Shown: piece after piece, positions 1 through 64,000 of the stretch
How positions within the stretch are numbered: the first letter of the stretch is position 1
Layout: the number at the start of each line of letters is the position of its first letter
NCBI RefSeq assembly: GCF_001956855.1
Contig: NZ_MTHD01000002.1
Location: forward strand, 682,001 to 746,000
Direction of reading: 5' to 3'
DNA from: Azonexus hydrophilus
GTDB taxonomy: Bacteria > Pseudomonadota > Gammaproteobacteria > Burkholderiales > Rhodocyclaceae
DNA length: 64,000 bases
The notes under the pieces: generated by a model
What the model was told of the DNA's origin: nothing
The model's input: the letters and a program-made list of their open reading frames with translations, nothing else
The model's database searches: none
Program-made: the position numbers and the translations under genes

Positions 1-454
1 CTAGCCAATTCCGTAAGCTATGCGCATCTTGTTCCGCTTGCTTGCGGACGTCGCCAGGCAGAATGGTTTTTTCTGCGGGATAGTTATATGACTTGTGAAT
101 ACCCAGAATATTTTCAAGCTCTACTTCGACCCGGACAAGATCATTTAGCACCCGCGCAGCCTGCTCAATGCCTGCGCCGCCAGTATCCGGAAGTGACCGG
201 AAGCGAGGGACCAGATCAACATGAACCGCCTCTCGGCGCAGCAAGGAATTGGCGGATACACCGTAGAAACGGCTCAGCGCTTGGATTTCATCGAGCCTGG
301 CGATACGTTGTCCCTTCTCAATGGAGACAAGCGTCGTACGAGCGACACCGGCTGCCTTGGCTGCAGCGTCTTGGGTAATGTTGGCGGTCTCCCGCGCAAT
401 CTTCAATCTTTCGCCCAGCTCTACTGGACTCAATTCATAGTTTGGCTTGGTCAT
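1..454 (-). CDS. XRE-family HTH protein, probable XRE/ImmA-IrrE fusion (partial, cut by window edge)
   Basis: Not covered by a complete ORF because it runs off the left edge; I translated it by hand from the ATG at 454. The first 151 residues are visible. Residues about 13-67 form an XRE helix-turn-helix (ERLKIARE..., ITQDAAAKAAGV, TTLVSIEKGQR). A helical stretch follows (RVEVELENILGI, then NYPAEKTILPGDVRKQAEQ) of the kind seen between the HTH and the metallopeptidase part of XRE-ImmA/IrrE (COG2856) proteins. The HExxH motif would lie outside the window, so the protease part is inferred. The start overlaps the stop of the upstream QueC-like gene as ATGA, so the two are translationally coupled. 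Likely role: DNA-binding regulator, possibly with a built-in protease that relieves repression, or a toxin-like effector of the cassette. Confidence 0.75.
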   Translation of the reverse strand, partial: MTKPNYELSPVELGERLKIARETANITQDAAAKAAGVARTTLVSIEKGQRIARLDEIQALSRFYGVSANSLLRREAVHVDLVPRFRSLPDTGGAGIEQAARVLNDLVRVEVELENILGIHKSYNYPAEKTILPGDVRKQAEQDAHSLRNWL

Positions 455-1824
455 AATGCGTCATCTATCCATTGCCTCACGAACGACCTCGATCCAAGGT
501 CGTTCGTGAATACAGACCATTCAATGGCGTGCTGCTGCAAGAGCCTGTCGAGGTTCTGCGCCACGGCTGCCGGCGGTTCTGACAGGGAGCGCGCCAGCTC
601 GTTCGTCCTTCGTCGTTTGATCAGCTCATACTGCACGGATTCACGAAGCGAAGCGAAGTGTTCAAAGTGAAGCACCCCTGCAATGGAATACTCACGCAAG
701 GCCAGCGTGAAGCTGGCGAAGTCTTTTGCCGCCCCACTCTCCCAGGTGGCGGCCTTCAGTGATTCCCATACATAGGTCTCGGGCGGTTCGTTCAAGCCAG
801 CAGCATGAACACTAAGACGACGGAGCATGCAAGCTGCACATACTCCGCATTGACGCCTTTCGCCCGAGACGGCCACCTGCCGCGATTGTTGCCAGCACGA
901 TCTGGTCGTTGCCCAGCGCGCTTCACTGCCGCAGACATCGACGAACTCGCGAAGGGTCTCACCCTTGGTCATCCACAGGCGCGGAAATCGATATTGAATC
1001 TGGTATCCGAGCAAGGCATTGAAGAAGCGTGCCATCAATGCAGTAAAACCCGGGTAACTCCGATAGTCCTCATAGCCCTGCCCGACGGGAAGAAAGACAG
1101 GTGCCAGTGCTCCCTGTCCGCTCTCGGGAACGATGACCGATGGAGCATCAATCAAATAGGCCGCCATCGTGGATACCACACTAAACTTGAAACCCCGGCT
1201 CCGAGCGCTGTTTTCAGCATTCCTGCCATTGTCAAGTTTGACGGAATACGGGAGGGCGGTGAAAGGGATCCGGAGACGGTCCTTTTTTGAGACGTCGTGC
1301 TGCTTGCTACCTACTCTCACGCGCACCAATCGGCGGCCAAGGCGGTTGCTCTCAAGCCCGGCAACCGCACACGAGTCCATTCCATCGCTATAGGCGAGGA
1401 CCGCTTCTGCATTGGAGGGAAACCTCATACGATCCTGCGGAGGACATTCTGCCGACGCCTTCCTAGCGCGGAATTCGAAGTGCCAGTCGTCCCCGGTCAG
1501 TAGGTTCAATGCCTCCACTAGCGCCCGGGTCACCGTTTTCTCTGACCATTTATCAGGATCATGAACAGGAATATGCACCAAGAATTTCCGCCCCCAGTTC
1601 ATGGCACTGCGGGCAAGACTGCGATCACAGAACTCCACTACTGCAGCCACGACAAGGGCGTCGTACACCGTCGTTTGCCATTTGATCGACGAGTAGGATT
1701 CAAGAGCTTCAAGGTCAAAATCGATGTTTTGCCCAAGTCGGCAGGGCACCATACCTTTGCGGCGACGCGCACCAGCTTCGACCACATCTACCGCAAGCTC
1801 CTTGAGAGGTAATGGGCTCGTCAC
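451..1824 (-). CDS. Divergent QueC-like PP-loop ATPase (457 aa)
   Basis: The PP-loop (SGGxDS in the family) reads YSDGMDS at about residues 144-150. A QueC-type zinc site lies at about 310-335: TRSC, then CGVCAACMLRR. QueC itself converts 7-carboxy-7-deazaguanine to preQ0 with ATP and is about 220-240 aa. This protein has about 130 extra N-terminal residues and ESGQGALAP where canonical QueC carries its GxNxxD-type substrate loop, so it is probably not a housekeeping QueC. QueC homologues are known in defence systems (QatC of QatABCD, Cap9 of some CBASS), which fits the neighbouring nucleases. The GTG start overlaps the upstream TGA (GTGA) and the stop overlaps the XRE gene (ATGA). The family call is firm; substrate and role are unknown. 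Confidence 0.8.
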   Translation of the reverse strand: MTSPLPLKELAVDVVEAGARRRKGMVPCRLGQNIDFDLEALESYSSIKWQTTVYDALVVAAVVEFCDRSLARSAMNWGRKFLVHIPVHDPDKWSEKTVTRALVEALNLLTGDDWHFEFRARKASAECPPQDRMRFPSNAEAVLAYSDGMDSCAVAGLESNRLGRRLVRVRVGSKQHDVSKKDRLRIPFTALPYSVKLDNGRNAENSARSRGFKFSVVSTMAAYLIDAPSVIVPESGQGALAPVFLPVGQGYEDYRSYPGFTALMARFFNALLGYQIQYRFPRLWMTKGETLREFVDVCGSEARWATTRSCWQQSRQVAVSGERRQCGVCAACMLRRLSVHAAGLNEPPETYVWESLKAATWESGAAKDFASFTLALREYSIAGVLHFEHFASLRESVQYELIKRRRTNELARSLSEPPAAVAQNLDRLLQQHAIEWSVFTNDLGSRSFVRQWIDDAL

Positions 1825-2390
1825 AAGCGCACTCCTTCGTCCAGATGAGTCTTTTTCTTGGGCCGACGGGCTCCAGCAACTTCAGGAGATACAAGCATTG
1901 CGCCCAATCTGCCATCTGAGAAGTTGGAAATTGCGCCAGAGAGTCGTGCGCTTACGTGATCCGCCCGCCGTTGGTTTGACTCCCGAAGGTAATGCTCTTC
2001 AACTTGCCGTACGTTTGCGAAACCACGCATCTTGGCTGCAAGGCCAATCGCTTCATGAAATGCATCCAAACCAAATCTACCTTCGTTAATGAGCTCAATG
2101 CTCCACGCGACTGCGTTCGTTCCAAAGACCGAGCCAGCGGCCAAGGACTTCGCCTCCTCAAGTTCTTGTAGAGCGATTTCAGGGAGCCCCAAAGAGTTGT
2201 CGCGGCCAGTGAAGATGGACTTCAACGCATCGACTAATGGCCACTTGATCTCGTTCTTGAAGTCGCTGGCAAGCGCGCCCGCTGCAGCTTCCGCAACTTG
2301 CTCAGCGTCATAAGTGCCCTGATCTCCGCGCTTGGCCAGTTCCTTCCAAGCCTTTCGCAGCGGCAAGCTTCTATGTGGTCCATCGCTCAT
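1821..2390 (-). CDS. Unknown protein, first gene of the QueC-like/XRE cassette (189 aa)
   Basis: I do not recognise a named domain. The protein starts MSDGPHRSLPLRKAWKE, a segment I recall from uncharacterised proteins beside QueC-like genes, though I cannot check this. It is largely helical and has no signal peptide or membrane segment. I chose the ATG at 2390 because GGAGG precedes it at about 7 nt; the open frame extends 17 codons further with no better start. The stop overlaps the GTG of the QueC-like gene by 4 nt, so stoichiometric coupling is likely. By analogy with QatB/QatC it could be the partner or substrate of the QueC-like enzyme, but that is inference only. Confidence 0.7.
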   Translation of the reverse strand: MSDGPHRSLPLRKAWKELAKRGDQGTYDAEQVAEAAAGALASDFKNEIKWPLVDALKSIFTGRDNSLGLPEIALQELEEAKSLAAGSVFGTNAVAWSIELINEGRFGLDAFHEAIGLAAKMRGFANVRQVEEHYLRESNQRRADHVSARLSGAISNFSDGRLGAMLVSPEVAGARRPKKKTHLDEGVRL

Positions 2391-2736
2391 GGCTTGACCT
2401 CCGTTTGTCAGATAATATTTTATTTTTTCAAACAATGTCAACTTTGCCAGTGGGATAGCCCAAGCTTAGTTCGGGGTCTGATGAAGCCGGCGACACACTG
2501 ACGGCTCCGTCGACGAAGTCATGATGTCGCCATGGTAATTCGACGTAGGGCTGAATTCCTTCAACACCGTGCATGGCGCGCTAGATGAAATGAATGCAGC
2601 CTCTCCTCCGGACCAAATCTGGCCGAGCGATAACTGATCGGATGGCTCGTGGCATACATCCATCCATGCGCTCCGGGTATGATTGTCCAATTTTATCGAC
2701 CGTAAACTCAGCGAGATTTGCCCGAAAAGGAATTAC
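2391..2736. other. Divergent intergenic region between the QueC-like cassette and the ATPase/HNH pair
   Basis: 346 bp without a credible gene. The left 50 bp hold the cassette promoter. The rest (about 2450-2700) has no protein-like reading frame and no clear hairpin terminator. The ATPase promoter must lie here but I could not identify it with confidence. Confidence 0.5.
2412..2441 (-). promoter_or_regulatory. Sigma70-type promoter of the QueC-like cassette
   Basis: Read on the minus strand: TTGACA (2441-2436), an 18 nt A/T-rich spacer, then TATTAT (2417-2412). The -10 lies about 22 nt before the ATG at 2390. This is the closest match to consensus in the window. It suggests strong transcription unless repressed, and the XRE protein encoded by the third gene is the obvious candidate repressor. 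Confidence 0.65.
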
Positions 2737-4245
2737 ATGGACGTTTATCTCAAGCAGAGGAAGGCTTCATTTCCTGCTGTCGCCGATCAAACCCAACCTT
2801 ACATTGTTCTTCAATGGGACAACTGGAACGACTACGACTACTACACGACATTCGTGGCCTACATTTGCTCAGATACCAGTAAAGGTGAAATTTTCACCCT
2901 TGGTGAGGTAAAGATAATGAGTAAGGGCCAGAAGAAAAACGAAAGCACATTCTCGCCGAATCTCGTTGGCCCCATCCGAATTCCAAGTCTTGCACCATAC
3001 GTGTGTTCACTTGGTTGCGAGATGGACTATTACAATCGCCTTGCGGAATTCCCTGAACAAGAGTTGGCTCTCGATTTTTTGCGATCCATGAATGATGCGG
3101 CGACAGACAGTGCTATCCGCACCGAATTTCAGGATGACGACTGTTTTAAGGTATCCCTGCTTCGCAGTCACTCCGCAAGAGTCGCGTTGGATGAGGCCGG
3201 CAAGCTCTTTGGTATTACTACAAACCTAGTCAGCGATTTTGTCGTCGAAGCTTCGTTGCCGAAAGCTCAGAGTCCCCACAAATTCCATTTCGACTTTCGT
3301 CCGAAAGACGGCCTCCCTCACAGAGTGCATGCCATGGTCGGCCAAAATGGCGTTGGAAAAACCCAAATCATGGCTCGCATAGCGATGTTGATGAGCCGCT
3401 TCTCGAAGAAGAGCCAGAAAGAAGGAACTTCAACTCTGGAAACGGAAGGGACGCTGTCTCCTGTTCCGTCCATATATAATGTTGTCGCCATTTCCTTCAG
3501 CGCGTTTGATGAATTTGAACGTCCTACGGTCCGACAAGGTGACGAGTTCAGATATAGCTACTGCGGTCTTAGGAGCCAGCGCGGTCGATTGCTTAGTGAA
3601 GACGATTTGCTCGAGAACATCCGTCGAATCATAAAGGAGGAACTCGATGAAACTAAAAAGAACATCCTCGCTGATGTGCTTGGGCAAATCATCAAGGTCG
3701 AGGATTTGCGCTCATTTATCTTTGATCCAGAGAAGCACCGAACACTCTATGACCGACTGAGTGCAGGCCAAAGGATCGCACTGAATGCGATCTTGCACAG
3801 CATGGCGAAGATTGAACCGCGCACGCTTATTCTCTTTGACGAGCCCGAGCTCCACCTTCATCCTCAACTTCTGACGACGATGCTTGCATCGTTATTTGAC
3901 ATCTTGGAACACTATGACTCGTTCGCGATCATAGCCACACACTCTCCAATTGTCATACAGCAGTTGCCAAGTTCGTGCGTTCACATTGTACTTAGAGATA
4001 GATTTCTGCCTTCGGTAATAGGTCTCAAGAATGAGCTCTTCGGAGAAAATCTTTCTGATATTACGCGCCAAGTATTTCTGAGTACTGAATCCGATCGAGA
4101 CTTCAGAAACTCTCTGGACAAATTGCTTGAAAGACACAATTTTGACGTCGAAAAGGTTGAGTCGCTTTTTGACGGTCGTTTGGGATTAAGCGCGCAAATC
4201 TATTTGGCGTCCCGGAAAGAGGCCTTAGCGCGGAGAAATACATGA
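2737..4245 (+). CDS. AAA/ABC-type ATPase, Septu PtuA-like (502 aa)
   Basis: ABC/OLD-like ATPase. Walker A GQNGVGKT is at about residues 202-209, the signature-like RLSAGQR precedes Walker B LILFDEPELHLHP at about 364-376, and the switch histidine is in ATHSP at about 400. The about 200 residues before Walker A are family-specific. I chose the ATG at 2737, preceded by AAAGGA, over an upstream TTG at 2683. The stop overlaps the HNH start by ATGA. An ATPase coupled to an HNH nuclease matches Septu (PtuA senses and gates, PtuB cuts), but other ATPase-HNH defence pairs and retron effectors share this layout. Lower GC than the core genome suggests transfer. Confidence 0.8.
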   Translation: MDVYLKQRKASFPAVADQTQPYIVLQWDNWNDYDYYTTFVAYICSDTSKGEIFTLGEVKIMSKGQKKNESTFSPNLVGPIRIPSLAPYVCSLGCEMDYYNRLAEFPEQELALDFLRSMNDAATDSAIRTEFQDDDCFKVSLLRSHSARVALDEAGKLFGITTNLVSDFVVEASLPKAQSPHKFHFDFRPKDGLPHRVHAMVGQNGVGKTQIMARIAMLMSRFSKKSQKEGTSTLETEGTLSPVPSIYNVVAISFSAFDEFERPTVRQGDEFRYSYCGLRSQRGRLLSEDDLLENIRRIIKEELDETKKNILADVLGQIIKVEDLRSFIFDPEKHRTLYDRLSAGQRIALNAILHSMAKIEPRTLILFDEPELHLHPQLLTTMLASLFDILEHYDSFAIIATHSPIVIQQLPSSCVHIVLRDRFLPSVIGLKNELFGENLSDITRQVFLSTESDRDFRNSLDKLLERHNFDVEKVESLFDGRLGLSAQIYLASRKEALARRNT

Positions 4246-5165
4246 GATTTCAAGCGCCGCCAAAAATTGAGTTCAAGGGAACATTCGAGGATATTGCGAA
4301 GGTAAAGCACTTGGCGACCAGAAATGCGCTCAGTCAACTTAACCCAACGGTCTTGGCAAGAGCAACCGTCTACCAGCAGCAACTATTGAGCCTGTCTGGC
4401 GTAGTGACCACTCCTTGGCCCGATGACGACAAGACGGCATTACGGTCCTGTTACGACTCGAACACAATCCCTCTGGGAAAGCTAAAAGATGGCCTTCTGA
4501 CCAATTTACGGCAGCAGTCCGCGTTGAATCTGACGGTCTGCCCCTATTGCATGGTGAGGCCGCCATCAACTTGGGATCATTACCTTCCACAGCACTGGTA
4601 TCCGGAGTTTTCGGTACTTCCAATCAATCTCGTGTACGTCTGCGGGAATTGCAATACGACGAAGTTGGAGAATAAGGACGACATACATCTTCTGTACGTT
4701 CACCCCTACTTTTATCCGGACCCGACTGCAGTCATTCTGCACTGCCAAGCGAAGATCGAGGCGGGTCGACTAACTCTTTCGTTCTACTGCGCTCCGCCAG
4801 CAGGGGCTCCACCGACACCGTCCGTCACAAAGCTTGCGGAAGTTGGCCAACGGCATGTCGAGAAACTCGCTCTGGAGAGCACGTATCAATCCGAAGCAGG
4901 GTCAATTGTGGGAACGTTTGTTGCCGAGCTTCGCCGCGACTTTCCAAACGGTATTTCCGAACCGATCCTGAAAGATTTGGTCCTCAAGCGACATCAGCTA
5001 ATCGAAGTAGACCACGGGCCCAACGCTTGGGAGGCAAGGTTGTGGGCGGCGCTATACCATTTCGCAGACCTTCAAGCCTACATTAACGCTGAGATTTCAA
5101 AACCTCAGCGCATCCTTCGGGGCGGCATTGAGGTCCCTCCTCCGCCGCCGCCAGCAAATCATTAG
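4242..5165 (+). CDS. HNH endonuclease, Septu PtuB-like (307 aa)
   Basis: The HNH zinc-finger core spans about residues 100-137: CPYC, then WDHYLP with the catalytic-type His, then PINLVYVCGNCN. The spacing and the YPEFSVLPINL segment resemble PtuB and retron-linked HNH proteins. The C-terminal half is helical and of unknown function, ending in a proline run (PPPPPPANH). The ATG lies inside the stop region of the ATPase, so the two are co-translated. Predicted to be a nuclease controlled by the ATPase and active during phage infection; the target (DNA or tRNA) cannot be read from sequence. Confidence 0.8.
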   Translation: MRFQAPPKIEFKGTFEDIAKVKHLATRNALSQLNPTVLARATVYQQQLLSLSGVVTTPWPDDDKTALRSCYDSNTIPLGKLKDGLLTNLRQQSALNLTVCPYCMVRPPSTWDHYLPQHWYPEFSVLPINLVYVCGNCNTTKLENKDDIHLLYVHPYFYPDPTAVILHCQAKIEAGRLTLSFYCAPPAGAPPTPSVTKLAEVGQRHVEKLALESTYQSEAGSIVGTFVAELRRDFPNGISEPILKDLVLKRHQLIEVDHGPNAWEARLWAALYHFADLQAYINAEISKPQRILRGGIEVPPPPPPANH

Positions 5166-5345
5166 CCGTTCCCCGTCGTTGTGACCCAAAGGTCAGCAAA
5201 GCCACCGGCTGAAGGAACTAGCAAGCGTCAACGGCCGCAATGGTCGATTTACGGAAAAGGAATAGAGGTCATCCATCAACCCTGCCACACTCAGGCCAAT
5301 GTACCGTGTCAGCGTTGTAGTCCTTCATTCAAGGAGGTGTGGTCT

Positions 5346-7421
5346 CTAAACTGCTGTCAGATCAGGCTGTTTTATTTTCGGGCCGGATTTTGCGGCAGGA
5401 AGTTGTTTCAAGCTTTCCACAAGCTTGTTGCGCGGGATTTTTTTGCCTGCCTTTCCGTCTGCGATCGGTGACGACTCTGCTCCAAAACACAAGGTGAGGT
5501 AGGAGGATAGGTCGTCCGGTGTATTAGAGAGATTGATGTTCCACCTTCTCTCAATGAACTTTAGGATCGCCACGCCGCGGATGCCGATAGTCAGCGCGTT
5601 CCAGTGCTCAAAGGTTTGAGCAACCTCTGTCGCTGAATAGCTTGCGTTGCTGAACTTACCTCGCTTGCCTACTTCAGCACCCTTTTCAATCAGCGTATAG
5701 GCTTCGTTCGATGCTGACGAATTGGCACTTCTGGACAGAAAGAGTAGGTTGCCGACGGAATTCTGAAGCGCTTTACTTAGCCTGCGGTTACGGTTAGACC
5801 GGCCATCAATCTCGAAATGCTTGTCCCAGTATGCTTTCCCCTTACCGGCAGGGTCCCGAGGATAGATATGCTCAACGGTCTCGTCGAAGGAGAAGTCATT
5901 CCAACCAAGCTTGACGGGATTGTTCCCATTCTTGTGGAAACTTTCCTCGTACTCGTACATGGCCAATCGTGCGAAATCCCACTTGTAATAGCCTTCATTT
6001 TCCCGGAATCGACGTTCTACGGCTCTAAGGACATCCTCTTCCGAAAAGATGCCAGACCAAGGAAAACGGCTGTCAGTAAATGATCCGTCCTCGTACTCAG
6101 TGTTATCGACCCACGCTTTTACGAAACCTGCCACCAGATGAATGGCCTCAGAGGTTTCTAGCTTATTGATCCCATTTCTCTCAGAGAAAAAACCGTCACG
6201 TCCATGCTCTAAGAGCGAATAGGCAGCCCCATCCATATCTGCCTTGCCAAGACTCCCGCGGTTACCGAGGAGTCGTAAGACGATAACGATGAAGCGTTCC
6301 ACCTGCTCGAGAAGGTCGACGACACTTGCCAAGTCGTTCTCGTGATTATTCGGGTTTACTACGGCTTCCCTCAAACCTGTCGAAGCTCGCATGTAGGCAG
6401 AGAGAAGCAATGGCTTAAAGTACGCAAAGCCAGCATGTGCGATTCGCTCAAGCCACTTCTGGTGAATCTTAGGCATCCGGCTTGGGGCATGGATGTGAGA
6501 CCACCAAGCTGCGCCATGTTCAAGGCTTTTGACATAGTCGCGTATGAGATCTAGCGAAAGGTCGCCATTGCCTACGGCAAATGTGTTTTCAAAGAGAGTC
6601 TTCTCCAGCCATTCCGCTTCCCGCTTTCTCTTGAAATAGGCTGTTGCGTGCGCTAGCAAAAATTCATCGTCATGATTTTGGGTCTTAGGGCTTCTGCCCA
6701 AGCAGCCATAAATACCTTTCCAAGCCTCGTGTATCTCAAGTCTCAGGTTCGCGGTAACTGCCGCATCCCCCTTCAGGGCCGTGGTGAGGTAAATCAGACG
6801 ATTTTTGAGCAACTCCATTTGCGACAGGCGGCGGCCACGATTATTGAGAGTCTCGAATGCTACGTGGATATCAAACCCATTCGAGACCTCCAGGATAAAG
6901 AGCCGGAAATTTTCGAGAAGAATTTTTAATAGATTCCCGGCTTGCGCCTCGGACAATCTGCTCGCGCACTCCTCAAAATACTTTGCTGCATCTCGAATAT
7001 TGAGGGCGTAGCTTGACGGTTCAAGAGCCAGACGGGTTGCGATAGCACTGTTATTCAGCGCATAGAAGTCGAAAAAATTCTGTAAATCCGTGTTCTTATT
7101 GAAGGTCAGATCATAGGACTCGAAAGGCTTGCCCAATCGTTGACGAAGTGCGTTGGCAAGGATCATTACCGTAATCAGACGCTGTTGGCCGTCGATCACC
7201 TCAACGCAATTGGCTTCTGTGCTGGCCTTGCACGGACGCAGCAGCATCATTCCCGTGAAGTGTTGTTGGGCATTGGTTTGCGCAATGTTTTCCATGTCTT
7301 GCCAGAGTGCTTTCCACTGAGCCTCGCTCCAGGCGTAACCACGCTGATAATCAGGAATAACAAAGCTGTACCCGGAGAGTACGTCGCCAAGCCCTCTTAA
7401 TTCTGCACCAGAAAATGCCAT
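5346..7421 (-). CDS. DUF262-DUF1524 single-chain GmrSD-type restriction protein (691 aa)
   Basis: The N-terminal DUF262 (ParB/Srx-like NTPase) shows DYQRGYAW at about 24-31 and VEVIDGQQR at about 73-81. A later FETLNNRGRRL loop is also typical of the family. The C-terminal DUF1524 HNH-like nuclease shows TVEHIYP near 515-521 and NSVGNLLFLS further on. In GmrSD, the S and D parts hydrolyse NTP and cut glucosylated or otherwise modified phage DNA; single-chain forms such as BrxU do the same. All key motifs look intact. AGGAG precedes the ATG. It is transcribed toward the HNH gene of the Septu-like pair, separated by 180 bp with no clear terminator. Confidence 0.88.
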   Translation of the reverse strand: MAFSGAELRGLGDVLSGYSFVIPDYQRGYAWSEAQWKALWQDMENIAQTNAQQHFTGMMLLRPCKASTEANCVEVIDGQQRLITVMILANALRQRLGKPFESYDLTFNKNTDLQNFFDFYALNNSAIATRLALEPSSYALNIRDAAKYFEECASRLSEAQAGNLLKILLENFRLFILEVSNGFDIHVAFETLNNRGRRLSQMELLKNRLIYLTTALKGDAAVTANLRLEIHEAWKGIYGCLGRSPKTQNHDDEFLLAHATAYFKRKREAEWLEKTLFENTFAVGNGDLSLDLIRDYVKSLEHGAAWWSHIHAPSRMPKIHQKWLERIAHAGFAYFKPLLLSAYMRASTGLREAVVNPNNHENDLASVVDLLEQVERFIVIVLRLLGNRGSLGKADMDGAAYSLLEHGRDGFFSERNGINKLETSEAIHLVAGFVKAWVDNTEYEDGSFTDSRFPWSGIFSEEDVLRAVERRFRENEGYYKWDFARLAMYEYEESFHKNGNNPVKLGWNDFSFDETVEHIYPRDPAGKGKAYWDKHFEIDGRSNRNRRLSKALQNSVGNLLFLSRSANSSASNEAYTLIEKGAEVGKRGKFSNASYSATEVAQTFEHWNALTIGIRGVAILKFIERRWNINLSNTPDDLSSYLTLCFGAESSPIADGKAGKKIPRNKLVESLKQLPAAKSGPKIKQPDLTAV

Positions 7422-7610
7422 TACGCTTGCTCCTGTAGATTTATTTTATTCTATCTGCATTGACGCATTACCTGAAGCAAGTAGGCGAATTGCTGTAACG
7501 ATACTGAATTGCCCCGGATTCCATAGACCGTTGGCAGCTTTGGGGTGCAGACTAGGCTTAGGTAACCACGCTTGGCAATGACTGCTTCGGCCGATAACCA
7601 GACGGCCGCA

Positions 7611-8159
7611 CTATCCCAGCTTGTAGCCAACCTTGGAATCAGTAACGACCACCTTCCCCCGCTTTTGCAGTTCTGCAATCAGGTTTGCGACTTCAACGTC
7701 AGAATTGGGTTTCTGCTGCTGTTTCAGCAGCGCCTTGATGGTGCTCGTAAGCGTCGACACTTTGCGAGGCCGCGAAGCCCCCCGTTTCTTCAGATCAGCA
7801 AGTACGAGATCAAGAGATGCCGCACTACCACTGCCCACCGCAGGTGTGGCCTTGGCTGCCACTGAAGTTGCGGCAGGGGGCGAACTGGGTGGTACGGAGG
7901 GTTCAATGCCACCGCTACCTGGACACTGAAAATTACCCCGCTGATTGAGGACAATCTGCATCTTCTCCTTGATCGACCTGGAACCCAACAGGTTGTTTAG
8001 CGACTTGCAGCAGGCAACACAGTTGCCGTCGTCGTTAGTACCACCGTTGGCGCTGGCCACCAGGTGTTCTACTGATGCCTCTGCTTTGGGAAGCTGCTTG
8101 CGACAAAAAAAGCACTGGCCGCCTTGGGCGAACAGAAGACGATCAAGATGGGTAGTCAT
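7611..8159 (-). CDS. Small HNH nuclease with zinc knuckles (182 aa)
   Basis: Compact HNH at the N-terminus: Cys16 and Cys19 (CFFC), VEHLV with His32, and Cys47/Cys50 in NCVACC followed by Asn55. A low-complexity Pro/Ala/Ser linker (about 85-110) leads to a basic helical C-terminal domain (LADLKKRGASRPRKV and KRGKVVVTDSKVGYKL) that looks like a small nucleic-acid-binding fold. It lies upstream of the DUF262 protein on the same strand with a 190 bp gap, so it may be in the same transcript. It fits a nicking or restriction role in the island, but no named system is recognised. Confidence 0.65.
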   Translation of the reverse strand: MTTHLDRLLFAQGGQCFFCRKQLPKAEASVEHLVASANGGTNDDGNCVACCKSLNNLLGSRSIKEKMQIVLNQRGNFQCPGSGGIEPSVPPSSPPAATSVAAKATPAVGSGSAASLDLVLADLKKRGASRPRKVSTLTSTIKALLKQQQKPNSDVEVANLIAELQKRGKVVVTDSKVGYKLG

Positions 8160-8258
8160 ATCGAGAGCGAACGAAACAGATCAGCCCGGGAGCATATCAC
8201 CAAGTCATTTCCCCTCCTCTGTCTTGTACAATCGGATTCAAAACACACGGGGGCGGGG

Positions 8259-9251
8259 ATGGCGCGTAGAAGACGAGGAAATCGGAGAACGTCAGTAATC
8301 GAGGACTTGCTCGATCTCCCCTGGCAATTCAGCGTCGGACTTGGCTTTGCTGTTCTAGTGTTTCTCAAGGGCGTTTTCCCGGCCATTGCAGGTGGCAACA
8401 TGTTCATGCAGCCCATGGCTGCAGCCGCTTCCAGTCTTGCCTGGCTGTTCTCCGGCGCTTTTTTCCTCATCGCAGCCATTGTCTTCATCAAGGGAAAATT
8501 CTCCCAAGGAAAATCACCAGCGACCGAACCGGCGACCAGAACCAGCGCCCCCAGGCAGAAACTCCGGCAGGAACCGGCATATTCGGCGCCAGCCAGCGAA
8601 AAACCAGCAGATCACAATACCCGCCCAGACATTCTCGACAAGCTCCTGAGTGATAGCCAGACAACACCCAGCGCGACAAAGCCCAAACCCACCGAATGGA
8701 CCCTGGACGTCATCCGCGATCTGGAATGGAAACGCTTCGAGGACGTTTGCCAGCAGTTCTACGAGAAGAAAGGCATTCGTAGCGACACGACCGACCTTGG
8801 CCCGGATGGCGGCATCGACATCCGCCTCTATCAAGATGATTCCGGTCGCCCGACTTCCATCGTGCAATGCAAGGCCTGGGGTGAGCGTTACGTTGGCGTG
8901 AAACCCATCCGCGAATTGCTGGGTGTGATGACCCACGAGAAGATCGCCAAGGCCTTTTTCATGACCAGCGGCTCGTACTCAGACGAAGCCAAGGCAGTTG
9001 CCCAAGCCAATCGCATCACACTGATCGACGGCAACATGCTGTTGATGATGATCCAGCGTCTCCCGGCGCCGGAGCGCGAAAGCCTGCTGGCCTTCGCAAT
9101 CGATGGTGATTACGCAACCCCAACCTGCCCGAGTTGCGGCATCAAGATGGTTGCCAGGCAAGGAACAAATGGAAGATCTGATTTCTGGGGGTGTCAGAAC
9201 TATCCGCGCTGCCGACAGAAACTTGGCAAACGGCGAGAGCTTAACGCCTAA
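8259..9251 (+). CDS. Mrr-like restriction endonuclease with membrane anchor and zinc ribbon (330 aa)
   Basis: After a basic N-terminus (MARRRRGNRR) come two hydrophobic segments at about 24-44 and 55-78, a polar linker, then a Mrr_cat PD-(D/E)xK domain. The domain shows LEWKRFEDVCQQFY at about 153, GPDGGIDI at about 181 and QCK at about 202. A topoisomerase-type C4 zinc ribbon closes the protein (CPSC at about 289, CQNYPRC at about 312). Mrr proteins cut methylated or foreign DNA. I chose the ATG at 8259, next to GGGGCGGGG, over a longer frame from 8124 that would overlap the divergent HNH gene. Placing the nuclease at the membrane could expose it to incoming DNA, which is inference. Confidence 0.8.
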   Translation: MARRRRGNRRTSVIEDLLDLPWQFSVGLGFAVLVFLKGVFPAIAGGNMFMQPMAAAASSLAWLFSGAFFLIAAIVFIKGKFSQGKSPATEPATRTSAPRQKLRQEPAYSAPASEKPADHNTRPDILDKLLSDSQTTPSATKPKPTEWTLDVIRDLEWKRFEDVCQQFYEKKGIRSDTTDLGPDGGIDIRLYQDDSGRPTSIVQCKAWGERYVGVKPIRELLGVMTHEKIAKAFFMTSGSYSDEAKAVAQANRITLIDGNMLLMMIQRLPAPERESLLAFAIDGDYATPTCPSCGIKMVARQGTNGRSDFWGCQNYPRCRQKLGKRRELNA

Positions 9252-9382
9252 CCTCCCACTACTCGGCACACAACAATCTCCCGAATTCATTCGATGCCCG
9301 CCGAGGCACCAAATTCCTCGACAGGCTCGGATTTGCCGCCTATCCTCGCAGACATTGCGCACGGATTCCAAAAGCCTCACTC

Positions 9383-10015
9383 ATGTCTCTCGAAACCTGG
9401 TTCGCCTTCTTCATCGCCTGCTGGGTCATCAGCCTGTCGCCCGGCGCCGGTGCCGTTGCCTCGATGTCGTCCGGCCTCAGTTTTGGTTTCCGCCGCGGCT
9501 TCTGGAACGCCATCGGCCTGCAACTGGCGCTGATCCTGCAGATCGCCATCGTCGCCGCCGGCGTTGGCGCCATCCTCGCGCGCTCGGAACTGGCCTTCGC
9601 GCTGATCAAATGGTTCGGCGTACTCTACCTGCTTTATCTCGGCTGGAAACAGTGGACCGCAGCACCCAGCGACCTGCACGCCGAAGCGGTCGACAAGCGT
9701 CGCGGCCACCCCGGCGCCCTGGTCCTGCGCGGCTTCATCGTCAATGCCAGCAACCCCAAGGCCATTGTCTTCATCCTCGCCGTCCTGCCGCAATTCCTCG
9801 ACGCGACCCGGCCGCTGCTGGCGCAATACCTGACGATGACGATCACCATGGTCGGCGTCGACCTGATCGTGATGGCCGGCTACACCGGCCTCGCCGCCCG
9901 CGTCCTGCGCCTGCTGCGCGAACCCGGGCAACAGCGCTTGCTCAACCGCATCTTCGGCGGCCTGTTCGCCGCTGCTGCGGCGCTGCTGGCTACGCTCAGG
10001 CAGGCTGCACACTAG
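9383..10015 (+). CDS. RhtB/LysE-family amino acid exporter (210 aa)
   Basis: Inner-membrane protein of about 210 aa with about six hydrophobic segments, typical of RhtB (homoserine/threonine/lactone efflux). The family start pattern is visible (CWVISLSPGAGAVASMSSGL at about 13-32), as are GVLYLLYLGW at about 78-87 and the NASNPKAIVF motif near 121-130. The substrate cannot be told from sequence. It stands alone between the defence island and ppsA and is of core-like GC content, so it probably marks the right border of the island. Confidence 0.85.
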   Translation: MSLETWFAFFIACWVISLSPGAGAVASMSSGLSFGFRRGFWNAIGLQLALILQIAIVAAGVGAILARSELAFALIKWFGVLYLLYLGWKQWTAAPSDLHAEAVDKRRGHPGALVLRGFIVNASNPKAIVFILAVLPQFLDATRPLLAQYLTMTITMVGVDLIVMAGYTGLAARVLRLLREPGQQRLLNRIFGGLFAAAAALLATLRQAAH

Positions 10016-10093
10016 CTGATCCGAGACGCTAACCCAATAATTTGAATTTTTATTGGCATTGAGCTGACCTGACACCGTCAGCTTGTACGAAAA

Positions 10094-10119
10094 AAAGGCC
10101 GGGATCGCTCCCGGCCTTT
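10094..10119 (-). terminator. Rho-independent terminator of the lldR-ppsA operon
   Basis: Perfect 11 bp stem AAAGGCCGGGA / TCCCGGCCTTT with loop TCGC. On the minus strand the stem is followed by a run of T residues, so it ends ppsA transcription. A weaker T-rich tail on the plus side may also stop the exporter transcript. Confidence 0.85.
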
Positions 10120-10156
10120 CTGGTTTTTACTGCAATTTCACGGTCGACCGTAAAAA

Positions 10157-12532
10157 TCAGCCCTTTTTGTGCGTCGCCAGACGCGTCCAGGTATCAACCA
10201 CGGTATCCGGATTCAGCGAGATCGACGAGATGCCCTGATCCATCAGCCATTCGGCCAGATCCGGGTGGTCCGACGGGCCCTGGCCGCAGATGCCGATGTA
10301 CTTGCCGGCCTTGTTGGCGGCGGAGATGGCCATCGCCAGCAGCATCTTGACGGCCGGGTCGCGTTCGTCGAAGAGGTTGGCGACCAGACCGGAGTCGCGG
10401 TCGAGGCCGAGGGTGAGCTGGGTCAAGTCGTTGGAGCCGATCGAGAAGCCGTCGAAGATCTTCAGGAAATCGTCGGCCAGCAGTGCGTTGGACGGGATTT
10501 CGCACATCATGATCAGCTTCAGGTCGTGCTCGCCCTGCTTCAGGCCGTGTTCAGCCAGCAGGTCGACAACGGCCTGGCCTTCGCCGACGGTGCGGACGAA
10601 CGGGACCATCAACTGCACGTTGGTCAGGCCCATTTCTTCACGCACGCGCTTCATCGCGCGGCATTCCATCTCGAAACAGTCGCGGAAGGACTGGGCGACG
10701 TAACGCGAGGCACCGCGGAAGCCGAGCATCGGGTTTTCTTCTTCCGGCTCGTACAGGTCGCCGCCGAGCAGCTTGCGGTATTCGTTGGACTTGAAGTCGG
10801 ACAGGCGGACGATCACCGGGTTCGGCCAGAAGGCGGCGGCGATGGTGGACACGCCTTCAACCAGCTTCTCGACGAAGAAGTCCTTCGGGCTGGCGTAGCC
10901 ACGGGCGCGGCGCTTGATTTCCTCGCGCTTCGAAGCCGGCAGACGTTCGACATCGAGGATGGCCTTCGGGTGGATGCCGATGACGTTGTTGATGATGAAC
11001 TCGACGCGTGCCAGACCGACACCGGCGTTCGGCAGTTGGGCGAATTCGAAGGCCAGTTCCGGGTTGCCGACGTTCATCATGACCTTGACCGGGACGTCCG
11101 GCATGGCCGAGATGTCGCGGGTGGTGATTTCGAAGTCGAGGCTGCCGCGATAGACGTGGCCGGTATCACCTTCGGTGCAGGAAACCGTCACCACTTCGCC
11201 TTCGTTCAGCGTCTCGGTCGCGTCACCGCAGCCAACGATGGCCGGGATGCCCAGTTCGCGGGCGATGATCGCGGCGTGGCAGGTACGGCCGCCACGGTTG
11301 GTAACGATGGCCGAAGCGCGCTTCATCACCGGTTCCCAGTTCGGGTCGGTCATGTCGGCAACGAGCACGTCGCCCGGCTTGACCTGGTCCATTTCCTTCG
11401 GGTCCTTGACGACGCGGACCGGACCGACGCCGATCTTCTGGCCGATGGCGCGGCCGGAGGCGAGCACCTTGGAGAAGGACTTCAGCTTGAACTTTTCCTG
11501 CTTGCCGGCAGAAGCCTGCGACTGCACGGTTTCCGGGCGGGCCTGGAGAATGTAGAGCTTGCCGTCGACGCCGTCCTTGCCCCACTCGATGTCCATCGGA
11601 CGACCGTAGTGCTTTTCGATGATCTGGGCGTAGCGGGCCAGTTCCATGACTTCTTCGTCATTGATCGAGAACTGGTGGCGCAGGCTTTCTTCAACTTCTT
11701 CGGTGATCGTGGACTTGCCGGCGACCTTCTCGGCGGCGAAGGTCATCTTGATCATCTTCGAGCCGAGGTTGCGGCGGATCACGGCCTTCTTGCCCAGTTC
11801 GAGCATCGGCTTGTGCACGTAGAACTCGTCCGGATTGACGGCGCCCTGCACCACCGTTTCGCCCAGGCCGTAGCTGGAGGTGACGAAGACGGCGTCGCGG
11901 AAGCCGGATTCGGTGTCGAGCGTGAACATCACGCCGGCAGCGCCCTTGTCCGAGCGGACCATGCGCTGGATACCAGCGGACAGCGCGACGTCGGCGTGCA
12001 CGAAGCCCTTGTGCACGCGGTAGGAAATCGCGCGGTCGTTGTACAGCGACGCGAACACTTCCTTGATCGCGTGCATGATGTTTTCCAGGCCGACGATGTT
12101 CAGGAAGGTTTCCTGCTGGCCAGCGAAGGAAGCGTCCGGCAGATCTTCGGCGGTGGCGGAAGAACGCACGGCGAAGGACATGTCGGCGGTGGAATCGGCG
12201 ACCAGACGCTGATACTGCTCGGTGACAGCAATGGTCAGGTCCATCGGGAACGGCGTGTCGATGATCCACTGGCGGATCTCGGCACCGGCCTTGACCAGTG
12301 CGTTGACGTCATCGACGTCGAGCGAATCGAGGACGGCGTTGATCTTGGCATCCAGTCCGGATTGCGCCAGGAAGACGCGGTAGGCATGCGCCGTCGTGGC
12401 GAAGCCGCCCGGCACGCGCACGCCGGTGTCGGCGAGCTGGCTGATCATTTCGCCGAGCGAGGAGTTCTTGCCGCCGACCTGGTCGACGTCGGTCATGCGC
12501 AGTTTTTCGAAGGGGATTACCAGGGCTTCCAT
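10157..12532 (-). CDS. ppsA: Phosphoenolpyruvate synthase
   Basis: Converts pyruvate + ATP + water to PEP + AMP + Pi, the first gluconeogenic step from lactate or pyruvate. Length 791 aa matches the family. The N-terminal ATP-binding domain starts [11 protein letters not shown]. The swivelling domain carries the phospho-histidine in [17 protein letters not shown] near residue 417. The C-terminal TIM barrel has [11 protein letters not shown] near 750 with the catalytic Cys. AAAGGACA precedes the ATG. It lies 33 bp after a GntR regulator gene on the same strand, so both probably share an operon. PpsR, its regulatory kinase/phosphorylase, is encoded 10 kb away at 22603. Confidence 0.97.
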
Positions 12533-12565
12533 TGCTTTGTCCTTTCGGGGTGGAATTTGAAAAAA

Positions 12566-13333
12566 TCAGGAGGTTGAGAAATCAGTATTCAGGCGACGCT
12601 CGGCCGTCTCGCGGCGGGCAACGGAACGCAGCGTCTGGGCCAGCGTTTCGCGCACGAAATCGATATGGGTCTCGGCCGCAGAGCGTGCTGCCTGCGGCTT
12701 CTTCTCGGTGATGGCTGCATGGATGGCGGCGTGCTGACTCATCAGCAACTTGCCGGCAGCCGGCACGCTCTTCAGTTCACCGAGATTGAGACGGATGTTG
12801 TCGTGCATCAGGCGCAGCAGCGCCGCAGAAAGATGGCCCACCAGCACGTTGTGCGACGCGTCGCTGATGGCCTGGTGAAACGCGATGTCGGCGGCCGAAC
12901 GTTTTTCCGTATCGTCCACCTGGAAAGAAGCCTGCAGCACCTGGAAGGCCTGATCGAGCCGCTGCAGGTCGGCATCGGTGGCGCGTTCGGCTGCCCATTC
13001 GGCAGCCTGGCCTTCGATCATGCGGCGAAACTCCAGCATGTCCTCGCGCAGGTTCGGGTAGCTGCCCATCATTTCCTGCCAGGGATCGAAGAAACTTGCT
13101 TCGAGCACGGCGGTCACATAGGTGCCGCCACCCTGGCGACTCTGAACCATACCTTTCGACGCCAGTTTCTGGATCGCTTCACGCAGGCTCGGTCGGGACA
13201 CGCCAAACTCCAGCGCCAGCTCGCGCTCCGGCGGCAGGCGATCGCCCGGCTTCAACGAGCCTTCGAGAATGCGCCGCTCCAGCGTCGAAGCAACGGCGTC
13301 TGAAATACGCGGAACCTGAACCTTGTTTGGCAT
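12566..13333 (-). CDS. GntR/FadR-family regulator, LldR/PdhR-like lactate or pyruvate sensor
   Basis: 255 aa. The N-terminal winged HTH shows LPPERELALEFGVSRPSLRE and LASKGMVQSRQGGGTYV, followed by an FCD ligand domain with conserved acid/His positions (DIAFHQAIS, SQHAAIHAAI). I chose the ATG at 13333; a GTG four codons upstream is possible. Two matching PdhR/LldR-type operators lie in the divergent promoter region, one over its own promoter and one over the lut promoter. The regulator therefore probably represses itself plus ppsA, and lutACB, until lactate or pyruvate binds. Finding ppsA directly downstream of a lactate regulator is sensible physiologically but not the commonest arrangement I know. 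Confidence 0.85.
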   Translation of the reverse strand: MPNKVQVPRISDAVASTLERRILEGSLKPGDRLPPERELALEFGVSRPSLREAIQKLASKGMVQSRQGGGTYVTAVLEASFFDPWQEMMGSYPNLREDMLEFRRMIEGQAAEWAAERATDADLQRLDQAFQVLQASFQVDDTEKRSAADIAFHQAISDASHNVLVGHLSAALLRLMHDNIRLNLGELKSVPAAGKLLMSQHAAIHAAITEKKPQAARSAAETHIDFVRETLAQTLRSVARRETAERRLNTDFSTS

Positions 13334-13350
13334 TGGTATGACCACATTGA

Positions 13351-13362
13351 TTGGTAAGACCA
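13351..13362. promoter_or_regulatory. LldR/PdhR-like operator at the regulator's own promoter
   Basis: TTGGTAAGACCA, an inverted repeat TTGGT-nn-ACCA of the PdhR/LldR type (consensus TTGGTnnnACCAA). It overlaps the predicted transcription start of the minus-strand promoter at 13367-13395, which suggests autorepression. Confidence 0.7.
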
Positions 13363-13366
13363 GGCA

Positions 13367-13395
13367 ATTCTAAACAGCGAAACGCGAAAGCGCAA
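13367..13395 (-). promoter_or_regulatory. Promoter of the lldR-like/ppsA operon
   Basis: Minus strand: TTGCGC (13395-13390), 17 nt spacer, TAGAAT (13372-13367). Good match and spacing for sigma70. The predicted start near 13360 falls inside the operator at 13351-13362. Confidence 0.6.
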
Positions 13396-13418
13396 GCTTG
13401 GGGATTTCCCTAGCTGCA

Positions 13419-13447
13419 TTGACCAAGTACAGGTTTTAACGTAAATT
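13419..13447 (+). promoter_or_regulatory. Promoter of the lutACB operon
   Basis: TTGACC (13419-13424), 17 nt spacer, TAAATT (13442-13447). The predicted start near 13454 places the operator at 13463-13477 at about +9 to +23, a position where a bound repressor would block initiation. Confidence 0.65.
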
Positions 13448-13462
13448 TCTGCCTTGAGAATT

Positions 13463-13477
13463 ATTGGTCTTACCAAT
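13463..13477. promoter_or_regulatory. LldR/PdhR-like operator of the lut operon
   Basis: ATTGGTCTTACCAAT: perfect 6 bp half-sites ATTGGT/ACCAAT around a 3 nt spacer, matching the PdhR/LldR consensus AATTGGTnnnACCAATT almost completely. It lies just downstream of the predicted lut promoter. Confidence 0.82.
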
Positions 13478-13509
13478 GATCCAATGAAAAAATCCAGACT
13501 GGAGACAAG

Positions 13510-14292
13510 ATGATTCCTGCGCATACGCCACCGCCGCGCCCGGCCGACGTTTATTTCTTTGCCACCTGCGTCGTCGACCAGTTTTACCCCGGCGCCGGCA
13601 TGGACGCCATCACCCTGCTCGAACGCCAGGGCATCCGCGTGCACTTCCCGGAAGAACAGACCTGCTGCGGTCAACCGGCCTATACCAGCGGTTTTCCTGA
13701 TGCAGCGCGCAAGGTCGCGGCGCATCAGTTGACGCTGTTTCCGCAAGACTGGCCAGTCGTCGTCCCGTCCGGCTCCTGCGCCGGCATGATGAAGCACCAT
13801 TACCCGACGCTGTTCGCCGCCGACCCGGTACGCAAGGCGCAGGCGGAAAAGCTGTCGGCGCGCGTCTATGAACTGACACAGTTCCTCGTCGACGTGCTCA
13901 ACTTCAAGCCGGAAGACTGCGGCAGCGACTGCACCGTCGTGCTTCACACCTCCTGCTCGGCCCGCCGCGAAATGGGCGTGCATCTGACCGGGCGCCAACT
14001 GCTCGGCGACCTGAAGAACGTCAACGTGGCGCAGCAGGATCATGAATCCGAATGCTGCGGTTTCGGCGGCACCTTCTCGATCAAGCAACCGGAAATTTCC
14101 GGCGCGATGGTCGAAGACAAGGTCAAGGCCTTGAAGGCAACCGGCGCCGAGCGCGTCGTCAGCGCCGACTGCGGCTGCCTGATGAACATCCTCGGCCACG
14201 CGGCCTGGAAGGATGCACAGGAAGGCCGGAAGACACCAAGCCTGCCCGGCGAACACATCGCCAGCTTTCTCCTGCGGAGGACCAGCAAATGA
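13510..14292 (+). CDS. lutA: L-lactate oxidation complex subunit LutA (CCG-domain Fe-S protein)
   Basis: 260 aa with two CCG cysteine domains, as in LutA/YkgE: EEQTCCGQPAYTSG near 52-65 and SECCGFGGTFSIK near 180-192. Each is paired with an upstream Cys cluster (FFATCVVDQFYPG and HTSCSARREMG). LutABC oxidises L-lactate to pyruvate without a classical flavin LldD. First gene of the operon behind the LldR-type operator. The start has GGAGACAAG just upstream. The stop overlaps lutC by ATGA. Confidence 0.93.
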   Translation: MIPAHTPPPRPADVYFFATCVVDQFYPGAGMDAITLLERQGIRVHFPEEQTCCGQPAYTSGFPDAARKVAAHQLTLFPQDWPVVVPSGSCAGMMKHHYPTLFAADPVRKAQAEKLSARVYELTQFLVDVLNFKPEDCGSDCTVVLHTSCSARREMGVHLTGRQLLGDLKNVNVAQQDHESECCGFGGTFSIKQPEISGAMVEDKVKALKATGAERVVSADCGCLMNILGHAAWKDAQEGRKTPSLPGEHIASFLLRRTSK

Positions 14293-14957
14293 GCGCCCGC
14301 GATCGCATTCTCGGCAAATTGCGCCACGGCGCGCCGTCGACCGTACCTGCCCTGCCCGATGTCGCCAGCTGGTTCGCCGGCCATCGCCCCGTTGAATCCG
14401 GCACCGAAAAGGCCGCCCGTTTCCGTCATTTCATCGAACTTGCCCATGCCGAGGTGTATTCGGTCGCCCGTGACAACTGGACGGCGACACTGCACCAGGT
14501 ACTCAAGGCCCGTGGCATCGGCAAGTTGCTGGTCGCCGAAGGCACGCCGCACGGCGAGGTCGCACTCGACGAACTGCCGCCGCGCGGCGTCGAGTGCAGC
14601 GTCTACGACATGGCCATCGAAGCCTGGAAGAGCGAGATGTTCAACGCCACGCCGGCCAGCCTGACGGCCGCCCGCGCCGCCATTGCCGAAACCGGCACGC
14701 TGATCCTGTGGCCGGATGCACTGGAACCCCGCCTGATGTCGCTGGTACCGCCGGTGCATGTCGTGCTGCTCGACGCAACGAAGATCTACAACACCTTCTA
14801 CGAAGCGATGACCGCCGAAGGCTGGCAGGACGGCCTGCCGACCAACTCGCTGCTGATTTCCGGCCCGTCGAAGACCGCCGACATCCAGCAGACGCTGGCC
14901 TACGGCGCGCACGGTCCGAAAGAACTGATCGTACTGTTGCTGGAGGGCGAACAATGA
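14289..14957 (+). CDS. lutC: LutC/YkgG, LUD-domain protein of lactate oxidation
   Basis: 222 aa LUD domain (formerly DUF162). Typical features are the AIAETGTLILWP strand and a C-terminal TADIQQTLAYGAHGPKELIV segment (the GP-dipeptide motif shared by LutC proteins). It begins MSARDRILGKL inside the stop of lutA and ends inside the start of lutB, so the three are coupled. Order here is A-C-B, whereas Bacillus has A-B-C. Needed with LutA and LutB for L-lactate use. Confidence 0.92.
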   Translation: MSARDRILGKLRHGAPSTVPALPDVASWFAGHRPVESGTEKAARFRHFIELAHAEVYSVARDNWTATLHQVLKARGIGKLLVAEGTPHGEVALDELPPRGVECSVYDMAIEAWKSEMFNATPASLTAARAAIAETGTLILWPDALEPRLMSLVPPVHVVLLDATKIYNTFYEAMTAEGWQDGLPTNSLLISGPSKTADIQQTLAYGAHGPKELIVLLLEGEQ

Positions 14958-16384
14958 ACGCCCAGCCCATCCATTTCAAGCCAAGCGAAGGCTTCCGCGC
15001 CCGCTCCAAGGCGGTCGTCGACAATCCCTTCCTGCGCCAGAGCTTCCGTGGCGCGATGGATTTCCTGATGAGCAAGCGCGCCGCGCAATTCCCCGACGAC
15101 GAGGAACTGCAAAGCCTGCGCTCGCTGGGCGAAGCCATCCGCCAGTACAACCTGGCCAAACTGCCCGAGCTGCTCGAACGCCTTGAAGCCAACCTCACCC
15201 GCAACGGCGTCAAGGTGCATTGGGCAGAAACGCCGGACGAAGCCAACGCCATCATCCTCGGCATCTGCCAGCGCCATTCGGCGAAGCTGATGGTCAAGGG
15301 CAAGTCGATGGTCAGCGAGGAAATCGAGCTCAACCACGCCGCCGAAGCCGCCGGCGTCGGCGCGCTGGAGTCCGACATGGGCGAATACATCGTCCAGCTG
15401 GCCAACGAAAAGCCGTCGCACATCATCATGCCGGCGATCCACAAGACCAAGGAGGAAATCGCCCGCCTGTTCGCCGACAAGGTCGAAGGCGTCGATTACA
15501 CCGACAACGTCGACGCGCTGATCCAGATCGGCCGCAACGTGCTGCGGCAGAAATTCCTGGAGGCCGACATCGGACTGTCCGGCGTCAATTTCGCCGTCGC
15601 CGAAACCGGTACGCTGTGCCTGGTCGAAAACGAAGGCAACGGCCGCATGTGTACGACGGCGCCGCCGATCCACATCGCCATCACCGGCATCGAGAAGATC
15701 GTCGAAAAGCTCGAACACGTGCCGCCCCTGCTGTCGCTGCTGACCCGCTCGGCCACCGGCCAGAACATCTCGACCTACTTCAACATGATCTCCTCGCCAA
15801 GAAAACCCGGCGAGAAGGACGGCCCCGAGGAAGTCCACCTGGTCCTGCTCGACAACGGCCGCAGCCAGGCCTACGCCGACGAACAGCTGCGCAAGACCCT
15901 GCAATGCATCCGCTGTGGCGCCTGCATGAACCACTGCCCGGTCTACACCCGCATCGGCGGCCACGCCTACGGCACCACCTACCCCGGCCCGATCGGCAAG
16001 ATCGTCTCGCCGCACATGCTGGGTCTCGAAGCGACCTCTTCCATGGCCACCGCGTCGTCGCTCTGTGGCGCCTGCGGCGAGGTCTGCCCGGTGAAGATTC
16101 CGATTCCGGAACTGCTGATGCGGCTGCGCGAAGAGGCGTTTACCGCACCGCATGCTGATCCGGTGATGCGGGGACAGGGAGCGGGGTATTCGCCGTTGAT
16201 TTCAGGGATTTGGCGGGGCTGGGCGATGGTTTATCGCTCGCCATTGCTGTACCGGATGGCGACCTGGCTGGGGAGTCGGTTTGGTGGATTGCTGCCGGCG
16301 CGGCAAGGGGCTTGGACTTCGGTTCGGGTGCCGTTGCGGCCGGCGGGGAAGCGGTTGAGGGATATGCTTCGGGAACGTGGGTGA
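14954..16384 (+). CDS. lutB: LutB/YkgF, Fe-S protein of lactate oxidation
   Basis: 476 aa. An N-terminal LUD-like domain (VAETGTLCLVENEGNGR near 215) is followed by two 4Fe-4S motifs: CIRCGACMNHCPVYTRIGG at about 318 and CGACGEVCPVKIP at about 371. These would carry electrons from lactate toward the quinone pool. The C-terminus is the usual LutB extension. ATG overlaps the lutC stop (ATGA). A 620 bp gene-free repeat region follows. Confidence 0.93.
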   Translation: MNAQPIHFKPSEGFRARSKAVVDNPFLRQSFRGAMDFLMSKRAAQFPDDEELQSLRSLGEAIRQYNLAKLPELLERLEANLTRNGVKVHWAETPDEANAIILGICQRHSAKLMVKGKSMVSEEIELNHAAEAAGVGALESDMGEYIVQLANEKPSHIIMPAIHKTKEEIARLFADKVEGVDYTDNVDALIQIGRNVLRQKFLEADIGLSGVNFAVAETGTLCLVENEGNGRMCTTAPPIHIAITGIEKIVEKLEHVPPLLSLLTRSATGQNISTYFNMISSPRKPGEKDGPEEVHLVLLDNGRSQAYADEQLRKTLQCIRCGACMNHCPVYTRIGGHAYGTTYPGPIGKIVSPHMLGLEATSSMATASSLCGACGEVCPVKIPIPELLMRLREEAFTAPHADPVMRGQGAGYSPLISGIWRGWAMVYRSPLLYRMATWLGSRFGGLLPARQGAWTSVRVPLRPAGKRLRDMLRERG

Positions 16385-16407
16385 TGCCTGGTTCGCTTTC
16401 TGAACCT

Positions 16408-16952
16408 GGGGGTTCCGCGCTTGAGGCGCGGGCATACTTTCTTTTGCTTCGCCAAAAGAAAGTAGCCAAAGAAAAGGCGACCCCAGGTTACGCGGTCGGC
16501 GTTGCCGACTGCCCTGCGCTACTCGCTGCTGGCGGGGGCTGCGGAACTCGGCCCTGCGGGCCTCAGACAGTCCTCGCCCTTTTTCCGCCAGCAGCTCCGT
16601 TGCTCGGCGCTTCACATGGGGACCCCAAATGCGTCCGGGCACTAGCGCCAGTCTTTTTTCATGAATATTGCGGTCGACCGCGCAAAACAGCCAAAAATCG
16701 CTCCCGCTGTTTGAGCTTGGACGCCTTTCCGGGCCCCTTGAGAGGTGCCGAGCAACGCAGGAACGCCGGGGGCTTTCGGCGAGGACTGTTTGAGGGGCGC
16801 AGCCCCGAGTTCCGCAGCCGCCCGGCGTTTCGAGTAGCGCAGGGAACCGGCGCAGCCGGCGCAGCCGGCGCCGACCCAGGGTCGCCTTTTCTTTGCTTAC
16901 TTTCTTTTGGCGAAGCAAAAGAAAGTGAGACGCGCCTCAAGCGCGGAACCCC
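16408..16952. repeat. 545 bp near-palindromic repeat element between lutB and dld
   Basis: The two ends are long inverted copies: 16408-16485 and 16879-16952 share GGGGTTCCGCGCTTGAGGCG, then CTTTCTTTTG-CTTCGC-CAAAAGAAAG, then AAAGAAAAGGCGACCC. Similarity continues inward as diverged inverted repeat (CTGCGCTACTCG, GGCTGCGGAACTCGG, CAGTCCTCGCC, GTTGCTCGGC), so almost the whole element is one imperfect palindrome. Its midpoint (about 16680) lies next to the motif TTGCGGTCGACCGC at 16668-16681. Within each arm the CTTTCTTTTG segment forms its own 11 bp hairpin. No credible gene is present; 16953-17004 holds only the dld leader. It resembles the CTTTCTTTTG/CAAAAGAAAG intergenic repeats I recall from betaproteobacteria; it could also act as a terminator after lutB. 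Confidence 0.85.
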
Positions 16953-17004
16953 AAGCCAATAAAAAAACCACCACATAAATCCGAGACGACACCAAGCCAA
17001 AACC

Positions 17005-19773
17005 ATGAGCCAACTCATCCACCACCTCCGCCAACACCTCCCCGAAAACCAGGTCATCACCGATGAACTGCGCCTCCTCGCCTACGGCACCGACGCCAGC
17101 TTCTACCGCCTGATACCGGAGGTCATCACCATCGTCGAAACGGAAAATGACCTGAAAACGGTGTTGACCGCAGCACGGCAGAACCAGCGTCCGGTTACCT
17201 TCCGTGCTGCCGGCACCAGCCTGTCCGGGCAGGCGATCAGTGATGGTGTGCTGGCGCTGATCGGTGAAGGTTTCGCCACTTGCGAGATCAGTGCCGATGC
17301 CGGCAAGGTCACCGTTGGGCCGGGGATGGTGGGTGGTGAGGTGAATCGGCGGCTGGCGCCGCATGGGCGCAAGATCGGTCCTGATCCGGCGTCGATCGGC
17401 GCGGCTCGGATCGGTGGCATTGCCGCCAACAACGCGTCCGGCATGTGCTGCGGGACGGCGCAGAACAGCTACCGGACGCTGGCCGGCATGCGTGTGATGC
17501 TGGCCGACGGTACCGTGCTCGACACTGAAGATGCGCGCAGCCGCGACGCCTTCTCGCTGTCGCATGCGGTACTGCTCGGCGAACTGGAGCGGCTGGGTCG
17601 CAACACCCGCGACAACACGCGGCTGGCCGAACGCATCCGGCACAAGTTCAAGATCAAGAACACCACCGGCTACAGCCTGAATGCGCTGGTCGATTACGAG
17701 GATCCGTTCGACATCCTCGCCCACCTGATGATCGGTTCCGAAGGCACGCTCGGTTTCATTTCCCGGATCACTTACCAGACCGTCGTCGAAGACCCGTACA
17801 AGGCGTCGGCGCTGGTTTTCTTCCCGGACATCCGTACCGCCTGCGAAGCGGTGATCCGGCTGAAGCCGCAACCGGTGGCAGCGGTCGAGCTGCTCGACCG
17901 CCCTGCCCTGCACTCGGTCGAGAACAAGCCGGTGCTGCCGGCAATCATGCGCGCGCTGGGCGAGGACGCGGCGGCGCTGCTGATCGAGGTCCGCGCTGCC
18001 AGCGCCGACCTGCTGCAGGAAAAGATTGCCGCCGTCCATGGCGCCATGGACGGCATTGCCACGGTCGAGCCGATGGCCTTCTCGACCGATCCGGCGACCT
18101 GCGACATGTACTGGAAGGTACGCAAGGGCACCTTCCCGTCGGTTGGCGCAATGCGGCGCACCGGCACGACGGTGCTGATCGAGGACGTCGCCTTCCCGAT
18201 CGAGTCGCTGGCCGACGCCACGCTCGACCTGCAGGCGCTGCTGCGCCATCACGGCTATCACGAGGCGATCATTTTCGGTCACGCGCTGGAGGGCAACCTG
18301 CACTTCGTGTTCACCCAGGATTTCGGCGATCCGGCCGAGGTCGACCGCTACGCCCGCTTCATGGACGACGTCTGCCAGCTGGTGGTCGGCAAGTACGACG
18401 GCTCGCTGAAGGCGGAGCACGGCACCGGGCGCAACATGGCGCCATTCGTCGAAATGGAATGGGGCAAGGATGCCACCGACCTGATGCGCCGGATCAAGGC
18501 TTTGTTCGATCCGGAAAACCTGCTCAACCCGGGGGTCATCCTCAACGACAATCCGCACGCCCACCTGGAAAACCTGAAGCCGATGCCGGCCGCCGAGGAC
18601 ATCGTCGATCGCTGCATCGAATGCGGCTTCTGCGAACCGCTGTGCCCGTCGCACCGGCTGACGCTGTCGCCGCGTCAGCGCATCGTCAGCGTCCGCGAAT
18701 TGTCGCGCCGAGCTGCCGCCGGCGAGCCGGCCGGCAGCATCGGCGAAGATTACGCCTACATGGGGCTCGACACCTGCGCCGGTTGCGGCCTGTGCTCGAC
18801 GGCTTGCCCGGTCGGCATCGACACCGGCGACCTGACCCGGCGACTGCGCGGCCGTCGGCTCGGCGACAGCGCGCGTGCGGTCAACGCCTGGACTGGCCGC
18901 AATTTCGGCACGCTGGCCACCGTCTCGCGCCTGGGCCTGAGCGCCGGCCACGCCGTTGCCGCCGTCGTCGGCGACCGCCTGCTCGGCCGCCTTTCCGGCG
19001 GCGCCTGGAAATCGCCGATGCCGCACGCCGGCAAGGCGCCGGCAGCGCGTACCGGCAGCGGCGATCCGGTGGTCTATTTCCCGACCTGCGGCGGCCGCAT
19101 CTTCGGGCCATCAAACGCCGGCGACGCGCAACTGGGCGATGTCATCGTAGAACTGCTGCGCCGCGCCGGTTACGCGCCCATCCTGCCGGCCGGTTTCGAC
19201 AGCCTGTGCTGCGGCCAGATGCTGGCGAGCAAGGGCATGACCGAGGAAGCCGAAGGCATGTCGCGGACGCTGGAAGCCGCGCTGATGGCGGCTTCGGAAA
19301 ATGGCCGCTACCCGGTGATCATGGACGCCAGCACCTGCTCGGCCCGGATGCAGCAGCACCTGGCCGGCCGCTTGAAGCTTTACGACTTTCACGAGTTCGC
19401 CGTCGATGCACTGCTGCCGCGGCTGATGATCCGCAAGCAAGCCGGCCCGGTGGCGCTGCATGTCAATTGCTCGGTGCGCAAGAACGGCGCCGACGCCAAG
19501 CTGCGCACGCTGCTCCGGGCCTGCGCCGACGAAATCGTCGAGCCGGCCAGTGTCACCTGCTGCGGCTTTGCCGGTGACCGCGGTTTTGTCGTGCCCGAGC
19601 TGAACCAGCATGCGCTGCGCAAGATCCACAACGAACTGCCGGCCGCTTGCGCCTGCGGCGTGTCGACCAACCGCACCTGCGAGATCGGCCTCAGCGCCGA
19701 AACCGGGATCAACTACCAGTCGATCGCCTATTTGCTGGAAAAATGCAGTCGACCGCTGGAAAACCCTTGCTGA
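17005..19773 (+). CDS. dld: D-lactate dehydrogenase, Dld-II type FAD/Fe-S fusion
   Basis: 922 aa fusion. The GlcD-type FAD_binding_4 domain ([17 protein letters not shown] near 68-84; [14 protein letters not shown] near 134) is followed by the FAD-linked oxidase C-terminal domain ([13 protein letters not shown] near 473). Then come two 4Fe-4S clusters ([14 protein letters not shown] near 536, [14 protein letters not shown] near 590) and a CCG-type module (LCCGQM near 736, [10 protein letters not shown] near 853). This is the Shewanella Dld-II layout, which oxidises D-lactate to pyruvate at the membrane. Together with LutABC it lets the cell use both lactate isomers. A glycolate oxidase or other 2-hydroxyacid substrate is a weaker alternative. 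Confidence 0.88.
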
Positions 19774-19828
19774 CTGGCGAGCGCACGACTCGCTACAATC
19801 TCCGGAAATTCTCCCGCCTGGACAACTC

Positions 19829-22591
<2,763 letters not shown>

Positions 22592-22602
22592 AATCACGCC
22601 CC

Positions 22603-23421
22603 ATGCCTACACCGATCAAACGCACAGTCTTCTTCATCTCCGATGGCACCGGCCTGACCGTCGAGGCCCTCGGCCACAGCCTGCTCACCCAGTTCGAGAA
22701 GGTGGAGTTCCGGCAGATACGCATTCCCTTCCTCGACAGCATCGACAAGGCGCAGGATGCCGTTGCCCGCATCAACGCCCAGGGCGAAGCCGACGGCATG
22801 CGTCCCATCGTGTTCACCACGCTGATCGATGCCGAACTGGCCGGGATCGTGCATCAGGCTGACGCCTTCTCCATGTCGTATTTCGAAACTTTCCTCGCCC
22901 CGCTGGAAAACGAACTCGGCCTGAAATCGAGCCATACCGTCGGCCGCTCGCACGGCACCGCCGACAGTTCGGACTACAAGAACCGGATCGAGGCGATCAA
23001 CTACACGCTGGCGCACGACGACGGCATCACCGATCGCGGGCTGGAGGAAGCCGACGTCATCCTGGTGGCGGTATCGCGCTGCGGCAAGACGCCGACCTCG
23101 CTTTACCTGGCCATGCAGTTCGGCCTGAAGGCGGCGAATTTCCCGCTGATCCCGGAAGATTTCGATCGCGGTCGCCTGCCGGGAACGCTGGAAAAACATC
23201 GCCCCAAGCTGTTCGGCCTGACCATCCAGCCGGAACGACTGGCGCAGATCCGTGAAGAACGCCGCGCTGCCAGCAACTACGCATCGCTGGCCAACTGCCG
23301 CTATGAAATCGCCGAGGCGGAAAAGATGATGCGTCGCGAGGGCATCCGCTGGCTCGACTCATCGACCAAGTCGATCGAGGAAATCTCGGCCACCATCCTG
23401 CAGGAACTGAATCTGCGCTGA
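22603..23421 (+). CDS. ppsR: PEP synthase regulatory protein (bifunctional kinase/pyrophosphorylase)
   Basis: 272 aa DUF299 family. In E. coli PpsR inactivates PEP synthase by ADP-dependent phosphorylation of a Thr next to the catalytic His and reactivates it by Pi-dependent removal. Seen here: N-terminal [25 protein letters not shown] near 110, and the P-loop-like [16 protein letters not shown] near 156-171. The PpsA encoded nearby carries the matching Thr-Cys-His (GGRTCHAA), consistent with a working pair. The short gap after ppc (TTAGAATCACGCCCC) contains a possible -10 TAGAAT. Confidence 0.95.
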
Positions 23422-23435
23422 GCGGGCAAGCCGCT

Positions 23436-24206
23436 TCAGGCTTGCCGGCGCCGGACCATCTCGAACAGGCAGACCGCCGCTGCCGCACCGACATTCAGCG
23501 ACTCGACCGCACCCGGCATCGGAATGCGGATCTTCAGTTGGGCCGCGTCGATCAGTTCTCGCCGCACGCCCAGCCCTTCCGAGCCGAAAACCCAGGCCAG
23601 CGGGCCCTGCCATCCGGCCGCATAGAGTGACGTCGCACCGTCCAGACAGGTGACTGCCGTCGTTCCGGCATAGCTTGCGATGAATGCGCCCAAGTCGGCT
23701 TCTTCGTGGATGTCGAGGACGAAATGGGCGCCCTGGCCGGCGCGCAACACCTTCGGCGACCACGCCGCAGCGCAGCCGGGCGACAGCAGGACCTGACGGA
23801 CGCCGGCGGCGGCGGCGCTGCGCAGCAGGCTGCCGAGATTACCCGGGTCCTGCACGCCGTCGAGCAAAACTGCATCTTTTTCCCGGTCGACCGCAACATT
23901 TGCCTGCGGCGTATCGACCACCGCCAGCAGGCCGCTGGGCGTATCAACCAGCCCGAGTTCGCGCATCAGCGCCGCGCTGATGACGGTGCACTCACGCTCA
24001 CCAAGCCAGGCCTGGATTTCGCCGCCGGCCAGCGCCGATTCGCTGACGATCAGGCTGCTCACCGGCCCGCGCTGCGCCTCCCAGGCCTCGACCAGATGCA
24101 GGCCATCAAGCAGCGTCTGGCCGCTCTTGCGCCGTTCGCGGCCGGATTCGGCCAGCCGCTTCAATTGCTTGAAAAAGGCGTTGTCGCGGGACTGGATCAG
24201 CTTCAC
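23436..24206 (-). CDS. SpoU/TrmH-family RNA 2'-O-methyltransferase
   Basis: 256 aa SPOUT enzyme. N-terminal substrate-binding domain ([16 protein letters not shown]...[12 protein letters not shown]) and the three SpoU motifs: [31 protein letters not shown], and [18 protein letters not shown]. It methylates rRNA or tRNA; the exact base is not deducible. The GTG start at 24206 overlaps the rnhB stop (GTGA). Last gene of the long rpsB-to-rnhB block; convergent with ppsR, 14 bp apart, with an 8 bp hairpin GGCAAGCC/GGCTTGCC covering both ends. Confidence 0.9.
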
Positions 24207-24793
24207 AGCAGCGACAATTGCCGGGCAACCGGCCCGAAGCTGCGCCGATGCACCGGCGAGGCGCCGTGCTCGACCAGCGCGGCGCAGTGGGCTGCCGTCG
24301 GGTAGCCCATGTGCCGGTCGAAACCATAGTGCGGATAAAGTTCGTGCAGCACCAGCATGCCGGCGTCGCGTACTGTCTTGGCCAGGATCGACGCGGCGGC
24401 GATCGAAGCGATCTTGCCGTCGCCCTGGACCACGGCCTCGGCCGGCACTTCGAGCGGCGGACAGCGGTTGCCGTCGATCATTGCCAGCTCCGGCCGGATC
24501 GCCAGCCCGGCAACGGCGCGCTGCATGGCCAGCATCGTCGCATGCAGGATGTTCAGCCGGTCGATCTCCTCGACGCTGGCTTCGGCCACACACCAGGCCA
24601 GGGCCTTTTCCCGGATTTCAACGGCCAGCGCATCGCGCTTTTTCTCCGACAGCTTCTTCGAGTCGTTGAGGCCGGCAATCGGCCGTGCCGGATCGAGGAT
24701 CACCGCTGCCGCCACCACCGGACCGGCCAGCGGCCCGCGCCCGGCTTCGTCGACACCGCAGACCAGGCCGTCGGGGACGATCAGCGCAGGCAT
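24203..24793 (-). CDS. rnhB: Ribonuclease HII
   Basis: 196 aa. Cuts RNA in RNA-DNA hybrids and removes single ribonucleotides. Family motifs: [20 protein letters not shown] near 11-30 with the catalytic Asp-Glu pair, [40 protein letters not shown] with a further catalytic Asp, and [12 protein letters not shown] at 24793 overlaps the 3' end of lpxB by 13 bp. Confidence 0.96.
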
Positions 24794-25929
24794 TCGATGA
24801 CCGCCCGCGCGGCCTTCTCGGCCGTATTCTGGCGCAACTGCAGGTGCAGCTCGGTGAACGCCTGTTCGATCGCCTTCGCGTTGTCCTTGTCTTCGTACAG
24901 CTTGACCAGCGCCTCGGCCAGATTCTCCGGCGTTGCATCGTCCTGCAGGATTTCCGGCACGACGAACCGTCCACACAGGACGTTGGGCAAACCGACGTAA
25001 GGCAGATAGGCCATGCGCTTCATCAGTCGATACGAGAATTTCGCGATCTTGTAAGTGATGACCATCGGCCGCTTGATCAGGGCCGCTTCCAGCGTCGCCG
25101 TGCCGCTGGCGATCAGCGCCACGTCGGATGCACCGACGGCGGACTGGGCATGACCAAAGAGCAGACGGAAGGGAATGTCGGCCGCGTGCTGGCGATAGAT
25201 CGCCGCCTCGAACTGCAGCCGGGTTTCGCGCGTCGCCAGCGGCACGACGAACACCGCATCGGGCAGGAAACGCTCGCGGATGATCTTCGCCGTCTGGACG
25301 AAGGTATCCGCCATGCTTTCCAGCTCGCCGCGACGACTGCCGGGCAGCATGGCGAAGATCGGATAGTCGCGGGGCAGCGCGAGCTTTTCACGCACTTCCT
25401 GGCGATTCGTTTCGAGCGGAATGATGTCGGCCAGCGGATGCCCGACATAGGTCACCGGAATGCGCTCTTTCTCGTAGAGCGGTGGCTCCATCGGGAACAG
25501 CGCCAGCACGCGCTTGACGGCGCGGCCGATCTTCTTGATCCTGCCCCCCCGCCAGGCCCAGATCGACGGGCTGACGTAATGTACCGTCGGCACGCCGGCA
25601 GCCTTCAGGCTGGTTTCCAGACCGAGGTTGAAATCCGGCGCATCGATGCCGATGAAGATATCCGGGCGCAGATCAAGCAGGCGTTTTTTCAGTTGCCGGC
25701 GGATACCGGAGATTTCGCGGTAATGCTTGAGCGCATCCCAGTAGCCCATGACCGAGAGTTTCCCCATCGGCCACCAGCAATCCATCCCCTGCCCCTGCAT
25801 GCGCGGACCACCAATGCCGTAGAAGACCGCATCCGGCAATTCCTTCTTCAGGGCGGCAATCAGGTGACCGCCCAGCAGATCGCCGGAGGCCTCGCCCGCC
25901 ACCATCGCAATACGGACGACCGTGCTCAT
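24781..25929 (-). CDS. lpxB: Lipid-A-disaccharide synthase
   Basis: 382 aa GT19 enzyme that joins UDP-diacylglucosamine and lipid X in lipid A synthesis at the inner membrane. N-terminal [49 protein letters not shown] and [10 protein letters not shown] are all present. I chose ATG 25929, 1 nt past the lpxA stop, over a longer frame from 25974. Confidence 0.96.
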
Positions 25930-25930
25930 G

Positions 25931-26701
25931 TCAGCGAATGATGCCCCGTTTGGAGACTTCGAGGAAATCGACAAAGCGCTGGACGTCCGGCTGGGTCTTC
26001 GCGTCGTCGGCCAGTTTGGCTTTGGCCTCCTCGAGCAGCAGGCCGGACTTGTACAGGGTCCGGTAGGCGCGCTTCAGCGAGGTGATCGAATCGGCAGTGA
26101 AGCCGCGACGCTTCAGGCCTTCGACGTTGATGCCGTAAGGCTGGGCGGTATTGCCGGCAGCCATCAGGTAAGGCGGCACGTCCTGCAGGATGACGGTGCT
26201 GACAGCGGTCATCACGTGCGCACCGATGCGGCAGAACTGATGCACGCCGGTGAAACCGCCGAGAATCGCCCAGTCCTCGACGACCACATGACCGGCCAGC
26301 TGGGAATTGTTGGCGAAGGTGCACTTGTTGCCGACCTGGCAGTCGTGCGCGATATGCACGTAGGCCATGATCCAGTTGTCGTCACCGATGCGGGTCACGC
26401 CGACATCCTGGACGGTACCGAGATTGAAGGTGCAGAACTCGCGGATCGTGTTGCGGTCACCGATCTCCAGGCGGGTCGGTTCGCCGGCGTATTTCTTGTC
26501 CTGCGGTACCTCGCCCAGCGAACAGAACTGGAAGATATGGTTGTCGCGACCGATGCGCGTATGGCCGGAAATCACCACATGCGGACCGACGACAGTGTTG
26601 TCGCCGATCTCGACATGCGGACCGATGATCGAATAGGCACCGATCTCAACGTTGGCGCCGATCTTTGCGCCAGGATCGACGATGGCTGTCGGATGAATCA
26701 T
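25931..26701 (-). CDS. lpxA: UDP-N-acetylglucosamine acyltransferase
   Basis: 256 aa left-handed beta-helix acyltransferase with hexapeptide repeats from residue 2 on. Catalytic His lies in the [13 protein letters not shown] region near 122-125. First committed step of lipid A synthesis. Start [13 protein letters not shown] at 26701, 1 nt past the fabZ stop. Confidence 0.97.
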
Positions 26702-26702
26702 C

Positions 26703-27137
26703 TTACAGGTCCCGCTTGGCACACATCAGCTTCGCCGAGGCGGCCAGTTGGCCGTCGACCCGTGCTTCCGCCTTGTACTTCCAGATACCACGCATCTGGC
26801 GTTCGATTTCGACGTGCAGATGCAGCTGGTCACCCGGCATCACCGGCCGCTTGAAGCGCGCTTCGTCGATCCCGGCAAAATAGAAGACGGTATCCGGCGA
26901 CGGCTTTTCTTCCATGGTCTTGAACGACAGGATGCCTGCGGCCTGCGCCAGGGCTTCCATGATCAGGACGCCGGGCATCACCGGATGATGCGGGAAGTGA
27001 CCGACAAAGAACGGCTCGTTGATCGTCACGTTCTTGTAAGCATGGATGGACGTACCCGGGATGATCTCGACCACACGGTCGACCAGCAGGAACGGATAGC
27101 GATGCGGCAAGTGTTCAAGAATCTCGTGAATATCCAT
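26703..27137 (-). CDS. fabZ: (3R)-hydroxyacyl-ACP dehydratase FabZ
   Basis: 144 aa hot-dog enzyme of fatty acid synthesis. [11 protein letters not shown] near 13-23, [20 protein letters not shown] near 45-64 with the catalytic His, and the Glu of the LIMEALAQ helix. Start ATG at 27137 with AAGGGA upstream; a TTG three codons earlier is less likely. Competes with LpxD/LpxA for hydroxyacyl-ACP, hence the conserved clustering. Confidence 0.96.
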
Positions 27138-27142
27138 TTTTA

Positions 27143-28186
27143 TCAATCCCTTGTATTATTTTCTTTAAGTTGTTTCTCAAGCTCTGAAACACGATCTGCC
27201 AGCTTCGACAGACGACGGATATGGGCTGCATTGCGTACCCAGTCCTCGTGCGTGTCGAGCGGGAACACCCCGGTATAACGTCCGGCCTCGGTGATGCTCT
27301 TCATCACCAGCGAGCCCGCGGAAATCGTCGTGCCGGCGGCCAGCGACAGGTGACCGGTAATCATGCCTGCCCCGCCGACGATGCAGTGCTCGCCCATCGT
27401 CACGCTGCCAGCCACGCCGGTGCAGCCAGCGAGCACGCTGTACGGGCCGATCCGGCAGTTGTGGGCGATCTGCACCAGATTGTCGATCTTGCACCCTTCG
27501 CCAATCACTGTATCTTCCAGCGCACCGCGGTCGACCGTGGTATTGGCCCCGATTTCGACGTCGTCGCCAATGCGCACGACACCGATCTGCGGAATCTTGA
27601 TCCAGGCCTTGCCTTCCGGTGCGAAACCGAAGCCGTCGGCACCGATGACCGTGCCGGAATGAATGATCACCCGCTCGCCCAGCACGCAACCATGGTAGAT
27701 GGTGACGTTCGGATAGAGGATGCTGCCGGCACCGATCTGCGCCCCGTCACCGATCACGCAGCCGGCGTGAATGACGACATCGTCGCCCAGCACGACGTTG
27801 CGCCCGATGCAGACATGCGGAGCGATGGCAACGCTGTCCGGCACCGGAGAATCGACGACCGCACTGGCATGAACCCCGGAAAAACCGACGTTCAGTGGAT
27901 TCAGCAGGGTCGCCACACGCGCATAGTAGGCATAGGGATTGGCCGTGACGATACGCGCACCGGCGAAGGCATCCGCCGCGTCCGGCGCCAGCACGACAGC
28001 CGCCGCCCGGGTAGTCTGCAACTGGGCGCGATACTTGCGGTTGGCAAGGAAGGTGATGTCACCTTCGCCAGCCGCAGCCAGGGTCGACACCCGGGAAATG
28101 CGAATTTCCCCGTCCCCAAGTACATCGCCGCCCAAACGGGCGGCGATTTCGGAGAGCGTGAAGGATAGCGCTTCCGACGCCACCAT
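27143..28186 (-). CDS. lpxD: UDP-3-O-acylglucosamine N-acyltransferase
   Basis: 347 aa. N-terminal uridine-binding domain (residues about 1-100), then hexapeptide-repeat beta-helix with the catalytic His in the [11 protein letters not shown] segment near 240, and a C-terminal coiled helix ([15 protein letters not shown]). Third step of lipid A synthesis. The ATG overlaps the ompH stop (TGATG). Confidence 0.96.
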
Positions 28187-28692
28187 CACTTGCCGTCGGA
28201 CAAGGCCTTGATGACGCGCTCGGTGATGTCCAGACGTGGACTCACCCAGACGACATCCTGCAGGATCAGGTCGTACTTGTCGGACTCGGCGATCTGCTTG
28301 ATGGCGCGGTTGGCTTTCTCGATGACCGCTGCGTTCTCTTCATTCTGGCGCAGGTTCAGGTCTTCACGGAACTCGCGCTGGCGACGCTGGAATTCACGCG
28401 ACAGATCACCGAATTCCTTTTCGCGATTGCGGCGCTCGGACTCGGCCATGGTCACCGAATTCTTTTCCAGGGCTTCCTGCAGTCCCTGCAGTTGCTTGGC
28501 CATGCGCTGCAATTCCTGATCGCGCCGGGAAAACTCGCTTTCCAGCTTTTTTGCAGCCTTCTGGGCAGCCGGTGCATCACGGAAGATACGCTGCGTATCG
28601 ACATAACCAACCTTCAGTTCGGCCGCACCGAGCCCGGTGATGCACAGGGCGGACAAGCACGAAGCGAGGACAAGGGATTTAGCTTTCAACAT
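28186..28692 (-). CDS. ompH: Periplasmic chaperone OmpH/Skp
   Basis: 168 aa. Signal peptide (MLKAKSLVLASCLSALCITGLGA, cut near AELKVGYVD), then KVGYVDTQRIF and a long charged coiled coil typical of Skp tentacles. Holds unfolded outer-membrane proteins for BamA, encoded just upstream. ATG at 28692 with GGAG 5 nt before it, in preference to an upstream in-frame start. Confidence 0.93.
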   Translation of the reverse strand: MLKAKSLVLASCLSALCITGLGAAELKVGYVDTQRIFRDAPAAQKAAKKLESEFSRRDQELQRMAKQLQGLQEALEKNSVTMAESERRNREKEFGDLSREFQRRQREFREDLNLRQNEENAAVIEKANRAIKQIAESDKYDLILQDVVWVSPRLDITERVIKALSDGK

Positions 28693-28703
28693 GAGACTCC
28701 TGA

Positions 28704-30980
28704 TCAAAAAGTGGTACCCATCTGGAACTGGAAGGCTTCCGATTCATCCTGGTCCTTCTTGTTTAATGGCATGCCGACACTGAACTTGAGCGGTCCGATC
28801 GGCGACAGCCATGAAGCGGTGACACCGGTCGAATAACGAATTTCACCGAAATCCAGACTGTCTCCCGATGCATAGACCTGACCGGCATCGAAGAACAGGC
28901 CCATGCGCGCAGAGCTTTCAAAACCAGGCAAGCTCCACAGCAGTTCGGCGTTGCCGACAATCTTCCGATTGCCGCCAAGACGATCTTCGCCTTCCAGTGT
29001 TCCCAGTGTTCCGAGAGTGTTCGACTTGTAGCCGCGGACCGAATTCACGCCACCCGCATAATAATTCTTGAAAAACGGCAGTTTCTTGCCGCTCAGTCCA
29101 TTGGCAATACCGATTTCACCATTGAGCATCAGGGTGAAGCGCTTGGAAATGGGCAGGAAGTGCTGCAATTGATAGTTGGCACGGTAATAGGTCAGATCGA
29201 CACCGGGCAGACCGACTTCAATGCCGGCACGCTGGTAGGTACCCGAGGTCGGAAAGTAGTAGCTGTTCTTGGTGTCACTGACCCAGGTCAGCGATGCCGG
29301 CAGGGAAACATTGGTTTTACCGAACTCGTTGACGTAGCGCTTGTAATACGTCGGGCTGTTTTCGTAAGTCGTGATCGAGGTGGTATCCACCGCCAGACCG
29401 ACTGAATAGGACTGGGTCTCGCTGATCGGGAAACCGAAGCGGATACCGCCACCGGTTGATTCCGACTTGTAGTCGCCGATATCGGTCGAATCCGTATCCG
29501 TGGTCCGGTGATACACATCGAAACCCTGGCTGACGCCATCGGGCGTGAAATACGGATTGGTGTAGGAAAAAGCATAGGTCCGGTTGGACTTCGCGGAATT
29601 GACCTGGATCGAGACGTTGTTGCCGCTACCCATGAAATTGTTCTGCGAAATCGAGCCGGAGAGAATCAACTTGTCCGTACTCGAGGTACCGACACCCAGC
29701 ATCAGGTTGCCGGTCGGCTTTTCAGTAACGTTGACATTGACATCAAGCTGATCCGAGGTGCCAGCAACCGGGGGCGTTTCAACCGTCACTTCGGAGAAGA
29801 AACCGAGGCGGTCGACACGCTCCTTCGAAGCAGTCACCTTGGCAGCGTCGTACCAGCCACTTTCCATCTGGCGAATTTCCCGACGCACGACTTCGTCGCG
29901 GGTCTTGGTATTGCCGGTCACATTGACCCGACGGACGTAAACACGCTTGCCCGGATCAATGAAGATGGTGAAATCAACCAGACGCTTTTCCCGGTTGATT
30001 TCCGGTGCTGCATTGACGTTGGCGAAGGCATAGCCTTCCGTTCCGAGACGATCGCTGATCGCCTTGGTCGATGCATTCAGACGTTCCCGGGAGAACACGT
30101 CACCGGGACGTACCGTCACCAGTTTTTTCAATTCACCTTCCGGGATCGTGAAATCGCCGGCCAGCTTGACCGAAGCCACCTTGTAGCGCTCGCCTTCGGT
30201 CACGTTGACAGTGATGAACACATCCTGCTTGTCCGGTGAAATCGAGACCTGGGTGGATTCGACGTTGAACTCGAGGAAACCTTTGTCGAGATAATAGGAC
30301 TTCAGTTTTTCCAGGTCAGCCGACAGCTTCTGCCGTGAATACTGGTCATTCTTCGTATACCAGGTCAGCCAACCCGGCGTCGTCAACTCGAACAGCCCCT
30401 GGAGATCCTTCTCCTTGAAGCTTTTGGCACCGACGATGTTGATCTGACGGATCTTGGCGGCATCGCCTTCGACAATATTGAAATTGATGCCCACCCGATT
30501 GCGCTCGAGCGGCGTCACGGTCGTGGTGATCTGCGCCGCATACTTGCCGCGCGACAGATACTGACGCTTGAGTTCCTGCTCTGCCTTGTCCAGCAGGGAG
30601 CGGTCGAAGATGCGGCCGGTAGCGATACCGGTTTCCTTCAGCGCCTTGATGATCACATCCTTGTCGAACTCCTTGAGCCCGACAAAATTGAGCGCAGAAA
30701 TGGCCGGCCGCTCTTGCAGCATGACAACCATGACGTCCCCTTCGACGTCGATGCGCACATCCTTGAAAAACCCCGTCGCGAACAGCGTCTTGATGGCCTG
30801 GGCCGCCTTTTCGTCGTTCAGGGTGTCGCCAACCTTGACAGGCAAATAACTGAATACGGTACCGGCTTCGGTGCGCTGTATGCCCTCGACGCGGATGTCC
30901 TTGACGGTGAATGGCTGGAAAGCCATCACAGGCAAGGAGAAAAGACCGGCAATCAGGGCTGGCAACAGGGATTTTTTCAT
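28704..30980 (-). CDS. bamA: Outer membrane protein assembly factor BamA
   Basis: 758 aa. Signal peptide ending VMA-FQPF, five POTRA domains (about 25-420), then a 16-strand barrel with the conserved VRGYKSNTLG motif near 650-660 and a C-terminal phenylalanine (QMGTTF). Core of the BAM complex. Preceded by rseP (2 bp gap) and followed by ompH, the usual order. Confidence 0.97.
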   Translation of the reverse strand: MKKSLLPALIAGLFSLPVMAFQPFTVKDIRVEGIQRTEAGTVFSYLPVKVGDTLNDEKAAQAIKTLFATGFFKDVRIDVEGDVMVVMLQERPAISALNFVGLKEFDKDVIIKALKETGIATGRIFDRSLLDKAEQELKRQYLSRGKYAAQITTTVTPLERNRVGINFNIVEGDAAKIRQINIVGAKSFKEKDLQGLFELTTPGWLTWYTKNDQYSRQKLSADLEKLKSYYLDKGFLEFNVESTQVSISPDKQDVFITVNVTEGERYKVASVKLAGDFTIPEGELKKLVTVRPGDVFSRERLNASTKAISDRLGTEGYAFANVNAAPEINREKRLVDFTIFIDPGKRVYVRRVNVTGNTKTRDEVVRREIRQMESGWYDAAKVTASKERVDRLGFFSEVTVETPPVAGTSDQLDVNVNVTEKPTGNLMLGVGTSSTDKLILSGSISQNNFMGSGNNVSIQVNSAKSNRTYAFSYTNPYFTPDGVSQGFDVYHRTTDTDSTDIGDYKSESTGGGIRFGFPISETQSYSVGLAVDTTSITTYENSPTYYKRYVNEFGKTNVSLPASLTWVSDTKNSYYFPTSGTYQRAGIEVGLPGVDLTYYRANYQLQHFLPISKRFTLMLNGEIGIANGLSGKKLPFFKNYYAGGVNSVRGYKSNTLGTLGTLEGEDRLGGNRKIVGNAELLWSLPGFESSARMGLFFDAGQVYASGDSLDFGEIRYSTGVTASWLSPIGPLKFSVGMPLNKKDQDESEAFQFQMGTTF

Positions 30981-30982
30981 CG

Positions 30983-32350
30983 TTAGCCGCCAAACAGGCG
31001 ATTCAAGTCGTTAAAAAATGCGAAAGCCATCAAGGTGAACAAAATGGCCAGACCCAACTGCTGCCCGATTGCCATGGCCCGCTCTGAGAGGGGCTTTCGC
31101 CTGACGACTTCAATCATATGATACATCAAATGCCCACCATCCAGCACCGGGATGGGCAGGAGGTTCAGCACCCCGAGGCTGATACTGACCAGCGCCATGA
31201 ACTTGACATAGTAATCGATTCCGAGCTTCGCCGATTGCCCCGCGTAGTCGGCAATCGTCACCGGACCGGAAAGATTTTTCCAGGACACTTCGCCGGTCAG
31301 CATCTTGCCCAGCATGACCAGGCTGAATACCGACTTGTCCCAGGTTTCCTCCAGCGCCTTGCCGCCGGCCTCGAAAAAACCATAGCTGACGAAGGTCCGC
31401 AGTTCGCGTCGGGTTTCCGCTGTTTCAGCGACGGCAACGCCAATCCGCCCGATGCGCTGACCGCGCTCGGAAATCTCGTCGGGAACGATGTCGACCGCAA
31501 AATTCCGGCCATCACGCTCGACATCGAAATGCAGGCTGCGACCACCGGCCTCGCGTATGATCACGACCAGCTCATGCCAGCTGTCGATCTTCTTGCCGTC
31601 GATCGCCAGCACATGATCGCCCGCCTGCAAACCGGCCAGCTCGCCCGGCCCACCGGCAACCAGCTTGCCGATGACGGCAGGCAGGTCCGGACGATAGAAA
31701 CGCAGGCCGAGACGTTCCAGCGCGTCGCCTTCCCAACCCTCCTCGCCAGCAGCGGCGAGGTACAGACGCCGGACGGCGATGTCACCTTGCGCATTGATTA
31801 CTTCCAGTTCGGTACTTTCCTGACCAGCTGCCTTCTGCAGAACCTGCCAGCGCAGATCGTTCCAGGTAGCGACCGGCTGCCCGTCGATACGGCGCACCTG
31901 TTCGCCTGACTGCAGGCTGGCCATGGCAGCAGGCGACCCGGTGGGGGGCTGGCCGACGATGGGCAGCAGTTCCTGGCTGCCGTAGATGAAGATGGCCCAG
32001 TAAAGCAGGATGGCGAGCAGGAAATTGGCCAGCGGACCGGCGGCAACGATCAGGCTGCGCTTGCCGACCGACTGCCGGTTGAAGGCCCGGTGCGCATCCT
32101 CCGGTGGCACATCGCCTTCACGCTCGTCGAGCATCTTTACATAGCCTCCGAGCGGAAACAGGCTGACCGCCCATTCGGTTTGATCGCGACCGAGACGCCG
32201 CTGCCAGATGACATTGCCGAAACCGACCGAGAAGCGCAGAACCTTGACACCGCACCAGCGCGCCGCCAGATAGTGGCCAAGTTCATGAAAGACAATCAGG
32301 ACGCCGAGGACCAGCGCAAAGGCGGCCAGGTAGAACGGCAGGTCGGTCAT
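30983..32350 (-). CDS. rseP: Site-2 protease RseP
   Basis: 455 aa inner-membrane zinc metalloprotease that cleaves anti-sigma-E factor and remnant signal peptides. [11 protein letters not shown] near 22 (HExxH), two central PDZ regions (one with [16 protein letters not shown]), and the C-terminal [16 protein letters not shown] motif near 400. ATGA overlap with the dxr stop. Confidence 0.96.
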
Positions 32351-33537
32351 CCGATGCGTCCGTCGGCGATCATCGCTGTGGCAAGACGACGGGCTTCGGC
32401 ATCGGCGCCGAGCACGTCGGCCAGGCTGCCCTCGGGCGCAGCCGGCAAGGCGGCCAGCACGGCTTCGTTGAGCCGCGGAATACCGAGGAAGGACAAACGC
32501 CCCTCCAGAAATGCGGCGACTGCGATTTCATTGGCGGCATTGAGGATGGCCGGCGCCGTACCGCCTTCGCGCAAGACATCGTAGGCCAGTTGCAGGCAGC
32601 GGAAACGGACAAAATCCGGGGGAAAGAAATCGAGGCGGCCAATACGGAACAGATCGAGCGGTTCGACACCGGCGGCGATGCGTTCGGGCCAGGCCATCGC
32701 ATAGGCGATCGGCGTACGCATGTCCGGGTTGCCCAATTGCGCCAGCACCGAACCATCGGCGTACTGGACGGCCGAATGGATCACGCTCTGCGGATGGACG
32801 ACAACCTGGATCATCTCCGGCGCGGCATCGAACAGCCAGCGCGCCTCGATGACTTCGAGGCCCTTGTTCATCATCGTTGCCGAATCGACCGAGATCTTGC
32901 GCCCCATGACCCAGTTGGGGTGGGCGCAGGCCTGATCGGGCGTGACCTGCTGCAGGTCGGCCAGTGCGGTATTGCGGAACGGACCGCCGGAAGCGGTCAG
33001 CAGGATTTTCTCGACACCGCAGGCCGCCAGGCCGCGCGCGAAATCCGCCGGCAGCGCCTGGAAAATCGCGTTGTGTTCGCTATCGACCGGCAGCAGCGTC
33101 GCGCCGTGTTCGCGCACCGCGTGCATGAACAGTTCGCCGGCCATCACCAGCACTTCCTTGTTCGCCAGCATCACCCGCTTGCCGGCGCGAGCCGCAGCCA
33201 GCGTCGGCTCCAGGCCAGCGGCACCGACAATCGCCGCCATCACGGCGTCGACTTCCGGCAAGGCCGACAATTCGACCAGCGCTTCGACGCCATGGCGCAC
33301 TTCCGTTGCCAGTCCGGCCTGCCGGCAACGTGCGGCCAGTTCGGCGGCCAGCGGCGCATCGCGCAGCACGGCGAAGCGCGGCCGGAACTCGAGGCACTGC
33401 TCGAACAGCTTGTCCACCTGACTGTGCGCGCACAGCGCAAAGGCCTGGTAACGGTCGGGATGACGGCGGATGACGTCAAGCGTGCTAACGCCGATGGAAC
33501 CGGTGGAACCGAGAACGGTGATGTTTTGTTGCGTCAT
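32347..33537 (-). CDS. dxr: 1-deoxy-D-xylulose 5-phosphate reductoisomerase
   Basis: 396 aa MEP-pathway enzyme making MEP for isoprenoids. NADPH site [16 protein letters not shown] near 8-23, [13 protein letters not shown] near 123, [13 protein letters not shown] near 150 and MTHPNW-like [28 protein letters not shown] in shorter parts near 210-240. ATGA overlaps cdsA upstream and rseP downstream. Confidence 0.97.
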
Positions 33538-34364
33538 GCGCGCTGGATGAAAAGCAGCCAGACCATGGCAACGACCGGCAGGGTCGAGGTCAGGCTGTCG
33601 ATGCGATCGAGAACGCCGCCGTGTCCAGGCAGCACATTGCTGCTGTCCTTGATGCCGGCCTTGCGCTTGAGCAGCGATTCGAACAGGTCACCGATGATGC
33701 TCACCGCCGTGACAATCAGCAGCGCGACAATCCACAGCGGCAGCGCGACCTGACCGGCAAGAAAGTAGTGACCGATCAGCAACCCATAAACCAGCACGCC
33801 GACTGTTGCACCATAAGCCCCCTCCCAGGTCTTGCCCGGGCTGATGCTGGGCGCCAGCTTGCGCTTGCCGAAACGGCGGCCGGCGAAATAGGCGGCGATG
33901 TCAGCCATCCAGACGATGGCAAAGACAGCCAACAGCACGCCTGGCCCAATCGCCCGCAACTGGACCATGGCCAGCCAGGTCGGCAGCAGCACGACCGCGC
34001 CGACCAACAGCCCCGGCAAGCCGCGAACCGCCCACCTGGCCTTCAGCCAGAACGGAATCAGCAGCAACCAGAATGCGGTCGACAAGCCGTAAAACACGAA
34101 AACCCAGGTTTGCGCCGGCTGAAAACCTGCTGCGCCGATGGCGGCGGGATCGAGCAGCGAGAGCAGCGCACAGGCAACGGCGGTGACCATACCCAGCAGC
34201 ACGCGCCGGCCATTGCTCCAGCCGAGCAAGGCGCCCCACTCCCAGGCACCGACGCCGATGAAGGCAGCGATCAGTAAGGCCCACGCCGACTGCGGCAACC
34301 AGAACAGGCTGGGCAGCAGGACCGCCATCATGGCCAGCGCCGTGATGACGCGCGTCTTAAGCAT
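33534..34364 (-). CDS. cdsA: Phosphatidate cytidylyltransferase
   Basis: 276 aa multi-pass inner-membrane enzyme that makes CDP-diacylglycerol for phospholipid synthesis. The signature is near the C-terminus: [20 protein letters not shown], then [13 protein letters not shown]. Overlaps uppS by 8 bp and dxr by 4 bp. Confidence 0.95.
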
Positions 34365-35118
34365 CGGCTTTACCCGTCAATTGTTCGCTGGTCCGCCCGA
34401 AACGGCGTTCGCGTTGCTGGTAGGAAAGAATCGCCTTGTCGAACTCGGCGGCATCGAAATCAGGCCACAGCGTGGGCGTGAAAAAGAATTCAGTATAGGC
34501 CAGCTGCCAGAGCAGGAAGTTGCTGATCCGCTCCTCGCCGCCAGTACGGATGAAAAGATCCGGCTCCGGTGCGAAATGCATGGACAGATGCGGTTCCATG
34601 TCGGCCTCTTCCCATTGCCCGGCTTTTTCCGGCATGGCTTCGGTCATCCGGTTCACCGCCTGCATGATGTCCCAGCGACCGCCGTAATTGGCAGCGATGG
34701 TGAGATCAAGGCGGGTATTGCCGGCGGTGCGCTCTTCGGCCTTGCGAATCAGCGCCTGAAGACGTGGCTCGAAACGCGATAGATCGCCGATGATGCGCAG
34801 GCGGACGCCATTGCGGTCAAGCTTCTCGACCTCCTGCTCAAGTGCCTTGACGAAGAGCTGCATCAGCAAGGTCACTTCTTCTTGCGGTCGACGCCAGTTT
34901 TCCGAAGAAAATGCAAACAGCGTCAGATACTGAACGCCACGCTCCAGGCAGGAGCGAACCATTTCGCGAACCAGTTCGACGCCCTTGACGTGGCCGGCCA
35001 CGCGCGGCAAGAACCGCTTCTTCGCCCAGCGCCCGTTGCCATCCATGATGACCGCAACGTGCCGGGGAACGGCTGCAACCTGCGGAACATCCCGCGTCGA
35101 ACTGGAAAATATCGCCAT
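34357..35118 (-). CDS. uppS: Undecaprenyl pyrophosphate synthase
   Basis: 253 aa cis-prenyltransferase producing the C55 lipid carrier. [16 protein letters not shown] near 20-35 with the catalytic Asp, [14 protein letters not shown] near 80, and [20 protein letters not shown] in parts near 200-215. 15 bp after frr. Confidence 0.96.
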
Positions 35119-35132
35119 GCAGCCGGAACGGC

Positions 35133-35690
35133 TCAGATCTGCATCAGCTCGGCCTCTTTGGCGGCGAGCATCTTGTCGACTTCGGCGATGAATTTATCGG
35201 TGAGCTTCTGCACGTCATCCTGGGCGCGACGCTCGTCGTCTTCAGGGATTTCGCCCTTCTTCAGCGCATCCTTCAGATGGGTGTTGGCGTCGCGACGCAG
35301 GTTGCGGATCGCCACCTTGGCGCCCTCGCCTTCGTTCTTGACGACCTTGTTCATTTCCTTGCGGCGTTCTTCCGTCAGCGCCGGCATCGGCACGCGGATC
35401 AGATCGCCCTGGGTCGCCGGATTGAGACCGAGATCGGAATCGCGGATGGCCTTCTCGACCTTCTGCACCATGTTCTTTTCCCACGGCTGGACACCCAGCG
35501 TCCGGGCGTCGACCAGGGTGATGTTGGCGACCTGGTTCACCGGCACCGGCGAACCGTAGTAATCCACCTGCACGTGATCGAGCAGGCCGACATGGGCGCG
35601 GCCGGTACGGATTTTCAGGAGGTCGTTCTTCAACGACTCCAGCGTTTTCACCATCTTCGCTTCAGCGGTCTTCTTGAGTTCGGCAATCAT
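35133..35690 (-). CDS. frr: Ribosome recycling factor
   Basis: 185 aa, normal length. N-terminal long helix, [17 protein letters not shown] near 27-43, [16 protein letters not shown] near 72-87, and a C-terminal helix bundle ([20 protein letters not shown]). Splits post-termination ribosomes with EF-G. ATG at 35690 follows GGGAGAG; a longer in-frame start overlapping pyrH was not chosen. Confidence 0.97.
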
Positions 35691-35701
35691 CCGTCTCTCC
35701 C

Positions 35702-36418
35702 TCAGCAATAGACCAGCGTGCCCTCATCCTCGCCACAGACCACGCGCTTCAGCGCACCGGCCTTGAAGATGGAGAACACGTTGATCGGCAGTTTCTGGTC
35801 GCGGCACAAGGCGAATGCCGTGGCATCCATGACCGCGAGATTTTGCGAAATCGCATCGTTGAAGCTGATCCGGTCGTAACGGGTCGCCGCCGGATCCTTT
35901 TTCGGATCGGCCGTGTAGATACCGTCGACCTTGGTCGCCTTCAGCACGATTTCCGCGCCAATTTCCGAGCCGCGCAGGGCTGCAGCGGTATCGGTGGTAA
36001 AGAAGGGGTTGCCGGTGCCAGCACCGAAAATGACCACCTTGCCTTCTTCCAGGTAACGAATGGCCTTGCCGCGGATATAGGGCTCGACCACCTGTTCGAT
36101 ATTCAGGGCCGACTGCACCCGGGCATTCAGACCACATTGACGCATTGCGTCGGACAGCGCCATGGCGTTCATCACCGTGGCCAGCATGCCCATGTAATCT
36201 GCAGTGGCGCGATCCATCCCGGTAGCCGTACCGGCCATCCCACGGAAGATGTTGCCACCGCCGATCACGACGCCGATTTCCACACCCAGGTCGGCAACCG
36301 CCTTGATCTCGCCGCAAATCCCCGCAATGACCTGCGGGTTGATGCCGTAGGCATCGGACCCCATCAGGGCCTCGCCGGAGAGTTTCAGCAGGATGCGCTT
36401 GTACTTGGGGGTGGTCAT
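35702..36418 (-). CDS. pyrH: Uridylate kinase
   Basis: 238 aa amino-acid-kinase-fold UMP kinase. [14 protein letters not shown] near 6-19, [12 protein letters not shown] near 52-63, [18 protein letters not shown] near 131-148, and [18 protein letters not shown] near 190. AAAGGAA precedes the ATG at 36418. 15 bp after tsf. Confidence 0.97.
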
Positions 36419-36433
36419 CGGCGTTCCTTTCAA

Positions 36434-37333
36434 TTACTTCTTGGCAGCAGCGGCAGCAGCCTGGGCAGCGACTTCGGCAGCGAAATCGTCAACCTTCTTC
36501 TCGATGCCTTCACCGACCATGAACAGCGTGAAGCTGGCCACCGAAGCGCCCTTGGCCTTCAGCAGCTGTTCGATCGTCTGCTTGCCGTCTTCGGCCTTGA
36601 CGAAGACCTGGCCCATCAGGGTCACGTCCTTCAGATACTTCTGCACGGTACCTTCGGCGATCTTTTCCAGCATCGCTTCCGGCTTGCCAGCTTCGCGGGC
36701 CTTTTCGATGGCGACACGACGCTCGGTGTCGAGCAGTTCGGCGGAAACGCCAGAGGCATCCAGCGACTTCGGCTTGGAAGCAGCGATGTGCATCGCCAGA
36801 TCCTTGCCCAGTTGCTCGTCGCCACCAACCAGATCAAGCAGCACGCCAACCTTGGCGCCGCCGTGGATGTAGGAAACCATCCGGCCCTTGGCTTCGCAAC
36901 GGACGAAGCGGCGGATCGTCATGTTTTCACCGATCTTGCCCACCAGCGCGGCACGAGTGGATTCCACCGTACCTTCGCCCATCGGCAGCGCGGACAGCGC
37001 AGCGACGTCGGCCGGATTGCTGGCAGCCACCAGTGCGGCGCAACCATTGGTCAGCGCGATGAAGTCATCGTTCTTGGCAACGAAATCGGTTTCGCTGTTG
37101 ACTTCGATGATTGCACCAACCTTGCCATCAGCAGTGATGCTGACGGCAACGATGCCTTCTGCTGCAATGCGGGCAGCTGCCTTGGAGGCCTTGTTGCCCA
37201 GCTTGACGCGAAGGATTTCCTCGGCCTTGGCCATGTCGCCATCGGCTTCGGTCAGGGCCTTCTTGCATTCCATCATCGGTGCGTCGGTCTTGCCGCGCAG
37301 CTCTGCAACCATACCTGCGGTAATTGCCGCCAT
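36434..37333 (-). CDS. tsf: Elongation factor Ts
   Basis: 299 aa GDP/GTP exchange factor for EF-Tu. UBA-like N-terminal ([19 protein letters not shown] near 9-27), the TDFVAKND core motif near 80-87, and the second half of the dimerisation domain. AGGAG precedes the start. Co-transcribed with rpsB across a short hairpin at 37360-37380. Confidence 0.97.
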
Positions 37334-37359
37334 GTTTCTATCTCCTGAGCTTTAAGACA

Positions 37360-37380
37360 GGCGGAGCCTGAGGCTCCGCC
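37360..37380 (-). terminator. rpsB-tsf intergenic hairpin (attenuator-like)
   Basis: Perfect 9 bp stem GGCGGAGCC / GGCTCCGCC with a 3 nt loop, 14 nt after the rpsB stop. On the minus strand it is followed by TGTCTTAAAGC, not a T run, so it is more likely a partial terminator or RNA-stabilising hairpin that tunes the S2:EF-Ts ratio than a full stop. Confidence 0.6.
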
Positions 37381-37393
37381 ATTACAGCATTAC

Positions 37394-38140
37394 TTATTCA
37401 GCTGCTTCTTCGACTTCGACGAACTCATCATCACCGCCGGCGGCAACGATTTCCTGCAGGACCTGGCTGCGGCCTTCGAGGATGGCATCGGCCACGCCAC
37501 GGGCGTACAGCTGAATGGCGCGGGAAGAGTCGTCGTTACCCGGAATGACGTAAGCAACGCCGTCCGGCGAGTGGTTGGTATCGACCACGCCGATGACCGG
37601 AATACCGAGCTTTTCGGCTTCGGTGATGGCGATCTTGTGGTAACCGACGTCAACGACGAAGATGGCGTCCGGCAGGCCGGCCATATCCTTGATGCCGCCG
37701 ATGGACTTCTGCAGCTTTTCCAGTTCGCGACGGAAGGTCAGCGCTTCCTTCTTGGACATGCGCTCCAGATCGCCGGCTTCAACAGCCAGTTCCATGTCCT
37801 TCAGGCGCTTGATCGAGGTGCGGACCGTCTTGAAGTTGGTCAGCATGCCGCCCAGCCAGCGCTGGTCGACGCAGGCTGCGCCGGCACGTGCTGCTTCTTC
37901 GGCGATGATTTCGCGGGCCTGACGCTTGGTGCCGACGAACAGGATGTTGCCGCGGTTGGCCGACAGCTTCTTCACGAAAGCCATGGCTTCGTTGTACTTG
38001 GCCAGGGTCTTTTCGAGGTTGACGATGTGAATCTTGTTGCGGGCACCGAAGATGTACGGGGCCATCTTGGGGGACCAGAAACGGGTCTGGTGACCGAAGT
38101 GGACACCAGCCTCCAGCATTTCGCGCATGGTAACGGACAT
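37394..38140 (-). CDS. rpsB: 30S ribosomal protein S2
   Basis: 248 aa. [20 protein letters not shown] near 5-24, [12 protein letters not shown] near 64-75, and the [20 protein letters not shown] segment near 178-197. ATG at 38140 follows AAGGAG; the frame is open upstream for 13 codons but without a better site. First gene of the envelope/translation block. Confidence 0.98.
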
Positions 38141-38303
38141 GATAAAACTCCTTAAGGGTTGAACCTCCACCCGCCGCAAACGCCCGTCGTTATTTGATTT
38201 TGACGAACACCCTTAATCGGCGGATGTGTGGATTTGACGACATGCACTGTGCACACCGCCGTTTTTTACGGCTTGTTGGACCGAGAAAAACCCGACGATT
38301 ATA
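38141..38303 (-). promoter_or_regulatory. rpsB promoter and about 150 nt leader
   Basis: Minus-strand -10 TATAAT at 38303-38298, immediately preceded by TGC (extended -10); the -35 is weak (TTTTTA-like). The leader is about 150 nt and contains GCCG-TAAAAAA-CGGC and TGCACAGTGCA palindromes. A long S2 leader is where S2 autoregulates rpsB-tsf in E. coli; whether the same structure occurs here I cannot fold. Confidence 0.65.
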
Positions 38304-38353
38304 GCAGCAAAATCGCCGGGTAAAAAGCCCGAAAACACGACAGGGAAAGCCCG

Positions 38354-39250
38354 CTAGCGGGGCAGGCAGACCTGCAGCATACGCTCGAGATAAGGTTGCC
38401 AGTCCGGCATCAGCAGGTCGAAATCCGCTTCCAGACGACTGCAGTCCAGCCGCGAATTGGCCGGACGCCGCGCCGGCGTCGGATATTCGGCAGTGGTGAT
38501 GGCCTTGATCGCCGCAGCGTCAAGGCGCAAAGCCGCACCCTGCGACCGGGCCAGATCGACGATACGCCGGGCAAAATCGTACCAGCTGACCGGATTGGCT
38601 GCCGCCAGGTGGTACAGGCGGTTTTCGCCCGCGCCAAGGCGTCGACCGCAAGCGAGCGAAGCCAGCACGGTGGCGCTCACGTCGGCGATCAATGCCGCCG
38701 GCGTCGGCGATCCGGTCTGATCAGCGACAACGTTCAGCGCCTCCTTGTCCCGCGCCAGGCGCAGGATGGTCTTGACGAAATTGCCGCCATGCTCGCCGAA
38801 CACCCAACTGGTCCGGAAAATCAGCGATTTACCGCCGACCGCACGGATGGCCTCTTCGCCGGCCAGCTTGGTCCGGCCATAAACGCTCTGCGGTGCCGTT
38901 GGATCGCTCTCGACATAGACGCCATCCTTGGTTCCGTCATAGACGTAATCGGTCGAATAGTGAACCAGCAGCGCATCGCAATCCTTCGCCGCGAGCGCCA
39001 GCAAGCGCGGCGCTTCGGTATTGATCGCGGCGGCCAGTGCCGGCTCCGATTCCGCCTTGTCGACCGCTGTATAGGCGGTTGCATTGACGATCACCGATGG
39101 CCGCAGCGTCTCGACAAGGGAACGAATCTGCGCCGGATCTGCCAGATCACAATCGGCGCGAGCGCAGGCCCGCACCGGACCGAGCGGCGCCAGCGCGCGC
39201 TGCAACTGCCAACCGACCTGCCCATCCTTGCCCAGCAAAAGTATCGTCAT
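38354..39250 (-). CDS. rfbD: dTDP-4-dehydrorhamnose reductase
   Basis: 298 aa NADPH-dependent SDR making dTDP-L-rhamnose for surface polysaccharide. Rossmann start TILLLGKDGQVGWQLQ near 2-17, VNATAYTAVDKAE near 65, catalytic YSTDYVYDG near 103 with YGRTKLAGE near 127. ATG at 39250 follows GGGAG. It stands apart from rfbA/B/C, none of which is in the window. Confidence 0.92.
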   Translation of the reverse strand: MTILLLGKDGQVGWQLQRALAPLGPVRACARADCDLADPAQIRSLVETLRPSVIVNATAYTAVDKAESEPALAAAINTEAPRLLALAAKDCDALLVHYSTDYVYDGTKDGVYVESDPTAPQSVYGRTKLAGEEAIRAVGGKSLIFRTSWVFGEHGGNFVKTILRLARDKEALNVVADQTGSPTPAALIADVSATVLASLACGRRLGAGENRLYHLAAANPVSWYDFARRIVDLARSQGAALRLDAAAIKAITTAEYPTPARRPANSRLDCSRLEADFDLLMPDWQPYLERMLQVCLPR

Positions 39251-39363
39251 TCCCAAGTCTCCCAGCCGTAAACCCGCGCAGTATGCCATTACCGACCGCT
39301 GCGGCTTTGCGAAACAGGGGGCATCATTTATCCTTCCCATTTCGCAACGCACCAAGAACAGCC

Positions 39364-40164
39364 ATGAGCATCACGATCAAGACGCCGGAAGAAATCGAGA
39401 AAATGCGCGTCGCCGGGCGCCTCGCCGCCGAGGTTCTCGACTATATCGAACCCTTCGTCAAGCCAGGGGTCACCACCGAGGAACTCGACAAGCTCTGCCA
39501 CGACTACATGGTCGATGTGCAGAACTGCATTCCCGCTCCGCTCAACTACGCGCCATCCGGCTACGATCCGTACCCGAAATCGATCTGCACCTCGATCAAC
39601 CAGCAGGTCTGCCACGGCGTCCCCAGCGACCGCGTCCTGAAGAACGGCGACATCGTCAATCTCGACATCACGACGATCAAGGACGGTTACCACGGCGACA
39701 CCAGCCGCATGTTCATCGTCGGCGAAGGTTCGATCCAGGCCAAACGGCTGTGTCAGATCACCTTTGAATGCATGTGGCTGGGCATCTCGGTGGTCAAGCC
39801 CGGCGCGCATCTCGGCGATATCGGCGCGATCATCCAGAAACATGCCGAGAACAACGGTTACTCGGTGGTCCGCGAATTCTGCGGCCACGGCATCGGCGCC
39901 AAGTTTCACGAAGACCCGCAGGTCGTGCATTACGGCAAGGCCGGCACCGGCATCAAGCTGGAAGCCGGCATGATGTTCACCATCGAACCGATGATCAACG
40001 CCGGCAAGGCGGCGATCCGCGAAATGTCCGACGGCTGGACCATCGTCACCAAGGACCGCAGCCTGTCGGCACAGTGGGAACATACCCTGCTGGTCACCGA
40101 AACCGGCTACGAGATCATGACCCTGTCGGCGGGCAGCCGGCCGAAGCCGGACTGGATCGCCTGA
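39364..40164 (+). CDS. map: Methionine aminopeptidase, type I
   Basis: 266 aa. Metal ligands appear in [19 protein letters not shown] (two Asp, near 98-116), [14 protein letters not shown] (His near 173), MFTIEPM (Glu) and [10 protein letters not shown] (Glu near 237). Removes the start Met from nascent proteins. Normally beside rpsB, as here, but divergent across rfbD. Stop overlaps glnD (TGATG). Confidence 0.96.
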
Positions 40165-42722
40165 TGAGCGTCGACGTTGCCGCGCTGCGGGCAGAAATCA
40201 AGGCCCGCCAGGCCGTTCTGCAGGCCCGCTACCTCGAAGACAACGATGCCAACGCCCTGCTCCGCCAGCGCAGCGCCGACGTCGACGACATCCTCTGCCG
40301 CCTGTGGAATGCCTTCGATTTCCCCGCCTCGGCAGCCCTGGCCGCCGTCGGCGGCTACGGCCGTGGCGAACTCTACCCATCCTCCGACATCGATCTGCTG
40401 ATCCTGCTGCCGCAAGCCGCCAGTGCCGCCACCGAAGCCAAGCTGGAACGCCTGGTCGGACACTTCTGGGATATCGGCCTGGAAATCGGCCACAGCGTGC
40501 GCACCATTCCGGAATGCCTGAACGAGGCTGCCGGCGACATCACCGTCCAGACCGCCCTGCTCGAAGCCCGCCTGCTGACCGGCAGCGAGAAGCTGTTCAC
40601 CACCTTCCGCAAGCGGCTGTTCGGCAACCTCGACCCGCTCGGCTTTTTCGAAGCCAAGCGACTGGAGCAGCAGGACCGCTACCTGCGCTACAACGAAACG
40701 CCCTACAGCCTGGAACCGAACATCAAGGAATCGCCGGGCGGCCTGCGCGACCTGCAGGTCATCTTCTGGATCGCCAAGGCCGCCGGTTACGGTGACACCT
40801 GGGACGAACTCGGCGTTGACGGCGTGATGTCGGAAGAAGGCGTCTCGCTGGGCAAGCGCTTCGAGGAGTTCCTGCGCCACCTGCGCATCCGCCTGCACTT
40901 CCTTGCCGGCCGCCGCGAAGACCGCCTGCTCTTCGACTACCAGGCCAACCTGGCCGGTCGTTACGGCTATGCCGACAACGAGTCCAAGCGCGCCTCGGAA
41001 CAGCTGATGCAGGCCTATTACCGCAATGCCAAGGGCCTGACGCTGCTCAACACCATCGTCCTGCAGAACATGGGCGCCGCGCTGGCGCCGGAAAACCTGC
41101 AACGCCCGCAGGATTTCGACGAGCACTTCCAGATCGTCGGCAACCTGCTCGATGTGCGTGACGAAAGCCTGTTCGAACGTGAACCCGGACTGGTACTCGA
41201 CGCCTTCCTGATCATGCAGGAAAACTCCGAATTGCAGGGCATGACGGCACCGACACTGCGTTCGCTGTGGCTGGCCCGCGAGCGCATCGACGACGCCTTC
41301 CGGGCCGATCCGGCCAACCGGGCAATGTTCCTCAAGCTATTGCAGAGCGAGCGCGGCATCGTCCATGAATTCCGGCGGATGAACCAGCTCGACATCCTCG
41401 GCGCCTACCTGCCGAACTTCGGCCGCATCGTCGGCCAGATGCAGCACGACCTGTTCCACGTCTACACCGTCGATCAGCACATCCTGCAGGTGCTGCGCAA
41501 CCTGCGCCGGTTCACGATGAGCGAGTTCGCTCACGAGTACCCGCTGTGCTCGCGCATCATCAACGAATTCGAACGCCCCTGGCTGCTCTACATTGCCGCC
41601 CTCTTCCATGACATCGCCAAGGGACGCGGTGGCGACCACTCGGTGAAGGGCATGACCGACGCCCGCGAATTTTGCGAAAACCACGGGTTGACCGCAGAAG
41701 ACACCGAACTGGTGGTGTGGCTGGTCCGCCAGCACCTGGTCATGTCGCAGATTGCCCAGAAGGAAGACCTGAGCAATCCGGAAGTCATCGACAAATTTGC
41801 CGGTCTGGTCGGCGACGTCCGCCACCTGCAGGCACTCTACCTGCTGACCCATGCCGACATCCGCGGTACCAGCCCGAAAGTCTGGAACCAGTGGAAAGGC
41901 AAGCTGCTGGCCGACCTTTATCTGCAGACCCAGCACTTCCTGGCGCAGGACGAAGCCCCGGTCGCACATGGCATCATTGCCGAGCGCCAGGCCGAGGCAA
42001 TGCGCCTGCTGCGCTTCTTCGCGCTTTCCGACACCGTGCACGAACGTCTGTGGAAGCAGCTCGATACCGTCTATTTCCTGCGCCACTCGGCCGAGGAAAT
42101 CGCCTGGCACACGCGCTCGCTGCACTACCGCATCTACAACAACCAGCCGGTCGTCCGTGCCCGCATGTGGCAGGACGGCGTCGGCCTGCAGGTGATGGTG
42201 TACACGCAGGACCAACATGATCTGTTTGCCCGGCTGGTCGGCTTTTTCGCCCGTGCCGGCTACAGCATCGTCGATGCCAAGATCCACACCACCGCACACG
42301 GTTACGCGCTCGACAGCTTCATCCTGCTCGACGTGGAAAAGCGCGACCACAACCGCGAAATGCTTGCCTACATCGAGCACGAACTGGAAGAACGCCTGCA
42401 GCACCAGCTACCGCCGGAGGTGCCGTCGGCCGGCCGCTTGTCACGCCAGGTCAAGCACTTCCCGATCAAGCCGGAAGTCAGCATCCGCGGCGACGAGAAA
42501 GGCACACACTTCGTCCTGTCGCTGACCGCCGCCGACCGCCCCGGCCTGCTCTACACCGTCGCCCGGACACTGGCCGAACACGGTGCCGAGCTGCACACCG
42601 CCAAGATCGCCACGCTCGGCGAACGGGCGGAAGACGTTTTCCTGATCAGCGGCGGCGACCTGCGCGATACCAACCAGCGCATCCGCCTGGAAACCGACCT
42701 GATCGAACGCATGAAAGTCTGA
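40164..42722 (+). CDS. glnD: [Protein-PII] uridylyltransferase / uridylyl-removing enzyme
   Basis: 852 aa nitrogen sensor that adds or removes UMP on PII according to glutamine. Nucleotidyltransferase motif [17 protein letters not shown] near 63-79, HD hydrolase domain [13 protein letters not shown] near 481, and two C-terminal ACT domains (about 690-770 and 785-852, the second starting [16 protein letters not shown]). Full length and intact. Start overlaps the map stop; the stop lies in a hairpin shared with mtnP. Confidence 0.96.
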
Positions 42723-42739
42723 GGCCAGCGGCCTCAGAC
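42717..42739. terminator. Stop-codon-embedded hairpin between convergent glnD and mtnP
   Basis: Perfect 10 bp stem GTCTGAGGCC / GGCCTCAGAC with a 3 nt loop. Both stop codons (glnD TGA at 42720-42722, mtnP at 42736-42734) lie inside the stem. It has no T tract on either side, so it may work as a weak bidirectional terminator or 3'-end stabiliser. Confidence 0.6.
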
Positions 42740-43504
42740 CGACATCCCCAGCGGCAGGCAGGCGTCCTGGCAGCCGACGACGCGCTCGATGACGGCGCGG
42801 ACACGGCCCATGGCTTCGTGCAGCACATGCTCCAGGCTTTCAAAATGAATGCCGTTGGCGCTGCTGCCACGCCCTGCCGCATGGTTGGCGATGACGCTGA
42901 TGGCCGCATACGGCACGCCCAGTTCGCGCGCCAGTACCGCTTCCGGCATGCCGGTCATGCCGACGATGTCGGCGCCGTCGCGTTCCAGGCGGTTGATCTC
43001 CGCCGCTGATTCGAGACGCGGCCCCTGCGTGGCGGCATAAACGCTGCCGATCTTCACCGGAATGCTCAAACCGCTGGCCGCCTCGGCTATGCGCCGGGAC
43101 AAATCGGCATCGTAGGGGTCGGTGAAATCAACATGGGTCACCGGCGAGCCGACGCCGTCGAAGAAGGTCGACTTGCGACCCCAGGTGTAATCGATGATCT
43201 GGTCCGGCAGCACGATGTCGCCCGGCTGCAGGTCGGCACGGATGCCGCCGACCGAAGCCACGGAAATGATGCCGGTGACTTCGTGGTGGTGCAGCGCCCA
43301 CAGGTTGGCGCGGTAATTGACCATGTGCGGCGGAATGCTGTGGCCGTAGCCATGGCGCGGCAGGAAGACTGCCGGTTTGCCGCAGATCTGGCCGAAGACC
43401 AGCGCGCCCGAGGGCTCGCCGAACGGGGTACGGACAACTTCGCGATGGGAAACGTCGAGATTGGACAGGGTCGTCAGACCGCTGCCGCCAATGATTGCCA
43501 GCAT
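42734..43504 (-). CDS. mtnP: S-methyl-5'-thioinosine / thioadenosine phosphorylase
   Basis: 256 aa purine nucleoside phosphorylase family. IIGGSGLTTL near 4-13 with phosphate-binding Gly/Ser, FLPRHGYGHSIPPHMVNYRA near 48-67, and TQGPRLESAAEI with GMTGMPEAVLARE near 165-195. Salvages the methylthio-nucleoside by-product of polyamine synthesis; a spermidine-synthase-like gene is also in the window (62644). Proteobacterial members near hpt often act on methylthioinosine, but the substrate is not certain. GGAG precedes the ATG; the methyltransferase stop lies 1 nt before it. Confidence 0.88.
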   Translation of the reverse strand: MLAIIGGSGLTTLSNLDVSHREVVRTPFGEPSGALVFGQICGKPAVFLPRHGYGHSIPPHMVNYRANLWALHHHEVTGIISVASVGGIRADLQPGDIVLPDQIIDYTWGRKSTFFDGVGSPVTHVDFTDPYDADLSRRIAEAASGLSIPVKIGSVYAATQGPRLESAAEINRLERDGADIVGMTGMPEAVLARELGVPYAAISVIANHAAGRGSSANGIHFESLEHVLHEAMGRVRAVIERVVGCQDACLPLGMSV

Positions 43505-43505
43505 G

Positions 43506-44201
43506 TTATTGACTCCGGATGGCCAGCAGTGAAGCCAGCGTTGGTACCACGTGCCTGAGCGCGGGGCGGGATTGATGCACCTGTCCTGCGCTGGCGATGG
43601 TGTCGCCCAGCTTGCGGTACAGCGCGTTGCCGCGTGTTGCGGTAAACGGCAGCCCGGACAGGGTTTTTTCGAGATGATAACGGACCAGGGTATCGCGACC
43701 AATATCCTTGGCCTGCCAGGGAATCGCCGTGCGGTCGACGAGATGCAGGGCGCGCACGCCCGGCAGGCTGGCCGCCAGTTCGGCGACCGCCCGGTGAATG
43801 CGTTCGCGGTAGGCAACCACCGCCCGACCGCCGTCGACCGGCGTCGCCCCGGTCATTTCGGCTGGTGCGCCAAGCAGCCAGCAGACGACGGTTTCCGGGG
43901 CGAATGCCTCGATCTGCGCCAGTTGCCCGGCCGTCAGCGCACTGACGTCGGCCTGCAGGAAGCTGGCGGCGGCGGCACGGCCACGCGCCAGCTCAAGGCA
44001 TTCGGCGAGATGATCGAGAACCAGCACCGACAACCCGCGCGCGAGCAGCGCTTCGCTGCCGAAACCCGGACCACAGCCGATTTCCAGCACCCGCGTGCCC
44101 GGCACCAGTGATGCCATCCACGCGTAATCACCGGCGCGGGCGTAGGCTTCACCCTCTGCCGTCCAGTAGCCGAGAAACCCGGCAACCGAGCCTTCGCTCA
44201 C
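43506..44201 (-). CDS. SAM-dependent class I methyltransferase (231 aa)
   Basis: Motif I VLEIGCGPGFGSEALLARG near 41-59 and an acidic end of the second strand (VLVLDH). The rest does not match a named family that I recognise; the helical C-terminal part (RYHLEKTLSGLPFTATRGNA) is unusual. GTG start overlaps the hpt stop (GTGA) and the stop abuts mtnP, so it is embedded between two purine-salvage genes and might act on a related metabolite. Substrate unknown. Confidence 0.75.
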   Translation of the reverse strand: MSEGSVAGFLGYWTAEGEAYARAGDYAWMASLVPGTRVLEIGCGPGFGSEALLARGLSVLVLDHLAECLELARGRAAAASFLQADVSALTAGQLAQIEAFAPETVVCWLLGAPAEMTGATPVDGGRAVVAYRERIHRAVAELAASLPGVRALHLVDRTAIPWQAKDIGRDTLVRYHLEKTLSGLPFTATRGNALYRKLGDTIASAGQVHQSRPALRHVVPTLASLLAIRSQ

Positions 44202-44745
44202 GCAGCTTCCTTTTTCGCGTAGATCGCCGGCAGATTGCGCCAGGCGCCGCCGGCATCCATGCCGTAACCGAAGACGAAACGATCCGGCACCGCCAGGCCG
44301 ACGAAATCGGCTGCCAGCGGCTTGTTCCTGCCATTCAGCTTGTCGGCGAAAACCGCCGTCAGCACCTCGCTGGCGCCCATGCGCAGCAGGCTTTCCTTGA
44401 CGGCCGCCAGCGTCACGCCCTCGTCGAGAATGTCGTCGACGACCAGCACCGTGCGATCCTTGACCGGCGTCCACGGCGCCGTCCGCCAGGAAATCTTGCC
44501 GCCCTGGGTTTCCGGCCCGTAACGCGTCGCGTGCAGGTAATCGAAATCGAGCGGAAAATCGAGCTTGGCCAGCAGTTGACCGCAAAAGACCACGCCGCCG
44601 GTCATCACGCACAATACCAGCGGATAGCTTTCCGCCAGGCGTTGCCTGATCTCGTCGGCAACCTTGTCGAGCGCCGCCTGGACAGCCTGTTCGGAATGAA
44701 TCAGATCGGCATCGGCCAGCATGGCCCGCGCTTGTTGTGTATCCA

Positions 44746-44749
<4 letters not shown>
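44198..44749 (-). CDS. hpt: Hypoxanthine(-guanine) phosphoribosyltransferase
   Basis: 183 aa type I PRTase. PRPP motif [19 protein letters not shown] near 101-119 and [13 protein letters not shown] near 47-59. Recycles hypoxanthine/guanine, which fits mtnP two genes on (methylthioinosine phosphorolysis releases hypoxanthine). Overlaps galU by ATGA. Confidence 0.92.
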
Positions 44750-49323
<4,574 letters not shown>

Positions 49324-49327
<4 letters not shown>

Positions 49328-52300
49328 GCATCCCTCATCTTCAAGGCTTCTTCGATATCCACTTCCACCACGCGTGATACCCCGGATTCCTGCATGGTGA
49401 CGCCGACCAGTTGTTCGGCCATTTCCATCGCGATTTTATTATGGGAAATAAACAGGAACTGTGTATTTCCGGACATCTTTTTAACCATACTGCAAAAACG
49501 CTCGGTATTCGAGTCGTCCAGCGGCGCATCCACCTCGTCGAGCAGGCAGAACGGCGCCGGATTCAACTGGAACATCGAGAATACCAGCGCAATGGCCGTC
49601 AGCGCCTTTTCGCCGCCGGACAGCAGGTGAATGGTTGAATTCTTCTTGCCCGGCGGCTGGGCGATGACCTGCACGCCGGCATCGAGGATTTCCTCACCGG
49701 TCATCACCAGTTCGGCGCGACCGCCACCGAACAGTTCCGGGAAAAGTTGCCCGAAATGGCCGTTGACCGTATCAAAGGTGTTTTTCAGCAGATCGCGGGT
49801 TTCGCGGTCGATGCGGCGGATGGCATTTTCCAGCGTTTCCATCGCCTCGTTCAGGTCGGCCGCCTGCATGTCGAGGTAGCCCTTGCGCTCGGTCGCGGTA
49901 TCCAGTTCCTGCAGCGCCGCCATGTTGACCGCACCGAGTTCGGCGATGGCATTGCCGAGCCGGGTGATTTCGCCCTGCAGGCTGGCCGGCCTGGCATTGC
50001 CGATTTCCGGGGCCAGCGCGGCCTCGTCGGCACCGGCTTCGAGCAATTGCTGGGCAAACTGCTCGGTGCTCAGCGCCGCCGCCTGCTCCTTCAGCTTGAG
50101 GTCGCCGATGCGCACGCGCAAGGGTTCCAGGCCCTGTTCGATGCGCAGGCGCTGTTCCTCGAAACCGCGCAGTGCATTGGTCGCCGATTCCAGCGCGTCG
50201 CGCCGGGCGGCCAGCGCCTTTTCCGCCGCCTGCCGGGCTTCCAGCGCCTGCTGCAACTGTTCTTCCATGATGTCGGCCGGCGCCGCTTCGACCTGCTCGG
50301 CGCAGGCGGCGCGGTCGCGTTCGATGCGCGTCAGCTCACGCTGCGCCAGCGCCTGCTGGGCGAAGATGTCCTGCAGCTTGCCTTCGGCTTCGCGCGCCGA
50401 AAACTGCGCCTCGCGCAGCGCCCGGTCGAGATCGGCGTTGCGCTCGCGTTCGGCGCGCACGGCACGCTCGCACTCGTCGAGCCGTGACTGGGCACCGGAA
50501 ACCAGCACGCGGATACGGCCCAGACCGTCGCGGATTTCCTCGATGCGCTCGTCGGCCGCCATCTCGCGTTCGCGCTCGCCCTCTTCTTCCTCGGCCAGTT
50601 CGGCCAGCTGCTCGGCGATGCGCTCCTTCTGCTCGTTGTAGCGGGCCAGCGCCTGCGACAGCTTCAGCACTTCGAGCTGGACGTGATGCACGCGCTGCTG
50701 GCGGTCGGTGACGTACTGGCGGGTTTCGTCGATTTCTTCCTGCTTGTCGGAGAACTGCTCGTCGAACATTTCCGCCTGCTCGCGCAGGCTTTCGCTGCGT
50801 TCCTCGGCCAGCGCGATACCCTCGGCCAGCGCTTCGATCTCGCGCTGGCGTTCGAGCAGGCCGTGTTCGCCCTGATCCGGAGCAAAGAAGGTGACGCTGC
50901 CGCGCGTCAGCAGGTCGCCGCCGCGGGTGACGATGACGCCGCCGGGCGGCAAGGCCTCGCGCATCACCAGCGCCGCCGCCAGCGTCTCGGCGGTACGCAC
51001 GCTGCCCAGCCAGTCGGCGAGCGCGGCGCGTACCCGTTGATCATCGCTGCGCACACGATCAAGCAGCGTTTCTGCAGTCGAATTTGTGCTCCCCCGCCCG
51101 TCGACCGCAGAATTGCCGAGCATCACCGACAGCCGCGCTTCCGGCCGGTCGTGCAGCCAGGCGTCGAGCTTGGCCGGATCGTCGCAGGCGATTGCCGACA
51201 AGCGCTCGCGCAGCACCGCTTCGACCGCCTCTTCCCAGCCGGCTTCGACATGGATCTGCTGCCACAACGGCGGCGCGTTCTCCAGGTCGTGGCGGCGCAG
51301 CCATTCCGGCAGCTTGCCGGCCGCTTGCGTCTTCGCCTGCATCTGTTCGAGCGCAGCCCGGCGCGCCTGACCGGCGGCCAGTTCACGCTCCAGCCGCTGC
51401 AGCTCGCCCTGCACCGCCTTGCGTTTGCTGTCGAGTTGCGGGATTTCTTCCTGCAATTGCTGCAGGTGTTCCTGGTCGCCGGCCAGTTCCTCACGCAGCA
51501 GTTCGAGTTCTTCTTCCTTCTCGGCCACCGCCAGCTCGTCCGGCGCGTCGCCAAAGGTTTCGTCGCGCAACCGTTCGCGCCGCTGGATGATCGCCTGCAG
51601 CGCGCGCTGGGCGTGGGCCTTGTTGGTCAGTTCGACTTCCAGCTTCTGCTCGCCGTTGGTCGTGCGCGTCTTCAAGCGCTGCAGTTCGTCCTGCGCCTGC
51701 GCGTGATCTTCCTCGACCTGCGGCGCCAGGTTCATCTGCGCGTGCAGGCGCTCCTCGGCTTCATCGACGCGCAGCCGGGTGATTTCCTGGGTTTCTTCCC
51801 ATTTCTCGCGGTCGACCGCAAGTTTTTCGGCATTTTGCGTCCAGTGGGCGAGTTCGTCCTCCAGCTGCACCAGCCGCGCTTCCAGCTGGCTGCGCGATTC
51901 GCGCCGATGACGGATTTCCGCTTCGAGCCGCGCGACTTCGGCATTGGCCGCGTACATCTCGCTCTGCGCGTTGTGCAGCGCGTCGCCGGCGGCAAAGTGC
52001 GCCTCGCGCGTTTCCTCGGCTCGTGCCTCGGTTTCGCGCAACGCAGCGCTCTGCGCTTCCAGTTCGGTCGTCGCCCGCTCGACTTCCAGCGCCAGGCGCT
52101 GGCGCTCGGCCTCGGCTTCGCGCTTCTTCAACAGCCACAGCAACTGCTGGCGCTGCACCAGTTGCTCGTTCAGCGCGTGATAGCGCCGCGCCACCTCGGC
52201 CTGCGACTCCAGCCGCTCCATCTGGTGACCGAGTTCCTGGCGGATGTCCTCGACGCGCAGCAGGTTTTCCCGGGTGTCTTCAAGCCGCCCCTGCGTTTCC

Positions 52301-52833
52301 TTGCGCCGTTCCTTGTAACGGGTGACGCCGGCTGCTTCTTCGAGGAAGACGCGCAGGTCGTCCGGGCGCGCCTCGATGATGCGCGCGATCATGCCCTGGC
52401 CGATGATCGCATAAGCGCGCGGCCCCAGCCCGGTGCCGAGGAACAGGTCGGTGATGTCCTTGCGCCGGACCTTCAGGTTGTTGATGAAATAGTCCGACTG
52501 GCCCTGCCGCGTCAGCGTCCGCTTGACCGATAGCTCGGTGTACTGCGACCACTGACCAAGCGCCCGGCCGAGCAGGTTCTCGAAGATCAGTTCGACCGAG
52601 GCGCGCGACACCGGCTTGCGGTTGCTCGAGCCATTGAAGATGACGTCCATCATCGACTCGCCGCGCAATTCGGACGCCTTCGACTCGCCCAGCACCCAGC
52701 GCACGGCGTCCATGATGTTGGACTTACCGCAACCGTTCGGCCCGACGACGCCGACCAGTTGCCCGGGCAGGGAAACGGAGGTCGGATCGACGAAAGACTT
52801 GAAGCCGGCGAGTTTGAGTTTGGTCAGGCGCAT
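49324..52833 (-). CDS. smc: Chromosome segregation protein SMC
   Basis: 1169 aa, normal length. N-terminal head with Walker A GPNGCGKSNIMDAVRW near 32-47, two long coiled coils flanking a hinge near 510-640, and a C-terminal head with signature LLSGGEKALTAIALVF near 1070 and Walker B FCLLDEVDAPLDD near 1095. Organises the chromosome with ScpAB (not in the window). The upstream gap 52834-52918 contains a TATCAT -10-like box on the minus strand. Confidence 0.97.
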
Positions 52834-52918
52834 GCGCGGTCACGGCGGGACGACATGCCCGCCTCATTGGGGGCCGTATGATAGCATCGTCGCCGCTGAT
52901 CCCCGGCGCCGCGGCAAC

Positions 52919-53947
52919 TTACCGGTCCAGGCGATAAAGCCTGACCGCATTGCCTGATGCCACGGCGCTCCTGACCGGCTCCGGCAAGGACTCGACCAGC
53001 ATGCGCAAGTTCGCCAAGCCCTCCTCGCTGCTTCCCCGACTGATCCCGTTATGGTCGTAAAACGAATCGCTCCCCAGCATGAAACGCTCGGGATAACGCA
53101 GGATCAGTTCCTGCCATTGCGCCTTCAGCTTCCCTTCCGGGTCGATCGCCGCCGCTGGATTCGGCCCGCCTCGATTGAGGCGGAAACTCATGTACAGGTT
53201 GGGAAAGGCATCAAGCAATGCAGCCACCCGCTTTGGCTGCCGGTTCAGCAAAGGTTCGAAGCCAACGTGCGACCAGATGATTTTCGCTTGCCGGTTATGG
53301 GCGAGAAAGCGCTTGAAGGGCTCGGCGTTGGCCTCCAGCTTCGCCGGGTTCAGCGGATTGGGGCGCAGCACTTCCGGCAGCGGCATGTCTTCCGGCACCA
53401 GATCGAAATGCAGGTCAACCGGCATATTCAACTCGGCGGCGATATCGGCCAGTTGCAGCAACAGCGGATGGTCTGCAGGCACCGATTCGTAGGCATGCTG
53501 ACTGCCCATCGCCGGAATCGATACATGATGAATCGCGATCTCGCCAAAACCCACTGCCCCCGCAGCGACCACGGCGTCGGCCTGCGCCCGGAAGCTGGCC
53601 TTCTTCGCCGCATCGACAGACGCTGCCGGCGTTTCGTGGATCATGATGTTCAGACGAGAACCGCCAAGCAGCGCAAAACGCTGCGGATGCTGACGAACGA
53701 CAAAGGCCATGTCATCAATGTCGTAGTAGGTTCTGGCGCTGGCGCTGACGATCGGCGGCGGCATCAGCAGGGAACGGCCGATGCCGTGCTTGTCCATGAT
53801 CGCCAGCGCGGTGCGCAGCGACCCCTCGGGATCGCGCGTCGGTGCCAGCTGGAAATGCATGTGGGTATCGATCATCTCGGCAGACGATACCGCTGCCGGT
53901 ATGGAGACACCGATCAGCAAAGTCAGAAACAGAGTTCGAATATTCAT
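52919..53947 (-). CDS. Exported amidohydrolase-family protein (342 aa)
   Basis: Signal peptide at residues 1-22 (MNIRTLFLTLLIGVSIPAAVSSA). The mature part starts with the metal motif MIDTHMHF (HxH). Further metal or catalytic candidates are DLHFDL near 170 and IIWSHVGFEP near 235, and MLGSDSFYDH near 292 supplies the C-terminal Asp. This is the Amidohydro_2 TIM-barrel layout (lactonase/decarboxylase type), but secretion is unusual for it. Substrate unknown. GGGGAAAAG before the ATG at 53947 is part of a CCCCGGTCGACCGC motif. Confidence 0.75.
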   Translation of the reverse strand: MNIRTLFLTLLIGVSIPAAVSSAEMIDTHMHFQLAPTRDPEGSLRTALAIMDKHGIGRSLLMPPPIVSASARTYYDIDDMAFVVRQHPQRFALLGGSRLNIMIHETPAASVDAAKKASFRAQADAVVAAGAVGFGEIAIHHVSIPAMGSQHAYESVPADHPLLLQLADIAAELNMPVDLHFDLVPEDMPLPEVLRPNPLNPAKLEANAEPFKRFLAHNRQAKIIWSHVGFEPLLNRQPKRVAALLDAFPNLYMSFRLNRGGPNPAAAIDPEGKLKAQWQELILRYPERFMLGSDSFYDHNGISRGSSEEGLANLRMLVESLPEPVRSAVASGNAVRLYRLDR

Positions 53948-53956
53948 CTTTTCCCC

Positions 53957-53968
53957 GGTCGACCGCAA
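53957..53968. repeat. GGTCGACCGCAA motif copy (one of many)
   Basis: Copy of the recurring palindrome-based motif, here just upstream of the amidohydrolase start and touching its ribosome-binding site. Other copies of GGTCGACC begin at 10142, 16672, 18339, 23885, 27077, 27529, 48442 and 51810. Confidence 0.7.
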
Positions 53969-54036
53969 TAATGGTCGGCACATCCTAGCGCTTGCCGGGC
54001 TATCTGAAAATCAGGGCCGTACGATCGTTCAGGTAC

Positions 54037-54891
54037 TCAAGCGTTTTCTTCCTCTGCCAGCAATTCACCGTAACGCACGGAGATGAGGCTTTCGACGGCA
54101 CGGGTCAGATCATGGCCGGCCAGACGCTGGCCGAGATCGCGCACCGTCGTCATGAATTCGTCTTCGCTGAACCCCGCCGCCGTAGCCATCTGCAGCCACA
54201 GCGAGCGTTGCGGAGAAATGGTGGGTTCCGGCATCTCCAGGCCGGCGGCCGCCCAGCGCTCCTGCCAGACCGACGGCACCGACTGCGCATTGATGTCGAT
54301 GATCTTCGTGTCGGGCACTGGCTCCTCGACAACCTCCGGCAGCAAGTCGGGGTTTTCATGGCCGAGGCGGGCCATCGCGTTGCTGACGTCGAATTCCCGC
54401 TGCACATCGGCTTCGCTCATCGGCGCCTTCCAGCCCACCATCTGCACGCGCATGCCGAGATTCATCAGCAGGTTGAAACGGGCCGACTGCTCGCTGTCCA
54501 TGTTGGCGTGCCCATTGGCCGACAAACTGCGCATTTCCTCGCGAAAGCCGTCGAGCAGGGCCTGGTTTTCCGGCAGCAGGGGCAAGCCCAGCGGACCGTC
54601 GCCACCCAGCACGCCCTGCGCCTTGTTGGCCGCCAGACGACTCATCGCCTCATCGATGACATCGGCCGGGAAATCCTTGGTGAACCATTCCCTGACCGCC
54701 TGCGGCAAAGGAATGCCGGTCGTTTTTGCCGCTGCGTCATTTTTTTGCGCCTCCCGCGCTGCCGCGGAGATGGTCACGCTGTCAGCGCTGCTCGCTGCCG
54801 CCGCAGCCACCGGCGCGACCGCTGCCGCGCGCTGCGTCGCCAGACTGCGGAAAAGATCGGTACTTCCCTGCACACGTGTAATCGACAACAT
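54037..54891 (-). CDS. Hypothetical protein (284 aa)
   Basis: No family recognised. Residues 1-60 are low-complexity Ala/Ser (AAAVAPVAAAAASSADSVTI, AAREAQKND), which resembles the disordered N-termini of secreted flagellar-type proteins. No signal peptide or membrane segment. The remainder is acidic and helical with an MxxLGMRVQMVGWKAPMSEAD segment and an acidic tail (LLAEEENA). I chose ATG 54891, with GAGGGAG upstream at 8 nt, over a TTG 2 codons earlier. Divergent from the ParB-like gene. Compositionally like the host, so not an obvious recent import. Confidence 0.6.
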   Translation of the reverse strand: MLSITRVQGSTDLFRSLATQRAAAVAPVAAAAASSADSVTISAAAREAQKNDAAAKTTGIPLPQAVREWFTKDFPADVIDEAMSRLAANKAQGVLGGDGPLGLPLLPENQALLDGFREEMRSLSANGHANMDSEQSARFNLLMNLGMRVQMVGWKAPMSEADVQREFDVSNAMARLGHENPDLLPEVVEEPVPDTKIIDINAQSVPSVWQERWAAAGLEMPEPTISPQRSLWLQMATAAGFSEDEFMTTVRDLGQRLAGHDLTRAVESLISVRYGELLAEEENA

Positions 54892-54991
54892 GGACAAGCT
54901 CCCTCGAAGTGCAATTCTGATGACCGCTTACAGCAAGGCTCATGCCATCCGGAATGCACCGGACTTGAAAAAAGTCACGAAAGGAACGACC

Positions 54992-55054
54992 ATGCTGCCC
55001 CCTCGCCGACCATGCTGCGGCCGCCCGACACACCTCATCAAGAAACACCCATGA
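54992..55054 (+). CDS. 20-codon upstream ORF coupled to the ParB-like gene
   Basis: ATG at 54992 has a strong AAAGGAACGACC ribosome-binding site. The peptide is MLPPRRPCCGRPTHLIKKHP and its TGA overlaps the ParB-like ATG (ATGA at 55051-55054). The ParB-like gene has no clear site of its own. This suggests a translated leader ORF that feeds ribosomes to the main gene. Too short to claim a function for the peptide. Confidence 0.4.
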   Translation: MLPPRRPCCGRPTHLIKKHP

Positions 55055-55914
55055 CCTTCAAGAACAGCCCGGCCCAATTCCAGATCGTCGATCCCGCCCT
55101 GCTCCTGCCCGACGCCGGGCATCCGCGCCGCAACATCGAGGCCGACAGCCTGAAGGGCCTGGTCAACTCGATCGGCAAGATGGGCCTGATCCATCCCATC
55201 GTCGTCCGCCCGGCCGCCGCTGGCCGGTACACGGTGATTGCCGGCGAACGTCGCCGGCAGGCCGCGCTGCTGGCCGGTGAAACCGCCGTACCGGTGGTGA
55301 TCCGCGATTGCGCCGCCGACGCCGCGCTGGAAGTTCAGGTGTTCGAGAACATGGGTCTGGGCGTGCGCAGCGCGCTGGAACCGCGCGACATGGCCGGCGC
55401 CATTCAGGCCATCGCCACCCGTTTCGAAAACACCGAAGCCGCCGCCGAACACTTCGCCCGGCCGCCAACCTGGCTGAATCAGGCCACCGCCGCCGCCAAT
55501 CTGTCTGAGAAAGTCAGCACCCTGCTCGAAACCGGCAAGATTTCGAGTACCGGCACCGCGCTGAAAATCGAAAAACTGGCGAAAAAGGACGAAGCCCGCG
55601 CCGAATCGCTGATCGATGAAATCGAGCAATTGCCGGAAGGTGAAAAAACCGCGAAAAAGCTCGTCGACCGCGCAATTGCCGAAACCAGCCGCCGCCGCAA
55701 GGCCGATGCGCCGGATGTTGCCGTGATCGAAGCAGGTAGTGCGACGCCGCCCTGGGAAGCTGAATCCGTACCAGCCACCCCGCGCAGCCGGGTCAATCCG
55801 GGCAAGGTCAGGAAAGTGGCGGAATTGCTCGGCCTCAGCGACGGCGACGAGGAAGAAATCCTGGTCCGTCTGATCGACGAATTCCTGGCACTGAAAAGTG
55901 CTGACGCCGGCTAG
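55051..55914 (+). CDS. ParB/Spo0J-family nuclease-fold protein, orphan (287 aa)
   Basis: ParB N-terminal domain: LLPDAGHPRRNIEADSLKGL near 14-33, MGLIHPIVVRP near 41-51, and the CTP-binding-type motif TVIAGERRRQAALLAG near 59-74. A helical central part could hold an HTH (residues 130-175). No parA gene is adjacent, so this is probably not the chromosomal parAB pair; it may be a plasmid- or element-derived regulator. Its 3' end overlaps the convergent HicB-like gene by 4 bp. An in-frame ATG at 55012 is an alternative start. Confidence 0.8.
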   Translation: MTFKNSPAQFQIVDPALLLPDAGHPRRNIEADSLKGLVNSIGKMGLIHPIVVRPAAAGRYTVIAGERRRQAALLAGETAVPVVIRDCAADAALEVQVFENMGLGVRSALEPRDMAGAIQAIATRFENTEAAAEHFARPPTWLNQATAAANLSEKVSTLLETGKISSTGTALKIEKLAKKDEARAESLIDEIEQLPEGEKTAKKLVDRAIAETSRRRKADAPDVAVIEAGSATPPWEAESVPATPRSRVNPGKVRKVAELLGLSDGDEEEILVRLIDEFLALKSADAG

Positions 55915-56129
55915 TCTTCGTCGTTTTCGGCCAGCTCGCGCTCGGCTGCCATGATCGCTGCTTCGGCATTGCGTTCGAAATGGAGCTCGATCGCCTCGCG
56001 CAGGTTGGCCACGGCCTCGGCATCGGTTTCCCCGTCGCTGACGATGTCCAGGTCGGCACAACGGGCGATGAACATTCCGTCCTCAGGGTAAACTTCGTAT
56101 TTGATCGTGAAACGTTTGGCGTCGTTCAT
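55911..56129 (-). CDS. HicB-like antitoxin-family protein, orphan (72 aa)
   Basis: RNase H-like HicB fold: KYEVYPEDGMFIARCADLDIVSDGETDAEAVANL (read in parts) followed by REAIELHFERNAEA, the usual HicB core. It has no C-terminal HTH and no hicA toxin gene on either side, so it is more likely a stand-alone HicB-like protein than half of an active toxin-antitoxin pair. Start ATG at 56129 without a clear Shine-Dalgarno. Confidence 0.7.
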   Translation of the reverse strand: MNDAKRFTIKYEVYPEDGMFIARCADLDIVSDGETDAEAVANLREAIELHFERNAEAAIMAAERELAENDED

Positions 56130-56191
56130 GGCAGATAGCGGCAAAAAAACGAAAGTCGCGGATTATCGGCCAGCCTCCGGGAGGCGGCAAG

Positions 56192-57256
56192 TCAGAAGCG
56201 CCGCCCGATGGTGAAGCTGCCGTACACCGGGCGCTCGCGCTGTTCGTCAAATTCCCGGGTCCGGAAATAACGCGCCAGGGCGAACTTCCAGTTGTCGTAC
56301 GTGACGGCCAGGCCGAACCCGAGGTCGGAGACGAACTTCTTCTTGTCCACATGGTGGCTGGAACGGAAGGTATTGCCGTCCAGCGTGATGTCGCGCAAGA
56401 CCCAGCGACTGTCCATATTGACGAACAAATGGCCGCCCCAGCCCTGATCGACGCCAGCGCCCGTTCGCGGCGCCGCGTTCTCGCCGGCCGGACGCAACGG
56501 CGCACTACCGAAGTCGTCAGGCAGACGCCAGCCGAGACGCCATTCGAAACCCGCATTGACGTGCGTGCCGAAATTGCCCAGCGCACCACCCCAATGCCAG
56601 ATGAAATCCTGCCCCAGGCCTGCCCCCGACGGCGGGGCGAAGACGTGTTTCTGCAACCGTTCATGGACGAACTGGAACACCGGTTCGTTGTGCAACTGAT
56701 TGTCCCACCCCTTGAATCGACTGACCCCAATCAGCTTGTGCCAGGCATCCTGGACTTCCTGCCCGTACGCCGCCGGCCCGACCACACCCAGACGCAGATG
56801 ACTGGCGCGCAGGCTGTTGCCCTCGCGGGCGTTGTAACCGACGCTGAACAACAGCGCGGCGGCATAGGGCCGGTCATCCGGCAGGACATTCACCGCCGTC
56901 TTGTCGGCGGGTGTGTACAGCGCGTGCTGCATGCTGACGACCATGTTGCGCCGGCTGAAAGCCCCCGGTTGCAGCCAGTCGAGATAGCCGTTCAGGCTGC
57001 GGGCCGCCAGCGACAGACAGGGATCATCCCGGTAATTGGCAATATTCGGCGAGACTGCCGTGACCTGCAAACCATTGCTGTACCCCTGATCCTGGCCGCG
57101 ACCGCCAAACAGGTCGTTATCCACGCGCAAGGCGACAGCCCAGTTCCTGCGGTCGGGACACTCCTCTGCCGAGAGCGGTAATGCGGCAGTTGCCAGCAGC
57201 GCGATGGCGGCGGCGTAAAAAACCTGCGGAGTGGATGGCAACATGGAAAACCTCAT
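56192..57256 (-). CDS. LpxR-like lipid A 3'-O-deacylase family protein (DUF2219)
   Basis: About 354 aa. Signal peptide at the N-terminus (FYAAAIALLATAALPLSAEE), then VDNDLFGG (the Asn-Asp pair of LpxR), DQGYSNGLQ, DDRPYAAALLFSVGY, and YGQEVQDAWHKLIG with the likely active-site His. It ends in Phe like an outer-membrane barrel (IGRRF). LpxR removes the 3'-acyloxyacyl chain of lipid A in the outer leaflet. Start choice (57256, 57271 or a GTG at 57280) is uncertain. Confidence 0.8.
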   Translation of the reverse strand: MRFSMLPSTPQVFYAAAIALLATAALPLSAEECPDRRNWAVALRVDNDLFGGRGQDQGYSNGLQVTAVSPNIANYRDDPCLSLAARSLNGYLDWLQPGAFSRRNMVVSMQHALYTPADKTAVNVLPDDRPYAAALLFSVGYNAREGNSLRASHLRLGVVGPAAYGQEVQDAWHKLIGVSRFKGWDNQLHNEPVFQFVHERLQKHVFAPPSGAGLGQDFIWHWGGALGNFGTHVNAGFEWRLGWRLPDDFGSAPLRPAGENAAPRTGAGVDQGWGGHLFVNMDSRWVLRDITLDGNTFRSSHHVDKKKFVSDLGFGLAVTYDNWKFALARYFRTREFDEQRERPVYGSFTIGRRF

Positions 57257-57384
57257 GACGGACCTGATCATTGTAACCACCCCCGGTCATTGCAGAGACA
57301 ACATCGCCGTGCCATCCCTTTTGTCGCCATCCCTGTCCAGCCGATTTCGGCGATAATCCTTTTTTCGATTGACCAAGCAAACTC

Positions 57385-58575
57385 GTGAATCCGCATCTCG
57401 CCCAACTCCAGCCCTATCCCTTTGAAAAGCTGCGCGCCCTGTTCGCCGGCGTCACCCCGAATCCGCAATACAAGGAAATCAAGCTGTCCATCGGCGAGCC
57501 GCAGCACGCGACGCCGCAGTTCATCATTGATGCGCTGGCTGGCGGCCTGAAAGGCCTGGCCAACTATCCGACGACACAAGGCGTGCCGACCCTGCGCCAG
57601 GCCATCGCCAAGTGGTGTGACCGCCGCTACGAGATATTCCTTGACCCGGAAACCGAGATTCTTCCGGTCAACGGCTCGCGCGAGGCACTTTTCTCCTTCG
57701 CCCAGACAGTGATCGATCCGAGCCGTGGCTACGTGCCGCTGATCGTCAGCCCGAACCCCTTCTACCAGATCTACGAAGGCGCCGCCTACCTGTCGGGCGC
57801 CGAACCGCGCTTCCTCAACAACCTGCCCGACAACGATTTTGCCTTTGACTACGCGGCGCTGTCGGCAGAGGAATGGGCACGCGTCCAGCTGTTCTACGTC
57901 TGCTCACCCGGCAACCCGACCGGCAAGGTGCTGTCGCTGGCCGACTGGAAAACCCTGTTCGAACTGTCCGACAAATACGGTTTCATCATCGCTTCCGACG
58001 AGTGCTACTCGGAAATCTACTTCGACGAAGCCAATCCGCCGATCGGCGGCCTCCAGGCGGCGAAGCTGCTCGGTCGCTCGTTCGAGCGGCTGGTGATGTT
58101 CTCCAGCCTGTCCAAGCGCTCCAACGTGCCGGGCATGCGTTCCGGTTTTGTTGCCGGCGACGCGAAGATCCTGAAGAAATTCCTGCTCTACCGCACCTAC
58201 CATGGCTGCGCCATGGCACCGCCGGTACAAAGCGCTTCAGTGGCGGCCTGGAACGACGAAGACCACGTACTCGACAACCGCGACCAGTACCGCGAGAAGT
58301 TCGCCGCGTGCACGCCGCAGATCGCCGAAGTGCTCGGCACCGCCATGCCGGACGCCGGCTTCTATCTGTGGGCGAAGACACCGATCCCGGACACCGAGTT
58401 CGCCCGCGGCCTGCTCGAACACTATAATGTCGTGGTGCTGCCCGGCAGCTTCCTTGGCCGCGAGGTCAACGGCATCAATCCCGGCGCCGGCTTCATCCGT
58501 ATCGCACTGGTCGCATCGCTCGACGAATGCCTCGAGGCGACCCGTCGCATCCGTGAATTCACCCAACAACTGTAA
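57385..58575 (+). CDS. dapC: Succinyldiaminopimelate aminotransferase
   Basis: 396 aa PLP fold type I aminotransferase. Residues: SIGEPQHATPQF near 33, PGNPTGKV near 177, and PLP-Lys in SLSKRSNVPGMRSGF near 240. Context decides the call: dapD, dapE follow, so it transaminates N-succinyl-2-amino-6-ketopimelate in lysine/DAP synthesis. GTG start at 57385 with no clear Shine-Dalgarno. The sequence GCGATAATCC about 30 nt upstream could be a -10. Confidence 0.92.
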   Translation: MNPHLAQLQPYPFEKLRALFAGVTPNPQYKEIKLSIGEPQHATPQFIIDALAGGLKGLANYPTTQGVPTLRQAIAKWCDRRYEIFLDPETEILPVNGSREALFSFAQTVIDPSRGYVPLIVSPNPFYQIYEGAAYLSGAEPRFLNNLPDNDFAFDYAALSAEEWARVQLFYVCSPGNPTGKVLSLADWKTLFELSDKYGFIIASDECYSEIYFDEANPPIGGLQAAKLLGRSFERLVMFSSLSKRSNVPGMRSGFVAGDAKILKKFLLYRTYHGCAMAPPVQSASVAAWNDEDHVLDNRDQYREKFAACTPQIAEVLGTAMPDAGFYLWAKTPIPDTEFARGLLEHYNVVVLPGSFLGREVNGINPGAGFIRIALVASLDECLEATRRIREFTQQL

Positions 58576-58593
58576 ACAAAAGAGAGAACCCAC

Positions 58594-59409
58594 ATGAGCC
58601 ATCCGCTGCAAGCCACCATTGACGAACTCTGGGAAAAGCGCACCGAGCTGACCACCCAATCGACCGATGCGATCAAGATCATCGAATCGGTGATCGGCGA
58701 CCTCGATAGCGGCAAGCTGCGCGTCGCCGAGAAGGTCAATGGCGAATGGGTCGTCAACCAGTGGGCCAAGAAGGCTGTGCTGCTGTCCTTCCGCACGCGC
58801 GACAACCGCGTCCAGGAAGCCGGCGAGATTCGTTTCTACGACAAGGTCGACACCAAGTTCCAGGGCTGGACCGAAGAACAGTTCAAGGCCGGCGGCTTCC
58901 GCGTCGTGCCGGGCGCCTTCGCGCGCAAGGGTTCGTTCATCGCGAAGAACTGTGTGCTGATGCCCTCCTACGTCAACATCGGCGCCCACGTCGATGAAGG
59001 CACGATGGTCGACACCTGGGCCACGGTGGGTAGCTGCGCGCAGATTGGCAAGAACGTGCACCTGTCGGGTGGCGTCGGCATCGGCGGCGTGCTCGAACCG
59101 ATCCAGGCCGGCCCGGTCATCATCGAAGACAACTGCTTCATCGGCGCCCGTTCGGAAGTCGTCGAAGGCGTCGTCGTCGGTGAAAATTCGGTCATCTCGA
59201 TGGGCGTCTACATCGGCCAGAGCACCCCGATCTACGACCGCGAAACCGGCGAAATCAGCTACGGCCGCATTCCGCCGGGCTCGGTCGTGATCTCGGGTTC
59301 GTTGCCGAAGGACGGTGGCAAGTACAGCCTGTACGCCGCGATCATCGTCAAGAAGGTCGACGCGCAGACCCGGTCGAAGACCAGCATCAACGAACTGCTG
59401 CGCCCGTAA
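58594..59409 (+). CDS. dapD: Tetrahydrodipicolinate N-succinyltransferase
   Basis: 271 aa trimeric left-handed beta-helix enzyme of the succinylase lysine/DAP pathway. N-terminal helical domain, then hexapeptide repeats ([20 protein letters not shown] near 128-147; [25 protein letters not shown]). AAAGAGAG precedes the ATG. 18 bp after dapC. Confidence 0.96.
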
Positions 59410-59436
59410 GCCCACCCTAGCCACGAAGGTCTTGTC

Positions 59437-62643
<3,207 letters not shown>

Positions 62644-62647
<4 letters not shown>

Positions 62648-63510
62648 AACTCTACGAACTGCCCAGCCCGTTCGAAATCGAAACGGGCACGGTGCTGATG
62701 CTCGAACCCGAATGGGCGCGCGCCGGTGAGTTGCGCGCGCAGCTGCTCGACGAAAGCTACCCGAAACCCTTCGTCATCGACGACGGCAAGTCGCGCTACC
62801 TGTATTTCAACGTCCGCCTGATGCAAAGCGAGATGTCGCTGAAGGCCCCGCACGACCTGGCGCTGCGCTACACGCAGAAGATGATGGGCTTCCTGCTCTT
62901 CCATCCGCGACCGAAGCGCATCGCGCTGATCGGACTCGGCGGCGGCTCGATCATCAAGTTCTGCCACCGCCGGCTGCCTGGCGTGCAGCTCACCGCCATC
63001 GAACTCGACCCCGACGTCATCGCGCTGCGCGACGCTTTCTTCATACCGCCCGACGACGAACGCCTGCAGATCCTGCAGGCCGATGGCGCCGAATACATCG
63101 AGCAGGTTGAAAAAGGCATCGACGCGCTGCTCATCGACGCCTTCGACAAGACCGGCTTCGCCCCGTCGCTGGCCAACCGCGAGTTCCTCACCGCCGCCTT
63201 CGCCAAACTCTCCGGCAACGGCGTGCTGGTCATCAACCTGGCCGGTGACAAGGAAAGTTTCGCCGGGCTGATCGGTGAAGTCATGCACGTCTTCGACGAC
63301 CAGGCGATCATGATCTCCGTCCCCGACGACGGCAATCACATCCTCTACGCCTTCAAGGAACGCTACTTCGAACCGCGCTGGCGCTGGCTGCACAATCACG
63401 CCAAGGAACTACGCGCCCGCCTCGGCCTCGACTTCCCGGCCTTCGTGCAGAAGATGGAACGCGCCAGCAAACTCGGCCTCGCCCGACGCGAAGCGATCCG
63501 CGGCCGCTGA
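62644..63510 (+). CDS. Spermidine synthase-like methyltransferase-fold protein (288 aa)
   Basis: Rossmann SpeE-like fold: IALIGLGGGSIIKFCHRR near 97-114, TAIELDPDVIALRDAFF near 119-135, LQADGAEYIEQ near 144, and DALLIDAFDKTGFAPSL near 160. The catalytic Asp region of SpeE (D-A-[FY]-D) is kept. Start TTG at 62644 overlaps the prmB stop; the next possible start is ATG at 62698. Whether it makes a polyamine is not certain; many such stand-alone SpeE-like proteins have no shown activity. Confidence 0.75.
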
Positions 63511-63514
63511 ATCC

Positions 63515-63589
63515 CGTCATTGCGAGCGCAGCGCGGCAATCCAGTACCGGCTACATGGATCGCCATATCGCTTCGCGCCTCGCGATGAC
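63515..63589. repeat. REP-type palindromic repeat, copy 1
   Basis: CGTCATTGCGAGCGCAGCG...AATCCAG at one end and its inverted form TGGATCGCC...TCGCTTCGCGCCTCGCGATGAC (in shorter parts) at the other: a 75 bp imperfect palindrome, non-coding, between convergent genes. Confidence 0.85.
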
Positions 63590-63600
63590 ACCTTCAACCC

Positions 63601-63676
63601 CGTCATTGCGAGCGCAGCGAAGCAATCCAGTACAAGCTTCATGGATCGCCACGTCGCTTCGCTCCTCGCGATGACG
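63601..63676. repeat. REP-type palindromic repeat, copy 2
   Basis: Second direct copy of the 75 bp palindrome, 86 bp period from copy 1, with the same CGTCATTGCGAGCGCAGCGA head and CTCGCGATGACG tail. The inner part differs slightly, so the copies have diverged. Confidence 0.85.
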
Positions 63677-63683
63677 GTAAATT

Positions 63684-63706
63684 TGCTTCACGCCTCGCGA
63701 TGACGT
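63684..63706. repeat. REP-type repeat, truncated copy 3
   Basis: Only the right end is present (TTGCTTCACGCCTCGCGATGACG), directly before the pepD stop. Confidence 0.7.
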
Positions 63707-63708
63707 CG

Positions 63709-64000
63709 TTAACGCGAAACCTCGTCCAGGATCGCCCGCAGCAATCGCCAGCAACGTTCCACCGACGCCACTTCAACCCGCTCGCCCGGCGCATGCGCGC
63801 CGTGGATGGTCGGGCCGAAGGAGACGATGTCCAGGCCGGGATACTTGGCGCCGATGATGCCGCATTCGAGGCCGGCGTGGATCACCTGGACCTTCGAGTC
63901 GGCACCGAAATCACGGCGATAGACGGCCTGACAGATTTGCAGCAGCGGCGAATCCGGATTCGGTTTCCAGCCCGGATACTGACCGGATTTTTCCGCCTCG
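63709..64000 (-). CDS. pepD: Cytosolic dipeptidase (aminoacyl-histidine dipeptidase), C-terminus only
   Basis: No complete ORF fits in the window. Hand translation of the minus strand gives 97 C-terminal residues: VIHAGLECGIIGAKYPGLD, then SFGPTIHGAHAPGERVEVAS, the conserved end of PepD (M20 family) including the HAGLECG Glu ligand and the GPTIHGAH loop. TAA stop at 63711-63709. The start lies beyond the right edge. Confidence 0.88.
   Translation of the reverse strand, partial: EAEKSGQYPGWKPNPDSPLLQICQAVYRRDFGADSKVQVIHAGLECGIIGAKYPGLDIVSFGPTIHGAHAPGERVEVASVERCWRLLRAILDEVSR

Follow-up and report, generated by a model that had tools for sequence, protein, structure and literature searches.

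A recurrent four-gene operon with QatBC-like and RosmerTA-like pairs in Azonexus hydrophilus and other bacteria

Introduction

At the left edge of the window, the 64,000-nt stretch of Azonexus hydrophilus DNA analyzed here (G000:C10:682001-746000), the minus strand reads from a gene for a small protein, P1, through a QueC-like gene into the start of an XRE gene. This arrangement raises the question of whether these genes form a complete unit, to which known system they are related and what they might do together. We found no description of the operon in open PMC papers, and its makeup suggests a bacterial antiviral immune system that is new to the literature covered.

Operon layout and promoter

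The initial annotation proposed a cassette of three overlapping genes with 4-nt junctions and a strong promoter. Both junctions were located, at 1821-1824 (P1/enzyme) and 451-454 (enzyme/XRE). When the sequence was extended leftward (flank read as L002), the trio stood as a recurrent unit but not as a complete one, since a gene for a PIN-like toxin candidate belongs to the same operon and the quartet lies partly outside the window.

1821-2390, minus strand: P1, small partner protein of 189 aa, modeled as all-helical; its translation begins MSDGPHRSLP
451-1824, minus strand: QueC-like / QatC-type enzyme, 457 aa by translation, GTG start
2-454, minus strand: XRE-ImmA, first 151 of 389 residues inside the window (HTH and Peptidase_M78 domains, RmrA match, HELGH)
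L002:9285-10454, minus strand: XRE-ImmA gene beyond the window edge
L002:8648-9310 (G000:C10:680648-681310), minus strand: PIN-like gene, 220 aa, the fourth gene, outside the window
2398-2402, minus strand: Shine-Dalgarno-like GGAGG before P1, from sequence
1832-1838, minus strand: Shine-Dalgarno-like GAAGGAG within the P1 C-terminus (D-E-G-V codons), 7 nt before the enzyme GTG, from sequence
2436-2441, minus strand: -35 box TTGACA, from sequence
2412-2417, minus strand: -10 box TATTAT, from sequence
2428-2440, minus strand: putative operator overlapping the -35 box, with sequence TGACATTGTTTGA, which matches imperfectly the palindrome TGACANTGTCA of relatives
2406-2410, minus strand: second half-site TGACA between the -10 box and the start codon, from sequence, with similar second sites in relatives

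The 4-nt overlap recurs at 64 of 71 loci for P1/enzyme and at 59 of 71 for enzyme/XRE-ImmA (own locus included in both), counts that are biased towards overlaps by choosing the start codon nearest the expected site. The XRE-ImmA and PIN-like genes overlap by 26 nt at our locus, which is also the commonest value among relatives (37/67 loci).

Upstream of P1 we indeed found a near-consensus sigma-70 promoter (TTGACA, 18-nt spacer, TATTAT; 11 of 12 matches), and the stretch holds three promoter-like sites against a shuffle mean of 0.3. Among 67 upstream stretches of 160 bp each, TTGACA is present in 65. GACANTGTC is present in 61 (our own window is outside these 61), but in only 14 of 1320 stretches drawn at random from these loci. 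In the copies printed for the relatives, the palindrome overlaps the -35 box and often occurs again near the start codon. A conserved palindrome over the -35 box points to autorepression of the operon by the XRE domain, which would bind there.

Recurrence of the four-gene unit

A scan of genome contigs seeded with the P1 peptides MSDGPHRS and W[KR][ED]LA[KM]R[GA]D picked 72 loci (L003-L074, own locus excluded), in which N-terminal conservation of P1 is partly by construction. Our profiles detected the enzyme in 70 of them, XRE-ImmA in 70 and PIN in 66, with all four genes in one fixed order at 66 of 72 loci. L069, where the contig ends, and L074, which has P1 pieces alone, lack the enzyme and XRE-ImmA; PIN is further absent from L004, L030 and L044, again at contig ends, and from L070, which is not cut.

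As a separate observation, L070 encodes P1, the enzyme and XRE-ImmA with no PIN match despite about 3 kb of downstream sequence, and another toxin may have taken its place. Single genes are split or degenerate at a few loci: the enzyme in L118, L043, L044 and L051, XRE-ImmA in L032 and P1 in L074.

Because the first scan was seeded by P1 peptides, we ran a second search with the enzyme as query. Of 398 genomes sampled by phylum, four, our own among them, gave strong matches, as did one additional genome among 369 of the class and six more within one order. The enzyme was also found in 25 plasmid records at E<=1e-30, 14 of which are typed as conjugative; 19 of the 25 were fetched, the remaining six being close copies by listing. 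P1, enzyme, XRE-ImmA and PIN matches occur in one order at 29/29 enzyme-seeded loci (10 genomes and 19 plasmids, own excluded). Weaker enzyme matches, of the QatC or GH type, had none of the other three genes in the short stretches read. The PIN family, used as a query on the 398 sampled genomes, gave four matches, and these four genomes are the ones with the QueC-like gene.

Over 62 loci, the four proteins agree in their pairwise distances with correlations of 0.91-0.94, as expected of co-travelling genes. Taxa in the tree comprise Pseudomonadota, Acidobacteriota, Binatota and Thermodesulfobacteriota; record titles from the P1 scan also include one Planctomycetales and one Caldilineaceae assembled genome, where binning errors are possible. 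We found no conserved fifth gene, and the upstream neighbors fall into small groups only. The joint recurrence of the homologues in both searches is far beyond chance: this is a rigid, widespread operon of four genes, in which a QatBC-like pair is combined with a RosmerTA-like one.

Genomic surroundings and carriage

Two defense-type neighbors sit directly beside the operon in the window:

2683-5165, plus strand: PtuA-like ATPase and partner, PADLOC PDC-M01A/B
5346-7421, minus strand: GmrSD-type protein

For the relatives we used length to choose 66 upstream and 54 downstream proteins from 158 flanking ORFs for scanning, and took figures from the 25 most frequent families. In raw counts among the matches listed, upstream neighbors (the 66 plus two window proteins) include AbiEii (5), AbiEi (4), Fic (4), HipA (2) and RES (2), and downstream neighbors include mad2 (4), AriA (3) and Type II and IIG methyltransferases (2 each). 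Plasmid copies have genes for integrases, transposases, AbiE, Fic, Shedu or restriction in their vicinity. The proposed association with defense genes is borne out to the extent that, by these raw counts, the unit often lies beside defense or toxin-antitoxin genes.

We saw no phage or viral carriage: phage records gave no match at E<=1e-5, and of the viral contigs eight stretches fit a pattern, none of them a relative. This absence does not separate phage defense from an addiction module, in which plasmid or island maintenance would be the main role and P1 and the enzyme an unusual accessory pair. The plasmid records, with their conjugative types, and the integrases and transposases among the neighbors would suit such a module. 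Against it stand the defense-type neighbors and the reported protection against phages by the relatives QatBC and RosmerTA (PMC13279940, PMC10440598), and we regard maintenance as an improbable main role.

The QueC-like enzyme and its partner

The features attributed to the enzyme from its sequence were mostly found in place. The PP-loop SDGMDS lies at 146-151, preceded by 145 residues where an extension of about 130 had been claimed, and four zinc-type cysteines are at 310, 326, 329 and 332. In an alignment of 71 enzyme rows, which include partial pieces of split genes, the PP-loop S, G, D and S are kept in 71/71, and the substrate loop Y-x-D-x-R (with Y251 and D253 in our enzyme) retains Y in 68/71, D in 71/71 and R in 71/71. 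This loop aligns to YPDCR of canonical QueC; the suggestion that it is altered did not hold, as the QueC pattern is retained and is not QatC-like.

The enzyme is related to QatC along its whole length, with a QatC fold over 388 residues, and scores 126.8 bits against the NCBIfam QatC equivalog, below the 280-bit cut-off. In a tree of 50 proteins its group splits from housekeeping QueC at 100/100, and a canonical queC is present elsewhere in the same genome. Together these rule out a housekeeping QueC identity, in agreement with the initial annotation.

P1 has 446 homologues at E<=0.001 and an all-helical structure model (pLDDT 90), and matches no PADLOC (2023 version of PADLOC-DB), Pfam or NCBIfam family at E<=0.1. 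In the 26 P1 proteins found through the enzyme, columns 2-8 have an identity of 0.65 vs 0.23 beyond column 20. Twenty-four of these start M-[S/T]-D-G-P and the other two M-[Q/R]-D-G-I, the start being located by the M-x-D-G pattern, or in L119 from the annotated GTG. These enzyme-found loci, on which the claim rests, place the sequence constraint at the P1 N-terminus, and the enzyme probably tags this N-terminal tip.

In the basal members L119 and L128, P1 residue 2 is Arg or Gln and the Y-x-D of their enzyme is altered or lost. These two cases hint that removal of the N-terminal Met and recognition of the base may be connected.

We also considered other relationships for P1. The conserved C-terminus DEGVPL was set aside as a second functional tail: it encodes the Shine-Dalgarno sequence for the enzyme gene, which offers a reason for its conservation. 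Descent of P1 from a common ancestor with QatB found no support in sequence and weak support in structure. A comparison with the partner of the GH-type enzymes showed a similar register (LP at 9-10, W15) and an hhalign probability of only 7.8%, from five GH rows of which two are without their first residues.

The XRE-ImmA and PIN-like pair

The assignment of the third gene to the XRE/ImmA type was confirmed by the leftward extension, which yields a 389-aa protein with HTH and Peptidase_M78 domains and HELGH at 213-217. Both domains are present in 40/40 proteins, and H213, E214 and H217 are invariant across 40 aligned proteins. The protein matches RmrA at 3.2e-33. A C-terminal UPF0175 match at E<=0.01 occurs in 21 of the 40; that of our protein, at 23 bits, is below the Pfam cut-off. 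UPF0175 is listed beside PIN in PMC2701414.

Four acidic residues (D17, E50, D101 and D120) are invariant across 35 proteins of the PIN-like family, although Pfam recognizes PIN in only 3 of the 35. Our protein matches PADLOC PDC-S70 at 8.3e-10, and one plasmid copy of the gene is annotated as PIN. XRE-ImmA fusions with PIN neighbors have been known since 2009 (PMC2701414), and the ImmA antitoxins of RosmerTA are described as working with various toxins (PMC10440598).

Comparison with known systems

One close comparison is to qatABCD, for which QatB-QatC is described in PMC13279940 (PDB 9y01, 9y02). The operon's enzyme likewise has a QueC core with N- and C-terminal extensions, and the N-terminal conservation of P1 resembles the MGTS end of QatB. 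However, the enzyme falls in a separate tree group and keeps Y-x-D where QatC has T-x-T with two invariant Thr; according to PMC13279940, the base-reading Tyr/Asp of QueC and Cap9 is Thr in QatC. Further, P1 begins M-[S/T]-D-G-P rather than MGTS, its sequence kinship with QatB is not detectable, and XRE-ImmA and PIN-like proteins replace QatA (KAP NTPase) and QatD (TatD nuclease).

In type IV CBASS, the QueC-family enzyme Cap9 modifies its CD-NTase partner by deazaguanylation (PMC11996544; PMC13279940). The operon's enzyme has the PP-loop, zinc site and Y-x-D in common with Cap9 and likewise sits next to a protein whose N-terminus is fixed. Cap9 is short, about 185 residues (PMC13329287), and no CD-NTase is encoded among the operon's four genes. 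Canonical QueC shares the PP-loop, zinc cysteines and YxDxR, but the operon enzyme is twice as long and groups apart. The absence of QatABCD and CBASS partners noted at the outset extends to the full quartet, with no QatA, QatD or CD-NTase, and by the defining features tested the operon is not qatABCD and not CBASS.

On the other side of the operon, RosmerTA (RmrA/RmrT; PMC10440598) and the COG2856-Xre/PIN arrangement (PMC2701414) resemble it in placing an XRE-ImmA fusion beside a PIN-like toxin candidate, and the ImmA-type antitoxin of RosmerTA often carries an HTH, as does XRE-ImmA here. The operon's pair differs from RosmerTA in being tied to P1 and the enzyme; across the 398 sampled genomes, this PIN family never occurred apart from the enzyme.

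Proposed mechanism

Modification of a partner protein at its N-terminus has reportedly been demonstrated for CBASS and suggested for QatB (PMC11996544; PMC13279940). Action of the enzyme on the small protein under XRE control, one option in the initial annotation, is the explanation that we prefer. We hypothesize, at somewhat less than an even chance, that this defense-type operon couples such a modification to a RosmerTA-like toxin-antitoxin pair. In the scheme that we infer, the enzyme would bind P1 in the way that QatC does QatB, probably via its C-terminal extension. Using ATP, it would activate CDG (a carboxylated 7-deazaguanine) or a similar acid and join this to the N-terminal amine of P1, on Ser2/Thr2 after Met removal, so that modified P1 would be an armed sensor. 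XRE-ImmA would act at the palindrome that covers the -35 box to repress the operon, and would keep the PIN nuclease inactive, perhaps by its UPF0175-like tail. On infection, P1 would trigger the ImmA peptidase or strip XRE-ImmA off the toxin, and the freed PIN would cut RNA and stop the cell.

The same operon anatomy is compatible with modification acting in the opposite sense, as a safety tag. Modified P1 would then keep XRE-ImmA on PIN, and cofactor depletion or a block of the enzyme by phage would let unmodified P1 accumulate and free the toxin. The enzyme gene stands ahead of the antitoxin and toxin genes in one operon, so tag and guard would be made together, and hosts with canonical QueC (>180 bits in 8/11 operon-bearing sampled genomes) would make the base constantly. 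In CBASS and Qat, by contrast, the modification or its acceptor residue is described as needed for defense (PMC13279940; PMC11996544), which favors arming; we consider a safety tag unlikely, though worth keeping in view.

The three sampled hosts in which canonical QueC did not exceed this score are G818, G986 and G1002. QueE was not found in them except for a weak match in G1002 (2.4e-4), nor QueD except for a match in G986 (9.8e-4), and these near-complete genomes yielded no convincing CDG pathway. The sensitivity of this pathway search is limited: G874 and G032 have QueC and no convincing QueE, and QueD of our own genome was seen by the family model only, under its cut-off. The enzymes of the three QueC-less hosts still carry Y-x-D (L152, L149, L148). 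The motif thus speaks for CDG as the donor, whereas the hosts cast doubt on it; possible alternatives are salvage, some other acid or a base made by the phage.

If the donor were not a 7-deazaguanine, the enzyme might join a different carboxylic acid to the P1 N-terminus, or modify P1 elsewhere, with control by XRE-ImmA and PIN unchanged. The three hosts just described would fit, as would the case of QatC, whose own substrate PMC13279940 gives as unknown and whose base-reading residues are changed. Conservation of Y-x-D-x-R, aligned to the CDG-reading motif, argues against another donor, and we rate it as rather unlikely. A bolder reading has the enzyme sensing foreign 7-deazaguanine metabolites. 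7-Deazaguanines can occur in phage DNA (PMC6884629), and in CDG-less hosts the base would be present only on infection by a phage that writes it, with tagging of P1 as the alarm that frees PIN. We consider this a long shot.

The operon would add one more, separate case to the known pairings of QueC-family enzymes with partners whose extreme N-terminus is fixed (Cap9/CD-NTase and QatC/QatB), in this instance ahead of genes that are an obvious candidate for a toxin-antitoxin pair. The toxin readout and the retained Y-x-D would make the action of QatC-type enzymes on their partners directly testable.

A second type of pair surfaced among the loci read (L079/L125, L080, L081, L110/L123, L111/L124 and L155). 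There, a partner of about 260 aa starting MGHxxLGxxP lies directly upstream of a QueC-like gene with a frame of 451-718 aa. Where read, the enzyme has an RTTHP loop like that of QatC, and it forms its own group beside QatC in the tree. Serine recombinases are found near this pair in L123-L125.
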